Origin: Candidatus Poribacteria bacterium
GTDB lineage: Bacteria > Poribacteria > WGA-4E > WGA-3G
Reading direction: 5' to 3'
NCBI GenBank assembly: GCA_009839745.1
Contig: VXPE01000112.1
Coordinates: forward strand, 1-64,000
DNA: 64,000 nucleotides
Positions 1 to 64,000 of the stretch are shown here, one piece after another. The notes under the pieces are model-generated. The model was not told the origin of the DNA. It saw only the letters and a list, made by a program, of their open reading frames with translations, and did not search any database. Each line of letters begins with the position of its first letter. Within the stretch, counting starts at the first letter, position 1. The translations under genes and the position numbers were made by a program.

Positions 1-96
1 CTTAAACTTGTAGGCACAATCTCGCCTGAAGACCTTGAAATCATGAAACAGGCAATTGAAGAAGGGTGTGAACAGATTGATGAATCTGAGTGGTAA
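1..96 (+). CDS. Antitoxin of a type II TA pair, C-terminal fragment
   Basis: The first 32 codons of the window are open in frame 1 and end at TAA (94-96). The peptide ends in the acidic tail EEGCEQIDESEW after GTISPEDLEIMKQAIE. This helix and acidic tail resemble the C-termini of short VapB-like antitoxins that precede PIN-domain toxins. The gene overlaps the following PIN toxin by 17 bases, the usual coupled arrangement. The 5' end, including the DNA-binding domain, lies outside the window, so the antitoxin family cannot be named. Inference: it neutralises the toxin encoded next to it and represses their shared promoter. Confidence 0.6.
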   Translation, partial: LKLVGTISPEDLEIMKQAIEEGCEQIDESEW

Positions 97-475
97 ATAT
101 CTGCTTGATACCAACGTTGTCATTGCATTGTTTGCTGGTGATCTGATGGTCCAAGAGAAAGTGAGAAATGCAGAGTACATCGTAGCAGCTCCGCCTGTAA
201 TCGGTGAGCTCTGTTTTGGTGCACAGAAATCTAACAAAGTCACGGAGAATCTGCATAAAATTGACATATTCGTGCAACAAAGTATCGTTTTCCCTTGTGA
301 TTTAGAGACAGCACAATGGTACGGAATCATCAAAGACAGGTTGCGTCGGAAGGGCCGCCCTATCCCGAACAATGATATCTGGATCGCAGCAATTGCTTTA
401 CAATATGACTTGATTCTTGTCACACGAGACTCACATTTTGATGAAGTAGAATCTCTACAGACAGAATACTGGTAA
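80..475 (+). CDS. vapC: VapC-like PIN-domain ribonuclease toxin
   Basis: This 131-residue protein has the PIN-domain acidic quartet: D10 in LLDTN, E43 in IGELCFGA, D99 in NNDIWIAA and D117 in VTRDSHF. PIN toxins of this type are Mg-dependent endoribonucleases that cut tRNA or rRNA. I chose the ATG at 80. An upstream TTG at 56 is in frame but would overlap the antitoxin end by 41 bases rather than 17. The length is normal for VapC and nothing is missing. It ends 3 bases before the convergent E2 gene. The TA identity rests on the PIN motifs plus the antitoxin tail upstream. Confidence 0.85.
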   Translation: MNLSGKYLLDTNVVIALFAGDLMVQEKVRNAEYIVAAPPVIGELCFGAQKSNKVTENLHKIDIFVQQSIVFPCDLETAQWYGIIKDRLRRKGRPIPNNDIWIAAIALQYDLILVTRDSHFDEVESLQTEYW

Positions 476-478
476 CTT

Positions 479-1846
479 CTACACCAACAACAGATACGGG
501 TCTTGAATATAACTGGAGACTGTTTGTAGGAACTGCGCTGCAGGGGCACCATCTATCACACGATGGTCGAACGTCAAACTCAAGGTCAGCATGCTCCGAA
601 CAACAATCTCATCGTCGTGAACGACTGGCTTCTTCAGAATCCGTCCCACCCCAAGAATAGCACTTTCCGGTGGATTGATGATAGGCGTGAACGCATCAAC
701 CCCGAAATTCCCAAGATTCGTAATGGTAAAGGTCCCACCCTGAAGTTCACTCGGTGTCAGTTGATTACTGCGTGCCCGCTCTGCGAAATCTCTCACCTGT
801 TCAGAAATTTCAGATAACCGCTCCGTGTCGGCATTTCTGACGACAGGGACTACCAACCCATCGTCCAATGCGACTGCCACACCGATGTTAATTTCCGGCA
901 ATAGATGAATGCCTTCATCCGTGAGTGTTGTGTTGAGGCGCGGATGTTCCCCCAAAGCGTTTGCGACGACTTTAACGAGCAGATCGGTGTAGGTGAGACT
1001 CACCTCTCTCGCCTGTAGCTTATCGTTGAGCATTCCACGGAGTTCGACGAAAGCCGTTGCGTCAACCTCTGTGTGGAGTGTGACGCTGGCGTTGGTTTGA
1101 AGACTCATGGTCATCCGTTCTGCGATAATTTCACGGATGCCCCCCATAGGAATAACCTCTGTCGCCTGTTGAAGAGCGGGTGCCTCTATAACAGGGGTTT
1201 CAGCGGCGGCTGCGCTCGCTTGCAACACATCGTCACGGACAATCCTGCCATCGGGTCCCGAACCGACGATTGAAACCAGATCGACGCCGTGCTCCTTCGC
1301 CAATCGCCGGGCAAGCGGTGATGCCTTCAGTCGTGTCGTTTCTTCGATTGGAGCGGGTCCTCTTAAGTCAATATATCGCTGGACATCGCTCTCAAGGATG
1401 CGTCCCCCGGGTCCAGAGGCTTTGACTTCGGTCAAATCAATAGCGAGTTTTTCGGCGAGTTGGCGTGCCGCTGGCGAGGCTTTCGGTTGAACAGTTGGCG
1501 TTGGTGGTGTTGCCTTGGGTTGTGCAGGTTGTACTGATGCTTGCGGTTCCGGTGGGGTGTCCACTTCGACTGTCCCCGTGTCCGCCTCAACGCGTGCCAC
1601 TTTCTCTCCGGGTGCACCGATAATCGCTAACAGGGCGTTGACGGGGACATTGGCACCTTCCTCAGCCAGCAATTGCGCGATAACGCCATCCGTGGGGGAT
1701 TCCTGCTCATGGACGACCTTATCGGTTTCAATCTCTAACAGCGGCTGTCCTTGTGTGACGGTATCGCCCTCCTTCACCAGCCATTTCCCGATTTTTCCCT
1801 TTGTCATCGTCTGATCCATCTGAAGCATTTTTAACTCAACTGCCAT
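479..1846 (-). CDS. 2-oxoacid dehydrogenase complex E2 (dihydrolipoamide acyltransferase)
   Basis: This 455-residue acyltransferase has one N-terminal lipoyl domain (about 1-78, lipoyl lysine K43 in EIETDKVVHE). Two peripheral subunit-binding domains follow a Pro/Ala linker (about 123-158 and 175-209, each with the ASPxAR...GPxGRI pattern). The catalytic domain (about 228-455) carries the DHRVIDG active-site motif near the C-terminus. It transfers acyl groups from lipoyl-lysine to CoA in a pyruvate or branched-chain 2-oxoacid dehydrogenase complex. Two E3-binding domains are less common than one and appear to be a tandem duplication. E1 and E3 are not in the window, so the substrate cannot be fixed. 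An AGGAG sits just upstream of the ATG. Confidence 0.93.
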   Translation of the reverse strand: MAVELKMLQMDQTMTKGKIGKWLVKEGDTVTQGQPLLEIETDKVVHEQESPTDGVIAQLLAEEGANVPVNALLAIIGAPGEKVARVEADTGTVEVDTPPEPQASVQPAQPKATPPTPTVQPKASPAARQLAEKLAIDLTEVKASGPGGRILESDVQRYIDLRGPAPIEETTRLKASPLARRLAKEHGVDLVSIVGSGPDGRIVRDDVLQASAAAAETPVIEAPALQQATEVIPMGGIREIIAERMTMSLQTNASVTLHTEVDATAFVELRGMLNDKLQAREVSLTYTDLLVKVVANALGEHPRLNTTLTDEGIHLLPEINIGVAVALDDGLVVPVVRNADTERLSEISEQVRDFAERARSNQLTPSELQGGTFTITNLGNFGVDAFTPIINPPESAILGVGRILKKPVVHDDEIVVRSMLTLSLTFDHRVIDGAPAAQFLQTVSSYIQDPYLLLV

Positions 1847-1864
1847 TTTTTCTCCTATTTTTCC

Positions 1865-2170
1865 TCATGAATGTCCTTCGATCAGTTCAATCAGTAGCTC
1901 AACATTCGCATCTTTTTCCAGAATCAGTGCAAATTTATGATACTCGTCGCCCTTGAAGATCGCCTGAATGAAGGGGCTCAACGCAATTAAGAGTTGGCTC
2001 CCCAAAAAGTTAAGCGGCTTACCGGTCTCTAAAAAGAGAATTGCGGGCGCGGTTAGACCGCGCCGGACAATCCATGTTGCAGCCTTTTCAAGCAGGGCGC
2101 GTTGCTCGGACTCAGGAATATCTTCAAGGACACGTGGGATTTCAGGGTTTGGATTGAACACAGCCAGCAC
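1865..2170 (-). CDS. Conserved hypothetical small protein, 101 aa
   Basis: I do not recognise a characterised family. The protein starts at GTG (2168-2170). It has an acidic, helical N-terminus, the segment WIVRRGLTAPAILFLETG, a hydrophobic stretch GSQLLIALSPFIQAIF long enough for one membrane-associated helix, and an acidic C-terminus. It lies 18 bases upstream of the E2 gene on the same strand, so the two are probably co-transcribed. The Gfo/Idh/MocA gene ends 25 bases further upstream. Possible roles are a membrane-tethered accessory subunit or a small regulator; no catalytic motif is visible. Coding status is supported by the operon position and an uninterrupted frame. Confidence 0.6.
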   Translation of the reverse strand: MLAVFNPNPEIPRVLEDIPESEQRALLEKAATWIVRRGLTAPAILFLETGKPLNFLGSQLLIALSPFIQAIFKGDEYHKFALILEKDANVELLIELIEGHS

Positions 2171-2195
2171 CGAAGCCCTTACGCATACACAACCC

Positions 2196-3236
2196 TTAAA
2201 TCTCTAAGTCGCTCAGGTAATCAGCGATCTGCTTGGGTTGTCCATCAAGCGTTGTTTCCATTGCGGCGATGACAAGCACGAAACTTTTGATATTGTCCTC
2301 AATCCGCGTATCAGAAGGTTCGCCACCATCGAGCCAGTTCAGGAATTCATCAAAGAGATGCTGATGTGCTTGGTAGGGAATTGCCGGTGCCTCATAGACT
2401 TCGGTCTCTCCCCCCACACGGTGGATCGTCATCTGGTTGCCGCCTGCGATTTCCACAGCACCCTCCTCAAACTCAGCGCGATAGTGTTCATGGTTCCAAC
2501 AATTGACGATACCCGCCGATGAACTGTTGCCTTCATAAGAGGTATGGACACCGTTATCCATCCGCATTACATAGAAACCGCTGGAGTAATGCTGGAAACT
2601 CGACCATTCCGGATTCCATCCAAATCCGATTAAGGTTTCACAATCGCCACCGGAGAGGAACCGAAGCATGTCAAGATGATGAACAGAGCCTTCAAAAAGA
2701 AGCCCGAAATCCATATCGTGTCGCCACGCTTTGCCCCACGAAAGATAACGCCGATAATCGCACGCATATCTCCCGACAATGTGTTGCAGCCGTCCCAATC
2801 TACCCTCATCGCGGATACGAATCAATTCCTGTTTATTATCTGCATACCGATAGTTTTGGATAATCGCACACGGTAATCCCGTTTTTTGAGCGGTGTGCAC
2901 CATCGCTTTTGCTGCGTCTAAGGTGTCCGCAATCGGTTTTTCACAGATAACCGGCATCCCGTTTTCCATAGCCGCAATTGCAGCAGGACTGTGAAATTGC
3001 GGTGGGACCGCAATACCACAGAAGTCAGCTTTGACTTCTGCACACGCCTCGTTAAAGTCTGTGAAGAGTTGTGAAGTGCCGAGTCCTAATGCCTCGCCCT
3101 GTGCTGTGAGAACATCTGTACTCACATCCGCTAAACCAACGATTTCGATCCGGTCGCTGAAATTGTTCGTGAAATTGTTGATCCAGCCACCAGCCATACC
3201 ACTGCCACCTATCATTAAACACGTTCGTTTTGCCAT
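2196..3236 (-). CDS. Gfo/Idh/MocA family oxidoreductase
   Basis: This 346-residue protein has an N-terminal Rossmann fold (MIGGSGMAGGWINNF, about 7-22) and the family signature EKP at 99-101 in VICEKPIADTLDAA. The C-terminal alpha/beta domain is the usual length. Members use NAD(P) to oxidise or reduce sugars, inositols or related polyols; the substrate cannot be read from sequence. The GxGxxG is slightly degenerate (GGSGMAGG) but plausible for dinucleotide binding. Upstream of the ATG lies AGGAGCAATCGTTAAAAAAA, the end of the intergenic repeat type also seen before the ABC permease and hen1 genes. It probably supplies the ribosome-binding site. Confidence 0.9.
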   Translation of the reverse strand: MAKRTCLMIGGSGMAGGWINNFTNNFSDRIEIVGLADVSTDVLTAQGEALGLGTSQLFTDFNEACAEVKADFCGIAVPPQFHSPAAIAAMENGMPVICEKPIADTLDAAKAMVHTAQKTGLPCAIIQNYRYADNKQELIRIRDEGRLGRLQHIVGRYACDYRRYLSWGKAWRHDMDFGLLFEGSVHHLDMLRFLSGGDCETLIGFGWNPEWSSFQHYSSGFYVMRMDNGVHTSYEGNSSSAGIVNCWNHEHYRAEFEEGAVEIAGGNQMTIHRVGGETEVYEAPAIPYQAHQHLFDEFLNWLDGGEPSDTRIEDNIKSFVLVIAAMETTLDGQPKQIADYLSDLEI

Positions 3237-3325
3237 TTTTTTAACGATTGCTCCTGGGCGTTGCCTCCGTTGTCGGCAACGATCTAAAATTAGTAAAAAA
3301 CCTACTTTAGGTTATGAAAAGTTTC

Positions 3326-3832
3326 CTAAAGATTTTGCATCAGTTTGCCACGTAAAACGTAATCGTCCTTGCCGCGTCGGACGCGCTCAAGTTCCGCCTC
3401 GGTCGCCTCACGGCGCACCTTTGCTGGAACTCCCATCGCCACTGCACCCGGTGGGATTTTCTGTCCTTCTCGGACAAGCGTCCCAGCTGCGACAACGGCA
3501 TTTTCGCCAATCACCGAACCCGTCAGGAGAATCGCTCCCATGCCGATCAGTGCTCCATCCCCAATCGTGCAACTATGGAGGATTGCACCATGCCCGATCG
3601 TAACATCATCACCGATGAGACACGGAATCTCCTTGTCCATGTGTATCACTGCACCGTCCTGAACGTTCGTGCGACATCCGATTCGGATCGGCTCTAAATC
3701 CCCACGGAGCACGCTGTTAAACCAGATGCTCGATTCTTCCCCAATTGTCACATCGCCAATAACCATCGCTCCTGGAGCGACAAAAACAGACGGATGCACG
3801 TTCGGGGTTATGCCTTCATATTCTATCAACAT
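3326..3832 (-). CDS. Gamma-class carbonic anhydrase-like hexapeptide-repeat protein (YrdA/PaaY type)
   Basis: This 168-residue left-handed beta-helix protein has multiple hexapeptide turns (IGDVTIGEESSIWFNSVLRGD and following). The three zinc-ligand histidines of the gamma-carbonic anhydrase family are present: H64 (VIHMDK), H81 (IGHGAI) and H86 (LHSCTI). The protein should form a trimer with metal sites at subunit interfaces. Some members have carbonic anhydrase activity and others are acyl-transfer or thioesterase helpers, so activity is uncertain. The C-terminal helix (EATEAELERVRRGKDDYVLRG) is typical. It lies downstream of an ABC exporter permease with 12 bases between them and is probably in the same transcript. 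Confidence 0.88.
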   Translation of the reverse strand: MLIEYEGITPNVHPSVFVAPGAMVIGDVTIGEESSIWFNSVLRGDLEPIRIGCRTNVQDGAVIHMDKEIPCLIGDDVTIGHGAILHSCTIGDGALIGMGAILLTGSVIGENAVVAAGTLVREGQKIPPGAVAMGVPAKVRREATEAELERVRRGKDDYVLRGKLMQNL

Positions 3833-3844
3833 ATGCCTTCCTAA

Positions 3845-5503
3845 CTAAAAAAATTGCTGTGCAACCAACAACTTGCGGAGATTTCCTATTCCCCATCTAT
3901 AAGATATTCCGAATACACCCACAAGGAGGATTATCAACCCAACAAATACGACGAGACTTCCCGTATACCATGCTATGACCACGCCAAGAACAAGTGCCAC
4001 ATCAATAATAAGCACCACTGTGAACGTTAAAACCCGAAGGATTGGCTTCCGTGTTTTTGATAGGGTGGTTGTCAATTCTGCCATCCACGATAAAGTTCCA
4101 ACCGCTGTATTCAAGGCGCACGCCGTCGGAAGCGTTAAGAGAGGCGTTAGCATCACTGGCATCCACGTATCCTTTGGAATTTGGAGTAAACACACAGCAA
4201 ACAGAGACCAGAATTCAGCATAAACCAGCGCACAGAGAAACGCAGTCAGGAATTTACTCGTGAACACCAACCTCGGCGTAACAGGGGCGGCTTTCAGCAT
4301 CCACCATGTTTTCGCTTCATCTCGGAGACCGTTACAGCTGATACCGAAGGTAATCAGCATACTATACAGAACTATCTGCACAGTAAGCACCAGTCCAGCG
4401 TTCGTATCCGCACTGCCTTCCTGCACGAGTAAGATAGCGATGTGAACCACCAGAAACAGCGTGAGCATCGCAATGGCAATTAACCGTCCACTGTGCCGGA
4501 CGAAAATGAGAAAGTCCTTTAGCATCATAGATCGTATCTTACCACGTCCGATCGCAAGCCGCATGCGTTCCAGATACGATGCTTTAGAAGCATTGGTGCT
4601 CCGCACGGATTTACGCTTGGAAACTTTCAACTGCCGAATATTTTCCCAACCGCGGCGATAAATCAATTGTGCGACGAGCACTGCCATCCCGACAGCGGTG
4701 AGACTTCCTCCAACACCGCCCAATACCCATCTCAACCCGACACCTATTGTGGATTCAGTCACCCAACTCAACAGCAATTTTCCAATCCACTCGTGTGGAT
4801 ACCACGCAGCAGTCGTATCCGTTGTTCTCTCGGAAGCCCAATCGAGCAACAATTGCTTTAGGTGGATCGGCTCAAACTCGAAAAATAGTGTTAACGATAA
4901 CAGAAAACCTACCGCTACGCCGATTGCAGTGCCGAGTACCTTGAGTGTTGCGAGAAGCCATCCAGATGAAAAGAAACGCGCAATCAACATTACACTGACG
5001 GTGACATAACTCGCAATCATTAACAAAAGACACACGCACACTGGAAATAGAACTGCGTAAAAATGCCACGGTAATTCAAATATCAGACCGAACGCTACCC
5101 ACGGAGGTCCTAAAAAACAGAGGATACTCAGAAAGCGCGTGATAGTGAGATGAATGAACTTATACCCGAAAATTGCGAGTGGTTGAATCGGTGCAGCGTG
5201 TAACAATGCCGTGTCCGGTGCTTCATATAGACTCTTCAGCGAACTCTCCATCAATTCCTTGGCAACCACAATAATCCCGAAGAGCATGAACCCATTAATG
5301 ACACCCAGCAGAAGTCTCGGTTCCGCCTCAGTGCGTCGTAAATGCGCGAAGAGGGAATTTCCTAACACCGAGAGTGCAACGATGAAGACGAGATACCCGA
5401 TACCCTTTAAAGCGGCTTTTCGCCATGCTTCGCCACCACGACTCAGTCCATTTAACCACCCTCGCAAATCCGCTCTCAGCAGAATTATCACATTTCTCAA
5501 CAT
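3845..5503 (-). CDS. ABC transporter permease, ABC-2-like exporter subunit
   Basis: This 552-residue polytopic membrane protein has about 12 hydrophobic segments arranged as two halves separated by a basic cytoplasmic loop (QLKVSKRKSVRSTNASKASYLERMRLAIGRGKIRS region, about 290-325). It follows the gene for its probable ATPase partner (5635-6393), with an intergenic repeat between them. A PspA-like gene heads the operon. The topology and size match the large uncharacterised exporter permeases paired with ABC-2-type ATPases. The substrate is unknown; the PspA neighbour hints at a role in membrane stress or in removing toxic compounds from the membrane. Confidence 0.75.
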   Translation of the reverse strand: MLRNVIILLRADLRGWLNGLSRGGEAWRKAALKGIGYLVFIVALSVLGNSLFAHLRRTEAEPRLLLGVINGFMLFGIIVVAKELMESSLKSLYEAPDTALLHAAPIQPLAIFGYKFIHLTITRFLSILCFLGPPWVAFGLIFELPWHFYAVLFPVCVCLLLMIASYVTVSVMLIARFFSSGWLLATLKVLGTAIGVAVGFLLSLTLFFEFEPIHLKQLLLDWASERTTDTTAAWYPHEWIGKLLLSWVTESTIGVGLRWVLGGVGGSLTAVGMAVLVAQLIYRRGWENIRQLKVSKRKSVRSTNASKASYLERMRLAIGRGKIRSMMLKDFLIFVRHSGRLIAIAMLTLFLVVHIAILLVQEGSADTNAGLVLTVQIVLYSMLITFGISCNGLRDEAKTWWMLKAAPVTPRLVFTSKFLTAFLCALVYAEFWSLFAVCLLQIPKDTWMPVMLTPLLTLPTACALNTAVGTLSWMAELTTTLSKTRKPILRVLTFTVVLIIDVALVLGVVIAWYTGSLVVFVGLIILLVGVFGISYRWGIGNLRKLLVAQQFF

Positions 5504-5642
5504 TTTTTAAACTATTGCTTCTGGGCCGCTGCGTCCGTTGTCCTTGCGGGTCTTCGGTTACTTCGCAACTGGATTTGAGAATCTTGACAGAAAAAAGCAG
5601 TCCAAAGCACACAGCCCATGTCGAAAAGGAAAATTTAAAAAT
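5504..5642. repeat. Intergenic MITE-like element, type B
   Basis: This segment fills the gap between the ABC ATPase and permease genes. Read on the plus strand it starts TTTTTTAAACTATTGCTTCT, continues with GGGCCGCTGCGTCCGTTG and then CCTTGCGG, and ends AAAAGGAAAATTTAAAAAT. The AT-rich ends are inverted relative to each other. The right end provides the TAA stop of the ATPase gene. The left end abuts the ATG of the permease. Closely similar B-type ends are seen at 3237, 30690, 43327 and 52089. Confidence 0.7.
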
Positions 5643-6393
5643 CTGCGGTAAGATCGAGAAAGATATCCTCAAGGGTCGCCGTCCTATCCTGACCAGCATC
5701 GACGGGTCGTCCGTGGTCCCCCTGCCTTTCCTGCTGCAACTCTGCAAGGGTCCCCACAGCAATCAGTTGTCCCTTACTGATAATACCGACTCTATCGCAA
5801 ATACGTTCGGCAATTTCAAGAATGTGTGTTGTCATAAATACAGTGGAGCCCCGCTCACAACGTTCGCGCAAGAGTTCCCTGACAGTTCGGGCACTCCTCG
5901 GATCCAAGCCACTGGTTGGTTCATCAAGAAAAAGAATTTGCGGGTGATGCACAAGGACCGAGATGAGCAGGATTTTCTTCTGCATGCCGTAGGAATACCC
6001 CTTGATTTGATCGTCAGCAGCCTCGGTCAGCTCGAGTTGCTCCAGTAGCATACCCATCTCATTTTCGGCCTGCTCCGGCGGCACTTCATACAAATCCGCT
6101 ATCATCCGGACAAACTGTCTACCGCTCAATGCCTCATAAAGTTGAGGCGTATCGGGCATCAGTCCGAGAATCGCCTTTGCCTGTAAACTCTGTTTCTGAA
6201 TGTCAAAACCGCCGAGCGTTGCGGTGCCAGATGTCGGGCGGAGTAAGCCCGTGAGCATATTGATTGTCGTCGTCTTCCCGGCTCCATTCGGCCCAAGGAA
6301 TCCGAATATTTCACCGGCATCTACCTCAAGTGTCAATGCATCTACAGCACACAATTTACCGAAATATTTCGTTAAACTTAAGGTTTTAATCAT
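5635..6393 (-). CDS. ABC transporter ATP-binding protein, ABC-2-type exporter
   Basis: This 252-residue nucleotide-binding subunit has Walker A GPNGAGKTT at 34-42, a signature motif in divergent form (YSYGMQKK instead of LSGGQ), Walker B ILFLDEPTSGLD and an H-loop in TTHILEIAE. It should power the permease encoded downstream (3845-5503). Its ATG overlaps the pspA-like stop codon by 4 bases, indicating translational coupling. The C-terminal tail after the H-loop is short and ends in ILEDIFLDLTADF-like sequence common in ABC-2 ATPases. The final TAA lies inside the type B intergenic repeat. Confidence 0.93.
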   Translation of the reverse strand: MIKTLSLTKYFGKLCAVDALTLEVDAGEIFGFLGPNGAGKTTTINMLTGLLRPTSGTATLGGFDIQKQSLQAKAILGLMPDTPQLYEALSGRQFVRMIADLYEVPPEQAENEMGMLLEQLELTEAADDQIKGYSYGMQKKILLISVLVHHPQILFLDEPTSGLDPRSARTVRELLRERCERGSTVFMTTHILEIAERICDRVGIISKGQLIAVGTLAELQQERQGDHGRPVDAGQDRTATLEDIFLDLTADF

Positions 6394-7055
6394 TTGCGAT
6401 TACTGCCTAAGACATCACTTTTAAGTTCTGCAAGCACTCGATCAATGTCAGAATCATCTGCGTTTTTTGTCCCATCAGTGGCATCGCGGCGATTTCGGTT
6501 TTCCCACATTTCTGCTTTTTCTTCGGCTATTTTCAATTTGTGTTCAGCCCGCGCGAAAGCAGTGGAGAGAGCATTTTCCGCTGTCGCGATTAATTTATAG
6601 AGTTCCGAGCGGGTCTCTGCTTGTTTCTGACGGTGGGATAGGGTTTCAGCGTCCCCCGCTGCGCTTCGGAATTGCTGATAAAATTCGTGAAGTGCTGTTT
6701 TGAGGGTCGTTACGACTGCTGCCTGCGCAGCAATTTGACGTTTATAACCGTCTGCGAGGTTCAAGTGGTGTTGCCTGCGTCGTTGTGCTTCCCTTGCGCG
6801 TGTTGTGTCCTGATTTTGTAAAGCAGTGTCAGCCTTTTTACTCCATACGTTTGCTGTATCAATAGCCTCCTGATAGGTGCGTTTGAGTGTCTGTTCATCT
6901 GCGATCGCTATTGCTACCAGATCTTTTGCTTCATCAAGCCGCACTTTCATGTCAACAATGGCTTTATCCAGCAGCGATTCGGTACCCTCCACTGCTTCCA
7001 GAAACCGGTTTATATTCTCTCGAATGTCTTCTGAAATCTCCCTAAATCTTTTCAT
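6390..7055 (-). CDS. pspA: PspA/IM30 family membrane-remodelling protein
   Basis: This 221-residue protein is almost entirely alpha-helical and highly charged, with long heptad-patterned coiled coils from about residue 10 to 190, as in PspA/IM30/Vipp1. The start FREISEDIRENINRFLEAVE matches the amphipathic first helix that binds stressed membrane. I chose the ATG at 7055. A GGAGG lies 5 bases upstream, and the predicted transcription start (about 7067) falls on the alternative in-frame ATG at 7067. PspA proteins form rods or rings that protect membrane integrity. Here it leads an operon with an ABC-2 exporter, so it may stabilise the membrane around the exporter or sense its substrate. Confidence 0.82.
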   Translation of the reverse strand: MKRFREISEDIRENINRFLEAVEGTESLLDKAIVDMKVRLDEAKDLVAIAIADEQTLKRTYQEAIDTANVWSKKADTALQNQDTTRAREAQRRRQHHLNLADGYKRQIAAQAAVVTTLKTALHEFYQQFRSAAGDAETLSHRQKQAETRSELYKLIATAENALSTAFARAEHKLKIAEEKAEMWENRNRRDATDGTKNADDSDIDRVLAELKSDVLGSNRK

Positions 7056-7073
7056 CATCGCCTCCATCGTTCC

Positions 7074-7101
7074 ATTATATCCAGTTTGCCGAGAAAATCA
7101 A
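7074..7101 (-). promoter_or_regulatory. Sigma-70-type promoter for the pspA-ABC operon
   Basis: On the minus strand TTGATT (7101-7096) is separated by 16 bases from TATAAT (7079-7074). Predicted initiation near 7067 gives a leader of about 10 bases that begins AUGGAGGCG and contains the Shine-Dalgarno GGAGG. This very short leader supports the downstream ATG at 7055 as the start. Confidence 0.65.
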
Positions 7102-7260
7102 GCGGAAACTTTTATCTTTATGAAAATCTAACCCGCCTCTGTGCCTATCGCCATAATGTAGCCGTCACTCTTATTAGAAACATTGGGCTGGAAAAAGATA
7201 TTTAAAGAAACAATGTTTGACTTTTGAACGAAATGAGAAAATCAGATACCGCTATTCTAT

Positions 7261-8133
7261 CTAATGCTGGCATAATGCTGTATAATTAGCATTGACGAGT
7301 TCGACCCCATAAAGCGCCATTCTATCCATGATTAGACGGATTGCGGGAATATTATTATCGATTAAAATTGAGGAACGATTGTGAAGTGCTGCAGACTCAC
7401 CGAGAGTGCCGCTGCCCGCAAAAAAATCTAAAAGGGTATCACCGGGTGAAGAATGCACCTTGACGATACGGTTAAGGATGCCAAGCGGTTTTTGGGTCGG
7501 ATACCCCGTCTTTTCACCGCCATTCGTAGCAACAATCGTATGCCACCAGACATCGGTCGGTGTTTTACCGCGTGCTGCCTTTGCTTTTCCGACTAACCCA
7601 GGTGCCATATACGGAATTCTGTCCATTTCATCGAAGTTGAAGGTGTAGTGTTCCGGCGTTTTGGCATACCACAAGATGTTATCGTGTTTCGCAGGCCACC
7701 TTGACTTGGGCCTTCCTCCGTAATCGTAAGCCCAAATAATCTCATTGACGAAAGATTCACGTCCGAAAATCTCATCAAGCACTACTTTACAATAATGCAC
7801 TTCACGGTAATCAATATGGAGGAAGAAACTGCCGTGCGGATGAAGCACACGATACGCCTCTTCAAAACGAGGTCGCAAAAACTGTAGATAAGTATCTGAA
7901 CTCTCAAACTTATCGGTGTAATGCATGGTTTTGCCTTTGCGGGTTCGGTACGTTCTTCCTTGGAAGCCGACCCGATCGCCCTCGGCATCCTGTTCGACTT
8001 GGATCTCTGTCCGCTGTTGAAGTTTTCCCGTGTTAAACGGCGGATCAATATAAATCAAGTTAACGCTGTCATCAGGAACATACGTTTGAAGAATTTCAAG
8101 ATTATCGCCATAATAAAGTTGATGCTTAGACAT
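7261..8133 (-). CDS. Solitary DNA methyltransferase (N4/N6 amino-methyltransferase, beta class)
   Basis: This 290-residue enzyme has the catalytic motif IV as DPPF (IYIDPPFNTGK) near the N-terminus and the AdoMet-binding motif I FFAGSGTLGES near the C-terminus. That is the order of beta-class amino-methyltransferases that make N6-methyladenine or N4-methylcytosine. TQKP before motif I is also typical. I chose the ATG at 8133, preceded by AGGAAA, rather than an upstream in-frame start that adds 23 non-conserved residues. No restriction endonuclease lies alongside, so it may act as an orphan regulator of replication or gene expression. Its target cannot be deduced. It has its own strong promoter. 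Confidence 0.92.
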   Translation of the reverse strand: MSKHQLYYGDNLEILQTYVPDDSVNLIYIDPPFNTGKLQQRTEIQVEQDAEGDRVGFQGRTYRTRKGKTMHYTDKFESSDTYLQFLRPRFEEAYRVLHPHGSFFLHIDYREVHYCKVVLDEIFGRESFVNEIIWAYDYGGRPKSRWPAKHDNILWYAKTPEHYTFNFDEMDRIPYMAPGLVGKAKAARGKTPTDVWWHTIVATNGGEKTGYPTQKPLGILNRIVKVHSSPGDTLLDFFAGSGTLGESAALHNRSSILIDNNIPAIRLIMDRMALYGVELVNANYTALCQH

Positions 8134-8252
8134 TCGATTTCCTGTTCTGTATACAATAGGGTGTGAGCGAGCTTCCCGCTGCAAGCGGCAAAAAGGAATC
8201 AATTTCAGTTTTTAATATCGCTTGCGATTTCCCTTCCCTTTTCCTCAGCAAA

Positions 8253-8281
8253 ATTATACCAGTGTTATGGCAATTTATCAA
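8253..8281 (-). promoter_or_regulatory. Sigma-70-type promoter for the DNA methyltransferase
   Basis: On the minus strand TTGATA (8281-8276), a 17-base spacer and a perfect TATAAT (8258-8253). Initiation near 8246 would give a leader of about 113 bases before the ATG at 8133. It is divergent from the promoter of the ruvX-lpx operon 60 bases away. Confidence 0.75.
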
Positions 8282-8318
8282 GTTTCTGTATACTATGTTT
8301 AGGCACATGAGATTTTCC

Positions 8319-8347
8319 TTGACGCAACAAAATATTTCGTGTAAAAT
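8319..8347 (+). promoter_or_regulatory. Sigma-70-type promoter for the ruvX-mltG-lpx operon
   Basis: TTGACG (8319-8324), a 17-base spacer and TAAAAT (8342-8347). Initiation near 8354 gives a leader of about 135 bases before ruvX. The 8134-8488 gap contains only this promoter, the divergent methyltransferase promoter and an AT-rich leader; no gene was seen in it. Confidence 0.7.
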
Positions 8348-8488
8348 TTTAAGAGCAGTATTGTGAGACTCACTGAAATCTGGGAATGGAAGTTCTTTCT
8401 CGGTATTATGGGCTATCTGACTGTCACCTTTTTTGGATTCGGGTCGCTTCTAATTTTTTGTTTCTTTGCACAGGAGTTTCATTTAAAA

Positions 8489-8935
8489 ATGGAAATCTTA
8501 CTCGGATTAGATGTCGGTGATACACGGATTGGGGTTGCGCTCAGTGACGCTCTCGGTGTTGCGGCACATCCACTGTGCACGCTCACCCGAAAGAATCGGC
8601 AGGTTGATTTAATTGCGATCTCGGATCTGGTTTCTATCCATAAGGTGGAATGTATCGTGATCGGCTTGCCCATCTCTCTTGACGGTTCCATTGGGACGCA
8701 AGCGCAGAAGATCCAGAAGTTTGCACAACGTCTGGAGCAGGTCATTGACATTCCGATCAAATTTCAGGATGAACGCTTTACAACCGCTGAAGCAGAAGAT
8801 ATTTTGCGTGAACTTAACAAAGACACAAAAACAGAAAAAGAACTTATCGATGAGGTAGCAGCGGTAATTATTCTCACAGATTATTTGAATAGCGAGCGGG
8901 AGATTTCTAACGATGTCCAGAGCCCCATCGTTTAA
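8489..8935 (+). CDS. ruvX: Putative pre-16S rRNA nuclease / Holliday junction resolvase-like YqgF
   Basis: This 148-residue RNase H-fold protein begins MEILLGLDVGDTRIGVALSD, with the first catalytic Asp in LDVGD. E and D residues in the QDERFTTAEAE and DEVAAVIIL motifs complete the site. The family processes the 5' end of 16S rRNA in E. coli and resembles RuvC resolvases. I chose the ATG at 8489, with GGAG upstream. A longer frame back to 8363 would add 42 hydrophobic residues that do not belong to the family. The 3' end overlaps mltG by 23 bases, the yqgF-mltG adjacency seen in many bacteria. Confidence 0.93.
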   Translation: MEILLGLDVGDTRIGVALSDALGVAAHPLCTLTRKNRQVDLIAISDLVSIHKVECIVIGLPISLDGSIGTQAQKIQKFAQRLEQVIDIPIKFQDERFTTAEAEDILRELNKDTKTEKELIDEVAAVIILTDYLNSEREISNDVQSPIV

Positions 8936-9965
8936 AATTCTCTCAAGAACACGAAAGATTCATGTAGGTATACTGACGCTCTGCTGTCTTAGTGTTCTCT
9001 GTCTCATTGCTCTGCTGATAGGGGTATCCCTGACGCGTCCCGCTACATCGTCAGAAGAGGTTGTCAATTTTGACGTGCCAGTGGGGAGTAGTTCCCGGAC
9101 AATCGCAAAGCGATTAATTGAACAAAAGTTGATACGCAGCGAACATGTCTTTCGTTTAGCTGTCCGATATAGAGGGACTGGTAAACGCCTACAAGCTGGA
9201 ACCTATGTGTTACAGCGGAACATGGCACTATGGGACCTCCTCGATGAATTTGAAAAGGGACAGGTTACACTGGTCAGCTGGACGGTGCCAGAGGGTTTAA
9301 CAACAGCCGCCATTGCTGAACTTTGGGAAACGAGCGGCTTTGGCACAGCGGCGGCATTTCGGAAAGCCTCCGAATCCCAGCATTTGTTGGATCGGTATGG
9401 GCTTACAGACAAAACCGTGGAGGGCTATCTTTTTCCGAATACATACAAATTCGCAAAAGGCACAACAACTGAGACAGTTGTTGAGATGATGCTTGATGAA
9501 TTTAAACAGCAATGGACAGAAAAATTTGAGGAGGAGGCACAAAATTTAGGGCGTACCCGTCACGAAATCGTAACGCTTGCTTCTGTCATTGAAAAGGAAG
9601 CACAATCCGATTCGGAACGTCCCCGTATTTCAAGTGTCTTTCATAACCGACTTACACGAAAGTGGAAACTTCAGGCAGATCCAACAGTGCTTTATGCCTT
9701 AGGGAACCCCAAAAGTCCCTTAACAAAAGCCGATCTACAGGTGGAGTCGCCTTATAACACCTATAAATACAAGGGTTTACCGCCTGGTCCCATTGCGAAT
9801 CCGGGGATTGATTCAATTGTAGCCGCACTGCGCCCTGAAAAAACAGCCTATCTCTACTTCGTGGCGATAGGCGAAGGAAAGCACCACTTTTCAAAGACGC
9901 TTTCAGAACACAATAGAATGATACGAAAAATGCGGCGTGCGTCTCGTAAGCATGTTCCGCAGTAA
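8913..9965 (+). CDS. mltG: Endolytic peptidoglycan transglycosylase MltG (YceG-like)
   Basis: This 350-residue inner-membrane protein has one N-terminal transmembrane helix (about 17-40), a LysM-like region (about 50-120) and the YceG catalytic domain. The catalytic glutamate is E227 in ASVIEKEAQ. FHNRL, LQADPTVLYALG and the C-terminal PPGPIANPGIDSI signatures are present. MltG cuts nascent glycan strands and sets their length. The start overlaps ruvX, indicating coupled translation. It is followed after 150 bases by lpxC-fabZ, linking cell-wall and outer-membrane synthesis in one transcript. Confidence 0.95.
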   Translation: MSRAPSFKILSRTRKIHVGILTLCCLSVLCLIALLIGVSLTRPATSSEEVVNFDVPVGSSSRTIAKRLIEQKLIRSEHVFRLAVRYRGTGKRLQAGTYVLQRNMALWDLLDEFEKGQVTLVSWTVPEGLTTAAIAELWETSGFGTAAAFRKASESQHLLDRYGLTDKTVEGYLFPNTYKFAKGTTTETVVEMMLDEFKQQWTEKFEEEAQNLGRTRHEIVTLASVIEKEAQSDSERPRISSVFHNRLTRKWKLQADPTVLYALGNPKSPLTKADLQVESPYNTYKYKGLPPGPIANPGIDSIVAALRPEKTAYLYFVAIGEGKHHFSKTLSEHNRMIRKMRRASRKHVPQ

Positions 9966-10077
9966 TAACAAAACAGCGGTCGGTTCTCCATCGGCAGTCA
10001 CTCGGATGGCAGGGTGGACCGGTGAAAAGATGAGTACTCAAACCGAAGAACCCTCCGTCTTTCATGCGAAAACGCAA

Positions 10078-10103
10078 GCCCCAGCGGGGCGAAATGTGTA
10101 TAG
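10078..10103. repeat. Short dispersed palindrome upstream of lpxC-fabZ
   Basis: GCCCC-AGC-GGGGC forms a five-pair hairpin and is followed directly by GAAATGTGTATAG. From memory this layout is a common dispersed repeat in several marine lineages, but only one copy is visible here. It lies within the 150-base gap between mltG and lpxC-fabZ and ends just before the lpxC AGGA ribosome-binding site. It could tune expression of the next gene. Confidence 0.45.
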
Positions 10104-10115
10104 GAATCAAAGCGA

Positions 10116-11402
10116 ATGGCAACAGCTGATTTACAGCAAACAATTCAAAATGAAATAACAATTACAGGAAAAGGGTTAATGTTGGGAGAACCTGTGACAT
10201 TAACCTTGAAACCAGCCCCCGCGGACTCCGGCATCGTCTTTCGACGGGTGGATCTCGCTGGTGCCCCAGAAGTGAAGGTATGTCAGGAAAACTGGGTGGA
10301 TATTCTGCCGCGATGCACCAGTTTACGCAGCGGTGATACAGCCGTTAGCAGCGTCGAACACATCCTCTCAGCACTCGGTGGTCTCGGCGTTGACAACGCG
10401 ACAGTGGAACTTGACGCATCGGAACCCCCTGGGCTTGATGGGAGTGCGGTGCCATACGTCGAAAGTATTCAAGCAGTAGGACTCGTCCCACAAGATATAC
10501 CCCGAAAATTTATTGAAGTCACAGAGCCGTTTGCGGTTTCTGTAGCGGATAAGCAACTCGTGTTGCTACCTGCCGACGCGTTTGAGGTGACATTCGTTTA
10601 CGCACATCCACAGACGAAACCACAAACAACGACACTCAAAATAACCCCAGAATCATACGCTCACGACATTGCCCCCGCCCGGAGTTTTTGTTTTGAAGAT
10701 GAAATTGAAGCCCTACAAGCACTCGGTATTGGGAAAGGTGCAAGTTACGACAATGTCGTCGTTATCAATGCCGCAGGTGAATCCAGCACATCCCTGCGGT
10801 TTGAAGACGAGTTTGTGCGCCATAAAATCCTTGATTTGATTGGCGACCTCTACTTAGCAGGACACATGCCGAAGGCACATGTCCTGGCAATGCGGACCGG
10901 ACATCTGTTCCATGCGGAATTCGTGCAAGCCCTCGCCGATGCCGGTCACCTTCAACAGACACCTGTTCAAGAACCGATTGAGGTAATGGATATCTATGAA
11001 GTGCTGCCCCACCGACATCCAATGTGCATGGTGGATAGAGTTATTGAATACGAAAGTAAAAAACGCGCCGTAGGCATCAAGAACGTGACTTACAACGAAC
11101 CGATTTATGAGGGGCATTTTCCGACGCGCCCTGTGATGCCAGGGGTGTTACAAATTGAAGCACTCGCGCAACTCGCAGCATGGCTCGTCCTTCGAGACAT
11201 CGGTAAGGAAGGGGAACTTGGCTATTTCCGTTCAATCAACAAGGCAACATTCCGACGCGCTGTCATTCCGGGGGACCAACTCCGACTGGAAATAGAGGTC
11301 GCCCAACTACGGAGCCGAATTGCACGCATCGAAGGACGCGTCTACGTAGGAGACAAACTCGCTACAGAAGCAGAACTGTCAATCGTATTGGCATCTGTCT
11401 GA
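10116..11402 (+). CDS. lpxC-fabZ: Bifunctional UDP-3-O-acyl-GlcNAc deacetylase / 3-hydroxyacyl-ACP dehydratase (LpxC-FabZ fusion)
   Basis: This 428-residue fusion has LpxC at about 1-275 and FabZ at about 288-428. LpxC catalyses the committed step of lipid A synthesis; zinc ligands H82 (VEHIL), H236 and D240 (RHKILDLIGD) and catalytic H263 (TGH) are present. FabZ dehydrates 3-hydroxyacyl-ACP; H334 (EGHFP) and E348 (VLQIEALAQ) are its active-site pair. The fusion joins enzymes that compete for 3-hydroxyacyl-ACP and is known from Bacteroidetes and related groups. The start ATG follows AGGA by ten bases. It is followed by lpxA and lpxI. Confidence 0.97.
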   Translation: MATADLQQTIQNEITITGKGLMLGEPVTLTLKPAPADSGIVFRRVDLAGAPEVKVCQENWVDILPRCTSLRSGDTAVSSVEHILSALGGLGVDNATVELDASEPPGLDGSAVPYVESIQAVGLVPQDIPRKFIEVTEPFAVSVADKQLVLLPADAFEVTFVYAHPQTKPQTTTLKITPESYAHDIAPARSFCFEDEIEALQALGIGKGASYDNVVVINAAGESSTSLRFEDEFVRHKILDLIGDLYLAGHMPKAHVLAMRTGHLFHAEFVQALADAGHLQQTPVQEPIEVMDIYEVLPHRHPMCMVDRVIEYESKKRAVGIKNVTYNEPIYEGHFPTRPVMPGVLQIEALAQLAAWLVLRDIGKEGELGYFRSINKATFRRAVIPGDQLRLEIEVAQLRSRIARIEGRVYVGDKLATEAELSIVLASV

Positions 11403-11451
11403 TTTATGGTTGTCAACTGACTGCTGATAACTACTAAACGGAGGGACATCT

Positions 11452-12273
11452 GTGCTAGAAACCAACATTCACCCTACGGCTATTATCTCTCCAAAAGCGA
11501 TATTGGAAGAAGGGGTTAAGATTGGCCCCTACAGTCTTGTCGGTGAAGAGGTCCATATAGGGCGCGGTACCGTGATTGGTCCCCACGTTCAGATTGAAAA
11601 ATGGACAACTATTGGCGAAGAATGCAAAATCTTCTTCGGGGCTACCATCGGTAACGAATCCAAAGATCTGAAATACGGGGGGTGGCGGAGTTATGTGAAA
11701 ATCGGGAACCGCAATATACTCCGCGAATACGTCTCGATCTCCAGGTCATCCTTTGAAGAGGAAGCAACTATTGTTGGGGACAATAATCTGCTGATGAATT
11801 GGGTTAACCTCGCACACGATACTATCGTCGGTAATCGAATAATCATGGCAAACTTTGTCTCGCTTGCGGGGCATGTCGTGATTGAAGATGATGTTCGACT
11901 GGGAGCGCATGCGGCACTGCACCAATACGTGCGCGTAGGCAAGATGGCAATGGCAGGCGGTTTCTCAAAGATCGTCCAGGATATTCCCCCCTTTGCTCTC
12001 TCCGCCGGACAACCCGCGCGTGTCCGAGACCTCAACCGTATCGGTATCCGAACCTCACGGATTAACCCTTTATCACAACTCACACCTGAAACACTCGCGG
12101 CGTTAAAGAAGGCGTTCCGCATTTTGTTCCGATCAGGACTCCCCCTCAAGCATGCTGTCACCAGAGTCAGAGAAACACTTGAGCCAACGCCGGAAGTTGA
12201 ATATTTACTCAAATTTATAGAAACCTCCAAACGTGGTATAGGGTTTAGTCAACCGAACCGGACATCTTTTTAA
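11452..12273 (+). CDS. lpxA: UDP-N-acetylglucosamine O-acyltransferase LpxA
   Basis: This 273-residue left-handed beta-helix acyltransferase has hexapeptide repeats from about 5 to 185 and a helical C-terminal domain. The catalytic histidine is H122 in LAHDTIVGN. LpxA adds the first 3-hydroxyacyl chain to UDP-GlcNAc in the cytoplasm. The start is GTG at 11452, preceded by GGAGG. The final codon and TAA stop are inside the left arm of the intergenic element at 12267-12338, so the C-terminus TSF may have been reshaped by the insertion. Confidence 0.96.
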   Translation: MLETNIHPTAIISPKAILEEGVKIGPYSLVGEEVHIGRGTVIGPHVQIEKWTTIGEECKIFFGATIGNESKDLKYGGWRSYVKIGNRNILREYVSISRSSFEEEATIVGDNNLLMNWVNLAHDTIVGNRIIMANFVSLAGHVVIEDDVRLGAHAALHQYVRVGKMAMAGGFSKIVQDIPPFALSAGQPARVRDLNRIGIRTSRINPLSQLTPETLAALKKAFRILFRSGLPLKHAVTRVRETLEPTPEVEYLLKFIETSKRGIGFSQPNRTSF

Positions 12274-12338
12274 TGTTCCTTGCGGTTCGGTTCGGTGGGT
12301 TTCAAGTTTGACGTTTTTCCGCAAGGTAAAATTAAAAA
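12267..12338 (+). repeat. MITE-like element, type A, between lpxA and lpxI
   Basis: This 72-base element begins TTTTTAATGTTCCTTGCGG (12267-12285) and ends CCGCAAGGTAAAATTAAAAA (12319-12338), a near-perfect inverted repeat of about 19 bases. The left arm contains the lpxA stop codon TAA. The right arm contains the GCAAGG ribosome-binding site of lpxI and runs into its ATG. In mRNA the two arms would pair and cover the lpxI start. Confidence 0.85.
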
Positions 12339-13141
12339 TGGAAAAATTGGGTATCATTGCAGGCGCAGGTGAACTCCCCGTGCTATTAGCACGTGCCGCT
12401 GCTGCCCATGAACGACAACCCGTTATCATCCAAATCACCAAGTCTGATGCGCAACGCTTTGCCGGAATCGAATGTGAACTTCATACGTATGGAGTCGGTC
12501 AGATTCAAAAGATCGCCCGAACCCTTCTCAATTCAGGCGTGAAAGAGGTTGTGATCATCGGGAAAGTCGAAAAAAATATCCTCCTTCGTCCCTTTCAAAT
12601 TGATACGACCACGATTAAAATTCTGGTCCAGAACCGGCGCGAAAAACCTTCCGTAATCGTCAACGCTGCCCTTAACTATCTCGAATCTGTCGGACTTACC
12701 ATCCTCACCCAAGATCGATATCTCCAACACCTGCTTCCACAGCCCAGCGTTTTAACAACTCGACAACCGACCGCGAGCCAATGGGCAGATATTAAACTCG
12801 GCATTAGTATCGCTCGCCAGATAGCAAACATGGATATTGGGCAAACGGTTGCGGTTAAGAATCAGATTGTGCTTGCTATGGAAGCCATTGAAGGAACGGA
12901 CGCGACTATTCAGAGGGGCGGAAATTTGGGAAAGCAGGGAATCGTTGTTGCGAAAGCCGCAGCTGAGAACCACGATTTTCGGATTGATGTGCCGACGGTG
13001 GGACTGCAAACACTTGAGGTGCTGCATGACGTTAAAGCGAGTGTGTTAGCAGTGGAAGCGTGCCGAACTTTTATGATAGATACCGATGTGCTGATTCAGC
13101 AAGCAGACCGCTGGAAGATCGCAATCGTTGCTGTAAAGTAA
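12338..13141 (+). CDS. lpxI: UDP-2,3-diacylglucosamine pyrophosphatase LpxI
   Basis: This 267-residue protein begins MEKLGIIAGAGELPVLLARA, the N-terminal signature of the LpxI (DUF1009) family. Later motifs QNQIVLAMEAIEGTDATI-like and VDVPTVGLQT match the catalytic domain. LpxI hydrolyses UDP-2,3-diacyl-GlcN to lipid X and replaces LpxH where that enzyme is absent. I chose the ATG at 12338; an upstream in-frame TTG at 12308 would translate the repeat element. It completes the visible lipid A operon. Confidence 0.94.
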   Translation: MEKLGIIAGAGELPVLLARAAAAHERQPVIIQITKSDAQRFAGIECELHTYGVGQIQKIARTLLNSGVKEVVIIGKVEKNILLRPFQIDTTTIKILVQNRREKPSVIVNAALNYLESVGLTILTQDRYLQHLLPQPSVLTTRQPTASQWADIKLGISIARQIANMDIGQTVAVKNQIVLAMEAIEGTDATIQRGGNLGKQGIVVAKAAAENHDFRIDVPTVGLQTLEVLHDVKASVLAVEACRTFMIDTDVLIQQADRWKIAIVAVK

Positions 13142-13142
13142 C

Positions 13143-13173
13143 AAAAAACGGAGGTAGTAAATAACCACCTCCG
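13143..13173 (-). terminator. Rho-independent terminator of the selenoprotein gene
   Basis: On the minus strand CGGAGGT, an 11-base loop and ACCTCCG form a seven-pair stem followed by TTTTTTG. It lies 19 bases past the stop of the small selenoprotein gene and directly after lpxI, which converges on it. Confidence 0.8.
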
Positions 13174-13191
13174 CCTTTCCAAAGACGCTGG

Positions 13192-13425
13192 CTACGCCGC
13201 TGCGTCCATTGCGGCTGTTATCTGCTCCGTCGTCGGAAACTGTCCGGTTTCTAACTTTGAATAGAGCAGTGTCCCGTTCAGCGAGACTTCAAAAGCCCCA
13301 CCACTACCAGGGATTAGATCAACTGTCTTAACCGCCGCACCATATTTCTGTTTCAAGGCATCTGCCAAACTGGCTGCCCGTGGTTGGTAGTTTCAGGCGG
13401 TGCAGTATTCGATTCTCACTTCCAT
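13192..13425 (-). CDS. SelW/Rdx-family selenoprotein with in-frame TGA (Sec)
   Basis: The gene starts at ATG 13425 behind a strong GGAGG and ends at TAG 13192. Codon 11 is TGA (13395-13393). Read as selenocysteine it gives a 77-residue protein with the redox motif CTAU (C8 to U11), followed by NYQPRAASLADALKQ, then PGSGGAFEV and KLETGQFP. These are the signatures of the Rdx thioredoxin-like family (SelW/SelT/SelH and bacterial CxxC or CxxU homologues). A stem-loop just downstream of the TGA (13379-13357, GUU loop beginning 23 bases after it) is a plausible bacterial SECIS. Conservation resumes in frame after TGA, so this is not decay. The fold implies thiol or selenol redox activity; the substrate is unknown. 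Confidence 0.88.
13357..13379 (-). promoter_or_regulatory. Candidate bacterial SECIS element
   Basis: On the minus strand, beginning 14 bases after the TGA, GGCA pairs with UGCC and GCCA pairs with UGGC. A three-base AGA bulge interrupts the 3' side and the apical loop is GUU. The loop G lies 23 bases from the UGA, inside the range used by SelB-dependent bacterial SECIS elements. The fold was drawn by eye. Confidence 0.5.
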
Positions 13426-13553
13426 GGATATTGTTCCTCCTCAATTAATTTTGACATTGCCTGTCGCCATAAATTCAATCGTCTGTTTTAAAATTTTACA
13501 ACAAACAGTGGAAAATTGCAAATTTTTTCGTTCCTTTACAAATTAGTGAAGAT

Positions 13554-13569
13554 TGGCACAGATTTTGCT
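13554..13569 (+). promoter_or_regulatory. Sigma-54-type promoter upstream of the TonB-like gene
   Basis: TGGCAC, five bases, then TTGCT: TGGCACAGATTTTGCT. The GG (13555-13556) and GC (13567-13568) are separated by exactly ten bases, the invariant sigma-54 spacing. It points to the TonB-like gene starting at 13749, leaving a leader of about 165 bases. The 13426-13748 gap otherwise holds AT-rich sequence and no gene. Confidence 0.6.
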
Positions 13570-13748
13570 ACGTTCGGTGTAAATACTTGATTCCGTCAAG
13601 AAGTTGAAAAGGGTATCTAAAGTCTGTAAAGTTGTTTCCAAGTCGTAAGATACCTCAACAGTTTCAGGCACACCGCAACTTTAGCACACTTGCAAACTTT
13701 CAAGCGTGGAACTCACCGATGCGAAGTTAGTACATAGGTATTTAAATT

Positions 13749-14549
13749 ATGAACAGGTCTGTCCAATTTCTGAACAAGTCTCTATCTTTATCTATCTGCG
13801 TTCACTTGATAGGCGTTGCAATTGCAGCGATATCTATCATCGGGACAGTAGACAAACATGGCGATGCGATTGTCGCTGAATTTGTCTCGTTCCCAGAGAC
13901 ACAACAGATCCGCGAGCCACGTCGGAAACTCAAAGTGCCAGTATTAACACAGATAGATTTCATCCGCCCGCAGCCCGAGCGTATTCGGACGATTTCAGAA
14001 GCCGTCCACATACCACAAAGCAAAACACAACTCGCTATTGATACGCTCCCGGTTTCAAGTGTTCATCAGACAACGCCAACAGAAATTGGAATAGACGGTG
14101 TAAAAACACTTCAGGGTAGCTTACCACTTCGGGCACCCGATCGGGTTTCACAACCGATCCGTTTGACCTCCAAAGGGATCCCCCGTCCAGAGTGGACATT
14201 GACACCAACCGTCATTGCAAGCACTGAAGTCTCTGAACTACCACCAGTGCCAGCACTGCAGGAGGAACCCACACAAGATGCCCGGTTCTTCCGTAAAGTC
14301 GATCCGATATATCCCGAATCTGCCCGGCTTTCCCACACGGAAGGACTCGTTGTGCTTGAAGCGACAATCGGTCCAGATGGCATCGCGAGAAACATCAAAG
14401 TTATCAAGGTAATTGAGGTTGGTGGATTAGGGTGTGAAGAAGCGGCAATTACGGCACTCAAAGCATCCCGATTCGTGCCAGCGAAACGGGGCAAAGAGGT
14501 TGTCAGTCAACGTCTGCGCATTCCCTACCGTTTCCAGTTTAAAAGTTAG
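13749..14549 (+). CDS. tonB: TonB-like energy-transducing protein
   Basis: This 266-residue protein has one N-terminal transmembrane helix (about 13-32), a proline-rich periplasmic spacer and a C-terminal TonB domain (about 178-266). The TonB pattern is clear in DPIYPESARLSHTEGLVVLEATIGPDGIARNIKVI and in ALKASRFVPAKRG. TonB transmits proton-motive force from ExbB/ExbD to outer-membrane receptors. No exbB, exbD or receptor gene is adjacent. The gene appears monocistronic behind a sigma-54-type promoter, suggesting control by an enhancer-binding activator, perhaps in response to nutrient limitation (inference). Confidence 0.88.
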   Translation: MNRSVQFLNKSLSLSICVHLIGVAIAAISIIGTVDKHGDAIVAEFVSFPETQQIREPRRKLKVPVLTQIDFIRPQPERIRTISEAVHIPQSKTQLAIDTLPVSSVHQTTPTEIGIDGVKTLQGSLPLRAPDRVSQPIRLTSKGIPRPEWTLTPTVIASTEVSELPPVPALQEEPTQDARFFRKVDPIYPESARLSHTEGLVVLEATIGPDGIARNIKVIKVIEVGGLGCEEAAITALKASRFVPAKRGKEVVSQRLRIPYRFQFKS

Positions 14550-14623
14550 ATGTCTCCCCTGTGATCTCCTATCTAACACCGTAAACTCTACGTGTGTCTC
14601 CCCCGATATCAAAATAAAAATAC

Positions 14624-14652
14624 TTGCACTATCCGTATATCACCCTTATAAT
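14624..14652 (+). promoter_or_regulatory. Sigma-70-type promoter for the SDR gene
   Basis: TTGCAC (14624-14629), a 17-base spacer and a perfect TATAAT (14647-14652). Predicted initiation near 14659 leaves a leader of about 53 bases that contains AAGGAG before the ATG at 14712. Confidence 0.75.
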
Positions 14653-14711
14653 CTTCATTACTGAAGTTGATAATACGGGGATTATTTCTGCCATTTTCAA
14701 GGAGATAAACG

Positions 14712-15461
14712 ATGGACATTCGACTTAACGATAAGGTGGCTGTGATTACCGGTGGCTCCACAGGTATTGGTGCCGCAACCGCGATTGAATATGCTAAAGC
14801 AGGCGCAAAAGTCGTTTGCGGCGACATCAATGAAAAAGACGCTCAAAAAACACTCAATACAATTGTTGAAGCAGGTGGGATTGCTAAATTTCAACGCACC
14901 GATGTCACCGTCGAGACTGAAGTAGCGGATTTGATGGAAATCGCCGATACGGAATACGGCGGGATTGACATTTTGGTAACTTCCGCAGGTGTCCTGCGTG
15001 GACCGAGTGTCCGCATCGATGATTTTGAAGCTGCGACCTTCGATTCAGTTATCGATGTGAATCTCAAAGGCACATTCTTCGCCCTCAAACATGCTGTTCC
15101 AATAATGAAACGTGGGGGTGGTGTTATCCTGTGTATCGCCTCTGGTGCCGGGGTCCGCGGTGGGAGTTCCTCGGTTGCTTATGCGTCCAGCAAGGGGGGT
15201 GTCAACGGGCTTGTCATGACGGTAGAAAATCAGGTTGCGTCAATGAATATCCGTATGCATACCATCTGTCCCGGTGGCCTCGCAACCCCACTCAAACTCG
15301 GACAGATCGCAGAATCGGCAAAGCGGGATGGACATGATCCAGATGCGGCGGTCGCGAATGCCCGTAACTCACTTGGTGACCCAGCGGGAGTCGCACGGGT
15401 CCTCACATTCCTCGCCTCCGATGCAGGCGCGTACACCCGCGGTCAAATTTTCACGCGGTGA
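14712..15461 (+). CDS. Short-chain dehydrogenase/reductase (SDR)
   Basis: This 249-residue classical SDR has the cofactor motif TGGSTGIG at 13-20, SAG in place of NAG at 91-93, and the catalytic triad S144, Y157 and K161 (YASSK). The acidic D38 after the second strand (CGDIN) favours NAD over NADP. PGG in HTICPGGLATP matches the conserved post-catalytic loop. SDRs of this length oxidise or reduce alcohols and ketones such as 3-oxoacyl, sugar or steroid substrates; the actual substrate is not evident. It is monocistronic and converges on the DUF983 gene 16 bases downstream. Confidence 0.93.
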   Translation: MDIRLNDKVAVITGGSTGIGAATAIEYAKAGAKVVCGDINEKDAQKTLNTIVEAGGIAKFQRTDVTVETEVADLMEIADTEYGGIDILVTSAGVLRGPSVRIDDFEAATFDSVIDVNLKGTFFALKHAVPIMKRGGGVILCIASGAGVRGGSSSVAYASSKGGVNGLVMTVENQVASMNIRMHTICPGGLATPLKLGQIAESAKRDGHDPDAAVANARNSLGDPAGVARVLTFLASDAGAYTRGQIFTR

Positions 15462-15477
15462 ACCTTACAACTTGGAC

Positions 15478-15834
15478 CTATGCGGAAAAAGCATAGTCAA
15501 AGTTCAGCCACAAACTCTTTGAATAACGGTAGAAGAGAACGGGGAAGATCGCGGAAAAGAGTGCCCACACACCTAAATTAACGTAGAAAGGAATAGAAGT
15601 CAAGGTCTCAAATAGAAAATAACTTGGAAAAGCGATAAGGACTGTCGCGCCGTAATTGAGGTACATGGCACCGATAAAGTAACCCGATTCTCGTTCAAAC
15701 TTTAAATCACAGACGCTGCAATGGACACACATCCTGAAATAGGTTTGAAACAGCGTGCCTTCACCGCACCGGGGGCATTTCAGTTGAAAACTACGTCGCA
15801 GGATTCTACCGAGGTCTCCGAACGTTATTTTCAT
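15478..15834 (-). CDS. DUF983-type small membrane protein with zinc ribbon
   Basis: This 118-residue protein has an N-terminal CPRCGEGTLF zinc-knuckle half and a second CSVC pair, followed by ERESGYFIGAMYLNYG and two hydrophobic segments. This is the DUF983 layout, a family of unknown function common in Gram-negative bacteria. I chose the ATG at 15834, 4 bases after the stop of the phosphoglycosyltransferase gene; longer in-frame starts would lie inside that gene. As the last gene of the polysaccharide transcript, it may assist membrane steps, but this is not shown. Confidence 0.82.
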   Translation of the reverse strand: MKITFGDLGRILRRSFQLKCPRCGEGTLFQTYFRMCVHCSVCDLKFERESGYFIGAMYLNYGATVLIAFPSYFLFETLTSIPFYVNLGVWALFSAIFPVLFYRYSKSLWLNFDYAFSA

Positions 15835-15838
15835 TGGA

Positions 15839-16519
15839 TTAGTAGGTATTGTTATCCCAAAAGACTTTGAAGGTTCGGAGGAGGATTTTAAAATCGTTCC
15901 AGAAAGATAGATTCTCAATGTATTCCAAATCAACAGGGATGCCATCTCGGATCGCTCCTTGTCGATGTGGACTCAGCTGCCAGAGACCTGTCATCCCGGG
16001 ACGGACGAGGTGGCGCTGATTTTCCCAAAGTTCATAATGTTCGGCAAGAAAGGGCATTTCTGGACGCGGACCCACGAGGCTCATTTCGCCCTTTAGCACA
16101 TTGAACAGTTGGGGTAACTCATCCAAACTCGTTTTACGGAGCCATCTGCCGACCGGTGTAATGCGTTTGTCATCAATCGCGCCAGGTTTTTCGGAATAGG
16201 AGGGCGTATCCACATGGAGGCTCCGAAACTTGTGGATAACAAACTGTTCGTTTTTTAGACCAACCCGCTTGTGTGAGAAAAAGACGGTACCGCGTGAGGT
16301 GAGTTTAATGAGAATGGCAATCAGTGCCATGAGAGGGGCGAAGATAATGATAAGGAAAAATGCGGCAATAGCGTCAAACAAATGTTTGCCACGCGTTGCA
16401 TAGAAAGAGGAGAGTCGTTCCACAAGAGTCCCTGTTTTTGATATTTTTGGCGAAGCATGCAAGCCGGTTTCGCTTGCATCTTTTCCTATCTGGTCTATGT
16501 TTCTTGATAGGAATGGCAT
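15839..16519 (-). CDS. Initiating sugar transferase (polyprenyl-phosphate phosphoglycosyltransferase)
   Basis: This 226-residue protein has a hydrophobic N-terminal re-entrant helix (about 45-70, FDAIAAFFLIIIFAPLMALIA) and the bacterial sugar transferase core: KRVGLKNEQFVIHKFRSL, DELPQLFNVLKGEMSLVGPRPE and RPGMTGLWQ. These match the small monotopic phosphoglycosyltransferases (WcaJ/PglC type) that load the first sugar-1-phosphate onto undecaprenyl phosphate. It probably starts the repeat unit of the polysaccharide built by the surrounding cluster. It lies 2 bases downstream of a glycosyltransferase gene and 4 bases upstream of the DUF983 gene. Confidence 0.93.
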   Translation of the reverse strand: MPFLSRNIDQIGKDASETGLHASPKISKTGTLVERLSSFYATRGKHLFDAIAAFFLIIIFAPLMALIAILIKLTSRGTVFFSHKRVGLKNEQFVIHKFRSLHVDTPSYSEKPGAIDDKRITPVGRWLRKTSLDELPQLFNVLKGEMSLVGPRPEMPFLAEHYELWENQRHLVRPGMTGLWQLSPHRQGAIRDGIPVDLEYIENLSFWNDFKILLRTFKVFWDNNTY

Positions 16520-16521
16520 GA

Positions 16522-17640
16522 TTAAGTCCTCTGGAGCTTTTCAAAAACATCAAGATATTGCTGCGCTATGTTTTCCCAATTAAATCGTTTTCGGATCTGT
16601 TCCGGTGCGCGCCGTCGGAAACCTTCAACCTGTTCGGGATTTTGTTCCAACATCTGAAATTTTTCTGTGAGCGACGCGACGTTTTTGTCAAAAAGCACCC
16701 CATAATGCCCACCTTCCAGCACTTCATCGTTGAAAGGCGTATTCAGTGCAAGAATGCAGTTGGAAAACCCCAAGGCCTTTAGAATAGAAGGATTAATACC
16801 TCCGAACTGGTGTCCATGGACGTAGGCAAAGCAGTGATGGTGAAGCTCTTTAATATGCTCAGAATCGTCAATATGTCCAAGAAACTTGACGTTCTCGTTC
16901 GCAATACCTTTTAACTTCGAGAGAAATTCGTTTTCGAGTTTGTTGCCTTTGTAATCAGCGCCCCCGGCTATCGCGAGTTGTTTTCCGCTCTTTGAAGCAA
17001 CGAACGCCTCTAAAATGAGGTCGGCATTGTTATCCGGGACGAGTCGACTGGCAATAAGATAATAATTCCGGGGTTCAAGTCCATAGGTCTCCAGAATTTC
17101 TGGACGTTCCGAGGGCTCAATATTCGCGCCATAAGCGATATAAGTGGTTTCTGCCCCTAACTCCTCAAGATAGAGACGCTTCATTTCAGAGGCATCCGTA
17201 ATAACAATTGGAAACGCTGCCGTCGCCATCTTTGCCGCCCACTTGAAGTAAAGGGCACCAAGCCCTTTCCATTTTGGACGGAGCCATTCCATTCCATCAA
17301 CGTTGATAACAGCGGTTTTGCCTGCGATACGGAAGAACCATCCGAAGGGACCATTGCCGGCATTCCATGTCAAAATGACATCAGATGCGGTAACCGAAGC
17401 GTGCACGGTTGCGAGAAAACTGTGGCTCAGGGTACTGAACATCTTATGCTCTATGCTTGGCAAATAAACGAGCTTGATGCCCTGCCATTCCGCAGGTCTC
17501 TCCTTGAAAAGTGCCTTCCGACAGTAGACGATAACTTCATGACCGGCTTCTACCCAGCGGGGGGCGAGTTCACCCATAATAGTTTCCAGTCCACTGTAGG
17601 TAGCGGGGAGCCCGCGTATGCCCAACACCCGAATCCTCAT
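16522..17640 (-). CDS. Glycosyltransferase, GT4/DUF1972 type
   Basis: This 372-residue GT-B enzyme begins MRIRVLGIRGLPATYSGLETIMGEL, typical of DUF1972-type family 4 glycosyltransferases such as rhamnosyl and galactosyl transferases of exopolysaccharide clusters. The nucleotide-sugar half contains ASRLVPDNNADLILEAF and the GHQFGGINPSILKALG motif, where the usual EGFG is replaced by a HQFGGINPS form found in this subfamily. It should extend the lipid-linked sugar made by the neighbouring transferase. It has its own promoter upstream with a palindrome overlapping it. Confidence 0.9.
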   Translation of the reverse strand: MRIRVLGIRGLPATYSGLETIMGELAPRWVEAGHEVIVYCRKALFKERPAEWQGIKLVYLPSIEHKMFSTLSHSFLATVHASVTASDVILTWNAGNGPFGWFFRIAGKTAVINVDGMEWLRPKWKGLGALYFKWAAKMATAAFPIVITDASEMKRLYLEELGAETTYIAYGANIEPSERPEILETYGLEPRNYYLIASRLVPDNNADLILEAFVASKSGKQLAIAGGADYKGNKLENEFLSKLKGIANENVKFLGHIDDSEHIKELHHHCFAYVHGHQFGGINPSILKALGFSNCILALNTPFNDEVLEGGHYGVLFDKNVASLTEKFQMLEQNPEQVEGFRRRAPEQIRKRFNWENIAQQYLDVFEKLQRT

Positions 17641-17659
17641 TTTCTAATTTCCCTTATAT

Positions 17660-17689
17660 ATTATACCCATTTTGGACGCGAAAGTCCAA
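17660..17689 (-). promoter_or_regulatory. Promoter with overlapping palindrome for the glycosyltransferase/PGT transcript
   Basis: On the minus strand TTGGAC (17689-17684), an 18-base spacer and TATAAT (17665-17660). The -35 region and spacer form the perfect inverted repeat TTGGAC-6-GTCCAA (17672-17689), a plausible repressor site. AAGGGAAATTAGAAA precedes the ATG at 17640. Confidence 0.65.
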
Positions 17690-17776
17690 TTTGTTTTCAC
17701 GATCGGAAGTTTACAGGCAAAGCTTGTATCCTTTGATGATTGGAACGGGACAAATCTTCATTTTTTTCTTTTTTTA

Positions 17777-19513
17777 TTAGGGAAATCGGTAGAGGAATTT
17801 GGCTTCAATTTCATTTGCATTTTCGTGCACATCTCTACGATTTCCCAAGTTCCGTCTCCACACGCGTGCCCACTCTGCATAGAGTGAGTAATGTCCGATA
17901 ACGACCCAGTTAGCCCCAACTGAAAAACGATGCTCACTCTCTGTGACACCAGATAACGGGGTCCACACATCGTCTTTTGGGGCATCCGCCGGATGTTGCT
18001 TGTCAATATTACCGGATCCGTGGCGTTCTAATTCATAGCCGAAAGTCGTTTCAAGCCTATCTGTCCATCGGCGACGCAGTTCTACCCATAGATTGTCTGC
18101 ATCAGAACCGATCTGATGTCCGATGGGTGTGGTGAAGTGTTTGTAGACATTCGCAGGGTTTACGTGCGTATATGCGTATTGGTTTATAAAGGCGTATTCG
18201 GCATGGAAGTCAGTATCTGCGATGCCAAAAGGGTCCGTTAGATATATCCCACCGAGGATACCAAACTTTGTATCCCAATGCTTAAAATTCGCTGCCGGGT
18301 TCCCATCATCAACCATGAGTTCGCCATAAATTTCAAAATCGTCCACAAGGCGAAACCGCATATCAACACTCATAAGGACGTTGTCCCCACTGCCGGGGAC
18401 GCGCCCATCTGCCCGTGAAATCGGTTGCTCGTTAATCAAGTAGATATTGACCGGGTTGAGATACCCGGGTTCAAAACGGTCGCCATAGACGACAACTTCA
18501 GAGAGACCGAAACCGAACCTATCCCAAAAGTATCCCTCAACTCTATGACCTGAAATATACTTATCATTGATCTCCGCTGACATATCTTCCAATATACCCG
18601 TGAACGCTGTGAAGGTGACCGGTTCGTAGGTGGCTTGGAGCTTAATCATGTCCATAGCGAGCGGATTTTTGGAGACTAAAAGACTGTCATGATAGCCAGG
18701 TCCCCACTGAAGTGTATCCTGTCCGAGCTGCAGCTCGAGCCACGGCAAATCAAACTTCAGATAGGCGTTAATTGCAGTCCGATTCTTGAGTCCACCCTCC
18801 AACTGCCTGATTTTCGTCTCATCAGGAAAGAAATCATCAAAAAATTCACCGTAGACGAACCTATGCGCTATATCGGTCGTAAAGGCGAACGTTTCCCCCA
18901 CCTGTCCATAGAGATGTGGATAGAAGGTGGTAACATGCATGTTTCCTTCGTCCGGGTTGGGTGCCCCAGTCCCTACCGACAGATTATCGACAAGATAAGC
19001 GATAACACGTTGTGAGGCTCTCATGTCGAAAGAGAAACGGTAGTTTTTGCCCGTCATTGTCATTAGGTGCAATCGTCGGTTTCCAGACGGGTTTTCGGTT
19101 TCGGAATCGGGGTGTTTTTGCTTGCGTGTTTTTTCCCCTCCTGCATTTTCTATAACCTGTTTCGGATGAATCGGGGTTACAACCCCCTCCGATGCCTCGC
19201 GATAAAAGGTCAATAGCGTGTTTAGTCGATCTTGGTCAATGGTACTCAATGCGATTTCGCCATTTTTTTGTTTCCGATCCGCTTCTAACAGATAAGACAC
19301 AACCTGTTTGCGGGTGAGCGGTAACGAACCGCGCCGTATGCCGGGCAAAGCCCGTTTATTAAGTAAACGATGCACAAAGCGATAGGTTTCACGATTAAAG
19401 TCTGACAAGTCCGGATTGAGCGGCACATTAATAAGTGAGGCAGCCTCTACCATCGGGGAAACTATGAGTAATATTGCAAGGCAAACAATTGGTAAATTAC
19501 GTAAAATTATCAT
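17777..19513 (-). CDS. Capsule assembly Wzi-like outer-membrane protein
   Basis: This 578-residue protein has a signal peptide (about 1-24, ending VEA), a helical N-terminal region and a long series of amphipathic beta strands ending in an aromatic residue region (EIEAKFLYRFP). LQLGQDTLQWGPGYHDSLL and similar stretches are typical of Wzi-type barrels, which bind capsule at the cell surface. Here it would hold the sulfated polysaccharide made by this locus on the outer membrane. It lies 24 bases downstream of the sulfatase gene on the same strand. Confidence 0.8.
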   Translation of the reverse strand: MIILRNLPIVCLAILLIVSPMVEAASLINVPLNPDLSDFNRETYRFVHRLLNKRALPGIRRGSLPLTRKQVVSYLLEADRKQKNGEIALSTIDQDRLNTLLTFYREASEGVVTPIHPKQVIENAGGEKTRKQKHPDSETENPSGNRRLHLMTMTGKNYRFSFDMRASQRVIAYLVDNLSVGTGAPNPDEGNMHVTTFYPHLYGQVGETFAFTTDIAHRFVYGEFFDDFFPDETKIRQLEGGLKNRTAINAYLKFDLPWLELQLGQDTLQWGPGYHDSLLVSKNPLAMDMIKLQATYEPVTFTAFTGILEDMSAEINDKYISGHRVEGYFWDRFGFGLSEVVVYGDRFEPGYLNPVNIYLINEQPISRADGRVPGSGDNVLMSVDMRFRLVDDFEIYGELMVDDGNPAANFKHWDTKFGILGGIYLTDPFGIADTDFHAEYAFINQYAYTHVNPANVYKHFTTPIGHQIGSDADNLWVELRRRWTDRLETTFGYELERHGSGNIDKQHPADAPKDDVWTPLSGVTESEHRFSVGANWVVIGHYSLYAEWARVWRRNLGNRRDVHENANEIEAKFLYRFP

Positions 19514-19537
19514 ATTTTTCAGTAGTTAAGAATCCTG

Positions 19538-21154
19538 CTATCCGTTGGGTTTACCGAGGTGTGCGGCAACGCGAATTAAGTCGAGAATATTAACACGCCC
19601 GTCCCCATTGACATCAGCCTTCGGATGTCGCGGAGACACTGCCCCAAAATTGTTTGAGACCAAAACGAGGTCTTGAATATTGACCACACCATCGTTATTG
19701 ATATCCCACGGTAGCATTTGTGGAATAAGGGTTTGTAGTTGACTATCCGGCAAAGCCCCCTGCCAGCCGACGTGCAGCCGTTCACTGAGCTGTGCAGCGA
19801 GCTCTACGTTTTCTGGTAGTTCCGCGATATTGACGGTCTCATTCAGGTCAGCCCCGTAATCGTAAAGTTCTATCCCGCGCCTGCCTTTGTTTCCCCACTC
19901 GGTATATCGATATTGCTCCGTCCGAATAGACCGTCCCCTGATGCCTCCCCGTCTAAGTTGACTAAAGGCAGCTGTTTTCCATGGAAGCGTGGGCTGTCTA
20001 ACAACCGGCATGAAACTGGAACCTTCTAACCCTGAAGGTATTGGGAGTTGACATACATCACACAGCGTCGGATAGATGTCAACAAGTTCAGTCAGCGCAT
20101 CGGCTCGGTTCGGTTGTTGCCCTGGCACACTGATAATCAAGGGTGAACGGAGGGCAACCTCAAAAAGCGTGTTCTTGCGCCATGTCCCATGCTCCCCAAG
20201 ATGGAATCCATGGTCGCCTACAAAAACGATAACAGTATTTTCGGAAAGACGGAGGGCATCCAGCTGCTGAAGGACACGTCCCACTTGTGCATCCATGTAA
20301 CTGATGGAGGCGGCATACCCCAGAACCAACTCTGATGCCTTTGCCTCTGATATAGGTCCATCATCCGGAATATCCTGATATTCTCTGAGACCATCTAACC
20401 TATTATTTGCAACCGATGGAGCGTCAGTTGGGAGCGTGGAAGTCGTAGGAAGGATGAAATCCTCTTGGGCGTAGAGTTCATAGTATTTTCTCGGGGCATA
20501 GAAGGGCAAGTGTGGTTTCTCAAAACCAACAGCAAGAAAAAATTGGGTATGTTGAAGTTCCGCTAAAACACCCACTGCCTGTTCGGCGATTCTGCCATCT
20601 GGGAGATCGTTATCGTCAACGTCAAATGATTGCCAAGAGGGACTATATACTGGATCGAAAGGCACCCATGGTAACCACGGTGGCACCCATGACGGGACAC
20701 TCCACGAATAGGCATCATCTCGTGCTAAGGCGTTATGTTCAATCTTACCGATAGACTGTGTGTGATAGCCGGCTGCCTTAAAGTATTGTGGCAGCGTCAC
20801 AACATCAGGTAGTTTTTCTCGAAAATTTGCAGCATTGGAAAATACCTCTGTTGTTTCGGGTCTGAGTCCAGTCAGCACCGATGTCCGAGAAGGATGACAC
20901 AAAGGCGTTTGACAATAAGCACGGTTGAAAACCGTGCCTCGCTGAGCGAGTCGATCGATGTTAGGTGTGTGTATCTCTGGATAGCCGTAACATCCGAGCA
21001 GGGGTCGTAGATCGTCTACAATGATGAACAGGACATTGTATCGTCCTTGCGCCTTAATGTTTTGTTTCGGTAAGAGTCCAGTTGTGAAAGCGGCGGTACC
21101 TACTTTCAAAGCCGTTGAGAGGAAATCACGCCGAGTAAAAGGATAGTTTGTCAA
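19538..21154 (-). CDS. Tat-exported sulfatase with C-terminal dockerin
   Basis: This 538-residue protein has a twin-arginine signal (TRRDFLSTALKVG, about 7-20) and a type I sulfatase domain resembling iduronate-2-sulfatase. D47 and D48 in IIVDDLRP are metal ligands, and C86 in CHPSR is the residue converted to formylglycine. VFVGDHGFHLGEHG is the conserved metal-binding region. The C-terminus (about 480-535) holds two EF-hand-like dockerin repeats: DINNDGVVNIQDL and DVNGDGRVNILDL. It should hydrolyse sulfate esters on polysaccharides outside the cytoplasm and may attach to a cohesin partner. Its place inside a sulfotransferase-rich locus suggests trimming or turnover of the same polymer. Confidence 0.93.
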   Translation of the reverse strand: MTNYPFTRRDFLSTALKVGTAAFTTGLLPKQNIKAQGRYNVLFIIVDDLRPLLGCYGYPEIHTPNIDRLAQRGTVFNRAYCQTPLCHPSRTSVLTGLRPETTEVFSNAANFREKLPDVVTLPQYFKAAGYHTQSIGKIEHNALARDDAYSWSVPSWVPPWLPWVPFDPVYSPSWQSFDVDDNDLPDGRIAEQAVGVLAELQHTQFFLAVGFEKPHLPFYAPRKYYELYAQEDFILPTTSTLPTDAPSVANNRLDGLREYQDIPDDGPISEAKASELVLGYAASISYMDAQVGRVLQQLDALRLSENTVIVFVGDHGFHLGEHGTWRKNTLFEVALRSPLIISVPGQQPNRADALTELVDIYPTLCDVCQLPIPSGLEGSSFMPVVRQPTLPWKTAAFSQLRRGGIRGRSIRTEQYRYTEWGNKGRRGIELYDYGADLNETVNIAELPENVELAAQLSERLHVGWQGALPDSQLQTLIPQMLPWDINNDGVVNIQDLVLVSNNFGAVSPRHPKADVNGDGRVNILDLIRVAAHLGKPNG

Positions 21155-21207
21155 GGGGCACTCCAGTCCTCAATTGGTCGAATCTTTTTGCCTTATGTGA
21201 ATCATTC

Positions 21208-21741
21208 CTATGGAAATACTATAATTGCTTTTTGATCTCTCATAGATACTCTGAATAGCGCAAGGAGTTCCTGTTCACTCTTTTCAGGGAATTCAAAAGA
21301 TAGACGGAGATATTCAATGATGATCTCATCAAAGGCCCTGATGTACTGAAAGTAAAACATTTCAAGCGTTCCCGCTTTCAGTTTTTCAGCAAAGGCACCT
21401 TGCAGGTTCTCAAGTCCATCCAACAATGCAGCATTTTCAAGGTTCTCCTGGCGATATATCTCTGCCAAATCGACCCAAAGTTCCTTTCTAAAACCGAGTT
21501 CTTCTCTAAAGATGTCATCAGAAGCAGTGAATATAGTAGAAAAATCGCCTGTTTCTTCAGCTTTTTGTTGCACCGCTGCCCGTCTTCCACTGACTCCTTT
21601 CATTGCCGCTTGTGCTTTTTCTAAAGAGATTTGTGGAGGGACGGCATTTCCCACAACTGACTGTTTTATTATTCGTTCGCACCCGATAAGCAATACAGAT
21701 GCACAAAGTATTAACGCAATCAGGAGCGTCAGTAATCTCAT
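21208..21741 (-). CDS. Predicted lipoprotein, helical, 177 aa
   Basis: No family was recognised. The signal sequence ends in the lipobox LLIGC (Cys about 21), followed by a helical domain rich in Glu, Leu and Phe. AAMKGVSGRRAAVQQKAEE resembles other short poribacterial-type lipoproteins only in composition. AAGGAG precedes the ATG at 21741. The gene sits between the sulfatase and the sulfotransferase pair. A promoter and a long palindrome lie just upstream, so it may start its own transcript with the sulfatase and wzi. Confidence 0.65.
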   Translation of the reverse strand: MRLLTLLIALILCASVLLIGCERIIKQSVVGNAVPPQISLEKAQAAMKGVSGRRAAVQQKAEETGDFSTIFTASDDIFREELGFRKELWVDLAEIYRQENLENAALLDGLENLQGAFAEKLKAGTLEMFYFQYIRAFDEIIIEYLRLSFEFPEKSEQELLALFRVSMRDQKAIIVFP

Positions 21742-21786
21742 TCTAACTCCTTTTCAAGTAAACCGTGAACTGTTACGGTTAACTGA

Positions 21787-21811
21787 TTTTGACAGTCTAT
21801 TTCTGTCAAAA
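21787..21811. promoter_or_regulatory. Palindrome in the leader of the lipoprotein-sulfatase-wzi transcript
   Basis: TTTTGACAG, seven bases, CTGTCAAAA: a nine-pair perfect inverted repeat just downstream of the predicted start of transcription. It could be an operator or an RNA hairpin. A second weaker repeat (AACCGT/ACGGTT) lies between it and the gene. Confidence 0.5.
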
Positions 21812-21818
21812 AATTCGC

Positions 21819-22823
21819 CTAACTATTATACCTTAACTGTCTCATTATGTCATGGAAAACAGGCGCGATTTTCGCATGAACGTCAAAAGGCTTTCTGGCG
21901 GGTACTGGACGCAAGGTCTGCCGAGCATACTCGTAGAACGTGCTGTCTATTGGCAATTCACAGAAGTCGCATAACGCGGTAAGTGTTTTGTCTGGCTCTA
22001 ATGTCAAATCCTCGAAACGGACGAGATGGATACAATCAGGTGTTGCTTGCATGAGACGGATCCCCTCCTGCATGGTGACGATCCATTCTATGGCGGCTCT
22101 GTCGAGATGTCGCTCAAAATGTTTAATGTCATCGGTTTCCATTTCAGCGAAAACCGGATCTGTTTTAACGAGTTGCTCAATTAAGAGCCTCCACTTTCGG
22201 TCATCCACACCCCACCAATCGTGTTGCTCACTCTTGACCTGAACACCAAGTCGCTTTGACCAAGTTGCAATTGAATGGCACGTATCCCACCCATTGCGGA
22301 TGAGGAAGATGAAACGCGCATCAGGAAACAGCGCACGAACGAAATCTACCCTGAAAATAAGTTCCGGGTACTTATCAACAAGCCGCTTCGAGCGAGTTGC
22401 TGTCAAATAAGCACCGAACATCTGGGTAGCACGTTGACGCATTTCGTGTGTCGCATCTTCAGCCGTGAGTCGATATTTTGCCTCCGCTTGACTGTAGTTC
22501 CCAATAATATCTTCATGCGGATGGATGAGGTGCCACATCGCTTTTGGTTCATTGAGATAGCCGATTTCTCTGTGCATGGACAGCACAATACCGAGTATCG
22601 TTGTGCCACTGCGCCCGGTCCCCAAGATGAAGATCGGTTTTTCAACAGATTTATATCTGTTATTGTTCGTGGCAAACCTTTTCAAAAGAGAAAAGACGAG
22701 CGGATTTATCCAGCGCCCCTTTGTGGTTACAGGACGTCCCTCAAAGAACGCGTAACTCATGAGACGCGTTATTACTTTCGTCGGACGCGTTTTGATGTAA
22801 TTCGGATCTATTTGTGCAATCAT
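21819..22823 (-). CDS. Sulfotransferase family protein
   Basis: This 334-residue cytoplasmic enzyme has the PAPS 5'-phosphosulfate loop GTGRSGTT at 68-75 in PIFILGTGRSGTTILG and a 3'-phosphate region in RFIFLIRNGWDTCHS. VRFEDLTLEPDKTLTALCDF is the conserved C-terminal helix region. It should transfer sulfate from PAPS to a glycan hydroxyl. Its start overlaps the stop of another sulfotransferase gene by 4 bases, so the two are translated together. It is one of four such enzymes in the locus. Confidence 0.9.
   Translation of the reverse strand: MIAQIDPNYIKTRPTKVITRLMSYAFFEGRPVTTKGRWINPLVFSLLKRFATNNNRYKSVEKPIFILGTGRSGTTILGIVLSMHREIGYLNEPKAMWHLIHPHEDIIGNYSQAEAKYRLTAEDATHEMRQRATQMFGAYLTATRSKRLVDKYPELIFRVDFVRALFPDARFIFLIRNGWDTCHSIATWSKRLGVQVKSEQHDWWGVDDRKWRLLIEQLVKTDPVFAEMETDDIKHFERHLDRAAIEWIVTMQEGIRLMQATPDCIHLVRFEDLTLEPDKTLTALCDFCELPIDSTFYEYARQTLRPVPARKPFDVHAKIAPVFHDIMRQLRYNS
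21825..21853 (-). promoter_or_regulatory. Sigma-70-type promoter for the lipoprotein-sulfatase-wzi transcript
   Basis: On the minus strand ATGACA (21853-21848), a 17-base spacer and TATAAT (21830-21825), overlapping the end of the upstream sulfotransferase gene. Initiation near 21818 gives a leader of about 77 bases with the palindrome at 21787-21811. Confidence 0.55.
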
Positions 22824-23827
22824 ATTCGTCTTTTTAGCGTTTGACGGATATTTTTCATACGATCAAGGTTAAATAGGAATGCTCCACCTAATTTCACTGG
22901 AAACGCCAACAGGTGAAGTATCAAACTCGCGACATTAGGTTGTATTGAGACGGGACTATAGTTATGTTTCTTCATGAGGGCTGCATTTATCTTTTGGTTG
23001 AGGTAGATTTCAGCCGAACTGAGTTCCCCTCCAGTTGGGTCGCTGTGCCAACTGTGTGCCCGATGCGGATTGATACCGAGTTGCTCGGGCTGGTCCTCCG
23101 CCACGGAAGACCCGACTTGCGGGACTTGAAGCATAGCCTCCGTGTAAGTAATACCGACAAAATCACAGAGATGTTTAACGGTTGCTTTGGGGTGCGCGAG
23201 GAGTTCCTCAAAATAGATGGAGGTCACTCGTTCGTGTTGTAAAAACTGCTCAGCAGCGGTGACGGCAGTGCGCCAGATGTAACTAATGGTTATTGGATGA
23301 TAGTTCACCCAATCGCGGAACATTTCTTTCATTGGCAGATCGCTTCCACCGAGAAACCGGCGTTTCCACTTCCTTTTTTGAGATAATAGCACATCCCGCG
23401 GGTCACGGATCATATTGATAATCCGCGCGTTTGGGTACAGCTGAAGGATATCGGCAATATAAAAAACATTACGCGGTGTTTGGTCACAAGGGATCGTCCC
23501 ACCATTCGCAGCAGCAACATAGTAGAGAAAAGCTTCAAAGAGCGCGGCTTGCGTTTCAGGGTAAGGGGTTAGCCTCTCAAGAAACACCTGTGCTTCGCCT
23601 AAGAAACGGCGTGGATTTCCATGCGTGCGATATCCCTCTCGCTGAATACAATGTAACTGCGAAGTCAGTTCTTCTATCTCCTCCTTACGCGATGCTGATG
23701 AAAACGGGGGCGCACACAACTGACCAAAGAAGTGAAGCTCACCAAAAGTATAAACATTTGGATGCTTCCCTAAAATTCGTCCCATCATCGTTGTTCCGCT
23801 GCGACTATTCCCAACAACAAATACCAT
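22820..23827 (-). CDS. Sulfotransferase family protein
   Basis: This 335-residue enzyme begins MVFVVGNSRSGTTMMGRIL; the PAPS loop GNSRSGTT is at 6-13. The 3'-phosphate motif lies in ARIINMIRDPRDVLLS, and VTSIYFEELLAHPKATVKHLCDF is the C-terminal signature. I chose the ATG at 23827. A longer in-frame start at 23950 would add 41 residues encoded entirely by the upstream repeat element and would bury the PAPS loop, which is normally N-terminal. The ribosome-binding site GCAAGGA comes from that element. Confidence 0.9.
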   Translation of the reverse strand: MVFVVGNSRSGTTMMGRILGKHPNVYTFGELHFFGQLCAPPFSSASRKEEIEELTSQLHCIQREGYRTHGNPRRFLGEAQVFLERLTPYPETQAALFEAFLYYVAAANGGTIPCDQTPRNVFYIADILQLYPNARIINMIRDPRDVLLSQKRKWKRRFLGGSDLPMKEMFRDWVNYHPITISYIWRTAVTAAEQFLQHERVTSIYFEELLAHPKATVKHLCDFVGITYTEAMLQVPQVGSSVAEDQPEQLGINPHRAHSWHSDPTGGELSSAEIYLNQKINAALMKKHNYSPVSIQPNVASLILHLLAFPVKLGGAFLFNLDRMKNIRQTLKRRI

Positions 23828-23828
23828 A

Positions 23829-24010
23829 TTTTTAATTTTCCTTGCGGTTCGGTGAGGCAGGTTAAATACTTGACGCTCCTTCCCGTAGACCCGCCCGGCG
23901 CGATGCTTGGGCTCTACGCTCTTGTCAAATGAAATGGAGAACGAATACACGGAAAGGAAACCCTTGATCTATCAAACCTACCTGACTGAACGGTAAGGAA
24001 TCATTAAAAT
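23829..24010 (-). repeat. MITE-like element, type A, with about 35-base inverted ends
   Basis: The left end (plus strand 23829-23863) begins TTTTTAATTTTCCTTGCGG and continues TTCGGTGAGGCAGGTT. The right end (23973-24010), read in reverse complement, is ATTTTAATGATTCCTTACCG then TTCAGTCAGGTAGGTTTG. The right arm overlaps the last codons and TAG stop of the GH51-like gene. The left arm carries the ribosome-binding site of the sulfotransferase gene. The interior has a CCCGTAGACCCGCCCGGCG segment and TGAAATGGAGAACG, both shared with other copies. Confidence 0.8.
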
Positions 24011-25549
24011 CCCGAAACTATTTTTGGGGATGACGAGTTCCGTTGACTTCCCGCTCCACTCTTGGATACGGACTTCGATTTTGGCAGATCCCTCCATTTC
24101 GGCGTTTCCACCGTTGCTTGCATTGAGTCTCTCATCAGCAACATAACGGTAGTTAATGTCGCCTTTGTAACGCTTACCGTCAATTAGAAGCTGCGGTTCG
24201 TATTGCTCACCCGTCCGATTGCTAACGAGGATCGTCAGATGTTCCACAGCATTCCCACCGATGGCTTGTGCCTGAATACCGGGCATCTGTTTACCCTTAT
24301 ATTCTATGGCGCCTTCCAGAACGGGCTGATTTTGAATTGAAAGGCGGAACTGTGTGTCAGCCGCAGCGAACGCCTCACCGATGAGTTGAAAAGCAGGATA
24401 GACAGCACGTCGAATCGTATTACCGAAATCGGATTTGGGTTCACCCCCATATTTCCAGAATGTACCATCAGGATTCTCAGGGACTATCAGCGAAAACGCA
24501 GGGAATCCCTTTCCGGGACCGGCGATGACGTGGAAGTTTGCCTGTGTAACATTCGGAATCGCTAACATTTTTAGAAAAAAATCGCCCACATACATCGCAT
24601 GGAGTTGGGTATTCGCGACCCGGTTTGCCGGGTTAGCGATGTTCCACTCAGTTATCCACATCTCCTTATTTGGAAACAGTTTTTCATAGTAGTCAATTGC
24701 CTCTGCGACATCAAAGTGAATCCATCCCATGAGGTAGCCTCGCATCTCCTCTATCTCTTTTTTTCGAAGAGCTTTGTAGGCATAGACATGGACGGTATAA
24801 GCATCGTAAAAACTATTATCGGCTGCGAGACCTTCATCCCATTTCCGTTGTTGTTTCTTGACGAACCAGCCCTCCTTGTGGAAGGCAATCGGAGTAGCAC
24901 ACACGGATACCTTTATATCAGGGTTGACGGCTTTCATTGCTGCAGCATGTTTCTTGGCTTCCGTTATGTAGGTTCCAACGGTCGGGTATTTGTTGAGGTA
25001 ATGCGGTAGATAGTATTCGTTCCCGAGTTCCCAATACGTAATCTGATAGCCCTTGTCTTTAGCGTAGCGGACCCATGCCGCACTCTCCTCTGGGCTGCCT
25101 GTCCATAAGTTTACAACAACAATAGGCGTTATATTCAACGAGTTACATAACCGCATAAAATCGTCGAAAAGGATTTTACCGTTTCGCAGCCTTTGAAGTC
25201 TGACGTAATTTCTCTTCATCCGTCCATTAAGCTTCGGACTCAGCGTCGATACCATTTCATTCTCAAAAAAGCCGCCCGGTTCCCAATGATAGAAGTTCCC
25301 AACCGCTCCACCAGGAAATCGTAGTGTTTTTGGTGCAAGTTCCTTCGTTAAGGCAACAAAATCGTCATCAAGGTAGCCGTAATCGCCGTTTATCATGTTT
25401 GTATTGAAGCCATAAAGTGCTTGACGGAGCGGTTGTCCGTTACGTGTATCAATTTCCAAAGAGAGTGTATCAGGCAGCGATTTTTGGGTTTGACAACCGA
25501 TTACCAGAAATAGTGTCAGCATCCCCAGCACCTTGCCAACTTTGGTCAT
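23978..25549 (-). CDS. Lipoprotein glycoside hydrolase, clan GH-A, alpha-L-arabinofuranosidase-like (GH51)
   Basis: This 523-residue protein has a lipoprotein signal with lipobox VIGC (Cys about 19). A TIM-barrel glycosidase follows. YWELGNEYY holds the probable acid/base glutamate and MWITEWNIA the probable nucleophile. A C-terminal beta-sandwich begins near residue 420. The fold and motifs resemble GH51 and GH39-type enzymes. It may trim or remodel the exported polymer in the periplasm. The last residues (YRSVR and stop) are encoded by the arm of an intergenic repeat element. It overlaps the O-antigen ligase gene by 4 bases. Confidence 0.78.
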   Translation of the reverse strand: MTKVGKVLGMLTLFLVIGCQTQKSLPDTLSLEIDTRNGQPLRQALYGFNTNMINGDYGYLDDDFVALTKELAPKTLRFPGGAVGNFYHWEPGGFFENEMVSTLSPKLNGRMKRNYVRLQRLRNGKILFDDFMRLCNSLNITPIVVVNLWTGSPEESAAWVRYAKDKGYQITYWELGNEYYLPHYLNKYPTVGTYITEAKKHAAAMKAVNPDIKVSVCATPIAFHKEGWFVKKQQRKWDEGLAADNSFYDAYTVHVYAYKALRKKEIEEMRGYLMGWIHFDVAEAIDYYEKLFPNKEMWITEWNIANPANRVANTQLHAMYVGDFFLKMLAIPNVTQANFHVIAGPGKGFPAFSLIVPENPDGTFWKYGGEPKSDFGNTIRRAVYPAFQLIGEAFAAADTQFRLSIQNQPVLEGAIEYKGKQMPGIQAQAIGGNAVEHLTILVSNRTGEQYEPQLLIDGKRYKGDINYRYVADERLNASNGGNAEMEGSAKIEVRIQEWSGKSTELVIPKNSFGILMIPYRSVR

Positions 25550-26925
25550 AATGTTATCCTCAGCGGTCTATAGGTTGGGAGTGATCTATCGCTGGCGAAC
25601 ATAAGTCCAGCGCAGAGCCAAAAGTAAAATCCATAACCTCGATATTCAAGGGTTCGATTAAAGAAAAGCAAGAATACCGTAACAGCGACAAGACAAAGCA
25701 TAATAATCGCAATCCGTTGTGTCACGTTCGCAGCAGGGGTCCCCGCGTCCACAACAGATGATGGACTGACAGCTCTTTTGTAAAGACTGAGTGCGGCGCG
25801 AAAGAGTCGATAAAATATCAAAGCGAAAAAACCCAATCCCAATATACCATAGAAACAGAGGATAGCTACCCAATAAACATCTTTGAACCCGCTTTTACTG
25901 AGTATCTTGAGAAGGTAGGAGCGTTTGCTCACATTGAGTCCTTCTATCGTGGTGTTCTGGTCGGCTCCATACCCTAAGATCGGTTTGTTCACGAGGACTG
26001 TTGGAACATTTCCGATCAATGCCCCGAGTCTCTGTTTTTGTGCAACACGGACATAAGACCCAGAAAATACGCCTGTTACATTGCCGACGAGCCCAACCCT
26101 CGCTTTACGGGGATTTACGTATTCAAGGTTAAACGGGTTTGCCACTGCCAACAGGATTCCGAAGATTAGAACAGTCGCTACGGCTAAGCGAAGTGTCTTT
26201 TTCCACCCGTGGTGGAAGTAGAACCACGCTCCCCCTGCGAGAAGGGCAGAGAAGGTTGCGGCGCGCGAATACGAACGCGCGATGAAGAAAAAGAGTATAA
26301 TTGCGCCGAGCAGGTTCAGGTATTCAAGTCGCCGAATACGGGAGAGATAGACGATGAGAACGAGAATCATAAAGATACCATAAATCACTGTATCGCCTAA
26401 AGTCCCATAGACACTACCAATCTCTCTACCAAGTTCGAGTAGCCGGTATTCCTTCACGAAGCCGCCTATAGTGAGCGTTGCTTCCCGCGGAAGAAAAAAA
26501 TCAAATGCGGGGGTCCCTCCCAACCATTGAATGACACCCGCGGTAACCTGAAAAATACCGACACCCAGAATTATGCGTAACAGGATCGTAATACGCCTTT
26601 CGGAGAGGGCAGAGTTCGCTACCAGATAAAAAAGTACAATATAACGCGCAAAGGGTCGAATGTTGTAAAGACTGCCCATCAAGGGGGATCCGTTTATGAG
26701 TATTGACAACAAGACGACGCTGTAAAAGCCTATAATCGGTAAATCAATTGCTGTTTTGACGAAGGGAATGCCCCGATGCAGTTTATGGATGACGAGTTTT
26801 CCAAAGGCAACATAGATAAGGATTTCACTCAAAAACCTTAAATAAGAATAGACAGTATCACTAACGGGCAAAAACTTCAGTATAAACTCTTCAAAGGCGA
26901 TGTATCCCGTCAAAAAGTAAATCAT
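25546..26925 (-). CDS. O-antigen ligase/polymerase family membrane protein
   Basis: This 459-residue protein has about 11 or 12 transmembrane helices and a large periplasmic loop (about 265-330) containing RVAQKQRLGALIGNVP and ILGYGADQNT. This matches the Wzy/WaaL O-antigen ligase-polymerase fold. It probably polymerises lipid-linked repeat units or ligates the polymer to its carrier. The ATG at 26925 directly follows the end of the MITE-like element at 26926-27163, which supplies GCAAGGA. Stop overlaps the GH51-like start. Confidence 0.87.
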   Translation of the reverse strand: MIYFLTGYIAFEEFILKFLPVSDTVYSYLRFLSEILIYVAFGKLVIHKLHRGIPFVKTAIDLPIIGFYSVVLLSILINGSPLMGSLYNIRPFARYIVLFYLVANSALSERRITILLRIILGVGIFQVTAGVIQWLGGTPAFDFFLPREATLTIGGFVKEYRLLELGREIGSVYGTLGDTVIYGIFMILVLIVYLSRIRRLEYLNLLGAIILFFFIARSYSRAATFSALLAGGAWFYFHHGWKKTLRLAVATVLIFGILLAVANPFNLEYVNPRKARVGLVGNVTGVFSGSYVRVAQKQRLGALIGNVPTVLVNKPILGYGADQNTTIEGLNVSKRSYLLKILSKSGFKDVYWVAILCFYGILGLGFFALIFYRLFRAALSLYKRAVSPSSVVDAGTPAANVTQRIAIIMLCLVAVTVFLLFFNRTLEYRGYGFYFWLCAGLMFASDRSLPTYRPLRITL

Positions 26926-27163
26926 TTTTTAATTATTCCTTGCGGTTCGGTCAGGTCGGTTTGACAAATGAAGTGCCTTTCCGTATATCCGTTCTCCATT
27001 TCATTACGAACTATGTGCTTGGGTTTACCCAAGACAGTAGCCTGCAACAATACGCAGAAACGCCCAAGCAAAAACCCCAAGCAAAAAAAACGCAGGCGGA
27101 TTTGAGAAACGCACGTCAAAGTCCAAACGCACATTGTTCCTCCGCAAGGTAAAATTAAAAAAA
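26926..27163 (-). repeat. MITE-like element, type A, 238 bp, exactly between two genes
   Basis: The plus-strand left end is TTTTTAATTATTCCTTGCGG and the right end is CCGCAAGGTAAAATTAAAAA. They form inverted ends of about 20 bases. The left end abuts the ATG of the O-antigen ligase gene and the right end abuts the TAA of a sulfotransferase gene. The interior contains TAGCCTGCAACAATACGCAG (27043-27062), also found at 29094 and, inverted, near 41783, and TCTCCATTTCATTACGA, also found near 30655. Confidence 0.85.
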
Positions 27164-28090
27164 TTAAGAATTCCAAGAAGAAAGATCTCTGTCTAATAAC
27201 GCAGCCAATTGATCGTTAAATGGCTGAAAATACGCCATCTGGCGTTCACGCGTCTGTGGATTGATGGGAGGCGGTACTGAACCCATATTTTCCGTCGGAG
27301 ACCTGTCGTTCCAATCCAGAACGGCTTTTCTCAACTTGTAAGCGGTAGCATCTGGAACGAGTTTGCGAATGGCTCTCCTGAGCGGATTATGAGATGCCAG
27401 AAATTGTGTAAACAGAAAGTTGAACCGCTCGGAACGCGGCAGCGTGGCTTGGTTATGCCGTTCACCGATTGTGGGGCTGAAATCCGCACTGATCCCTATA
27501 CACGCAAAGAGTTGCTGACAGACAGCTTCGGCGTTATCCTTTAAATCATCGGTTAAGACGCAATGCACGTGACCGGCACCAAATTGGGTTATCAAATTCT
27601 TGACATGCGGGTAATAGATGCCGTTGTATTGATAAGCGCATTGTCTCCATTTAAACCAGCCTTCGTTCAGGCGGGTTTCCTCGGCAGCAAGTGCCTTTTC
27701 ATAAGTTTTGATGTTCTCCCACCCTCTCCGCCGAGCCCACCAATAGGCAGAATACGCTCGCGCGACAGGTTCCCGTAGGAGGACGACGAGGTGTATCTCA
27801 GGATTGTGTTCATAAATCCGTTGCATGACTTCCGGTGAATGCATCACCATCACATTCTTCGCGATCAGATGCTTATCCTGAATCTCATCGTGGGAATTCT
27901 GTCCAGTAAAGTATTTCCCAAAAGCCCATTCATACCCGCGCGTATATTCACGCGCCTGCAGGAAGAACGTCATCTCCGGTTGGGCATGCGTGTGGATATC
28001 GGGATGCTGCGCCAAGTAGCGGAGGAGCGAAGAGGTCCCCGCCTTCTGCGCGCCAACAATCATCAACTGGATTTTTCCCAAGTTTCCCAT
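27164..28090 (-). CDS. Sulfotransferase family protein (heparan N-deacetylase/sulfotransferase-like)
   Basis: This 308-residue enzyme has the PAPS loop GAQKAGTSS at 13-21 and the 3'-phosphate motif LREPVARAYSAYWW. GAQKAGTTSL-type loops with this spacing are found in the carbohydrate sulfotransferases related to the heparan sulfate family. NEGWFKWRQCAYQYNGIYYPHV is a typical acceptor-binding segment. Its 5' end overlaps the preceding sulfotransferase gene by 28 bases. Its TAA abuts the repeat element at 26926-27163. Confidence 0.92.
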   Translation of the reverse strand: MGNLGKIQLMIVGAQKAGTSSLLRYLAQHPDIHTHAQPEMTFFLQAREYTRGYEWAFGKYFTGQNSHDEIQDKHLIAKNVMVMHSPEVMQRIYEHNPEIHLVVLLREPVARAYSAYWWARRRGWENIKTYEKALAAEETRLNEGWFKWRQCAYQYNGIYYPHVKNLITQFGAGHVHCVLTDDLKDNAEAVCQQLFACIGISADFSPTIGERHNQATLPRSERFNFLFTQFLASHNPLRRAIRKLVPDATAYKLRKAVLDWNDRSPTENMGSVPPPINPQTRERQMAYFQPFNDQLAALLDRDLSSWNS

Positions 28091-29037
28091 GGTATCGATG
28101 CCCCCATCAATTCGCCGAGAGCCTGAACATCCGACGTGTAATAATCGATCAAACGGTGTCGCGTTTCTTCTGACACCTGCGTCTCCTCATCCGTCTGCGC
28201 GTTCAATCGGAGATAGAGTGGTTCAATTGTTCGTCTTATGGATCGCAACGGGATATGAATGATCGGTTTGTCATGCGTCCACTGTCGCAATCGAAACCGG
28301 AAGTCCCTATATTTTCGATGCAACTCAGAATTTCGCATCTGCTGCGTCCGATTTGTTACTTTAAAGCCGTAATCGCCATAAAAACCGGCATCAATACCAG
28401 CGAAGTCACATAATTTTGCCATAGTGTCCGCGGGTTGTGCGGCAAGTTTCTCATAAAAAAGGATGTGGACACGCTCCGGACCGAATCGGTTAAAATAATG
28501 CTCCAGATAGATAGTATAACACCCCTGCTGAAGTGTTTGCAAGTGCTGTTCTTCTGTCTTTTCATGGCGATTCGTAGTAGCGAAAAGCAATTCAACATAC
28601 GCGTCAAAACTCAAAGTTTGGGGCAACTTGCCAATTTGTTTTGCAAATCGATACCAAGAGATCAACCTGGAAATCGGTTCACGGAGACTGAAGACTAACT
28701 TTGCATGGGGTAGCGATGTAGCAATTCTCTCACGGGCTGCATTACAATATAGATAGTCAGGGGTCGACTCCATCCGAAGCTGCGTTCCATCAACATCAGG
28801 AAACAAAAGATTGTATTCTTCCACAGCCCCCCCCTGTTGATCTTCTCTATATCGGTATTTTGACGGAAGCGGATAGTCACCGCTGAGAAAAAACCGGGTT
28901 TCCTTGTAGGTGGCAGCACAAATAGATGGGTGGTCGGCAAGATAGATAAACAGCGAGGTTGTCGCTGCCTTCGTGGTCCCCCCTATGATGAGATAGCGAT
29001 AGTCCGCAACACTCTTTAAACGATTGAATCTGGGCAT
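28063..29037 (-). CDS. Sulfotransferase family protein
   Basis: This 324-residue enzyme has the PAPS loop in YLIIGGTTKAATTSLFIYL (about 14-32) and a 3'-phosphate motif LVFSLREPISRLISWYRF. KPIIHIPLRSIRRTIEP and a final ISIPWETWEKS-like tail are non-catalytic. I chose the ATG at 29037; an in-frame start at 29106 would add 23 residues translated from the GTAGCCTGCAACAATACGC repeat. It overlaps the next sulfotransferase gene by 28 bases. The two enzymes differ enough to imply different sulfation positions (inference). Confidence 0.88.
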   Translation of the reverse strand: MPRFNRLKSVADYRYLIIGGTTKAATTSLFIYLADHPSICAATYKETRFFLSGDYPLPSKYRYREDQQGGAVEEYNLLFPDVDGTQLRMESTPDYLYCNAARERIATSLPHAKLVFSLREPISRLISWYRFAKQIGKLPQTLSFDAYVELLFATTNRHEKTEEQHLQTLQQGCYTIYLEHYFNRFGPERVHILFYEKLAAQPADTMAKLCDFAGIDAGFYGDYGFKVTNRTQQMRNSELHRKYRDFRFRLRQWTHDKPIIHIPLRSIRRTIEPLYLRLNAQTDEETQVSEETRHRLIDYYTSDVQALGELMGASIPWETWEKSS

Positions 29038-29092
29038 CGTTCCACTTTGTTCCACGATCAACTTCCGACTTAAAAACTTAATAAAAAAGAAC

Positions 29093-29123
29093 GTAGCCTG
29101 CAACAATACGCAGAAATACGCAG
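29093..29123. repeat. Dispersed intergenic module (GTAGCCTGCAACAATACGCAG)
   Basis: GTAGCCTGCAACAATACGCA followed by GAAATACGCAG. The same segment occurs at 27042 in the element between two other genes and, inverted, near 41783 between pnkp and hen1. Here it lies upstream of a sulfotransferase gene. Three copies in one window mark it as a component of the dispersed elements. Confidence 0.75.
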
Positions 29124-29177
29124 ATTACTTCCAATTCCAGTAAATCTACATACTTCCCGACAGGGCTAAATTAAAAG

Positions 29178-30551
29178 TTAAAACCAAGACACCCGTGTTC
29201 TTCGGAGGAGATACGTCAGATTTCCAACAGCAAGAAGCGCAGTGATTGATACGGATAACGCAACGGATAGCAGCCACCACGTTTCCATTAACCCGTACGC
29301 TATCAGAAAATTGAGTATCGCCATCGTCACCATATTTGTGAAAATAGCGCGGTATGCCTTTTGGGCGTAAAGCCCAGCATTCAGCACAGGTATCAGACAG
29401 GAGAATACCATTCCTGTGCTGAGCCAAAAGAGGAGTTGTCCTATCAATTCAATTGACATTTCATTGATTGTGCCTCTCCCATACAAGAGCCAGCTGATCT
29501 TTCCATGGAATACCAACAGGACCAGGGTTACTGGAAATCCGATGATGATAGCCATGCGTGCGTTTCGGTTGAGCGTCCGCCCTAATTCCACCTTATTGTT
29601 TGCTGCGTCGTGCTCAGTAGTCGTGCGATCACCATCACCGCGCCGGCGTGTTACCACTGTCGCCATATCGGGCAAACCGGTTGTCGCAATACTGATACCG
29701 ATGAGGGTCTGTAACGCCGAACAGATTTGGAAGGCAGACTTATAGAGCGTGATAGCACCACTGCCAAGTTGTGAAACAAGATACACTTCAACGAGTAAAC
29801 GGTTCACGATTTGCCGTATCCCGAAGCCGAATGTCGGTAGGGCAACCGTATTTTTCAAAGAACGCAGCGTGTCCACAGAAACGCCTGTAAACGCATACCG
29901 GTGCCCCGTTCGATATGCCCCGAGGCAGAGCCACCCAAAATATGCGATAAATCCGCCTGTGTATGCCATCGCCACATAGTTTTCGAGGCGCTGTGTATTC
30001 CACAGAATCAGAAATATAAACGCCGTGGTGCCAGCCGGTAAAGCATTTCGGAGAGCAACTGTTTTGAAATGTTGCTGGCTATTTAGGAAAGCCCCCAAGA
30101 CAGTGCTGCCACATCCGAAGATAAGGAGCGGCGCACAAAATCGCAACAGTGTCGTAGTCTTCTGGACATCAACAGTCGATTTCTGTAACAACCCGGCTGC
30201 TATCCAAGGGGCAAAAAGTTCGACCAGAATGAAAATCCCGAAGCCAATACTAATCAACAAAATTAGAAGACTATTCGTGAAACGTTGGTATTCCGTGCGA
30301 GTCATCTCCTTTTCGCGTGTGACGAAAACCGGAACGAGGCTGAATTTAGCACCCTCTCGGACAATAGTATCCACCAACAGCACGACCGTTAATGCGGCAG
30401 TGAGTGCGTCCGCTGTATCGCTGAATCCAAAGCGTTTGGGAATCAAGAGGACCCGGACGAGAAGACTCAACCCCATTCCAGCAAAGGTAATCCCCATCAC
30501 CCAAAACGTCTTTTTAATGTTCCTTGCGGCTAAGTAACGTGGTCTGGACAT
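29178..30551 (-). CDS. Polysaccharide/lipid II flippase, MVF (MurJ-like) family
   Basis: This 457-residue protein has about 12-14 transmembrane helices and the MurJ/MVF pattern, including FSDTADALTAALTVVLLVDTIVREGAKFSLVPVF near the N-terminus. MurJ-like proteins flip lipid-linked saccharides; in a capsule cluster the role would be repeat-unit flipping (Wzx role). The first 14 residues (MSRPRYLAARNIKK) come from the left arm of the repeat element at 30511-30690, so the original start may differ. An ACG aligns with the position where ATG follows the arm in other copies. Confidence 0.86.
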   Translation of the reverse strand: MSRPRYLAARNIKKTFWVMGITFAGMGLSLLVRVLLIPKRFGFSDTADALTAALTVVLLVDTIVREGAKFSLVPVFVTREKEMTRTEYQRFTNSLLILLISIGFGIFILVELFAPWIAAGLLQKSTVDVQKTTTLLRFCAPLLIFGCGSTVLGAFLNSQQHFKTVALRNALPAGTTAFIFLILWNTQRLENYVAMAYTGGFIAYFGWLCLGAYRTGHRYAFTGVSVDTLRSLKNTVALPTFGFGIRQIVNRLLVEVYLVSQLGSGAITLYKSAFQICSALQTLIGISIATTGLPDMATVVTRRRGDGDRTTTEHDAANNKVELGRTLNRNARMAIIIGFPVTLVLLVFHGKISWLLYGRGTINEMSIELIGQLLFWLSTGMVFSCLIPVLNAGLYAQKAYRAIFTNMVTMAILNFLIAYGLMETWWLLSVALSVSITALLAVGNLTYLLRRTRVSWF

Positions 30552-30690
30552 TGAAGGGTTCGTATTCGAGTCGTCTGTGCCGTTGTTGCAGGTTTCGTGT
30601 TAGTGGACAAGTTCCCAAACCCAGTTGCGAATGAACCAAACACCTGCTCGTAATGAAATGGAGAGCAGTCCAAGAGCAATAGTTAAAAAT
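30511..30690 (-). repeat. MITE-like element with one A-type and one B-type end
   Basis: The left end is TTTTTAATGTTCCTTGCGG (30511-30529), followed by CTAAGTAACGTGG; the same CGGxTAAGTAACG sequence occurs near 51840. The right end, read in reverse complement from 30690, is ATTTTTAACTATTGCTCTTGG followed by CTCTCCATTTCATTACGA. The right arm supplies the TAA of the epimerase gene (30683-30685). The left arm is translated as the flippase N-terminus. Confidence 0.75.
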
Positions 30691-31681
30691 TCCAACTTTC
30701 GGGTAGATTTTTGCGAATTTCGATATCAGTAAATGGAGCGGAAGTGCGGGGACCAACGGCCTGCGCCCAAGCTGCCATTCTCTCTAACCCTTCGGGAAGG
30801 GCGACTTGTGATGTTTCTCCGAAGACACCGTGGAATTTCTCGTGTGTGCAATACGCGTGCTTCACCTCTTCTCTTGCACGCACGTTGATAACAGAGACTT
30901 CCTTTCCCATCGCTGTCATCACCAAGTCTGCCAATTCGTTGACGGATACATGCTTATCCGATCCGACGTTAAAAACCTCTCCAGAGGTTTCGGGTATATC
31001 CACAACGCGAGCGATATGTGGGGCGACATCGGCGATATGTGTGAAGGCGCGCGTCTGTTCACCGTCTCCAAAGATAACTAACGGTTCCCCTTGCATAATA
31101 TTATTCATGAAAATACCAATGACGTTTCGATACTTGTCACCGATATTCTGGAGTTCACCGTAGACGTTGTGCGGACGGAAAATAGTATACTCCAAACCGA
31201 AGAGTCGCTTTGCGGTGGCAAGTTCCTGTTCAACGGCGTATTTGGCGATACCGTAGGAATCTTCGGGCATTGGGATAAGTGCCTCGTGCATCGGGAGTTG
31301 GTTCGCGCCGTAAACAGCGATGGAGGAGGTGAACACAAACCGTTTGACGTTGTAATTTACGGCTGCATTGATGAGATTGACACTCCCGATGAGGTTGTTC
31401 TGGTAGTTAAAGCGTTTGATGAAGTGACTGAGCCCTTCCGCTGCATAGGCAGCGAGATGATAGATATAGTCGAATTGGTATTGCTCACAGAGTCGATTTA
31501 TCAGCGACACATCGAGGATACTCCCTTCAACAAAGGTTGCGGCAGGGTTCAGGTTCTCACGGAAACCGCCGCTCAAGTCATCAAGGGCAACAACGTCTGT
31601 GTCTCCCTGGCGAAGAAGTTCATTAATTACGTGGGCGCCCATAAAGCCCGCGCCCCCTGTGACTAACACTGTCTTTTTCAT
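30683..31681 (-). CDS. NAD-dependent epimerase/dehydratase, nucleotide-sugar type
   Basis: This 332-residue extended SDR has the NAD motif GGAGFMG at 9-15 and the catalytic YGIAK (Y143, K147) with SS at 119-120. FRPHNVYGELQNIGDKYRNVIGIF is typical of UDP-glucose or UDP-GlcNAc 4-epimerases. It should prepare an activated sugar for the polysaccharide. The C-terminal residues SWNF and stop overlap the repeat element. An upstream gap (31682-31815) carries only short repeats. Confidence 0.9.
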   Translation of the reverse strand: MKKTVLVTGGAGFMGAHVINELLRQGDTDVVALDDLSGGFRENLNPAATFVEGSILDVSLINRLCEQYQFDYIYHLAAYAAEGLSHFIKRFNYQNNLIGSVNLINAAVNYNVKRFVFTSSIAVYGANQLPMHEALIPMPEDSYGIAKYAVEQELATAKRLFGLEYTIFRPHNVYGELQNIGDKYRNVIGIFMNNIMQGEPLVIFGDGEQTRAFTHIADVAPHIARVVDIPETSGEVFNVGSDKHVSVNELADLVMTAMGKEVSVINVRAREEVKHAYCTHEKFHGVFGETSQVALPEGLERMAAWAQAVGPRTSAPFTDIEIRKNLPESWNF

Positions 31682-31689
31682 ATTTTTTA

Positions 31690-31812
31690 TTTAGTGGTTA
31701 ACAATCTTCAGTTAACAGTCTTCAGTTAAACACCTTGTGGCAGTCCTGTTTTTGCTTCCTGCGAGAGTATTGCTCTTAACTGACAACTGACTAACTGACA
31801 ACTGACAACCAT
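31690..31812. repeat. Cluster of short ACTGACAA/CAGTTAAC-type direct repeats
   Basis: The gap holds CTTCAGTTAACAGTCTTCAG at one end and ACTGACAACTGACTAACTGA then CAACTGACAACC at the other. Related short runs occur at 11406, 41830 and 46435. They look like slippage-prone intergenic repeats. No gene was seen here. Confidence 0.5.
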
Positions 31813-31815
31813 TCC

Positions 31816-34434
31816 CTATTTCACTATGACGAGCCGTCTTGTCTGTGTGAATGTTGGTGTTTCTAACTCATATACGTAAACGCCACTCGCCACGTGCTCC
31901 CCTAATTCGTTTTTGCCATCCCAATATGCGGCTTTACTTCGACTCAGGTAATACCCTGATATTTGATGCCCAATGAAAAGGGTCCTCACGATACGCCCTG
32001 TTGTGTCGTAGATGCGTATTGTGATATCACTATCTGTTGCGAGTTGATAAGGGATCCAAGTCTCTGGATTAAAGGGGTTCGGATAGTTGGCATAGAGTTT
32101 GGTCTCCAAGGGACCATCAATAGACATCAACAGTTGTTCTAAAAAGCGTTTTACCAATGCTATTTGTGTAGCGTCTCCTGGGATTTCTTCAATTTTTTGG
32201 TAAAAAGAATGGAGGAACACGATAGCGGCATTTGATAACGAAGCAACACTATTTGATACAGCAGTGGATCTCGGGGTAGTTTGATGTTTCTGAGTCGGTG
32301 CTGCAGCGACGCTTTGATTTTCTTCAATAATCTTGATAATCCAAACCAGATCTTCAAGGTCTACTTGCTTATCTTTATTGGTATCAACTCGTATGTCTGT
32401 AGGAGGATTTTCTCCGAAGTGTACCATGACCTTAAGGAGGTCAAGTATATCCACGTGTCCATCCCGATTGACATCGCCGGGAATTGATGTTTGAACCCCA
32501 TCTTCAACGACGTGTAACACTTGGTTGACTGTTACATCTGTCAATTTTTGAACGATACCGCTGGGCCAATGAATGACCAATTCACTGACAGTTTGGTTCT
32601 GTGCAAGTCCAAAATGGATGCGTTTCTGGTCTTGTTGCGCCCAGTGAATGCCGCCTCCATTTTCTCGGAGTTGAGTTTTGCCGTCAGGCGTAGTTGCGAA
32701 AACCCTTGCGCCGATTCCATCGCGATTGGAAACCGTCCCCTCTAAATCAATTTGCAACCAATTATTACCACCCCCAACGTTTCGGAAAAGCTGATCGGGC
32801 CCCTCGCTAAAAGGGTATTCGGCTCGCCCGTTTGTGAGAAAAAGGTCGAGGTAACCATCCTTATCGTAATCTGCGACAGTGGCACTTTGTCCTCTCCCAT
32901 TCGAACTCCCGGAAACTTCATCAGCATCCAGGCTTTTAAGGAAGCGACCATTACCAAGGTTTGTATAGAGACGATTGGGAACATTAGCAGATGCCCATGA
33001 ACGGACAACATAGATGTCTACATCCATATCGTTATCAAAGTCGCCTACTGCGACACAGCGCCCGTCTTCAAAAGTATTGAAAGCCTCCATGTTTGGGGCA
33101 TTCCGGAATTCGTCTCCTCGGTTAATCAGGAGCTGAGACGGCGGTTGATCGCGCAAGTCTGTCAGTGAAAAGTTAATAGTTTGGAATTCTGATATAGGTT
33201 GCATCGCTTCTACCAAGACTATGGCAGGTTTCTTCTGAGAGAGGAGCGTCCATCTTTTTGTCTCCGGTTGATACCCTACGTAAATCCCATAGTTGGCATT
33301 TTCAGGGCGCGGTTTCAGCCCGACGACTCTTGGATCATCTGGAGAGAGTGTAATTTTAAAGGTCGCGGATCGGAGGTTTGGCGTTACACCTTGAAACTCG
33401 CCTCCCTCAAACTTTGTCACCAAGTGTCCATCGGCTCCGATGTTCACTAAGGGCAATCGCGGTCCCCATTCTGAATAAATCTGAAAAAAGACATCACCTT
33501 CCGTTTTGAAACTAATCCCTATCTCATCTGAATTGCCGCGCAGATTCAATTCTAATTTATGGGAATCTATCTGTCCTGCGTAGGATTGATAGATTCCACG
33601 GGCAAGAAAGATATCAGGACGTAAATCTCCATTGAAATCTGCAATTGCGGCATCATGTACAGAATACCCCCTGGAAATACCGAGTGTTCCAATTAGGTCC
33701 TTAAAGGAAGTTCCGGATGTATCATATATCGCGAGCGGGTATTTGTGATAACTAAGGACGATTTCCATATTTCCGTCTGCAGTTATGTCAGCGTATTGTG
33801 CAAGTGCGGCACTTTCTGAGAAAGAGAATCCGGCGAAGGTGCTGATGTTTTCAAAGCCATTCGTGGTTTGTCCGAACAAAGCAGACGTGATTGAGGCACC
33901 GCCCTTACCCTGTCTGGGAATCCCCGTCATAAGGAGATCAAGTCGTCCATCATGGTTTGAATCAAGCCAGAGCGGTGTCCTACTCCGCAAAAGTGGATAA
34001 TCCACACCCAGTTCTTTGGCGCGCTCTATCAACAGCCCGTTCTCGTTCACATAGAAGTGGTTAGCGTGGTTATCGCGCACCCCACTTAAACCGCCTCCAC
34101 TCCCTGACAATACAATCAGATCTTGGTCGCCATCGTTATCGAAGTCAGCCCATGCTACGCCGTGTGTATCTGCAGTGGGATTCGCGTCCCAAACCTCGTC
34201 AATAACATTTGTAAAGGTGCCGTCACCATTATTCCGATATAAACTTGGTTTATGTCGATGATTCGTCGCCCATAAGTCAAGGTATCCGTCGCCGTCAAAA
34301 TCTCCCCAAGCATTCCCCCAACTTTCACCGATTCGAGTGATTCCCGCCTGCTGTGATACATCTTCAAATCGTATTTCACTGAACGCCGTGGACAGCAGGG
34401 AAAAAATGATCAGTAACGTTATTAAAATCCGCAT
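31816..34434 (-). CDS. Secreted FG-GAP/VCBS repeat protein with UnbV, dockerin and C-terminal sorting-like domain
   Basis: This 872-residue exported protein has a signal peptide (about 1-19) and many FG-GAP/VCBS units with DxDxDGxxD calcium loops (DFDGDGYLDL, DFDNDGDQDL, DYDKDGYLDL). An ASPIC/UnbV domain lies at about 560-645 (GIGARVFATTPDGKTQLRE) and dockerin repeats at about 652-705 (DVNRDGHVDILDL, DTNKDKQVDLEDL). The last 90 residues form an Ig-like domain starting YANYPNPFNPETWIPYQL, similar to type IX-type or FlgD-like sorting domains. It is probably a cell-surface, calcium-binding propeller with adhesive function. It sits among capsule genes. Confidence 0.93.
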   Translation of the reverse strand: MRILITLLIIFSLLSTAFSEIRFEDVSQQAGITRIGESWGNAWGDFDGDGYLDLWATNHRHKPSLYRNNGDGTFTNVIDEVWDANPTADTHGVAWADFDNDGDQDLIVLSGSGGGLSGVRDNHANHFYVNENGLLIERAKELGVDYPLLRSRTPLWLDSNHDGRLDLLMTGIPRQGKGGASITSALFGQTTNGFENISTFAGFSFSESAALAQYADITADGNMEIVLSYHKYPLAIYDTSGTSFKDLIGTLGISRGYSVHDAAIADFNGDLRPDIFLARGIYQSYAGQIDSHKLELNLRGNSDEIGISFKTEGDVFFQIYSEWGPRLPLVNIGADGHLVTKFEGGEFQGVTPNLRSATFKITLSPDDPRVVGLKPRPENANYGIYVGYQPETKRWTLLSQKKPAIVLVEAMQPISEFQTINFSLTDLRDQPPSQLLINRGDEFRNAPNMEAFNTFEDGRCVAVGDFDNDMDVDIYVVRSWASANVPNRLYTNLGNGRFLKSLDADEVSGSSNGRGQSATVADYDKDGYLDLFLTNGRAEYPFSEGPDQLFRNVGGGNNWLQIDLEGTVSNRDGIGARVFATTPDGKTQLRENGGGIHWAQQDQKRIHFGLAQNQTVSELVIHWPSGIVQKLTDVTVNQVLHVVEDGVQTSIPGDVNRDGHVDILDLLKVMVHFGENPPTDIRVDTNKDKQVDLEDLVWIIKIIEENQSVAAAPTQKHQTTPRSTAVSNSVASLSNAAIVFLHSFYQKIEEIPGDATQIALVKRFLEQLLMSIDGPLETKLYANYPNPFNPETWIPYQLATDSDITIRIYDTTGRIVRTLFIGHQISGYYLSRSKAAYWDGKNELGEHVASGVYVYELETPTFTQTRRLVIVK

Positions 34435-34457
34435 TTTTCTCCTTATGATACAGTCCT

Positions 34458-35660
34458 TTATAAAAACTGTTGATAGATGCTCATAATCTTTTCATAATGA
34501 ATGTTAGCATTAAACTCGGTTTCTACCTTGTGGCGTGCCGCACGCCCCATCTCTGTCGCTTCGCTTTTATGCTCGAACATCCACAGTAGCCGTTCTCGCA
34601 GTGCCTCTTGTCTGCCCGGCGGAAAAAGAAATCCATCAACACCGTCTACGATGAGTTCAGGAATTCCGCCGATATCAGCCCCGATCGCTGGTTTGCCGTA
34701 GGCATACGCCTCCAAAATAGACATCGGGCAGTTTTCATATAGTTCGGATGGCAAGACCATACCAATACAATTCTGAATCAGTTCCCGGAGTTCATCACCC
34801 TGCTTAAAACCGAGCAGGTGAATATGCTCACATTCATTCTGTTCACGCATACGCTGAAGTTCAGGCATCGCCTCACCATCTCCGACAATATAGAGCGGGA
34901 CGTGTTTGAGTGGCATCGCTGCTTCCATTAACGTAAAAATCCCTTTACTTCGATACAAGCGCCCGAAATAGAGAAGATAGTTCCCGGCTTTGAAATTCGG
35001 CGTGATGTCAGAGACCTCGACAAAGTTGTGTACAGTTGATATCTTATCTTCAGGAATACCGTAGGAGATCATTTTTTTACGGTTGAAGTGACATACAGAA
35101 ATGAAATGGTCAAACTTGTCATGTGAACCCAGTATCTGAGAGAAATAAGATTCGGTAACGCTCAACGCAGTGCGAGCGAGTGATCCCTTATTGCATCGTT
35201 TGGGGAGGGCGCGCCAAAAGTGTTTACCCGCACAAGCCTCACAAATTTCATCGTTCGAGATATGACTATGAACTGGACACGTCAACTTAAAATCATGTAA
35301 CGTCTGAATGAGCGGGATCCCTGCTTTTTTGAGTTCGCCCAAGATTGAAGCCGTCAGTTTACCGTAGTAGATGTGGAAATGTGCGAGATCAATTTCTGTG
35401 TGTTTTAGTAACCCTCGAATTGATTTAACAGCGTCGTATGAATATAGAAAGCGGAACAAGTCGCCTACTGCCGGCTGCTCAAAATTTGCACCGCGCGGGA
35501 AATAACGTTCCCATTCAGACGACTCATTTTCAGGATCTGCCGCCGTAAAGGGGATGATTCGGTGTCCATGCTTTCTTAACAACTCAGCGAGCACAAAAAA
35601 GTAGCGATCGGAACCGCCACGGACATAATGATTTTGTGAGACATTCAGGATAGTGTGCAT
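34458..35660 (-). CDS. Glycosyltransferase family 4
   Basis: This 400-residue GT-B enzyme has the N-terminal RGGSDRYFFVLAELL motif and the C-terminal nucleotide-sugar motif in VLPSELYENCPMSILEAYAYGKPAIGADIGGIPE, with the E-x7-E pair. A Cys-rich insert CPVHSHISNDEICEACAG (about 137-154) may bind metal and is typical of a GT4 subgroup. I chose the ATG at 35660; the in-frame TTG at 35702 adds 14 unlikely residues. It probably adds a sugar to the capsule repeat unit. Confidence 0.9.
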   Translation of the reverse strand: MHTILNVSQNHYVRGGSDRYFFVLAELLRKHGHRIIPFTAADPENESSEWERYFPRGANFEQPAVGDLFRFLYSYDAVKSIRGLLKHTEIDLAHFHIYYGKLTASILGELKKAGIPLIQTLHDFKLTCPVHSHISNDEICEACAGKHFWRALPKRCNKGSLARTALSVTESYFSQILGSHDKFDHFISVCHFNRKKMISYGIPEDKISTVHNFVEVSDITPNFKAGNYLLYFGRLYRSKGIFTLMEAAMPLKHVPLYIVGDGEAMPELQRMREQNECEHIHLLGFKQGDELRELIQNCIGMVLPSELYENCPMSILEAYAYGKPAIGADIGGIPELIVDGVDGFLFPPGRQEALRERLLWMFEHKSEATEMGRAARHKVETEFNANIHYEKIMSIYQQFL

Positions 35661-35777
35661 TCTGGATAGTCTTTTATGACTTGGAGTGTTACACCGCCAC
35701 AAGAACTTATACCAAATCTGAAAAATAAATTCGCATTTCAGAGATTTTGAAATGCTATGAGGATTCGGACGGATTAG

Positions 35778-35809
35778 ACGGGCGAGGGGACCTCGCCCCT
35801 ACGAGCGGG
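35778..35809. repeat. GC-rich palindrome, intergenic copy of the in-gene palindrome family
   Basis: ACGGGCGAGGGGACCTCGCC followed by CCTACGAGCGGG. The stem GGGCGAGG/CCTCGCCC has eight pairs and a three-base loop. It aligns closely with copies inside recD2 (48579-48610) and the esterase gene (47745-47770). It lies beside the IS200-type remnant. Confidence 0.75.
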
Positions 35810-36068
35810 TTTTCGCTAATGAGAAACGGTTATTCAGAAATGGTATTACAAACTTTGAACGCGTCCAAAGTGAAGGCAGACGACTTTTGAGAGACGGATA
35901 TTCTTCTCGCAAAACTTTAGCCGTATAGCCCTTGATTTTGCCACCAATTTTGTCTATAGAATCTGTAGGCGGTATCTCAACAAGTAAGTGAACATGCTCT
36001 TGTTGTGTTTCAACTTCACGGATTTCATAACCATACTCGGTCTCTTTTTCGCATATCAGTTGTTTCAA
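35799..36068 (-). pseudogene. IS200/IS605-type transposase (TnpA) remnant
   Basis: The 89-residue frame contains KQLICEKETEYGYEIREVE, the HUH motif EHVHLLVEIPPTDS, KIKGYTAKVLREEYPS and PSLWTRSKFV. These match the middle of Y1 TnpA transposases. Both ends are missing: the start is only a TTG within the normal second helix, and the tail after SKFVI is unrelated sequence leading into a GC-rich palindrome. The catalytic tyrosine helix is absent. It is a dead remnant, between the epimerase and glycosyltransferase genes. Confidence 0.85.
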
Positions 36069-36087
36069 TTGAATTTTAATTTTCTAT

Positions 36088-36840
36088 TTAGGTTCCGACA
36101 AACTGAGAATACACATCCCGGACTGTTTTAAAGCCAGGGAGCATATAGTCTGGACGTGCTTGCAGTTCGAGCGGTGGATGGTTTTCTCCCAAAACAGCCG
36201 CGGCCGTCGTTTCTGTATAGAATCCGCCATCGGTTAACTCTGCCAACTCTTTCACTTCAACAGCTTTGCCTGTTCCAACATCATAGGTGCCGATAATATT
36301 TGAATTTTCAACATAGCGGACAGCACGCACGACATCTGCTACGTGGATATAATCCCGGCGAAAGGGACAGAACACATAGCGAAGCGTCCGCCGCATGAGT
36401 TTTTCAGGTACAGAATGGTTTTCAGGTGGGCGATTGTCCTCATCGCCATAGACATTGTAGAGCCTCAAAATACAATACTTTTCATTGTTTACCCGGATGT
36501 AGTCCTCAGCGACCCGCTTAGACCATCCATAGTAAGATTCCGGAGCGATCGCCGTGCAAGAGGATATAAAAATGAGAAAGGCATTTTTCTGACGCGCCAT
36601 ATCAGCGAGTTGCTTTGTCGCTTCATAGTTCCATTTAAAGATGTTCGGGTCTTGATAAAGTGAATCAGCTATTGCTCCGCAATGAATAATCGTCGTTGCC
36701 TGTTCTATCGAATCACGCACTTCGGCAAATAACGTCTCCCATCGCTGAAAACACTGACTTTCATCAAGGGTGTTTGCCGAAGGATACGCTTGATGCAAGT
36801 GTCCGCCAATATAACCGCTGTTCCCGGTTAGGAAAATCAT
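36088..36840 (-). CDS. NAD-dependent epimerase/dehydratase (short)
   Basis: This 250-residue protein begins MIFLTGNSGYIGGHL with a shortened Rossmann motif (GNSGYIG). It has the catalytic motif SYYGWSKR (YxxxK) and RLYNVYGDEDNRPPE. It is shorter than most epimerases, as in dTDP-sugar reductase-like members. I chose the ATG at 36840, 6 bases after a textbook GGAGGTGAT. It should make a nucleotide sugar for the same polysaccharide. A transposase remnant immediately follows its stop. Confidence 0.86.
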   Translation of the reverse strand: MIFLTGNSGYIGGHLHQAYPSANTLDESQCFQRWETLFAEVRDSIEQATTIIHCGAIADSLYQDPNIFKWNYEATKQLADMARQKNAFLIFISSCTAIAPESYYGWSKRVAEDYIRVNNEKYCILRLYNVYGDEDNRPPENHSVPEKLMRRTLRYVFCPFRRDYIHVADVVRAVRYVENSNIIGTYDVGTGKAVEVKELAELTDGGFYTETTAAAVLGENHPPLELQARPDYMLPGFKTVRDVYSQFVGT

Positions 36841-36946
36841 AGAAATCACCTCCCCACACAAAATAGGTATAATCTTTGTCTAAACCAGTGATGCGGGAGT
36901 AAAAACCTTCAGAAACTGTGGAAAAATCCGCATCCAAGACGCTAAT

Positions 36947-36975
36947 ATTGTAACACACTGAACGTAAAATGTCAA
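36947..36975 (-). promoter_or_regulatory. Sigma-70-type promoter for the epimerase-led transcript
   Basis: On the minus strand TTGACA (36975-36970), a 17-base spacer and TACAAT (36952-36947). Initiation near 36940 gives a 100-base leader with the strong GGAGGTGAT. The 36841-37068 gap contains no convincing gene. Confidence 0.75.
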
Positions 36976-37068
36976 GTCCCAAATTACCGTGGAACACCTC
37001 TAAAGTCCGCTGATATTCAGTGGATAAAGCCCTCTGTATTGTGTCTATTTTAATCGCAGTAGTTCCAC

Positions 37069-37926
37069 TTAAGGCAATACAGCATTTACCCAACTATTAA
37101 GCCGTTGCGGGATTGTTGTGAGTTGCGCGCGGAAAAGGGTCAATCCAGCATCATCGGCAATCGGAACGGTTCTCAGTCGATAGGGTGCAGTCTTCTGCGT
37201 ATTCCAGCCTATATCGGTCGTCCGCGCCGATCGGAACCCCGCCGTTTTCACAATCTCAATTTCGCGTTCGGTATAATCACCGTTCGGGTAACTGAAATGG
37301 GAACATTCAATATCCAAAAGTTTCTCTAAATCCAGCTTGCTACCCAGAATTTCTTGTCTACATTCCGCTTCCGTACAGTGTGGTAAAATCGGATGGAACT
37401 GCGTATGCGGTTGAAAATCAACGTCCGCTATCATCTCTTTCATTTCGGCGATATTCAATGCCTGCCTCTCTGGATACGTCTTTTCGGGTTCAAAGTCAGC
37501 GGTATGCTTGAGGAACGCTAACCGTTCTACATTCGGCAGTCTTTTCAGTTTTTCTCTCTCCGCTTTGGATTGCTCTTCCACTTTAAACCAGAAATGCCGA
37601 TGTGTATCAACAATCTGTGTGCAAACAAAGAGTGTCGGACAAATACGGTACTGCTTGAAAAGGGGTAAGAGTTTGATATTATCCGCGTGGCCATCGTCGA
37701 TAGTAATTACAACGCTCTTCGCGGGGATCCGTGAGAAATCCTTCTGATGAATAGCGGAGACCAAGGTATCAAGTGAGATAACTGTATAATGGCGCAAGAG
37801 ATACGCAATATGTCTCGCGAAAACAGCCGACTTCGCATCGTGATACATAAGGATAGCGACCCGGTTGCGGCAGAGGCATTCCCGAATGAGGATATGTATA
37901 CCCAATAAACAGATTAGGGTTGCCAC
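37069..37926 (-). CDS. Polysaccharide deacetylase (CE4/NodB family)
   Basis: This 285-residue protein has an N-terminal hydrophobic helix (about 1-14) and a NodB domain. VVITIDDGHADN holds the catalytic Asp and first metal Asp. The HxxxH metal-binding pair is in HTQFHPILPH, and FSYPNGDYTE is motif 3. It should remove acetyl groups from GlcNAc or GalNAc units. GTG at 37926 is the start, 35 bases after the GCAAGGA of a repeat arm. Deacetylation would create free amines that the locus could N-sulfate (inference). Confidence 0.88.
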   Translation of the reverse strand: MATLICLLGIHILIRECLCRNRVAILMYHDAKSAVFARHIAYLLRHYTVISLDTLVSAIHQKDFSRIPAKSVVITIDDGHADNIKLLPLFKQYRICPTLFVCTQIVDTHRHFWFKVEEQSKAEREKLKRLPNVERLAFLKHTADFEPEKTYPERQALNIAEMKEMIADVDFQPHTQFHPILPHCTEAECRQEILGSKLDLEKLLDIECSHFSYPNGDYTEREIEIVKTAGFRSARTTDIGWNTQKTAPYRLRTVPIADDAGLTLFRAQLTTIPQRLNSWVNAVLP

Positions 37927-37940
37927 TATATTTTTAAGAA

Positions 37941-37978
37941 TTTTTATTTTTCCTTGCGGTTCGGTCAGGTAGGCTGGT
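37941..37978 (-). repeat. Single type A repeat arm upstream of the deacetylase gene
   Basis: TTTTTATTTTTCCTTGCGG then TTCGGTCAGGTAGGCTGG. It matches the arms at 23829, 26926 and 41691, including the CCCGTAGAATCGCC segment that follows near 37999. No inverted partner was seen before the stop at 38086. Confidence 0.7.
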
Positions 37979-38085
37979 CAAAAAACGTGCCTTCCCGTAG
38001 AATCGCCCTCCCTTGGCGCAAGCCGCGTGTGGGCTTGCGGGAAAATACAGGCTTGCGGCTCTTGTGAACAGGACACGGCGTGTGT

Positions 38086-39003
38086 CTACTTCTTTAATCC
38101 AGTGAGGAGTCCCGGATATGGAAAGCCTGCATCGGCGATTCGCGTATCCGCGAAGGGTTCATAATGGACTGTCCCTATCTGTTTGGTAGTCAGTACCGGA
38201 TCAGCACCATCCACAATGACATTGGCTATCTCAGTCGTATCTGAGTTTCCCCACCAATTGCTGGTCACCACTAAGTCAAATTTCACGTTTAAACGGAGTG
38301 CAAAAATATTCGTGTTCAGATTGTTGTTTTGAATAATAGATTGGACATTCTCACAGAAGATACCGGTCTCGTTTTTGGTGATATTGTTTCTTTCAATTCT
38401 CGGACGCGTTTGGCGTCCGAGAGTGCTGATGCCGATGTGATTGTCAAGAATGTCGTTGTGTTGAACGCGAGCGTCACTCCCGTCGAGAGCGATGGCGGTT
38501 TTATTTTGACGAAAAACGCACGCTGCAACAGTTGGCGATGCCGTTTGGATGTCAAGAGCGACTGTGGCATACGCTATAACCGCCCCTCTGACAAAACTCT
38601 CTAAATCGTGTGTGTGGTCGAAAAGGATACCGTTCCAATCGCCGGGGGCAGGTCCGACAGTGTCCGATGTGAGATGCACAAGTCGAGTTACTGGGTCTTG
38701 ATCTAAAGGGGTCCCGATCTTTAAAATACCTCTTACGATGAGAAGGGCATCCCGTTTAAATTTAACAGTTGTGCCGGGTCGGATGTTGAGGGTTATATTC
38801 TGTGGAATCTCTACTGTTCCCTGTACAATATACGTCTTCTCGGGGTCCCACGTTTCATTCTCAATAAGTTGATGGTCTTTGAGGACAACTTCGGAGGTAT
38901 CTTCAGGTGATACGGGATTCGGATCTTCTTGCGTCGCACAGCCTCCCCCTATCGATAAACTCAGGCAGAAGATTAATAGGCAATATATCAATTGAATCTT
39001 CAT
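38086..39003 (-). CDS. Lipoprotein with right-handed parallel beta-helix
   Basis: This 305-residue protein has a lipoprotein signal ending in GGGC (Cys about 22). It is followed by a hinge and a series of NosD/PbH1-like repeats: NITLNIRPGTTVKFKRDALLIVRG, then ARVQHNDILDNHIGIS, RIERNNITKNETGIF and IIQNNNLNTN. NWWGNSDTTEI is a frequent end motif of the family. It is probably a surface or periplasmic carbohydrate-binding protein with no catalytic motif evident. I chose ATG 39003; an in-frame ATG 23 codons earlier is possible. Confidence 0.78.
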   Translation of the reverse strand: MKIQLIYCLLIFCLSLSIGGGCATQEDPNPVSPEDTSEVVLKDHQLIENETWDPEKTYIVQGTVEIPQNITLNIRPGTTVKFKRDALLIVRGILKIGTPLDQDPVTRLVHLTSDTVGPAPGDWNGILFDHTHDLESFVRGAVIAYATVALDIQTASPTVAACVFRQNKTAIALDGSDARVQHNDILDNHIGISTLGRQTRPRIERNNITKNETGIFCENVQSIIQNNNLNTNIFALRLNVKFDLVVTSNWWGNSDTTEIANVIVDGADPVLTTKQIGTVHYEPFADTRIADAGFPYPGLLTGLKK

Positions 39004-39109
39004 TTTTTCTGCTATTCCAGTAAAATTCCTTATTTTGTAAAGTTCGTTGCAACCTTCGGAGATTTTCATCAAAAAATTTGGAGAAGAGGGTTATCTTAAC
39101 GATAATGCT

Positions 39110-41737
39110 TTAGAGTCTTGGATCAACCGCCTCGCTCTCAAGCGACAGAATTCCGAAAACGCATTCATGAACACGAGACAACGGTTCACGACGAACAAAC
39201 CGCTCAAGTGCCTCAACTCCCAATGCAAACTCTCGAAGTGCAAGGGAACGCTTGTGAGAGAGTCCCCGGGTCCGAAGTCGCTCTAAGTTTTGCGGCAGTG
39301 TATATTCCGGTCCATAGATGATTCGCAGGTATTCACGACCTCGGCACTTTATAGCGGGTTGGACCAATCCTCGTTTGCCTTGGACGATAAAATCCAGAGG
39401 TTTGATGACTGCGCCTTCACTCCCTTGCGCAGTGAGTTCCTCCCAGCGACGGACGGCTGCAGTTTGGCTGGCGTCATCGGTTAGATCAACCATTCCGTAG
39501 GGAGTTGCGAGCAACAGGTTGTCCTCAGAATTTTGACAGAGTTCTGTAAGCATTTCCATGTGCCACAGATGGTCTTTGTCGAAGTACACCGCACCTTCCG
39601 TCGCGAGTAGGTGGAAAGGTGCCAATTTCAGGTCCGAGACAGATTGGACGTTCCAGCAGTATTGCTGATAAGCGTTGATGTATGCGTCGATTGCCCCTGC
39701 GCGTTGCCGATAGTTATCCAATACAGAATTTACCTCAATGCCCCGTTCAGCAGCGGCTTCCAAGGAAGTAATGGCTTCTCCCAAAGCAATACGAGCCGAC
39801 GTTCCGACCGGGGCATATTGCTGCTGCAGCAACTGCTGCGCCTTAACCGACCACGGCATCAACTCACAATCAAAACAGATCCAATCTGTGTTCAGCGTCT
39901 CCCAATAACCGACGCTGTCTACCGCAATTTTCACCTGTTTCAACAGCTCGGCTTCAACGGCAGCCTCATTAAAGAAGTTTCTGCCGGTGCGTGTGTAACA
40001 GATACCAAGGGTGTCGTCCGTAACACCAAACCGTTTTTTGGCGGTCTCTGGATCCCGGCAAACGACAACAACAGCGCGTGATCCCATGTGTTTTTCTTCC
40101 CAGATGACGTTGGATACGCCCTGTCTGCGATAATAAGTGAACGCCTCCGTTGGATGTTCAAGCAAACCGGGTCTGTTTGTCGTCTCAGTTGGGGACATCG
40201 TCGCTGGAAGGTATATAAGCCATTTTGGGTCTATAGCGAAACGACTCATCACCTCAAGTGCGGTTATGGCATTCTCTTCACGGATTGTTACAGTGTGATG
40301 TAACCGTGTGTCAATAACGCGCCTTCCGAGGACATCATCGATGTTTAGGATATCACCGGCTATAGATATGGGAACTCTCTTCTGGAGAGCTTCAACGGAA
40401 TTCTTTTCAAGCGCTTCAGCGGGGTGCGTCTGTAGCGGTTTCGTCGGTTCGTAATATGTTCGGTGTGCGGGAACAGACACGAGCTCTTTTTCAGGGTATC
40501 GCAACGCAGTCAGTTTACCGCCAAAAACACATCCGGTATCAATGTTAATTGTTCGATTTACCCACTGTGACTCGGCGACTGGCGTGTGTCCATAGACAAC
40601 CATCGCATCGCCGCGATACTCGTCAGCCCAATTGCTCCGAATCGGCAAGCCGAACGTATCGGTTTCTCCAGTCGTTTCCCCATAGAGTGCGAATTCACGC
40701 ACGCGCCCTGAGGCTCTGCCTTGTAATTCCGCCTTCATTCCAGCATGGGCGACGACCAATCTTCCGTTGTCAAGTACACAGTGGCTTACCAAACCATCCA
40801 AGAATTCCGCGACTTGCGTCTTAAATGCGGTTGATGTTTTTTTCAACTGAGAGAGCGACTCCGCCAATCCGTGTGTTGGGTTCACATTTTTGCCACGTAG
40901 TGCACGCACCAGTTTTACGTCATGATTTCCGGGGACACAGATAGCCGCGCCAGTCTTTTGCATTCCCATGACCAAGCGTAATACCTCAGCAACCTTCGGA
41001 CCTCGGTCAACAAAATCCCCAACGAAAATCGCTTTCCTGCCTTGTGGTGGCTCAACAATAGTTTCACCATCTGACTGCGTTGAGATTTCATAACCAAGTT
41101 CCTTGAGTAATTGAACAAGTTCATCAAAACAGCCGTGAATATCACCTATAATGTCAAACGGTCCATGCTCATTTGTGCGGTTGGTCCACAAGGGCTGCCG
41201 TTCTATACGGATGGCTTCAATAGCTTCAGGTGTGGACATCACATAGACGAAATTCCGAAAACCTTCACGTTTGAGATATCGCAGTGAGCGACGCAGTTGC
41301 TGGTTCTGCTGACGGATGACATGCGGTTTTAAATTGCGATCGGGACGTCCCTCATTTCTCTCTTGACAGAGTTTTGGGGGCATGTTAAACACAATCGCAA
41401 CAGTTAAGTAATGGTATTCGCGTGCCAGCGCAAGCAAAGGTTTGCGTGCTTCAACTTGGACGTTCGTTGCATCAATGACCGTCAATTTACCAGCAGCGAG
41501 CCGTTTCGCGGCGATGAAACGCAGCACTTCGAATGCATCGTTTGTTGCCGTCTGGTCGGTTTCGTCGTCCGAAACAAGCCCTCGACAGAAATCCGATGAA
41601 AGAATCTCGGTCGGCTTGAAGTGCTTACGAGCAAAGGTGGACTTGCCTGACCCGGAAGGTCCAATAAGGATTACAAGTGAGGGTTCAGGAATTTTAATTT
41701 TTCCTTGCGGTTCGGTCAGGTCGGTTTGAACTTTCAT
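39110..41737 (-). CDS. pnkp: Bacterial polynucleotide kinase-phosphatase-ligase Pnkp
   Basis: This 875-residue three-domain RNA-repair enzyme has an N-terminal 5' kinase (Walker A GPSGSGKS at 26-33), a central metallophosphatase (GDIHG 198-202, GDFVDRGP 240-247, PGNHD 269-273) and a C-terminal nucleotidyltransferase/ligase-like domain with K549 in EEKHMGSR. It heals broken tRNA ends: the kinase phosphorylates 5'-OH, the phosphatase removes 2',3' phosphate, and the ligase, with Hen1, joins. The length matches characterised Pnkp (about 870). Its first 15 residues (MKVQTDLTEPQGKIK) are encoded by a type A repeat arm. Confidence 0.96.
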   Translation of the reverse strand: MKVQTDLTEPQGKIKIPEPSLVILIGPSGSGKSTFARKHFKPTEILSSDFCRGLVSDDETDQTATNDAFEVLRFIAAKRLAAGKLTVIDATNVQVEARKPLLALAREYHYLTVAIVFNMPPKLCQERNEGRPDRNLKPHVIRQQNQQLRRSLRYLKREGFRNFVYVMSTPEAIEAIRIERQPLWTNRTNEHGPFDIIGDIHGCFDELVQLLKELGYEISTQSDGETIVEPPQGRKAIFVGDFVDRGPKVAEVLRLVMGMQKTGAAICVPGNHDVKLVRALRGKNVNPTHGLAESLSQLKKTSTAFKTQVAEFLDGLVSHCVLDNGRLVVAHAGMKAELQGRASGRVREFALYGETTGETDTFGLPIRSNWADEYRGDAMVVYGHTPVAESQWVNRTINIDTGCVFGGKLTALRYPEKELVSVPAHRTYYEPTKPLQTHPAEALEKNSVEALQKRVPISIAGDILNIDDVLGRRVIDTRLHHTVTIREENAITALEVMSRFAIDPKWLIYLPATMSPTETTNRPGLLEHPTEAFTYYRRQGVSNVIWEEKHMGSRAVVVVCRDPETAKKRFGVTDDTLGICYTRTGRNFFNEAAVEAELLKQVKIAVDSVGYWETLNTDWICFDCELMPWSVKAQQLLQQQYAPVGTSARIALGEAITSLEAAAERGIEVNSVLDNYRQRAGAIDAYINAYQQYCWNVQSVSDLKLAPFHLLATEGAVYFDKDHLWHMEMLTELCQNSEDNLLLATPYGMVDLTDDASQTAAVRRWEELTAQGSEGAVIKPLDFIVQGKRGLVQPAIKCRGREYLRIIYGPEYTLPQNLERLRTRGLSHKRSLALREFALGVEALERFVRREPLSRVHECVFGILSLESEAVDPRL

Positions 41738-41810
41738 CTGCTTCTCCGTAGACCCGCCTGCGTGTTTTTGCTTGGGTATTTCTGCGTATTGTTGCAGGCT
41801 ACTCCTTTAG
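41691..41810 (-). repeat. Type A repeat arm with GTAGCCTGCAACAATACGC module, overlapping the pnkp start
   Basis: ATTTTAATTTTTCCTTGCGG then TTCGGTCAGGTCGGTTTGAA (41691-41730). It is followed by CTCCGTAGACCCGCC and, inverted, the TTTCTGCGTATTGTTGCAGG module (41781-41800). A second arm in the same orientation follows at 41856. Confidence 0.75.
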
Positions 41811-41855
41811 GGTTTAACGAAACCTCTTTACTGATAACTGATAACTATAAGTATC

Positions 41856-41882
41856 CCTTGCGGTTCGGTCAGGTCGGCTTGG
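41856..41882 (-). repeat. Second type A repeat arm before hen1 stop
   Basis: CCTTGCGGTTCGGTCAGGTC followed by GGCTTGG, with CCTTTCCGTAGAGTC shortly after. It repeats the first arm (41691) directly rather than inverted, so the pnkp-hen1 gap carries two tandem half-elements. Confidence 0.7.
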
Positions 41883-41913
41883 TAAGAGACACGCCTTTCC
41901 GTAGAGTCATCTT

Positions 41914-43326
41914 TCATTTGATAACAGGCTTGCGGTTTCGAGTAAAGACTGCCATTTGTGTTGGTGGACCAACGCCTTCAGCCTCTGGTCCAATTGGGTA
42001 AAATTCAACGGCATAACCGCAGCGTTTAGCAACATCTGATGCCCAGGATTGAAACTCGTTTCGTGTCCACTCGAAACGGTGGTCCTTATGCCGAAAGGAT
42101 CCAGCCTCGAGGTTCTCAAACTTCACGTTGTATTCTATATTGGGCGTCGTCAACACAACGGTTCGAGGACACGTAAATTCAAAAATCACTCGCTCAAAAG
42201 CCGCAAGTCGCGGTGCATCTAAGTGTTCGATTACCTCTATAACCGCAGCTGCATCGTATCCAGATAGACGTTTATCTCGATATCCGAGCGATCCTTGAAA
42301 TAGGCGGAGTCGTTTTTTCTGTTTATCGGGTAACCGATCGTAATGGAGCCGTTCCTGTGCGATTTTTAGTATGCGATGTGAAACGTCCATTCCGACAATC
42401 TCTTCAAACTGTTCTTCAGTCAACAACTTACGGAGAAGTTTTCCTTCACCGCACCCCAGATCGAGCACGCGCCTTGCACCACACTGTTTGAGGACTTCAG
42501 TGACCATAGCCAAGCGGACTTCGTTCAGACCGATACGTTCTTCAACCTGCTCTTCCTGTGCTTGACCGAATTCGTCAGTCTCTTGCGCATCTTCTTCACG
42601 CAATTGGGCGAGTGCCTCCTGCGTGAGTTTTCGTTGATGTTTCAGGTAGCGAAGGACGATAGATTCCTGTTCTGGATGCGCGGTGAGCCAGTTATCCCCA
42701 TGCTTTAAGAGTTTTTTGACCTCTGCATCGCCAACCCAGTAGTGCTTTTCGTCGTCAAGTACAGGCGTCAAAACGTAAAGGTGCGTGAGGAGTTCGCTTA
42801 AGGAACAGGTCTTTTCGAGTGTTACCGTAAAATAACGACTGTCGCCCCACTCCGGAAACTGTGTATTTAGCGTGTGCCGTTGTGCCTCGATTGTATAACC
42901 GAGCGGCTCGAAAAGCCGTCGCAACAATTTCTCTCCACCGCGACACGGCAGAATGGATAACTTCGCGCTTAGCGGAATCTCAGTCTTTACGAGTTCTGGA
43001 CGTTCTTTGCATTTACCTGACAACGCGCTGCCAAACACCCTCGATATCGCTACACTTAAAAATGAGGAAGCAACATACGGACGATCGTTGACGTATTGCG
43101 ATAGCGCGAAACTTTCCGCAAATTGCCCGCGGGAGCGGCGGATAAGTCCCACCGAATCAACGTCGAGCAGCAGTGCTGCCGTGCATTTTTCGGTCTGTGC
43201 CTCTGGATAAAAGACATGTGCTTGACCAAAGGGAAGTGTAAAGGATTGAATTCGCGCTGGGTGTTTATGCAACAGATAGCCGAGGTCTGTCGCAGGAGAA
43301 TATGTAGTTGATATTGTCAATAACAT
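41914..43326 (-). CDS. hen1: Bacterial Hen1, RNA 3'-terminal ribose 2'-O-methyltransferase
   Basis: This 470-residue protein has a bacterial Hen1 N-terminal half (LLLTISTTYSPATDLGYLLHKHP) and a C-terminal methyltransferase with DLGCGEG at 289-295. The Mn-binding residues lie in EVIEH (364-368) and HKDH (413-416). Hen1 methylates the terminal 2'-OH during repair so that the sealed RNA resists the same ribotoxin. It heads the hen1-pnkp transcript and has a strong promoter. N- and C-terminal halves are both intact. Confidence 0.97.
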   Translation of the reverse strand: MLLTISTTYSPATDLGYLLHKHPARIQSFTLPFGQAHVFYPEAQTEKCTAALLLDVDSVGLIRRSRGQFAESFALSQYVNDRPYVASSFLSVAISRVFGSALSGKCKERPELVKTEIPLSAKLSILPCRGGEKLLRRLFEPLGYTIEAQRHTLNTQFPEWGDSRYFTVTLEKTCSLSELLTHLYVLTPVLDDEKHYWVGDAEVKKLLKHGDNWLTAHPEQESIVLRYLKHQRKLTQEALAQLREEDAQETDEFGQAQEEQVEERIGLNEVRLAMVTEVLKQCGARRVLDLGCGEGKLLRKLLTEEQFEEIVGMDVSHRILKIAQERLHYDRLPDKQKKRLRLFQGSLGYRDKRLSGYDAAAVIEVIEHLDAPRLAAFERVIFEFTCPRTVVLTTPNIEYNVKFENLEAGSFRHKDHRFEWTRNEFQSWASDVAKRCGYAVEFYPIGPEAEGVGPPTQMAVFTRNRKPVIK

Positions 43327-43417
43327 ATTTTAATTTATTGCTTCTGGGCACCGCTCCATTTCATTACGCGGTGGTCTCTGGTTAACTCAAAAGACACCTT
43401 AAGTCTGCCTACATTAC

Positions 43418-43446
43418 ATTATACTTTCCTTTCTGGGTCTCGTCAA
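43418..43446 (-). promoter_or_regulatory. Sigma-70-type promoter for the hen1-pnkp operon
   Basis: On the minus strand TTGACG (43446-43441), a 17-base spacer and TATAAT (43423-43418). Initiation near 43411 leaves a leader of about 85 bases that includes a type B repeat end (ATTGCTTCTGGGCACCGC in the plus strand) beside the start codon. Confidence 0.78.
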
Positions 43447-43484
43447 GTCTTTTGCAGCGCCTTCCAGAACCGTTCAGACCTCAG

Positions 43485-43508
43485 CTGCCAATCATCAGCG
43501 ATTGGCAG
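43485..43508. promoter_or_regulatory. Hairpin between divergent promoters
   Basis: CTGCCAATC-6-GATTGGCAG is a nine-pair perfect inverted repeat centred between the hen1 and TrpD-like promoters. It may be an operator shared by both or another dispersed palindrome. The 43327-43633 gap otherwise holds the two promoters and a repeat end. Confidence 0.5.
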
Positions 43509-43532
43509 TCAGTACGTTGAGACGCATGACAT

Positions 43533-43561
43533 TTGTTTTAAACCTAAAAATGCAGTATAAT
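43533..43561 (+). promoter_or_regulatory. Sigma-70-type promoter for the TrpD-like gene
   Basis: TTGTTT (43533-43538), a 17-base spacer and TATAAT (43556-43561). Initiation near 43568 leaves a leader of about 66 bases containing GGAGG before the ATG at 43634. Confidence 0.65.
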
Positions 43562-43633
43562 AGAACCAGAACTCTCACCTAACATCTTGCACCATCAAAT
43601 AGAATGGGTGCCACGCTCGGAGGATATTGTCAA

Positions 43634-45127
43634 ATGGCGGATTTTGATTCTCACGCATATACACCGGTATACCCGGGGCCGAATGCGGTTCTGCTTGAAG
43701 CACAAGCACGAGTTTGCACGGGACCCCACCAGACGCGTCCTTTAGGTATAAACGCTTCGGATTTTCCGCAGCCGGAGCCACTTCTTGAAACACTTCTGAA
43801 ATCCTTAAGGGGTGAACTCCCAGCGTCAGACGCAGCTTCAGAGGCGCAGATGGGCGCGTTCTTTGCGGCAATGACGCTCCGTGCCTATTTCCCCAAGGCA
43901 ACACAGTGGAGTCCAGCAGAGCAAGCGGCGTTCCGTAAATACCGTTCAGCCCTTACAGCGCAACTGCCCCCAGAAATTCAATACCTCATGAACCCTGCGC
44001 GCGGCTACGTCCCAGCGAATCCGACAGAGACAATCGTCGTAAACGCGTTAGAAAAGATTCTACGGGCAAAACATTTAGGGTATACCGAAACCCGAGAGAT
44101 GTGTAAAGCCATCCTTAGCAACGACGTGAAACCCGCTTTCAAAGGTGCTGCGCTGATCGGACAAAGAATGAACCGCGAGACTTATCAGGAAGTGCGCGGT
44201 TATCTTGACGCGTTCTTCGGACCCGAAGCGGTCGAACCGATTGACATTGCCGAATTAACGCATTTTGGGCAACCCTATGACGGTGCAAGGCGTTATTTTC
44301 GTCCGACCGTGTTCGTCGCGGCAGTACGTGCCGCACTCGGCGAAGCATCACTCCTCCACAGTGTGGATGCAATGCCCCCAAAAAACGGTGTAACAGAGGA
44401 AACCCTCCTGAAGGCACTCGGGGCCAACACGCGCCTATCGCTTGCCCAGACGGCTTCACTGATTACAGACGCATCGGTGGGTTTCGGATACATCAGCCAG
44501 CGTGAGTATTGCCCTGCCGCCTATAACTTGCGCGAACTGCGGGTGCACATCAAGAAACGCCCACCTTGGGCTGCGACTGAGAAGGCGCAACAGTTTTTTT
44601 CGGCACGAGAGGCAAACTACATGGTGCTCGGCTACTATCATATCGGATATGAGAAACCCCTTCTCCAGTTGGCGTGGGAGCGCGGATTCGATGCGGCGGT
44701 TGCTGTGAAGGGAGAGGAAGGGACAAGCCACTATGCGCTCCGACTCGGAAAGCCTTCTACGCCCGCTCCTGCAGGAAATGAAAACGCAAGGATGGCAGTC
44801 AACTATTCCCAAGGTTTCCGTCGTGTAAACGATGTCCGTGAAGATTTCGCGTTGGATATCGATCCGGGGATTTATGGATTTGACTATACGAGAAGTCCAC
44901 GTCCAGAGGTTGTCAGCGCGGCGGCATTTGCGGAAGCCGGTGTGGCGGCACTCTCCGGTGAGAAAGGACATATCTACGACAGAATTCTCCTAAACACAGC
45001 GATGGTAGATTACCTGTTAGGAATTTGCCCAGAACCTAAAGATGCGCTTGCTCGCGCCCAGTCAGTGATGGACAATGGGCGCGCGTTGAAGCATTTACAG
45101 GCGTATATAGGAGCCAGCAATCAATAG
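43634..45127 (+). CDS. Anthranilate phosphoribosyltransferase-like (TrpD2-type) protein
   Basis: This 497-residue protein contains the elements of the family 3 glycosyltransferase/nucleoside phosphorylase fold: AALIGQRMNRETYQEV, AELTHFGQPYDGARRYFRP, LLHSVDAMPPKNGVTEE and DAAVAVKGEEGTSHYALRLG. The spacing is longer than in true TrpD, so it is a paralogous group whose substrate is unknown. I chose the ATG at 43634, ten bases after GGAGG; the in-frame ATG at 43604 has no ribosome-binding site. It stands alone, divergent from hen1. A link to RNA repair is not supported by sequence. Confidence 0.72.
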   Translation: MADFDSHAYTPVYPGPNAVLLEAQARVCTGPHQTRPLGINASDFPQPEPLLETLLKSLRGELPASDAASEAQMGAFFAAMTLRAYFPKATQWSPAEQAAFRKYRSALTAQLPPEIQYLMNPARGYVPANPTETIVVNALEKILRAKHLGYTETREMCKAILSNDVKPAFKGAALIGQRMNRETYQEVRGYLDAFFGPEAVEPIDIAELTHFGQPYDGARRYFRPTVFVAAVRAALGEASLLHSVDAMPPKNGVTEETLLKALGANTRLSLAQTASLITDASVGFGYISQREYCPAAYNLRELRVHIKKRPPWAATEKAQQFFSAREANYMVLGYYHIGYEKPLLQLAWERGFDAAVAVKGEEGTSHYALRLGKPSTPAPAGNENARMAVNYSQGFRRVNDVREDFALDIDPGIYGFDYTRSPRPEVVSAAAFAEAGVAALSGEKGHIYDRILLNTAMVDYLLGICPEPKDALARAQSVMDNGRALKHLQAYIGASNQ

Positions 45128-45169
45128 TCAGCAAGAAGACGTAAAAGTCTTGGGACGTTCTAAAGTGTG

Positions 45170-45240
45170 CTAAAGTTGGGAAGTTGGAAAGTCGATCAAA
45201 ACTTGCAAACTTCTCAACTTCTCAACTTGCGAACTTTCTA
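45170..45240. repeat. AAGTTG/CAACTT intergenic repeats
   Basis: Two runs, AAAGTTGGGAAGTTGGAAAG and AACTTCTCAACTTCTCAACT, face each other as an imperfect inverted repeat between convergent genes. A related CTTGCAAACTTTC occurs at 13691. It may act as a bidirectional terminator. Confidence 0.45.
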
Positions 45241-45257
45241 CTGAGGGCTGACGGGTA

Positions 45258-46400
45258 TTAAATATAACCTGTCGACCCATCGGGTCGGATGGGACAGGTG
45301 CGTTGCCAATGGATGTATTCGTTGTCGGCGATTGCGGATTCGTTGACCTCTACACCCAAGCCGGGACGATCTCGCAATTCCAAATACCCGTCTTTTGGCA
45401 GATAAGGTTCGTCTACCCACGCGTTCCATTCCGTCTCGGTAGGCAGCAGATACTCAAGGATTTTGAAATTCGCGGTTGCGGCGGCGAAGTGAACATTCAC
45501 TGCCGTTGCGAGCGGTCCCATCGGGTTATGCGGTGCGACACTGACGTAGTGTGCTTCGGCAATCGCAGCAATCTTCCGCATCTCCAGTAACCCACCACAG
45601 ACACATACATCCGGCTGAATTATGTCAGCCCCTTGCGCTGCAATAACATCCAGAAACTCAAAGCGCGTATAGAGGGATTCCCCCGTTGCGAGTGGCACTT
45701 GCATCTGGGCGCGTAGGCGTGCCCATGCGGGTATATGCTCGGGTCGGAGGGGTTCCTCATAGAAATAGGGATCGTAGGGCGCGAGGGCGTTTGCGAGTTG
45801 GAGCGCGCGTATGGGTTCAAAGATTTTGGCGTGTGGGTCGAAGGCGAATTCCCAATCCGTGGGTGTGTTATCCCGAATTTGCTCAAAATAGGTAGCGGCT
45901 GCCTCACAAACGCGTCCCCAACGATCTGCATCGGGATCAAGCTGGTAAGGACTCGTCTTGAAAGCCGTAAACCCCCACTCTTCATGGAGTTTGTGTGCTT
46001 GATCTGCGGCTTCAATACCATCCCTACCGCCGATACCACGATAGACGCGGATGTGGTCCCGAGCGTGTCCACCGAGGAGCATGTATACCGGCAAACCCGC
46101 TGCTTTTCCACTGATGTCCCAGAGGGCGTGATCGACAGCAGAAATAACAGCAAGTCCAGCACCACCGGGTGGGAACCGGAACTGCTGATGCAGTTTCATC
46201 ATTATATATTCAATGCGCCTCGGGTCGTCACCTTGAATCATCTCAAAGATGTAGTCAGCGATCGGCTCAACAGAGAGGTCGGGACCCGTGGAGTAGGCTT
46301 CACCCCATCCGTAAAGTCCTTCATCTGTTTCGACTTTGATGAGCCCGCGAGGTCGATTGCCGAAGCGTGCCATAAAGGTTTTGATCGCGGTAATTTTCAT
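45258..46400 (-). CDS. Enolase-superfamily dehydratase (mandelate racemase/galactonate dehydratase type)
   Basis: This 380-residue protein has the capping domain and a TIM-barrel with metal ligands D (EFAFDPHAK), E (YFYEEPLRPE) and E (PLATGES). The HN pair of the D-galactonate dehydratase group is in SVAPHNPMGPLA. LLGGHARDHIRVYRG is the usual barrel entry. It probably dehydrates an acid sugar. The sialate-type esterase gene lies just upstream on the same strand, which fits catabolism of complex glycans. Confidence 0.92.
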   Translation of the reverse strand: MKITAIKTFMARFGNRPRGLIKVETDEGLYGWGEAYSTGPDLSVEPIADYIFEMIQGDDPRRIEYIMMKLHQQFRFPPGGAGLAVISAVDHALWDISGKAAGLPVYMLLGGHARDHIRVYRGIGGRDGIEAADQAHKLHEEWGFTAFKTSPYQLDPDADRWGRVCEAAATYFEQIRDNTPTDWEFAFDPHAKIFEPIRALQLANALAPYDPYFYEEPLRPEHIPAWARLRAQMQVPLATGESLYTRFEFLDVIAAQGADIIQPDVCVCGGLLEMRKIAAIAEAHYVSVAPHNPMGPLATAVNVHFAAATANFKILEYLLPTETEWNAWVDEPYLPKDGYLELRDRPGLGVEVNESAIADNEYIHWQRTCPIRPDGSTGYI

Positions 46401-46507
46401 ATTTTTAACTATGAGCCTCCGTTTTTTATGGCAGTCGGCAGTCAGTTAACAGGTTTTCTGATGACATTATACTCTCTTGCTGATCACTGATGGCTGATTG
46501 CTCTTCC

Positions 46508-48067
46508 TTACCAAGGATGTGTGCGAAACGGTGATGCGGGTAACCCCTCTTTGTTGACGAGATTCGGTTCCGCACTCTGATGCCAACCGAACCGAACTGC
46601 GACCGGATTTTCAACGGCACTGCTGGAGACGACAATCGTGTTCCCATCAACTGTTGCTTTCGCCTCAACGAATTGCTTATCCTCGCCTGCGATTTCAAAC
46701 CATGTCAGGGGTTGTTCGTCTTTCGCGATCAAGCCACTCCCAACGAAGTCAAAACGCAGTCGGATCGTGTCTCCTTCCACTGCCATCGACTTGTAAATCG
46801 GGCCGGAATAGGTTACATGCGCTCTGCCGTAGGTCTTCGCAAGTGCCCATAACGCAAGCCGTCTGCCGACCTCTTGCTTGTTTTGCGGATGGATGTCCTT
46901 GAGGTTGCCGACATCCGTTGTTACAGCCATACCGGTATGTGGGACGGATAACGTTGCGGCTTGTGCCTCCCAAATTGCGGGTAGCAGAAATGGGCCGGCT
47001 CCCCAACCGTAATTAAACGGGGCAAGTTGCACGAAATAGAAGGGGAAATCTCCCTGTCCCCACACCTCACGTCACCCATTGATGAGCGCTTTCATCTTTT
47101 CATGGTAGAGCATTCCGTCCTGAAGGTTCGACTCACCTTGGTACCAGATTGCGCCACGGAGCGCGTAAGGGACAATCGGATGCACCATGCCATTATAGAG
47201 TCCGGTAGGTCTGGCGTGATGTCTCAACGCATGTCTATTTTCGGGTATCTGTGTAAGGCGAGCGTCGGTTTCTAACGCCTTCCGCGTTTCTGCGATCCAC
47301 GCCTCAATCTCCTTCATCTTTTGTGGAAGTTGCTCGCGATAGTTCGTATCCGCTTCCTGAATCTCTTTGGATATGGATTCAAGGGCAGGGACGGTTGTGA
47401 AACCGACAGGCGGTGTCCACGGCTCAATGCGGGTGCCGCCCCAATTGGTACTGATTAATCCAATCGGGACATTGAGGTTCTTGTAAAGTTTTCTGCCGAA
47501 ATAGTAAGCGACAGCGGAGAAATTCTCGATTGTTTGTGGGGTGGTTTCATACCAGTCGGAAACCTCTACATCTCGCTGAAGTAGTCCTGAGGGTCTATGC
47601 GGAATGTCAAACAGTCGGATCTTTGGATAGTCCGCCGCAGCGATTTCCGCATCGGCATCTCTTGAGGCACGCACAGACCATTCCATATTCGACTGTCCGG
47701 AGCAGACCCAAACTTCTCCGAAAAGGACGTTCGTCAGCTCAATTGTAGGGGCTGGGTTACCCAGCCCGTATACACGAAGGGTATAGGGCCCCCCGGCATC
47801 CATTGCTGGGAGTTCGGTTCGCCAGTTGCCTTCCGCGTCGGAGACCACCACAGTCGTCGAGAAAAGCGGATCGGCACCCTCGTCTTCGTCACTGAGGGTT
47901 ACCGTGATTTCCTCGTCCGGGGCTGCCCAGCCCCAGATAGGAACTTCCATATCGCGTTGTAGCACCATGTTACTGCCGATGACACGTGGTAACGTAACCT
48001 CGGCATGCGTGAGAGTTTGTATGGAAAGTAACAAGACACCAATGAGAGATAGCATTAATCGTTTCAT
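46508..48067 (-). pseudogene. Sialate O-acetylesterase-like protein interrupted by an in-frame TGA
   Basis: The full reading frame is 519 codons long with one internal TGA at 47072-47074. Before it are a signal peptide (about 1-22), PVWGW-like PIWGWAAPDEEITV, and the catalytic serine S126 in CSGQSNMEW. After it come VWGQGDFPFYFVQLAPFNYG and the conserved DVGNLKDIHP. The stop replaces the tryptophan normally seen in ALINGW-RxxWGQGDFPF, a single TGG to TGA change. The two parts are in the same frame, so this is a recent nonsense mutation or sequencing error rather than two genes. A palindrome inserted in frame lies at 47745-47770. SialateOAE-type esterases remove acetyl groups from sugars. Confidence 0.85.
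47745..47770. repeat. GC-rich palindrome inside the esterase gene
   Basis: GTAGGGGCTGGGTTACCCAG then CCCGTA. The stem GGGCTGGGT/ACCCAGCCC has nine pairs. It is translated as part of VYGLGNPAPTIE just before the conserved LTNVLFGEVWV. It resembles the copies at 35778 and 48579, which share ACGGGC...CCTAC edges. Confidence 0.6.
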
Positions 48068-48101
48068 ATCGCGGCTCCTTAGTTTCTGACTATTTTGCCC
48101 A

Positions 48102-48125
48102 AACTAACAGTTTATGCTACAAAAG
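48102..48125. repeat. AACAGTYTATGCTACAA dispersed repeat
   Basis: AAACTAACAGTTTATGCTAC then AAAA, with inner hairpin AAACT/AGTTT. A second copy at 63221-63243 has AGACT/AGTCT, a compensatory change that preserves pairing. It lies between the esterase start and the recD2 stop. Confidence 0.6.
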
Positions 48126-48139
48126 ATGGCGGTATCTGC

Positions 48140-50488
48140 CTAATAATGTCCATCTCCTCGTTCTTGAAGGCGTTCGGCGAGGTAGCTGTTGCGTTGCATG
48201 ACTTGATTGTTGCGGATACAGATGCCGAGTGCCCGCTTGGTGCCGACTATGACGACACACTCCTTTGCACGGGTGATACCGGTGTAGAGCAGATTCCGCT
48301 GTAACATGAGATAGTGCTGCGTGTGTAAGGGGATAACAACAGCGGGATACTCACTCCCCTGCGCTTTATGGACAGTCGTGGCATACGCTAAGACGAGTTC
48401 GCCGAGGTCTGCGGTATCGTAAGCGACCTGTTTATCAGGAAATTGGAGGTACACCTTTTTGTCGAGATGCTCAATCGCGACGACCCTGCCGATATCGCCG
48501 TTGAACACCTCATAGTCATAGTTGTTGCGGACTTGCATCACCTTATCCCCGATGCGGAAGCCGCCTGCGGTTCGAGATACGGGCGCGGTGCCTTCGCGCC
48601 TACGGGATGGATGGCTGTCCGTCTGAAAGCCGAACCTCGCTTTTTCTAACGGATGGGAGGCCGGGGTCGTATACTCCGGGTTCAATACTTCCTGAAGGCG
48701 TTTGTTGAAGCTTTCAGTGCCAAGCATCCCGCGCCGCATCGGGCATAGGAGTTGGATGTCGTCTATCGGATGGTAATCATAGTGTTGCGGCAGCCGATCA
48801 GAAATGAGGGAACATACCAATTCGGTAATCGCTTCGGGATCCTCCTCCTCCATGAAGAAAAAGTTCCGGTCTGTATCGCCAGTGAGTTCTGGAAAATCGC
48901 CCTTATTGATACGATGGGCATTGGTGACAATCATGCTCTCCTGTGCCTGACGAAATATCTCGGTGAGTTGGATGACGGGTATCCTTTGGGACTCAATGAG
49001 TTCTCTGAGGACATTGCCTGCGCCGACGGAGGGAAGTTGATCGATGTCCCCGATGAGGATGACGGTGGTGCCTGGACGAATTGCCTGCATCAAACGGTTC
49101 ATCAGGACGAGGTCGACCATAGAGGTCTCGTCAACAATGACGACATCTGTGTCCAATGGATTTTGTCGATTTCGTTTAAATCCGTTGTTTCGCGGAGAGA
49201 ATTCAAGGAGCCGATGAATGGTTTTAGCTTCGCTGCCGGTTGTTTCACTGAGGCGTTTTGCTGCGCGCCCGGTGGGTGCTGTCAGGGTGATGCGTCTCCC
49301 CTCCGCTTCAAACAGGCGAATCATACCGAGAACAGTCGTGGTTTTACCAGTACCGGGTCCCCCGGTCAGGATCATGGTGCGGGTCGTCATGGCGGTATAG
49401 ATCGCCTTGCGTTGTTGCGGCGCGAAACGGAGATCCATTTCGTCCTCTAATTGCGTGAGGAACAGTGTCGTGTTAGGGGACAGTAGAACGGTGCTCTGTT
49501 CTTGACTCGCTAAGAGCCTCAAAAACTGGTTTGCGACACCGAGTTCGGCATAGTAAAAGGGGGCGAGATAGATGGCGGAATGGGTATCGGTTGAAAGGGG
49601 TTCCTGATCCGTTTCGGAAACCTCATAGTCTTCTTGTGTCTCGTCTATACTATCCTGTTCGTCGGAAACCACTACATCTGTAAAACCGGGATTAATAATT
49701 TCCTCTTTTTCGACGAGGGCGGAGATCCCTTGCTCAATCGCTTCCAGCTCCTGCTCAAGCATGGTTTGGCAGGCTTCAATAAGTTCGGCACGCCGTTGGA
49801 AGACGTGTCCATCATCCGCCTTCTGGCTGAGAACATATTTGATCCCCGCTTGCACCCGCTGCGGAGCATCCTTATCAATGCCGAGCTTCTGTGCGATCGT
49901 GTCTGCCGTTACAAACCCGATACCGTAAATGTCATCAGCGAGGCGATATGGGTCTTCAGTGACGATCGGGATTGCGTCGTTTTCGTATGTTTTATAAATT
50001 TTAGCGGCGTGCGCTGTGCTAACATCGTGCGATTGTAGGAAGATCATCACATTTTTTATTTCGCGTTGCGCTTCCCACGCTTCCTTGATGATTTTTACGC
50101 GCTTCCGCCCGATACCGGGAACGCGTGCCAATTTTTCAGGTTCGTTCTCAATGACATCCATCGTATCCATACCGAACTTACGGACGATGAGTCCTGCCAT
50201 CTTCGGACCGATACCTTTGATGAGACCTGAACCGAGATATTTTCTTAAGCCGACGACGTTTGCGGGGAGGATGGTTTCATACTTCTCGATTTGGAATTGT
50301 CTGCCGTATCTGGGGTTATCTACCCACTGTCCCTGGAGGAGGAGACTCTCACCAGGATTGATAGATGCCAAATTGCCGACGACCGTGATGAGTTCGGCAT
50401 GGTCGCGCGCCGAAAGTCTTCCGACTGTATAGCCGGTGTCAGGGCTTTCATAGACGATGCGTTCAAGTATCCCCTGCAGTGTTTCCAT
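48140..50488 (-). CDS. recD2: RecD2-family ATP-dependent DNA helicase
   Basis: This 782-residue SF1B helicase has an N-terminal region with helix-hairpin-helix repeats (IKGIGPKMAGLIVRKFG, VPGIGRKRVKIIKE), Walker A GGPGTGKTT at about 376-384, IVDETSMVD (Walker B) near 451-459, GDIDQLPSVGAGNVL, and C-terminal motifs LAYATTVHKAQGSEYP and LLYTGITRAKE. RecD2 enzymes unwind DNA 5' to 3' in repair. I chose ATG 50488. An in-frame palindrome adds about 30 residues before FRIGDKVMQ. The gap with thrC is 86 bases. Confidence 0.94.
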   Translation of the reverse strand: METLQGILERIVYESPDTGYTVGRLSARDHAELITVVGNLASINPGESLLLQGQWVDNPRYGRQFQIEKYETILPANVVGLRKYLGSGLIKGIGPKMAGLIVRKFGMDTMDVIENEPEKLARVPGIGRKRVKIIKEAWEAQREIKNVMIFLQSHDVSTAHAAKIYKTYENDAIPIVTEDPYRLADDIYGIGFVTADTIAQKLGIDKDAPQRVQAGIKYVLSQKADDGHVFQRRAELIEACQTMLEQELEAIEQGISALVEKEEIINPGFTDVVVSDEQDSIDETQEDYEVSETDQEPLSTDTHSAIYLAPFYYAELGVANQFLRLLASQEQSTVLLSPNTTLFLTQLEDEMDLRFAPQQRKAIYTAMTTRTMILTGGPGTGKTTTVLGMIRLFEAEGRRITLTAPTGRAAKRLSETTGSEAKTIHRLLEFSPRNNGFKRNRQNPLDTDVVIVDETSMVDLVLMNRLMQAIRPGTTVILIGDIDQLPSVGAGNVLRELIESQRIPVIQLTEIFRQAQESMIVTNAHRINKGDFPELTGDTDRNFFFMEEEDPEAITELVCSLISDRLPQHYDYHPIDDIQLLCPMRRGMLGTESFNKRLQEVLNPEYTTPASHPLEKARFGFQTDSHPSRRREGTAPVSRTAGGFRIGDKVMQVRNNYDYEVFNGDIGRVVAIEHLDKKVYLQFPDKQVAYDTADLGELVLAYATTVHKAQGSEYPAVVIPLHTQHYLMLQRNLLYTGITRAKECVVIVGTKRALGICIRNNQVMQRNSYLAERLQERGDGHY
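48579..48610. repeat. GC-rich palindrome inserted in frame in recD2
   Basis: ACGGGCGCGGTGCCTTCGCG then CCTACGGGATGG aligns with the intergenic palindrome at 35778 at most positions. The surrounding 99 bases (48560-48658) encode SHPLEKARFGFQTDSHPSRR and further residues that separate LNPEYTTPA from GFRIGDKVMQ. No stop codon is created. Confidence 0.75.
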
Positions 50489-50574
50489 TCTTTTATTTAG
50501 CCCTAACGGGGATGTCAACCCCCATTGGCAACGGACTTTAGAACACTTTATAGGCTTTGAAACTTTCCCCAGAT

Positions 50575-51807
50575 CTATCCAATTTCCGTCATCAATTTCT
50601 GAAAAGCGTTGAGTTGCGGGGTAATGATATGGGTTGTATCCGTTTTGTTCTCAAGGGCTTCAACGGTTTTGAGTCCGTTGCCTGTGATAGCGAGAACCGT
50701 TGGCTCATCAGGTCTGATGTGTCCGCTCTCTATCAATTTTTTCGCGGCGGCGAGTGTGACACCCCCAGCGGTTTCCGTGAAAATACCCTCTGTGGAAGCG
50801 AGGAGTTTTATGGCCTCCACGATCTCGATATCGGTGGCGTGTTCGCCGACACCGCCGGAGTTTCGGACGGTATCCACAGCATAGATGCCGTCTGCGGGGT
50901 TTCCAATCGCGAGCGATTTAGCGATTGTATTGGGTCTCACAGGCTTTACAAAATCGCCATTCTCTTTGTATGTATTGACGATGGGTCCACATCCCTCGGC
51001 TTGGGCGACATGGATTTTAGTGTTCGGTGTATCTATTAATCCTAAAATGTGGAATTCTTTTAAAGCTTTGCCAATCTTTGTGATGAGAGACCCGCCAGCG
51101 GCAGGTGCGACGATATGCGCGGGTGCCTTCCAACCGAGTTGTTCGATCAATTCAAAACAGAGGGTTTTTGAGCCTTCAGCGTAGAAAGGACGGATGTTGA
51201 TATTAACAAATGCCCACGGATAGACCCCGCCAATTTCACTACAGAGTCGGTTGACCTCGTCATAAGTGCCAGTGATACTGACGACTGTGGGACCATAGAC
51301 AAGGGATGCAACGACCTTGCCAACTTCGAGATCCGCGGGGATGAAAATGAAGCAATTCAGTTTTGCAATGGCAGCGTGTGCGGCGACTGCGTTGGCGAGG
51401 TTGCCAGTAGAGGCACAAGAAACAGTTTCAAAATCGAATTCTTTTGCTTTGCTCAAGGCGACGGCTACAACCCGATCTTTGAAGGAAAAGGTCGGATGGC
51501 AGACGGTGTCATCTTTGATATAGAGTTCTTTGACGCCGAGCGCGTCTCCAAGATTCTTCGCTCGGACGAGCGGCGTAAATCCGGTATGAGTGCCATCTGT
51601 CGGTTCATCATCTATCGGCAGTAGATCTGCATAACGCCACATGCTTTCTGGACCATTTTCTATTGAACGCCTTGAAATAGATTTTTGTATCTCTTCATAG
51701 TTATAGTCTACTTCCAGGGGCCCGAAACAGAACTCGCAAACGTGGAGCGGTTCCTTGGGATACTTCTCCCCACATTCACGGCATTTGAGCCCTAATACTT
51801 TTTCCAT
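50575..51807 (-). CDS. thrC: Threonine synthase
   Basis: This 410-residue PLP enzyme has an N-terminal zinc-ribbon-like CRECG...CEFCF (C9, C12, C24, C27) and the PLP lysine K110 in TFSFKDR. ASTGNLANAVAAHAA and APAAGGSLITKIG are the phosphate-binding loops. It converts O-phosphohomoserine to threonine. The C-terminal extension is typical of the short archaeal/deep-branching type. AAAAGGAAAATTAAAAAAA precedes the ATG and lies in an intergenic repeat end. No other thr genes adjoin. Confidence 0.95.
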   Translation of the reverse strand: MEKVLGLKCRECGEKYPKEPLHVCEFCFGPLEVDYNYEEIQKSISRRSIENGPESMWRYADLLPIDDEPTDGTHTGFTPLVRAKNLGDALGVKELYIKDDTVCHPTFSFKDRVVAVALSKAKEFDFETVSCASTGNLANAVAAHAAIAKLNCFIFIPADLEVGKVVASLVYGPTVVSITGTYDEVNRLCSEIGGVYPWAFVNINIRPFYAEGSKTLCFELIEQLGWKAPAHIVAPAAGGSLITKIGKALKEFHILGLIDTPNTKIHVAQAEGCGPIVNTYKENGDFVKPVRPNTIAKSLAIGNPADGIYAVDTVRNSGGVGEHATDIEIVEAIKLLASTEGIFTETAGGVTLAAAKKLIESGHIRPDEPTVLAITGNGLKTVEALENKTDTTHIITPQLNAFQKLMTEIG

Positions 51808-52089
51808 TTTTTTAATTTTCCTTTTTTAATTTTTAACTTGCGGATAAGTAACGAGATTTAAGACTTTAACGTTTCCTGTGTTCGAGTTGAAGAAACATCC
51901 CGCTGAATGCCACACGCGCATTCGGCGTTGATTCGCAAAAACCCTTTCACTTTGTTACGGGCTTGGGTTTTGGTTTCATATTTTGAAGAAAAAAAGAAAC
52001 GTCAAAATGCACAAACCCCAATTGCGAATTAACCGAAGTCCGCAAGGACAACGGACGCAGCGGCCCAGGAGCAATAATTAAAATTAAAT
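51808..52089 (-). repeat. MITE-like element with B-type right end
   Basis: The left end, next to the thrC ATG, is TTTTAATTTTCCTTTTTTAA followed by CTTGCGGATAAGTAACGAG; CGGxTAAGTAACG also occurs at 30528. The right end is CCGCAAGGACAACGGACGCA then GCGGCCCAGGAGCAATAATTAAAATT; this is the inverse of the type B end at 5504. The terminal TTAA overlaps the stop of the upstream gene (52084). The interior of about 250 bases has no gene. Confidence 0.7.
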
Positions 52090-53403
52090 TGTCAATTTAA
52101 CGCTAAATTCGTTCTTTCCGGATTGCAATGTGAGACGTATAAAAAGCGAATGTTCCCCTATCCATCTGACAGCATCGACGTTGGACTCCGTTAATTGTAG
52201 ACCTTCGTGGTCGCCCCAGACGACTATCCCATAAGGCATCGCCCGCGTCGCCTCTACCACAATGGCGATGTGTAGTTGTGTCCGGTGTCGCGTCGGTAAA
52301 AAGCCCGTTAGGACAGGTTTATTCGCCTCGGACTGCAATACCCGTTCGGCAGCATAATTTTTAATTTCAACGGGCACCATATCACCTTCAACAAAGGTCA
52401 ATTCACATGCCGCGTCGTAGTAAAATATCTTTAACGTAGACTTCGGGTCAGTCGTTTCCTCTCGGATCTCCGTAGTTGCCCCGACAACCGCTGTCGGTTC
52501 GGTTTTCTGACACTGTTCGATGTAATCTTCAACCATTTGCGAAAGGAGCAGCGGCTTTGTGTCTTGAAGACTCACCACGTGTGCGAAGTATGCATCGAGG
52601 CGTTCCAACCCCTCTTCTCCGAGGTGTGCAACGGTAAGCGCGTCGATATGTTCTACATAACCCAGCCATTGATTCCACGCCGTGCTTTCGACATAGACAT
52701 CATACTGGTGTTGCGCCGTTCCGTTTAAGAGTGCTGCGCGGAGATTATGTGCGTCTGCATCAAGGTGACCCGCGGTATGGTAAGGGATACCGACAATCTT
52801 TTCAAACGATTGGTCAGGGGTCCCTCGTGCGACAATCGCATCAAGAGACGCTGAGACTTCAAGCGGGTAAAAACACCCAAAACCGCCGCGGTCGGACCCC
52901 TCAATTTCGGGAACATTCGAGGCTGCCGCATCCACCTCTTGCTGATTCCAATGGTAGCCCCAAAGCCCTCGGAAGCCCGTCTGTTCAAGGGCTCGCAGGA
53001 ACGTATCATTCTTGAAGACTGCCCCTGCGATATTCATCTCCGCCCAAGGGAGCGTTCGCTTGAGTCTGTCCCGTTCCCTGATTATATATTCCGGTAACTT
53101 CTCTCGCATCGTGACGAGATGCGATGCCATGGCTTCCGTGCTGGCACCCGGATTGGCGTTTCTTGCAGCCTCCCAGTTCGTTTCCCAGATCGGTCTGATA
53201 TCGAGCATCAACAAGGGAGCGTCGCCGTGCTCTGTGTGGAACGTTGTGAGCAACCTCGCGATGCCTGGCGCAGATTTGGTATCGACTGCCCATGTTATGG
53301 GTATACCGTGCTTATGTGCAACCTCCGCTAACAGTCGGACCCCTTCACGTAGCCGCTCCCTGTCTTCCGCTACTGCTGTGCTTACCAATCCGTAATTCAG
53401 CAT
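52084..53403 (-). CDS. Hypothetical protein, possible deacetylase/glycosidase-like barrel
   Basis: This 439-residue protein was not assigned with certainty. The N-terminus LNYGLVSTAVAEDRERLREGVRLLAEVAHKHGIPITWAVD has the repeating Asp/His layout of NodB-like deacetylases, and HTEHGDAPLLMLDIRP follows. GIPYHTAGHLDADAHNLR and LLSQMVEDYIEQC suggest a metal-binding barrel. The last 120 residues (about 315-439) look like a beta-sandwich. It lies two bases downstream of the HpcH/HpaI gene. No signal peptide is visible. Substrate unknown. Confidence 0.55.
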   Translation of the reverse strand: MLNYGLVSTAVAEDRERLREGVRLLAEVAHKHGIPITWAVDTKSAPGIARLLTTFHTEHGDAPLLMLDIRPIWETNWEAARNANPGASTEAMASHLVTMREKLPEYIIRERDRLKRTLPWAEMNIAGAVFKNDTFLRALEQTGFRGLWGYHWNQQEVDAAASNVPEIEGSDRGGFGCFYPLEVSASLDAIVARGTPDQSFEKIVGIPYHTAGHLDADAHNLRAALLNGTAQHQYDVYVESTAWNQWLGYVEHIDALTVAHLGEEGLERLDAYFAHVVSLQDTKPLLLSQMVEDYIEQCQKTEPTAVVGATTEIREETTDPKSTLKIFYYDAACELTFVEGDMVPVEIKNYAAERVLQSEANKPVLTGFLPTRHRTQLHIAIVVEATRAMPYGIVVWGDHEGLQLTESNVDAVRWIGEHSLFIRLTLQSGKNEFSVKLTI

Positions 53404-53405
53404 TA

Positions 53406-54119
53406 CTATTCCAAAAAGACGGTAACGCCCAGGTCGGCATACTTCTGGCGCGTGCTGGGACTGCCGTTCCTAAAGCAAACAGCGGTTGTCGTTCCCTCTA
53501 AAGCCTTCGCGACGTATTCCACACAAGCATCCACGGTCTGGAGTGCATGATTCGGGTGGCTCTCAATGCTGAACGTCAGATCCGCAGGACCAAAGGAGAG
53601 ACAGTCAACACCCGGCTTCGCGAGAGATCGCGCGTGTGTGACGGCTTCTATGGACTCAATCTGCATCCAGAGGATGCCATTGGTGTTCCACCAGTCGGCG
53701 TATTCAAGCCGTTCTTTGCCTTCAGAATTCACTCGGGGGGCACCACCCCAACTCCGAAGTCCCTGCTGCGGATAGTAGAAAGCAGCGACGGCTTCGTTTA
53801 CGGTTTCGTCTAATTCGACCTGTGGCACCTCAATGCCTGAGGGACCTAAATCAAGGTAGTTACCGATGAGATACGTGTTTCGGGTGTGCTTAATCCGAAA
53901 GTTGGCGGGAATTCCGAGTTGATTCGCCATGTTACAGAAGGCGACGAGCCGATCCTCGTTGTATGCAGAGTGTTGGCTATCCACGGCGACAAAATCGTAG
54001 CCGCCCTCTTCGACTTTGGCGACGAGTGCATCGGCAGATATTGCCATAGAGACGTTAGCGCCATAGACGAGTTCTCCGTTATGGATCCGTTGTTTCAAAT
54101 TTGCTGCTGACATTGTCAT
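53406..54119 (-). CDS. HpcH/HpaI-type aldolase
   Basis: This 237-residue TIM-barrel aldolase has the family motifs DFVAVDSQHSAYNED, EVPQVELDETV, WMQIESIEAVTHARS (metal-binding Glu) and LSFGPADLTFSI. It should cleave 2-keto-3-deoxy or 4-hydroxy-2-oxo acid sugars, matching the enolase-superfamily dehydratases in the window that make such products. A second ATG at 54113 is also possible, six bases after GAGGG. It leads a two-gene transcript with 52084-53403. Confidence 0.9.
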   Translation of the reverse strand: MTMSAANLKQRIHNGELVYGANVSMAISADALVAKVEEGGYDFVAVDSQHSAYNEDRLVAFCNMANQLGIPANFRIKHTRNTYLIGNYLDLGPSGIEVPQVELDETVNEAVAAFYYPQQGLRSWGGAPRVNSEGKERLEYADWWNTNGILWMQIESIEAVTHARSLAKPGVDCLSFGPADLTFSIESHPNHALQTVDACVEYVAKALEGTTTAVCFRNGSPSTRQKYADLGVTVFLE

Positions 54120-54269
54120 CCCTCATTTTTTTAGCGCAGCTTGCGAATCAAAATCTGCTGTTAAATACTGTTTGCGGTGCGCGTGGGTTCAGTTTTACAA
54201 GGCAAACGGCATAGCAGGTGCTATTCCGAAACCGAGGCAGGCAGGTCAAGTCACGCCTGAATTTTTATA

Positions 54270-54298
54270 ATTATACCCTAAAAATCCTTTTGTGTCAA
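54270..54298 (-). promoter_or_regulatory. Sigma-70-type promoter for the aldolase operon
   Basis: On the minus strand TTGACA (54298-54293), a 17-base spacer and TATAAT (54275-54270). It is divergent from the archease promoter 40 bases away. Initiation near 54263 gives a leader of about 144 bases before the ATG at 54119. Confidence 0.75.
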
Positions 54299-54338
54299 CG
54301 GATTTGTGTTTTGGATGGGGATTCAGGAAGGATGAGAA

Positions 54339-54367
54339 TTGACAGGGCCGGATTTTAAGGGTATGAT
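54339..54367 (+). promoter_or_regulatory. Sigma-70-type promoter for archease
   Basis: TTGACA (54339-54344), a 17-base spacer and TATGAT (54362-54367). Initiation near 54374 leaves a leader of about 32 bases with GGAG before the ATG at 54406. Confidence 0.72.
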
Positions 54368-54405
54368 GTTGTTAGATGAGAAAAATCGTAGCGATGGAGA
54401 ATTGC

Positions 54406-54825
54406 ATGAAACCCTATGAATACCTTGAACATACTGCGGATATGGGACTGTTGGTTAGAGGGAAAAGTCTATCGGATCTTCTGAGAAATGCGGCACAGGG
54501 ACTCTTTGAAACAATAGCCGTCGTGGATACGGTCGATGAGACAGACGCAGTGGAGATTCACCTCACGGCTGAATCTGTGGAAGACCTTTTTGTGAGATGG
54601 CTCGATGAACTCATCTTCCAGCACGAAACAAAGGAGACTTTCTTTAAACGTGCCGACATCAAAAACTGTAGTGAAACGGAAGTATCAGCGACGGTTTACG
54701 GTGAACGTGCAAACTTCGATAAACACGAGGTTTATACAGAAATTAAGAGCGTTACATACCATCAGTTGCAGGTCGTGCGAAAGTGTGATGGCAGTTGGTT
54801 CGCTCAGGTTATTTTTGATCTGTGA
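54406..54825 (+). CDS. Archease (RtcB RNA ligase cofactor)
   Basis: This 139-residue protein begins MKPYEYLEHTADMGL, the archease signature with the Asp of HTAD. The central EDLFVRWLDELIF and the C-terminal FAQVIFDL complete the metal site. Archease activates RtcB by promoting its guanylation. I chose ATG 54406, with GGAG upstream; an in-frame ATG at 54376 lies only two bases from the predicted transcription start. rtcB is not in the window. It ends 4 bases before a convergent gene. Confidence 0.93.
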   Translation: MKPYEYLEHTADMGLLVRGKSLSDLLRNAAQGLFETIAVVDTVDETDAVEIHLTAESVEDLFVRWLDELIFQHETKETFFKRADIKNCSETEVSATVYGERANFDKHEVYTEIKSVTYHQLQVVRKCDGSWFAQVIFDL

Positions 54826-54829
54826 TAAC

Positions 54830-56767
54830 CTATGGATAGAACTGATACATCGTGGTATTCAGAAGGATGTTCAGGAGGCTCCACGTGCTTCCCATGAGAT
54901 AATCGCCGAGAACTAACCCCAGAAAGAACGGGATGGCACGCCGATAACTCTGGATACCCCCGTGTCGGAGGATAAGCCATTTCAATGTCAAAGCGATCAA
55001 CAACGGAATCCAGAGGTCGGACATCTCTTGGTTGCTCGCCATCACATAACCGAGCGGATGCAGCGGCAGCCAAAAGAATTTGACCCGAAGATACGTCAGC
55101 ACCATCATCACAGAAAACCCGATGCCCATGAATATCACGCCGAGCCAGTCTGTGTCGAGGGGATACGTAATCCAGTTTGTTAACCGTCCGAAGTATTCTC
55201 TTCCGTAACCGAGTGCCCAAGGTCCAAAGTATCCGGAATCCGCACCGAATTTGTAATAGAAATGTAGCTGCACCCATAAAGCGACAATCACACCGAAAAC
55301 AGTCGCGATGATAACCGTCAAGAGCATCCGGCGTTGGTTAATATTGGCGAGTTCCGCGATTTTAAAAGCCTCCAACTGATGCGGCATCTGCTGCGGACGG
55401 TAATCTCGATTGAAAAAGCAGACGGAGAGTGCCGTTAAGTTCCGCGCACCGAGACGGTGCGTCCCCAAAAGGGTGTTCAAGATGTATCGGGGTGCCTGCC
55501 AGTGGTAGGCGTGGACAAAAATGCCAGACTCGGCACGGATACGTGTTGTGACCAAGGGTGTTATGAGGAACAGAACAGCGAAAGTGAGCGCGAGCCAGAC
55601 CGCCATGCCTGCCTTGTAGAGGAGGAACGCAAACAACAAAACGCCAAGCACAAACCCCCAGACAGCCACCCGATACGACATCGGTTCCTCGTGCTGCTCG
55701 ATCGGCGGTTCTCGCCCGCGTGACGGCAGCGCGCTTCTCAAAACGGTTCCGAAATGCCGTTTCCCTGTCCACCCAAAAAAGAAACAGAGTCCTATAAAAG
55801 CCCCGATCGTCTGCTCGTTAAGATACGGAAAGCGTGGGATGCTACTCCAGCCAACCGCTTTTGCCAAAGCGACTTCGTTCCGATAGAGAAAATAGAAGAG
55901 ACTCGTCGAAAAGAGAACATCCAACGGCATGAGGAACATAATGCCGATGGCAAACGGGTAAAAGGCGGTGATGATGGTGCCGTAGAGGCTCAAGGGTGCC
56001 TCCTGAAACGAGAAAAAACGGCGTGTCACTGGAATATGCGGAATCACGGGATAGAGATGGCTCAATCCGTTAAAAAGACTGATGCCGGCAGCGATTGCAA
56101 AGCCGATCCACATCCGCTTGTTTCGGAAGAAACTGGACGTGGGGTTGGTCATCGCAAGCGGGAGTTGAATAATCGGGAAAGTGAGACGTTCACGCTGCGC
56201 CCACTGCCGACGGAGGATCGTATTGAGGCAGAGAAAGATGAACGCTATGACCGAAAACAGTAATAACCATGCTATCACTACCGGGAACCACACCCGCAAG
56301 TGAAGCGGATGATATAGACTGGATTCCCCAAGGTAATAGCCACGGAGCGCGTCTCTATCCGAAACGGTGAGCCATTCTGGGAGATGGTGCCAAAACAGGG
56401 TGCGCCACTCGTTTTCTTCGGTTGCAAACCAGAAACTATGTCCGAGGACAGAGAGGATCGCTTGAAAGACATCGCAGCCAGCCAAGGATGTCGAGAAACT
56501 GAGTGTCACATATAAAAACAGCAATTCGCCTTGTCCAAGTGCCAAGTTGCTTCTTAGGAGACGGATGACACTGTTCATCAGCATCACTGCGGTGAGGATG
56601 AAAATGACATTGGACAGCGGAACCACCCACGTCGGGAAGGTATAGCGCACGAGTTCCATCTGGATGAGGAAATAGCAGTTGATCGGTGCGCTAATGGCAA
56701 AGATGGTGATGACGCGCCATGTCAGGGCACGTTGTTGAGGGAGAACAGTCAATTTACCAACGTCCAT
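54830..56767 (-). CDS. Large polytopic membrane protein (DUF6785/DUF6784-like)
   Basis: This 645-residue protein has about 14 hydrophobic segments. ELLFLYVTLSFSTSLAGCDVFQAIL and FGPWALGYGREYFGRLTNWI are internal motifs. From memory it matches the uncharacterised DUF6785/DUF6784 membrane family that is abundant in Poribacteria and Planctomycetes, with a layout like oligopeptide (OPT) transporters. I chose ATG 56767, which overlaps the enolase gene by 14 bases; a start at 56827 would overlap it by 74. It may import the substrate of the adjacent enzyme. Confidence 0.75.
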   Translation of the reverse strand: MDVGKLTVLPQQRALTWRVITIFAISAPINCYFLIQMELVRYTFPTWVVPLSNVIFILTAVMLMNSVIRLLRSNLALGQGELLFLYVTLSFSTSLAGCDVFQAILSVLGHSFWFATEENEWRTLFWHHLPEWLTVSDRDALRGYYLGESSLYHPLHLRVWFPVVIAWLLLFSVIAFIFLCLNTILRRQWAQRERLTFPIIQLPLAMTNPTSSFFRNKRMWIGFAIAAGISLFNGLSHLYPVIPHIPVTRRFFSFQEAPLSLYGTIITAFYPFAIGIMFLMPLDVLFSTSLFYFLYRNEVALAKAVGWSSIPRFPYLNEQTIGAFIGLCFFFGWTGKRHFGTVLRSALPSRGREPPIEQHEEPMSYRVAVWGFVLGVLLFAFLLYKAGMAVWLALTFAVLFLITPLVTTRIRAESGIFVHAYHWQAPRYILNTLLGTHRLGARNLTALSVCFFNRDYRPQQMPHQLEAFKIAELANINQRRMLLTVIIATVFGVIVALWVQLHFYYKFGADSGYFGPWALGYGREYFGRLTNWITYPLDTDWLGVIFMGIGFSVMMVLTYLRVKFFWLPLHPLGYVMASNQEMSDLWIPLLIALTLKWLILRHGGIQSYRRAIPFFLGLVLGDYLMGSTWSLLNILLNTTMYQFYP

Positions 56768-58025
56768 GCACAGGGGTCTCACGTGCTTTCTCGAAGAGGT
56801 CTGTCCATGCGTCAGTGCCGTCGTCAAAGGTTAACTCCAGACGCGCACCTTCTACTTGTGCCTCACCGTTGCCGGCATTGAAATAGCTCAAACCATCACC
56901 GGACATGTGGATGCAACTGCCATCAGGATAAACAGCGGTTTTGATGATGCGCGGAACAGGATGAATCGTGTAACCCTCAGCGTCTAACTGATCATCAGGC
57001 ACGCGGAAGCGTTCGACTGCGTCTTCATCGACTTCAACGCCCAACCCAGGGGCATCAGGGACCTTGTGGCATCCCTCCGAGACCTGTATCGGTTGTGTGA
57101 GCAGATGGTCGCTATAGAGATTAATACAGGTGATTGCGGGCCATGTCGCATGTGTGAGCACACTGCCGAGATGGCCTGCCCATGTCGTTGTCAAGCCGTT
57201 TCCGACAATCTGGAGCCAAAACGGCATATCCGCTGCCGCACTGAGTTGCCCCTCACGCATGACCTGCGATTTACCCCCACCGATGACAAATCCAGTGTTT
57301 ACGTCCTCACGCACACAGGTGGTATAGGGGGGAGACCCGAAGTGCATAGCGACCTGACATCCAACGGTTTGGCGGATCTGTTTATTTCCATCAACATCAT
57401 TCTGCGGAATAGGGGTCTCAAACATCGCTACGTTTGGGTGTGAAGCGAGTTTTTGCAGGATCGGGATAGCCGTTTCTGCGTCGCGCCAAGAACCGTTAGG
57501 ATCGAGGTCGAGTTTGAAGTCGGATGGAACGCCTGCTGCGACTGCCTCTACCTGTGCGGCGATATCCCACCACGGACGCGGCTTGTTTTTGAAACTCGTA
57601 TAACCGTTTTCTACGGCATCTGCGGCTTCCGCTGCCCAGTTTTCAGGAGACGAGTCGATACACCACCACGAAATAGGAACAGCCTCGCGAGCCTGCATGC
57701 CGAGGAGTTGATAGACGGGCACTTCCAAAATTTTGCCGACGACATCGAAGAGCGCCATCTGTAAACCTGCGCCGAGTGAATCGTCGTTCATGCGTTCAGC
57801 AGGACTCTGTCCAAGCACACGTTCAACACTATCATCGCTAACTCTGGAATAGGTATAATGGACGACGGTCTCACCCCAACCGACATGTCCGGTATCCGTG
57901 GTAACCTTGCACAGTTCAAGGAGTGACCAGTTGTAAACAGTGGACACGCTCTGGGTGGTAATCTGTTGTTGTCGTGGGGTGAAGGGGACATCTACAAGTA
58001 CACGTTCAACGTTCGTGACTTTCAT
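56754..58025 (-). CDS. Enolase-superfamily (mandelate racemase-type) protein
   Basis: This 423-residue protein has an N-terminal capping domain (MKVTNVERVLVDVPFTPRQ) and a barrel with SFKNKPRPW, LDLDPNGSWRD (metal Asp), MFETPIPQNDV (metal Glu) and an atypical third ligand region AMHFGSPPY. The usual lysine/His acid-base pairs are altered, so activity could differ from known dehydratases. AGGAG precedes the ATG at 58025. It shares a transcript with the membrane protein that follows. Confidence 0.85.
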   Translation of the reverse strand: MKVTNVERVLVDVPFTPRQQQITTQSVSTVYNWSLLELCKVTTDTGHVGWGETVVHYTYSRVSDDSVERVLGQSPAERMNDDSLGAGLQMALFDVVGKILEVPVYQLLGMQAREAVPISWWCIDSSPENWAAEAADAVENGYTSFKNKPRPWWDIAAQVEAVAAGVPSDFKLDLDPNGSWRDAETAIPILQKLASHPNVAMFETPIPQNDVDGNKQIRQTVGCQVAMHFGSPPYTTCVREDVNTGFVIGGGKSQVMREGQLSAAADMPFWLQIVGNGLTTTWAGHLGSVLTHATWPAITCINLYSDHLLTQPIQVSEGCHKVPDAPGLGVEVDEDAVERFRVPDDQLDAEGYTIHPVPRIIKTAVYPDGSCIHMSGDGLSYFNAGNGEAQVEGARLELTFDDGTDAWTDLFEKARETPVHGRW

Positions 58026-58091
58026 GGATGGACTCCTAAGGTTCAATGGAAGGATGCGAAGTATAGGGACCTTGGAATGTGTTTGCGAAAA

Positions 58092-58131
58092 GAAAAAAGG
58101 CGAGGGGATTTGATTGCAGTCATCCCCTCGC
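58092..58131 (-). terminator. Rho-independent terminator after the Cys-rich secreted gene
   Basis: On the minus strand GCGAGGGGAT, a 12-base loop and ATCCCCTCGC form a ten-pair stem followed by CTTTTTTCTTTT. It lies 11 bases past the stop at 58143. Confidence 0.88.
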
Positions 58132-58142
58132 TCTATACGATA

Positions 58143-58970
58143 TTAATAAGCGGCTTTAACCGCACCCCAGCTGGTAGTGAGTTTGCCTTTGGCATCAACA
58201 TCAAAACCGTTGGCATTCGTAACGAGAACACTATCAACTCTACCCATTCCCCAACTTTCGTGCCAGATACCGACGGAGCCAGCACTCTTGTTAGTCGCTT
58301 TGTCGGATTCAAGAATGGGAGGTCCGAGGTCTTCGGAGGGTGCGAACAGATCGTCGACTTCATCAAGTTTCATGTACCAGATTTTAACGTTGTTGCCTTT
58401 GACTTCAACGCGCCCGAGATACGCGACAGCATTCGTCTGGTCGAGTCCGCCCCCTAAGCCGTGTGGTTCACTGGCTATCTCTTTTCCACCATTCTCACAA
58501 CCGCACTGGTCGAGACATTGTCCAGAAGGACAGCACCCGTCTTCCAGGCTCATGAAAAGGACGGATGCGGTTTCATTATAGCCAAAGACAGCCAGGTAGC
58601 CTTTATCGTCCCCTTTGCGGCGGAACTGAAGTCCGACACTATCATCATCACCAAACGAGAAAACCATTTGAATGATACCGTCGGTAAAGTTTGTCACGCC
58701 AGGCAGTGGTGTGTTCCCGGAGATGCCGCATCCTTCAGCGGTTTGCTTCATGGATTTTTTTCCACCGAGTTTGCCGCCTTCAAAATCATCCGCAGCCCAG
58801 ATCGTCCCAGCGTTCTCGGCTTTATATTTTTTGATGTCGTTCACACCCGCATCGGGCTTTGCGTCCTTAGAGCCGTCCTCAAAATCGGCATAAAACACAA
58901 CTTGACCGCTGGCGTGAAATGAAACAAATAGACTTAAAACGAGAATCAAAAGAAAAAAACGGGTTTTCAT
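58143..58970 (-). CDS. Secreted Cys-rich beta-sandwich-like protein, copy 2
   Basis: This 275-residue protein has a signal peptide (about 1-22, HASGQ) and then VVFYADFEDGSKDAKPD. It has a conserved AEGCGISGNTPLPGV, a jelly-roll-like core (GIIQMVFSFGDDDSVGLQFRR), and a Cys-rich loop DGCCPSGQCLDQCGCENGG. The end TTSWGAVKAAY matches the paralog at 59221. The fold resembles LamG or DUF1080-like carbohydrate-binding domains. Function unknown. GGAGATATTC precedes the ATG. It has its own terminator. Confidence 0.75.
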   Translation of the reverse strand: MKTRFFLLILVLSLFVSFHASGQVVFYADFEDGSKDAKPDAGVNDIKKYKAENAGTIWAADDFEGGKLGGKKSMKQTAEGCGISGNTPLPGVTNFTDGIIQMVFSFGDDDSVGLQFRRKGDDKGYLAVFGYNETASVLFMSLEDGCCPSGQCLDQCGCENGGKEIASEPHGLGGGLDQTNAVAYLGRVEVKGNNVKIWYMKLDEVDDLFAPSEDLGPPILESDKATNKSAGSVGIWHESWGMGRVDSVLVTNANGFDVDAKGKLTTSWGAVKAAY

Positions 58971-59104
58971 GAATATCTCCTCCGTTGTCATAAAGGGTTG
59001 TGTTGCCGTTTATTGGCGAGCAACAGTATTGTGACAAGGCAATAGGGTGTTGCTTAGATACCCGCATCCCCGAAGGTGCCTCGTCATAAAATTAAAGTGG
59101 TGTT

Positions 59105-59126
59105 GGGTGAGGCATTGACCTCACCC
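59105..59126. terminator. Hairpin after the first Cys-rich paralog
   Basis: GGGTGAGG-6-CCTCACCC is an eight-pair stem in the gap downstream of the 59221 gene. The layout is like the GGGCGAGG...CCTCGCCC palindrome family. On the minus strand it is followed by CACTTTAATTTT, so termination is possible but weak. Confidence 0.5.
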
Positions 59127-59220
59127 GACAAAGATGAGTCGCGCAGGGAGACTGCCGTAAGGTAATCTTGTCCTGCACCGCGGTTGACTTTATAGTATTA
59201 GTCTATATTAAGGAAGGAGA

Positions 59221-60048
59221 CTAATAACTGCTTTTAACGTCGCCCCACGTCGTAGAGAGTTTAGCATGTGGATCAACATCCGTGGTGCCGCCTGGACCGG
59301 TAACAAGGACGCTACTCATTCTTCCGTTGCCCCAACTTTCGTGCCAGATACCGGCGATACCGGGTCCTAAATCATCCGCACCATCGTATTCAGCGACTGG
59401 ATCGCCGAGTTCACTGGAAGCCACAAAGAGACCGGGGGCGTCGTCAAGTTCCATATACCAGACCTGGATAAGACTGCCAGTGACTTCAACGCGTGCCAAA
59501 TAGGCAACGCTGTTGTCCTGGGAGAGGTCCGCACCTAAGCCGTGGTCGACACCGACGAGTTCATTTCCACCGTTTTCGCAGCTGCACTGGTCGAGACATT
59601 CGCCGTTTCCACAGCACCCGTCAGCGAGGCTACCGATGATAATTTGGGGTGTTTCGTTATAGCCGAATGCGACGAGATAGCCACTGTCGTCGCCGACACG
59701 GCGAAATTGGAAACCGACACCGTCGTCATCTTGCCATGAAAAAACGGCTTGGATGATACCGTCAGAGAATTCATCAACACCCGGTATAGGTGTATTCCCG
59801 GAGATGCCACATCCTTCGGCAGATTGATGCAAGGCACCGCTGCCATCCGGGAACTCATCGGATGCTACCCAAACGGTTCCAGCGTTTTCTGGCACCCAAT
59901 TTGCCGGATCGTTGACGCTGACATCCGGGATTGATTTAGAGCCGCTCACTTCAAAATCAGCATAGAAAATTACCTGTGCGCTTGCATGGCTAATCAGCAT
60001 GACTGAAAAAAGCGCGATGAACACCATCACAAGGTGGGTTCTTGTCAT
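59221..60048 (-). CDS. Secreted Cys-rich beta-sandwich-like protein, copy 1
   Basis: This 275-residue protein has a signal peptide (about 1-24, HASAQ) and the same pattern as the next gene: VIFYADFEVSGSKSIPD, AEGCGISGNTPIPGV, GIIQAVFSWQDDDGVGFQFRR, DGCCGNGECLDQCSCENGG and a final STTWGDVKSSY. The two paralogs diverged in surface loops but keep all the cysteines. They are tandem with separate transcription signals. The Cys loop could bind metal or form disulfides in the periplasm. No catalytic motif is recognised. Confidence 0.75.
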   Translation of the reverse strand: MTRTHLVMVFIALFSVMLISHASAQVIFYADFEVSGSKSIPDVSVNDPANWVPENAGTVWVASDEFPDGSGALHQSAEGCGISGNTPIPGVDEFSDGIIQAVFSWQDDDGVGFQFRRVGDDSGYLVAFGYNETPQIIIGSLADGCCGNGECLDQCSCENGGNELVGVDHGLGADLSQDNSVAYLARVEVTGSLIQVWYMELDDAPGLFVASSELGDPVAEYDGADDLGPGIAGIWHESWGNGRMSSVLVTGPGGTTDVDPHAKLSTTWGDVKSSY

Positions 60049-60167
60049 TTTGTCACTCCTTTATTGATTGATCTTCCGCAAGTTAAGTCGTCTGTCGCAA
60101 ATTCATTTTCGTCTTGCAAAGACAAATTTTCACAAATAGGACGATTTCTGACGAAACCGTTGTCTAA

Positions 60168-60196
60168 AATATAGCAAAAAAGCAAATTTCTGTCAA
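60168..60196 (-). promoter_or_regulatory. Sigma-70-type promoter for Cys-rich copy 1
   Basis: On the minus strand TTGACA (60196-60191), a 17-base spacer and TATATT (60173-60168). Initiation near 60161 leaves a leader of about 112 bases. It lies within the non-homologous tail of the sigma-54 activator remnant. Confidence 0.72.
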
Positions 60197-60325
60197 TAAA
60201 AAAGAAAAAGGGGAAAAGGATAGGATTTTTTTCAAGTTTTGCGAGTAACAGGAGAAGAGGCGAGGTTAGGGGATATCGCCAGTGAGAGAGTAAGGTACCC
60301 GTGCCAGCACGACAAACTAAAGACT

Positions 60326-60680
60326 GCATTGCGGCACAGTTGACAGAAACCATTTTGTTCCCCGACCGATCGCTGTTTTGGTGTAAGGCACGCGCTATCA
60401 ACTCTTTACCGGTTCCTGTTTCACCCCAAATAAGTACCCTTGCTATTGTATTTGCCACCTTATCAATTTGTTTGAGAACTTCGAGAATCTGTGGACTTCT
60501 TCCAAGGATACTCTCATAATTTCCTTGCAACGTATTTTCTGCCAGAATAGCGATACGATCACCCTTTTTCTCAAGAGGAGGCTTTAAATTTGAATGTGTG
60601 AGTCTCTCATTGGACTGATCTTCCGAAATAGAAATGCCCCTCTCATCATAGGGTTTATCTACCTTAGTTCTATGAAACAT
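60326..60680 (-). pseudogene. Sigma-54-dependent activator (AAA+) remnant
   Basis: The first 118 codons encode an interdomain linker and the start of the AAA+ domain: SILGRSPQILEVLKQIDKVA, Walker A GETGTGKE at 86-93, and MVSVNCAAM. Homology stops at 60326, just where LPENLLESELFGH and the GAFTGA loop would follow. The frame continues by chance in AT-rich sequence to 60045. It cannot activate sigma-54. It may be the relic of an enhancer-binding protein, whose targets could have included promoters like that at 13554 (inference). Confidence 0.82.
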
Positions 60681-60879
60681 TACCTTTCCTATCCTTCTGA
60701 AGTGTGAATGTCAGACATGCTTATACGATTTATAATACAATAAAGGCTTCAGAATATAATAACGCGGGTAAAGCGAAAGAAGGTTGCATAAAATGCAATA
60801 ATCGGGGAAAGATTGCACCAATTTACAGCATAATTTGCTGAATCTTTTGCCACGTGTATAGATCTACAAGAATACCTGT

Positions 60880-62446
60880 TTATTCCTTGGAAAACTTCGT
60901 CGCGAGATACTTTGGATTTGATCTGATGTCGGGTGGGTAACGGATCTCCCACACCTTAACGAGTGCTTTCCCAAAATTGTCTTCGGGATAGATAGGGACA
61001 AATGCGCGGTTTGGCTCTCCACGCAGAAAAGGGGCAGTAGCAGCTTCCTTAACGGTTAACATGAGATGCGTTGCCCTATGGGATCTCAGAAACTCTAATG
61101 CTTCACGTTCGGTTTTAGCGAAGTTGATGTGCTGTCGGTAGAGACCTATCCAATGGGGTATGTAGTGATCCTGATCAACAATAGTTTTAACACCTGCAAG
61201 GACATTGAGTTGACTTCCATGATTCCAGTGAGCGGCAACGACAGCATGGGCGGGTAGATTGCCTTTCATCCAACCAAACGCCTGAGCGAGGCTGCCTCTC
61301 CCCGGTATAGCCCTGCGAGATTTGATAGCAGCAGGTAATGCCCGGTTTGCGTGTCCACCCACAGGTGAGTAGAACAGGATCAGGGTTAATATCAGGATAG
61401 AGATTGCTGGTCTCAACAGGAGCTGCGGGACACGGTGCCTTACCTTTTTGGCATAGAAAGTGGCTAAGAAAAGGAGAAGATCTGCGGTAAAGAAGGCGAG
61501 GGATATACCGACAAAAAAATTATAGCGTTTCGCATCCCGTGCCAGTGCTACCCAAAAGAGAAACCATAGAGTAAATGCAATGTAGATGAATTCATTCTCA
61601 ACAGAACCTTGTCGTCGCCATGCAAGCACAAGGAATCCTATGACACAGGTAGCAATTGCAATACCAAACTCAATATTAACAACGGATGTTCCCAAAAGCG
61701 GATCAAGCACACTGCGATAAAAGGTAAAGCGGTGGTACGAAGGTGCAGACCCAGATTAGATAGAATCCTAATCTGTCTTCTGTTTCAGAAGTGAGAAACC
61801 GCCAGACCTCAACCAATAGAATGATACTGAGAAAAACACCGAAACCTTCCCAACTGACACCGCCAAGGAACATAGCGAAACCACTCGCGAGTGCCCATAA
61901 AAGACATTTGCGTGGCTGTTGCGATTGCAATGAAGTGAGATAAGTTATGACAGCCAGGATGCCGAGCATGAGACACCAACTGTCTCTATCACCAAAACCG
62001 GCAGTGCTGCGGTTAATCGCGCCAGGGAGTGTTGCCAAAAGTACACCAACGATGCTTGAAAAGAGAATACCGGAAGTGCGATAGAAAAACAGACAGAGTG
62101 CACCGAGTCCAAGGCAGAAGCAGAAGACGGGTGTGTAGATGGTGACGTGGTAGAGTGTAACCTTCGGGAATACCCACGCGATCCCTTTGTGAACGTAGGC
62201 GAGGACGTACCCGTAGAGATTGAGGGTTTGTGTTAAATCTCTACCGAGTGGAAGCCATCGATTCATATCCCGTTCTGGCAATTTTCCGTGTTCAGAGATG
62301 AGTTGTGCTTGCCAGTAGTAGAAGTACCCGTCTGATTCGGTTAACTGTCCTGAGGGAACATTTGTGATCCCTTGCAGTCGAATGAAAGCGGCGAGGCATA
62401 GGATACCGACAATCAGAATGATCGCACTTAATTTTTCTATCTTCAT
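60880..62446 (-). pseudogene. STT3/PglB-like oligosaccharyltransferase split by a frameshift
   Basis: The N-terminal piece (61703-62446) has a signal-like helix and the catalytic loop with SDGYFYYWQAQL (DxxYY) and a second motif STAGFGDRDSW, as in GT66 STT3/PglB/AglB. The C-terminal piece (60880-61710) continues with helices and then a soluble domain containing AHWNHGSQLNVLAG where the WWDYG-like motif lies. The pieces overlap by 8 bases in different frames near ACCTTTTATCGC (about 61720). Together they encode about 520 residues. It is a lesion or a sequencing indel; a functional protein would glycosylate exported proteins. Confidence 0.75.
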
Positions 62447-62511
62447 AACATTATTGATGGGATGCCTCCCTTTACCAAGGGGTCTGCTGCTTTTGAATCA
62501 TAGATAAATCG

Positions 62512-62538
62512 GGTAGTTGCCCATAGTGAGCAACTACC
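62512..62538. terminator. Hairpin after the small Cys-rich protein gene
   Basis: GGTAGTTGC-9-GCAACTACC is a nine-pair perfect stem located 10 bases downstream of the stop at 62549 on the minus strand. No long U tract follows, so it may be an attenuator or processing site before the oligosaccharyltransferase gene. Confidence 0.5.
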
Positions 62539-62548
62539 ATAGATTGAA

Positions 62549-62797
62549 TTACGGGCAGTTATTGTAATATTTACCACAAACCTGCTCCGCATTGTCTTTC
62601 GCACTTTCACACCGCTCTGCATGCCCACTGGCACACGCAATACTTTCATTCTCTTGTGCATCACTACACTGCTGTTGAAGGCTATTACAGTTACTAGCTT
62701 CTGCTTTCTGTAACATCACGTGAAATGTCCCGAAACCACATGTGAGTGCGAAGATAAGGACGAGAGCCGGAATGCTTGCAATCAACTTAGATTTCAT
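62549..62797 (-). CDS. Small secreted protein with six cysteines, 82 aa
   Basis: This protein has a hydrophobic signal (about 6-26) and then six regularly spaced cysteines, C37, C44, C55, C63, C74 and C81, which could form three disulfides. The mature part is highly polar and helical in character (CSDAQENESIACASGHAERCESAKDN). GGAG precedes the ATG. No family was recognised. It contains one NES sequon at residue 50 and lies 100 bases upstream of the STT3-like gene, so it could be a glycoprotein substrate or just a neighbour (inference). Confidence 0.7.
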   Translation of the reverse strand: MKSKLIASIPALVLIFALTCGFGTFHVMLQKAEASNCNSLQQQCSDAQENESIACASGHAERCESAKDNAEQVCGKYYNNCP

Positions 62798-62965
62798 GTT
62801 TTATTTTCTCCTTTTTTTGGTGATTAATAGCGTCAATTTTACAAACGCCCTGAGCGGCACATTAATTTAAATTTCACATTCCGTCAGGGGAAATCGGTTT
62901 ATCCGAACATGCGAAGGCATGTAGGATAGGCATATTCACAAGTGAGCAATTTGTGTGCCAATTGT

Positions 62966-62986
62966 AAAAAGCCGTATTCTTACGGC
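62966..62986 (-). terminator. Terminator-like hairpin for the distal propeller gene
   Basis: On the minus strand GCCGTA-AGAA-TACGGC is followed by TTTTT. It is about 420 bases beyond the stop at 63404, so a long untranslated tail or an intervening small RNA would be implied. Confidence 0.6.
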
Positions 62987-63174
62987 TTCTATCAAAATCC
63001 AACTCTGCATATTTTGCACACTCTGCAAATTCTACACAACTGACCCTGCATATTTTGCATAACGCCAATTGAAAACCTTTTCAAATTTCCATAATTCATT
63101 GGGTTAATATAACCTAACAGGACTTACGCAAAATTGGCTCCTATACCAAAATTGAGATGATATTCCCGAAGAAC

Positions 63175-63190
63175 GCGCAATGAATTGCGC
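63175..63190. repeat. GCGCAATGAATTGCGC palindrome
   Basis: A seven-pair stem with a two-base loop, within GAACGCGCAATGAATTGCGC followed by TACTACGAACC. Its CTACTACGAA edge resembles the CCTACGAG edge of the GC-rich palindrome at 35778, suggesting a related family. Confidence 0.55.
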
Positions 63191-63220
63191 TACTACGAAC
63201 CAAAGACCTGATAAGAAGCA

Positions 63221-63243
63221 CAGACTAACAGTCTATGCTACAA
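63221..63243. repeat. AACAGTYTATGCTACAA dispersed repeat, second copy
   Basis: CAGACTAACAGTCTATGCTA then CAA. The inner stem AGACT/AGTCT corresponds to AAACT/AGTTT at 48102. A truncated GATTATGCTACAAA follows at 63262. Confidence 0.6.
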
Positions 63244-63403
63244 CAATTCGCACATCTAAAAGATTATGCTACAAAGGGCAACTTGCGCTATTTGGGAAAA
63301 CTTAATAATACAAAGGGAGTGATTAGGCAGGCTTTCAAGTGCGTCTGCCTACCGAAATTGAAGGGTTAAGATTGGAAAGTATGGAATAGGAATGGGAAAT
63401 TTA

Positions 63404-64000
63404 TCAATTGTCGCGCTGAAAACGGAAGATCCCATTACGTTCTGTACCGACGCACAGCGTCCTGTCATCAACAGCAAGGGAGGTAGCTGTGTATGGTATT
63501 TCTGGAGCAATTTGTTTCCAAGCGTTCGTTCGGCTATCTACTTGATAAACGCCGCTGGCACACACTGTAAAGGGTTGAACCCTCAGTCGCAATCCGATCC
63601 ATAAGGAGTGGACACCCGTCAGTATCGGTGAGAGCATGCCATTTCTCGCCGTCGTGTGAATGCATCACCCCTGCATCGGTTGAGATGTAGAGGGTTGAAC
63701 CCACAAACAAAATATCCTTGAAGTAAGTAAAAGGAAAGGCGAGGTTTTCGGTAATGTCGTTCCAAGTATCTCCACCGTTCAAGGATCGGAAGAGGTCGCC
63801 CTCCCGTTTACCGGCATAGATAGTATTGCCCGAGGCAGCAAGCGTGAATCCCTTTCCGAAAATAGGCGGGAGTTCTCCGCGATCTTCCAAACCAGTATGC
63901 TGCCATGCCGTTTCACCAAGTCGCCACCTGAAGAGTTTTCGGCGGCGTTCCATAAAAACGGTTTCTCCGACAACGGTAAAACCGCCGTTCGTTCGGTCTT
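63404..64000 (-). CDS. BNR/Ycf48-type beta-propeller protein, C-terminal part, frameshifted
   Basis: The frame is open through the window edge, so the 5' end is outside. It contains propeller units of the form TIYAGKREGDLFRSLNGGDTW, STLYISTDAGVMHSHDGEKW and TLCVGTERNGIFRF, like BNR or Ycf48-type proteins. The reading frame shifts between TEGSTLYSVC (frame ending at 63534) and ASGVYQVDSRTNAWKQI (frame open from 63637). The most likely place is the short CACACAC run at 63559-63565, where a dinucleotide change would restore the frame. It may be secreted, with unknown ligand. Confidence 0.75.

Follow-up and report, generated by a model that had tools for sequence, protein, structure and literature searches.

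A SelW-like gene of Candidatus Poribacteria with an in-frame UGA at the CxxU position, predicted to encode a selenoprotein

The locus at 13192-13425 raises the question of how a UGA triplet near the start of a short reading frame is decoded: as selenocysteine (Sec), as a stop, or as some other residue. The window analysed here, a stretch of 64,000 nucleotides, is contig C112 of a Candidatus Poribacteria metagenome-assembled genome (MAG) of 5.04 Mb (96% complete). A sequence-only reading of this window had proposed an unannotated selenoprotein gene of the SelW/Rdx type. On the sequence evidence described below, this gene of Candidatus Poribacteria almost certainly encodes a genuine selenoprotein of the SelW-like (Rdx) family, the UGA at 13395-13393 being read as selenocysteine.

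The features of the locus are collected in Table 1. The ATG and the strong ribosome-binding site, proposed with no strand given, were both found on the minus strand; no such reading frame was found on the plus strand of 13192-13425. Translation with TGA as U gives MEVRIEYCTAUNYQPRAASLADALKQKYGAAVKTVDLIPGSGGAFEVSLNGTLLYSKLETGQFPTTEQITAAMDAAA. The sole internal stop of this frame is the UGA, which falls exactly at CTAU (C8-T-A-U11), in agreement with the CTA-TGA redox motif of the earlier reading, and the frame continues beyond it with no second stop. The Rdx signature is seen in the product as C-x-x-U after the first strand, GGAFEV, and LLYSKLETGQFP. The terminator claimed for the gene is also present, as a terminator-like hairpin between the gene and its convergent neighbor. 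This neighbor is presumably lpxI-like, a name that we take from the lpxC/fabZ-lpxA-lpxI order, and its adjacency to selW is kept in the genus and in part of the order. Being convergent, it is not an operon partner of selW/rdx; the gene flanking selW/rdx on its other side is divergent, so that no operon hints at the redox partner either.

Table 1. Features at the selW/rdx locus (positions in the window)
Feature	Position	Strand	Basis
selW/rdx gene, 77-codon Rdx-family selenoprotein (predicted)	13192..13425	minus	ATG 13425-13423, stop TAG 13194-13192
In-frame UGA, residue 11, final position of the CxxU redox motif	13393..13395	minus	TGA in 78/78 phylum matches, Cys in distant homologues
Bacterial SECIS hairpin, GGGCAGCCA-GUU-UGGC(AGA)UGCCU	13356..13379	minus	fold and comparative support
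GGAGG ribosome-binding site	13436..13440	minus	sequence
Intrinsic terminator-like hairpin, 16 pairs and T6 run	13143..13179	minus	between selW/rdx and the convergent lpxI-like gene
LpxI-like gene, convergent neighbor	12308..13141	plus	ORF list

The prediction that automated tools will miss this gene was largely right. It is absent from the standard ORF list of the window, but NCBI has models for the family. In other records, the homologous gene is either unannotated or annotated with a start past the UGA, and the SelW genes of Epsilonproteobacteria were likewise overlooked by annotation (PMC4607533). The annotated CDS of the Rdx gene of Thermomicrobium roseum (NC_011961.1, 408173-408391) begins after the in-frame UGA, and therefore its N-terminus and redox motif are missing from the annotation.

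The read-through product belongs to the Rdx family by three models: Pfam Rdx (PF10262) at 88 bits (cut-off 22.6; E 5e-25), NCBIfam CXXU_selWTH (TIGR02174) at 77 bits (cut-off 34), and NCBIfam SelTWH_Campy (NF041051) at 90.2 bits (cut-off 88). In an alignment of 28 diverse members, in which U is written as C, the invariant columns are C8, U11, Y13, A17, G43, and F45. The product is predicted to adopt the thioredoxin-like α/β fold of SelW: the AlphaFold model built from 28 relatives had a mean pLDDT of 95.7, and the top 23 PDB matches of this model were all structures of the Rdx/SelW family. The best of them were SelW-related proteins of bacteria (2ojl, 2fa8, 2obk, 2p0g, and 3dex; TM 0.86-0.95); human MIEN1/C17orf37 (2ljk) and mouse SelW (2npb; TM 0.71) ranked behind. 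The bacterial structures, including 2oka, are of the Cys form. They share the fold with the model (TM 0.86-0.95) at approximately 30% identity, but have CxxC where the present protein has CxxU. A Cys lies opposite the UGA position in the alignments to 2fa8, 2ojl, and 2ljk. Mouse selenoprotein W, which shares the fold, carries the CxxU motif. Its SECIS, however, is of the eukaryotic type and lies in the 3' UTR (PMC1088965), whereas the hairpin found here is bacterial and lies within the coding region.

The sequence-only reading implied that selA, selB, selC, and selD should be present in the organism, and all four functions were found in the same genome. SelA (C50:615-1973, 599.8 bits) and selB (C22:3346-5241, 346 bits) are full-length. 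A tRNA-Sec with the anticodon UCA (C22:5350-5439, 78 bits; ARAGORN) follows the selB match at a distance of about 110 nt. An in-frame UGA is present in selD as well (C117:9834-10757, 360 bits), in the motif KCAGU. Therefore, the objection that selenocysteine machinery is lacking does not apply.

A possible SECIS had been placed within 13330-13400. The hairpin is real, but narrower than this range (Table 1). Its apical loop, GUU at 13370-13368, starts with a G located 22 nt after the UGA. Published criteria for bacterial SECIS elements are a loop of 3-9 nt with a G in the first two positions, an upper stem of at least 4 bp, a distance of 16-37 nt from the UGA, and a minimum free energy of -7.5 kcal/mol or lower (PMC13188914). 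The selW hairpin lies within every one of them, with its GUU loop, 22-nt spacing, and energy of -9.6 to -10.5 kcal/mol, and the minimum-energy folds of 65 of 76 distinct hairpin-giving sequences lie within those of loop and spacing. The folding energy of this 50-mer alone is not exceptional against shuffles (z -0.85), so that support for the SECIS comes from comparison. In some order-level Poribacteria, the minimum-energy fold departs from the consensus hairpin; the conserved loop sequence is retained.

Comparison of 62 distinct poribacterial sequences revealed that the codons forming the upper stem and loop show almost no synonymous variation: GCC for Ala in 54/54, AGT for Ser in 60/60, and TTG for Leu in 57/58. 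At the Leu codon four positions past this stretch, all six codons are used by the same 62 sequences. In the genes of the window, AGT accounts for 20% of Ser codons and TTG for 13% of Leu codons. In addition, the third position of the Ala (or Val/Ile) codon faces that of the Leu/Phe codon in the stem, and among 25 sequences from other phyla this pair is C-G in 20 and G-C in five, with no mismatch. Pairing in all 25 would have a chance of 1 in 53130 if phylogeny is ignored. The G-C type occurs once each in Bacillaceae, a Deltaproteobacterium, an Acidobacterium, Myxococcales, and Planctomycetota; its presence in separate groups suggests repeated compensatory changes. Rfam gave no match over the window at the gathering threshold, nor over the gene at E values up to 10. 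This is not counted against the SECIS, because these hairpins share little sequence.

An Rdx match was found in 78 of 85 genomes of the phylum, near-identical loci being present in MAGs of Candidatus Poribacteria. Each of the 78 matches has exactly one internal stop, a TGA, and in every fetched phylum locus that was read residue by residue it stands at the CxxU position. No Cys or Trp form of Rdx was found among the 85 genomes; Trp at the TGA, which had been named as a finding that would speak against selenocysteine, occurs in none of the 78 matches. The alignment bears out the UGA at CxxU. In distant homologues Cys is found at this site, both in bacterial and human relatives of solved structure and at a locus of Defluviimonas. 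SelD behaves in the same way, with one TGA in 76/76 above-cut-off matches of the phylum. In a second public collection, 67 of 68 relatives have TGA, the single exception being Defluviimonas with TGC; this search reaches close relatives only, and the ratio is no census. The TGA-bearing relatives include Gemmatimonadota, Acidobacteriota, Chloroflexota, Planctomycetota, Myxococcales, Calditrichia, Eisenbacteria, Binataceae, and one member of Bacillaceae. Past the UGA, protein-level conservation extends across phyla, and the frame holds no other stop.

Rdx was not found in seven of the 85 genomes, some of which are low-completeness drafts. Both genomes of one family (f6), G039 (95% complete) and G042 (76%), lack Rdx, SelA, and a full-length SelD, and G039 additionally lacks a full-length SelB. 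This is an apparent co-loss of Rdx and the machinery, by which the whole selenocysteine trait seems to be gone in one lineage. Another genome (G034, 95% complete) has the machinery with no Rdx detected. In G078 (96% complete), UGA-Rdx is present and a full selA was not detected, presumably owing to a gap in the MAG.

It should be mentioned that a 690-kb plasmid of Cytobacillus spongiae, which was isolated from a sponge, carries an unannotated UGA-containing SelW gene flanked by selD and selA (NZ_CP089998.1, 370656-370868). A similar gene in Rossellomorea aquimaris is 53% identical to the SelW of the window. A selenium module may have spread horizontally within Bacillaceae.

Further selenoproteins of the source genome were sought family by family. 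The search with AhpC-TSA (PF00578) gave 11 matches, five of them with in-frame TGA. One polypeptide (L163; G000:C41:155000-156900, frame opening at 339) contains two tandem peroxiredoxin domains, each with a UGA at its active-site position (FTGGUTTELC and FGRGUTAQVC). It is predicted to be a two-Sec protein, and its N-terminal stretch is likely a signal peptide. Three other peroxiredoxin-like loci, L161, L162, and L164 (G000 contigs C6, C131, and C50), have in-frame UGA in the motifs RTGTUGDC, GTWUPNS, and GGWUPFC; one of the three apparently follows a carboxypeptidase-regulatory-like domain. With at least five UGA-bearing peroxiredoxin-type domains counted in this one genome, SelW and SelD are apparently not the only proteins that the machinery serves. 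The AhpD/CMD search of the genome gave no UGA form, and that for GRDB gave a partial domain only, without UGA.

The window was also scanned by codon usage for other readthrough genes, and none of four further candidates was convincing. The TGA at 1867-1865 (minus strand) seems to be the ordinary stop that separates two genes in the same frame. Those at 62500-62498 and 60713-60711 were rejected, with only 9-11 codons preceding the UGA. The fourth, at 47074-47072 (minus strand), lies in a gene that we take to be sialate O-acetylesterase-like; it was rejected as a Sec codon, 15 of 15 relatives' copies having Trp there, and stems from either a nonsense mutation or faulty assembly.

This last case shows what the UGA of the Rdx gene would resemble if it had arisen in a Cys- or Trp-coding gene through nonsense mutation or faulty sequencing. 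The Rdx TGA is, however, of another kind than this non-Sec pattern: it occurs once in all the phylum matches, at the same codon wherever read, and again in all but one of the second-collection loci from many phyla. Such conservation makes a sequencing error impossible, and the probability left to error and nonsense mutation taken together is negligible. It is no more plausible that the downstream homology is the relic of a pseudogene, or that the gene yields a truncated 10-residue peptide. The standard ORF scan, which lists no gene here, would fit that view; the downstream frame, on the other hand, is conserved as protein across phyla with no other stops, and the synonymous sites are frozen precisely where the hairpin sits.

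A lineage-specific reassignment of UGA to Trp or some other amino acid, with selenium not involved, is also very improbable, if slightly less so than these two. The in-frame UGAs themselves are all that speaks for it. Elsewhere in the window, UGA serves as an ordinary terminator, as at 1867-1865 between two genes, and none of the Rdx homologues carries Trp at the UGA position. Furthermore, a UCA tRNA with the architecture of tRNA-Sec adjoins selB, and the UGAs of the other genes stand at the redox Cys positions of peroxiredoxin-type domains.

Bacterial SelW-like selenoproteins (PF10262, CxxU) were reported by Zhang and Gladyshev and colleagues in 2005, 2006, and 2008 (PMC1088965, PMC1794560, and PMC2398784); the family has thus already been described, and is abundant in marine samples. 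In a 2026 review, the SELENOW-like protein (PF10262, CxxU) is classed as predicted with high confidence. The present gene agrees with the described ones in family, in the CxxU position, and in having an in-frame UGA followed by a bacterial SECIS, and differs in the host phylum. It resembles the SelW of Epsilonproteobacteria in matching NF041051 above the cut-off, a likeness that rests on the family model, and differs from it in phylum. A literature search found no paper naming both Poribacteria and "selenoprotein", which reflects the literature covered as much as novelty. It is well supported that the poribacterial SelW is an ordinary addition to the already described bacterial family.

In the selenocysteine reading, SelB-GTP carrying Sec-tRNA(UCA) would bind the stem-loop just 3' of the UGA and deliver Sec. 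The product would be a 77-residue thioredoxin-fold protein, whose Cys8-Thr-Ala-Sec11 motif probably alternates between the reduced state and a selenenylsulfide. Such cycling is the expected behavior of CxxU Rdx proteins, and biochemically a SelW-like protein is no surprise here. The partner might be thioredoxin, glutathione, or another thiol. As a small thiol/selenol oxidoreductase, the protein would take part in the redox defence of this bacterium, which lives in association with sponges.

A gene missed by a standard ORF scan is thus recovered, and a whole uncultivated phylum seems to keep the selenocysteine code. SelA and SelB were found to co-occur in most sponge-symbiont bins of a 2017 metagenome study (PMC5649159); that machinery may be used by the UGA genes described here. 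For SelW and SelD, the UGA form was the only one found, and the SelW SECIS is frozen at synonymous sites. We consider it an even call whether selenocysteine use is an ancestral and near-obligatory trait of the phylum Poribacteria, and whether a wider redox selenoproteome, including the predicted exported two-Sec peroxiredoxin fusion, may serve oxidative defence in sponge hosts.
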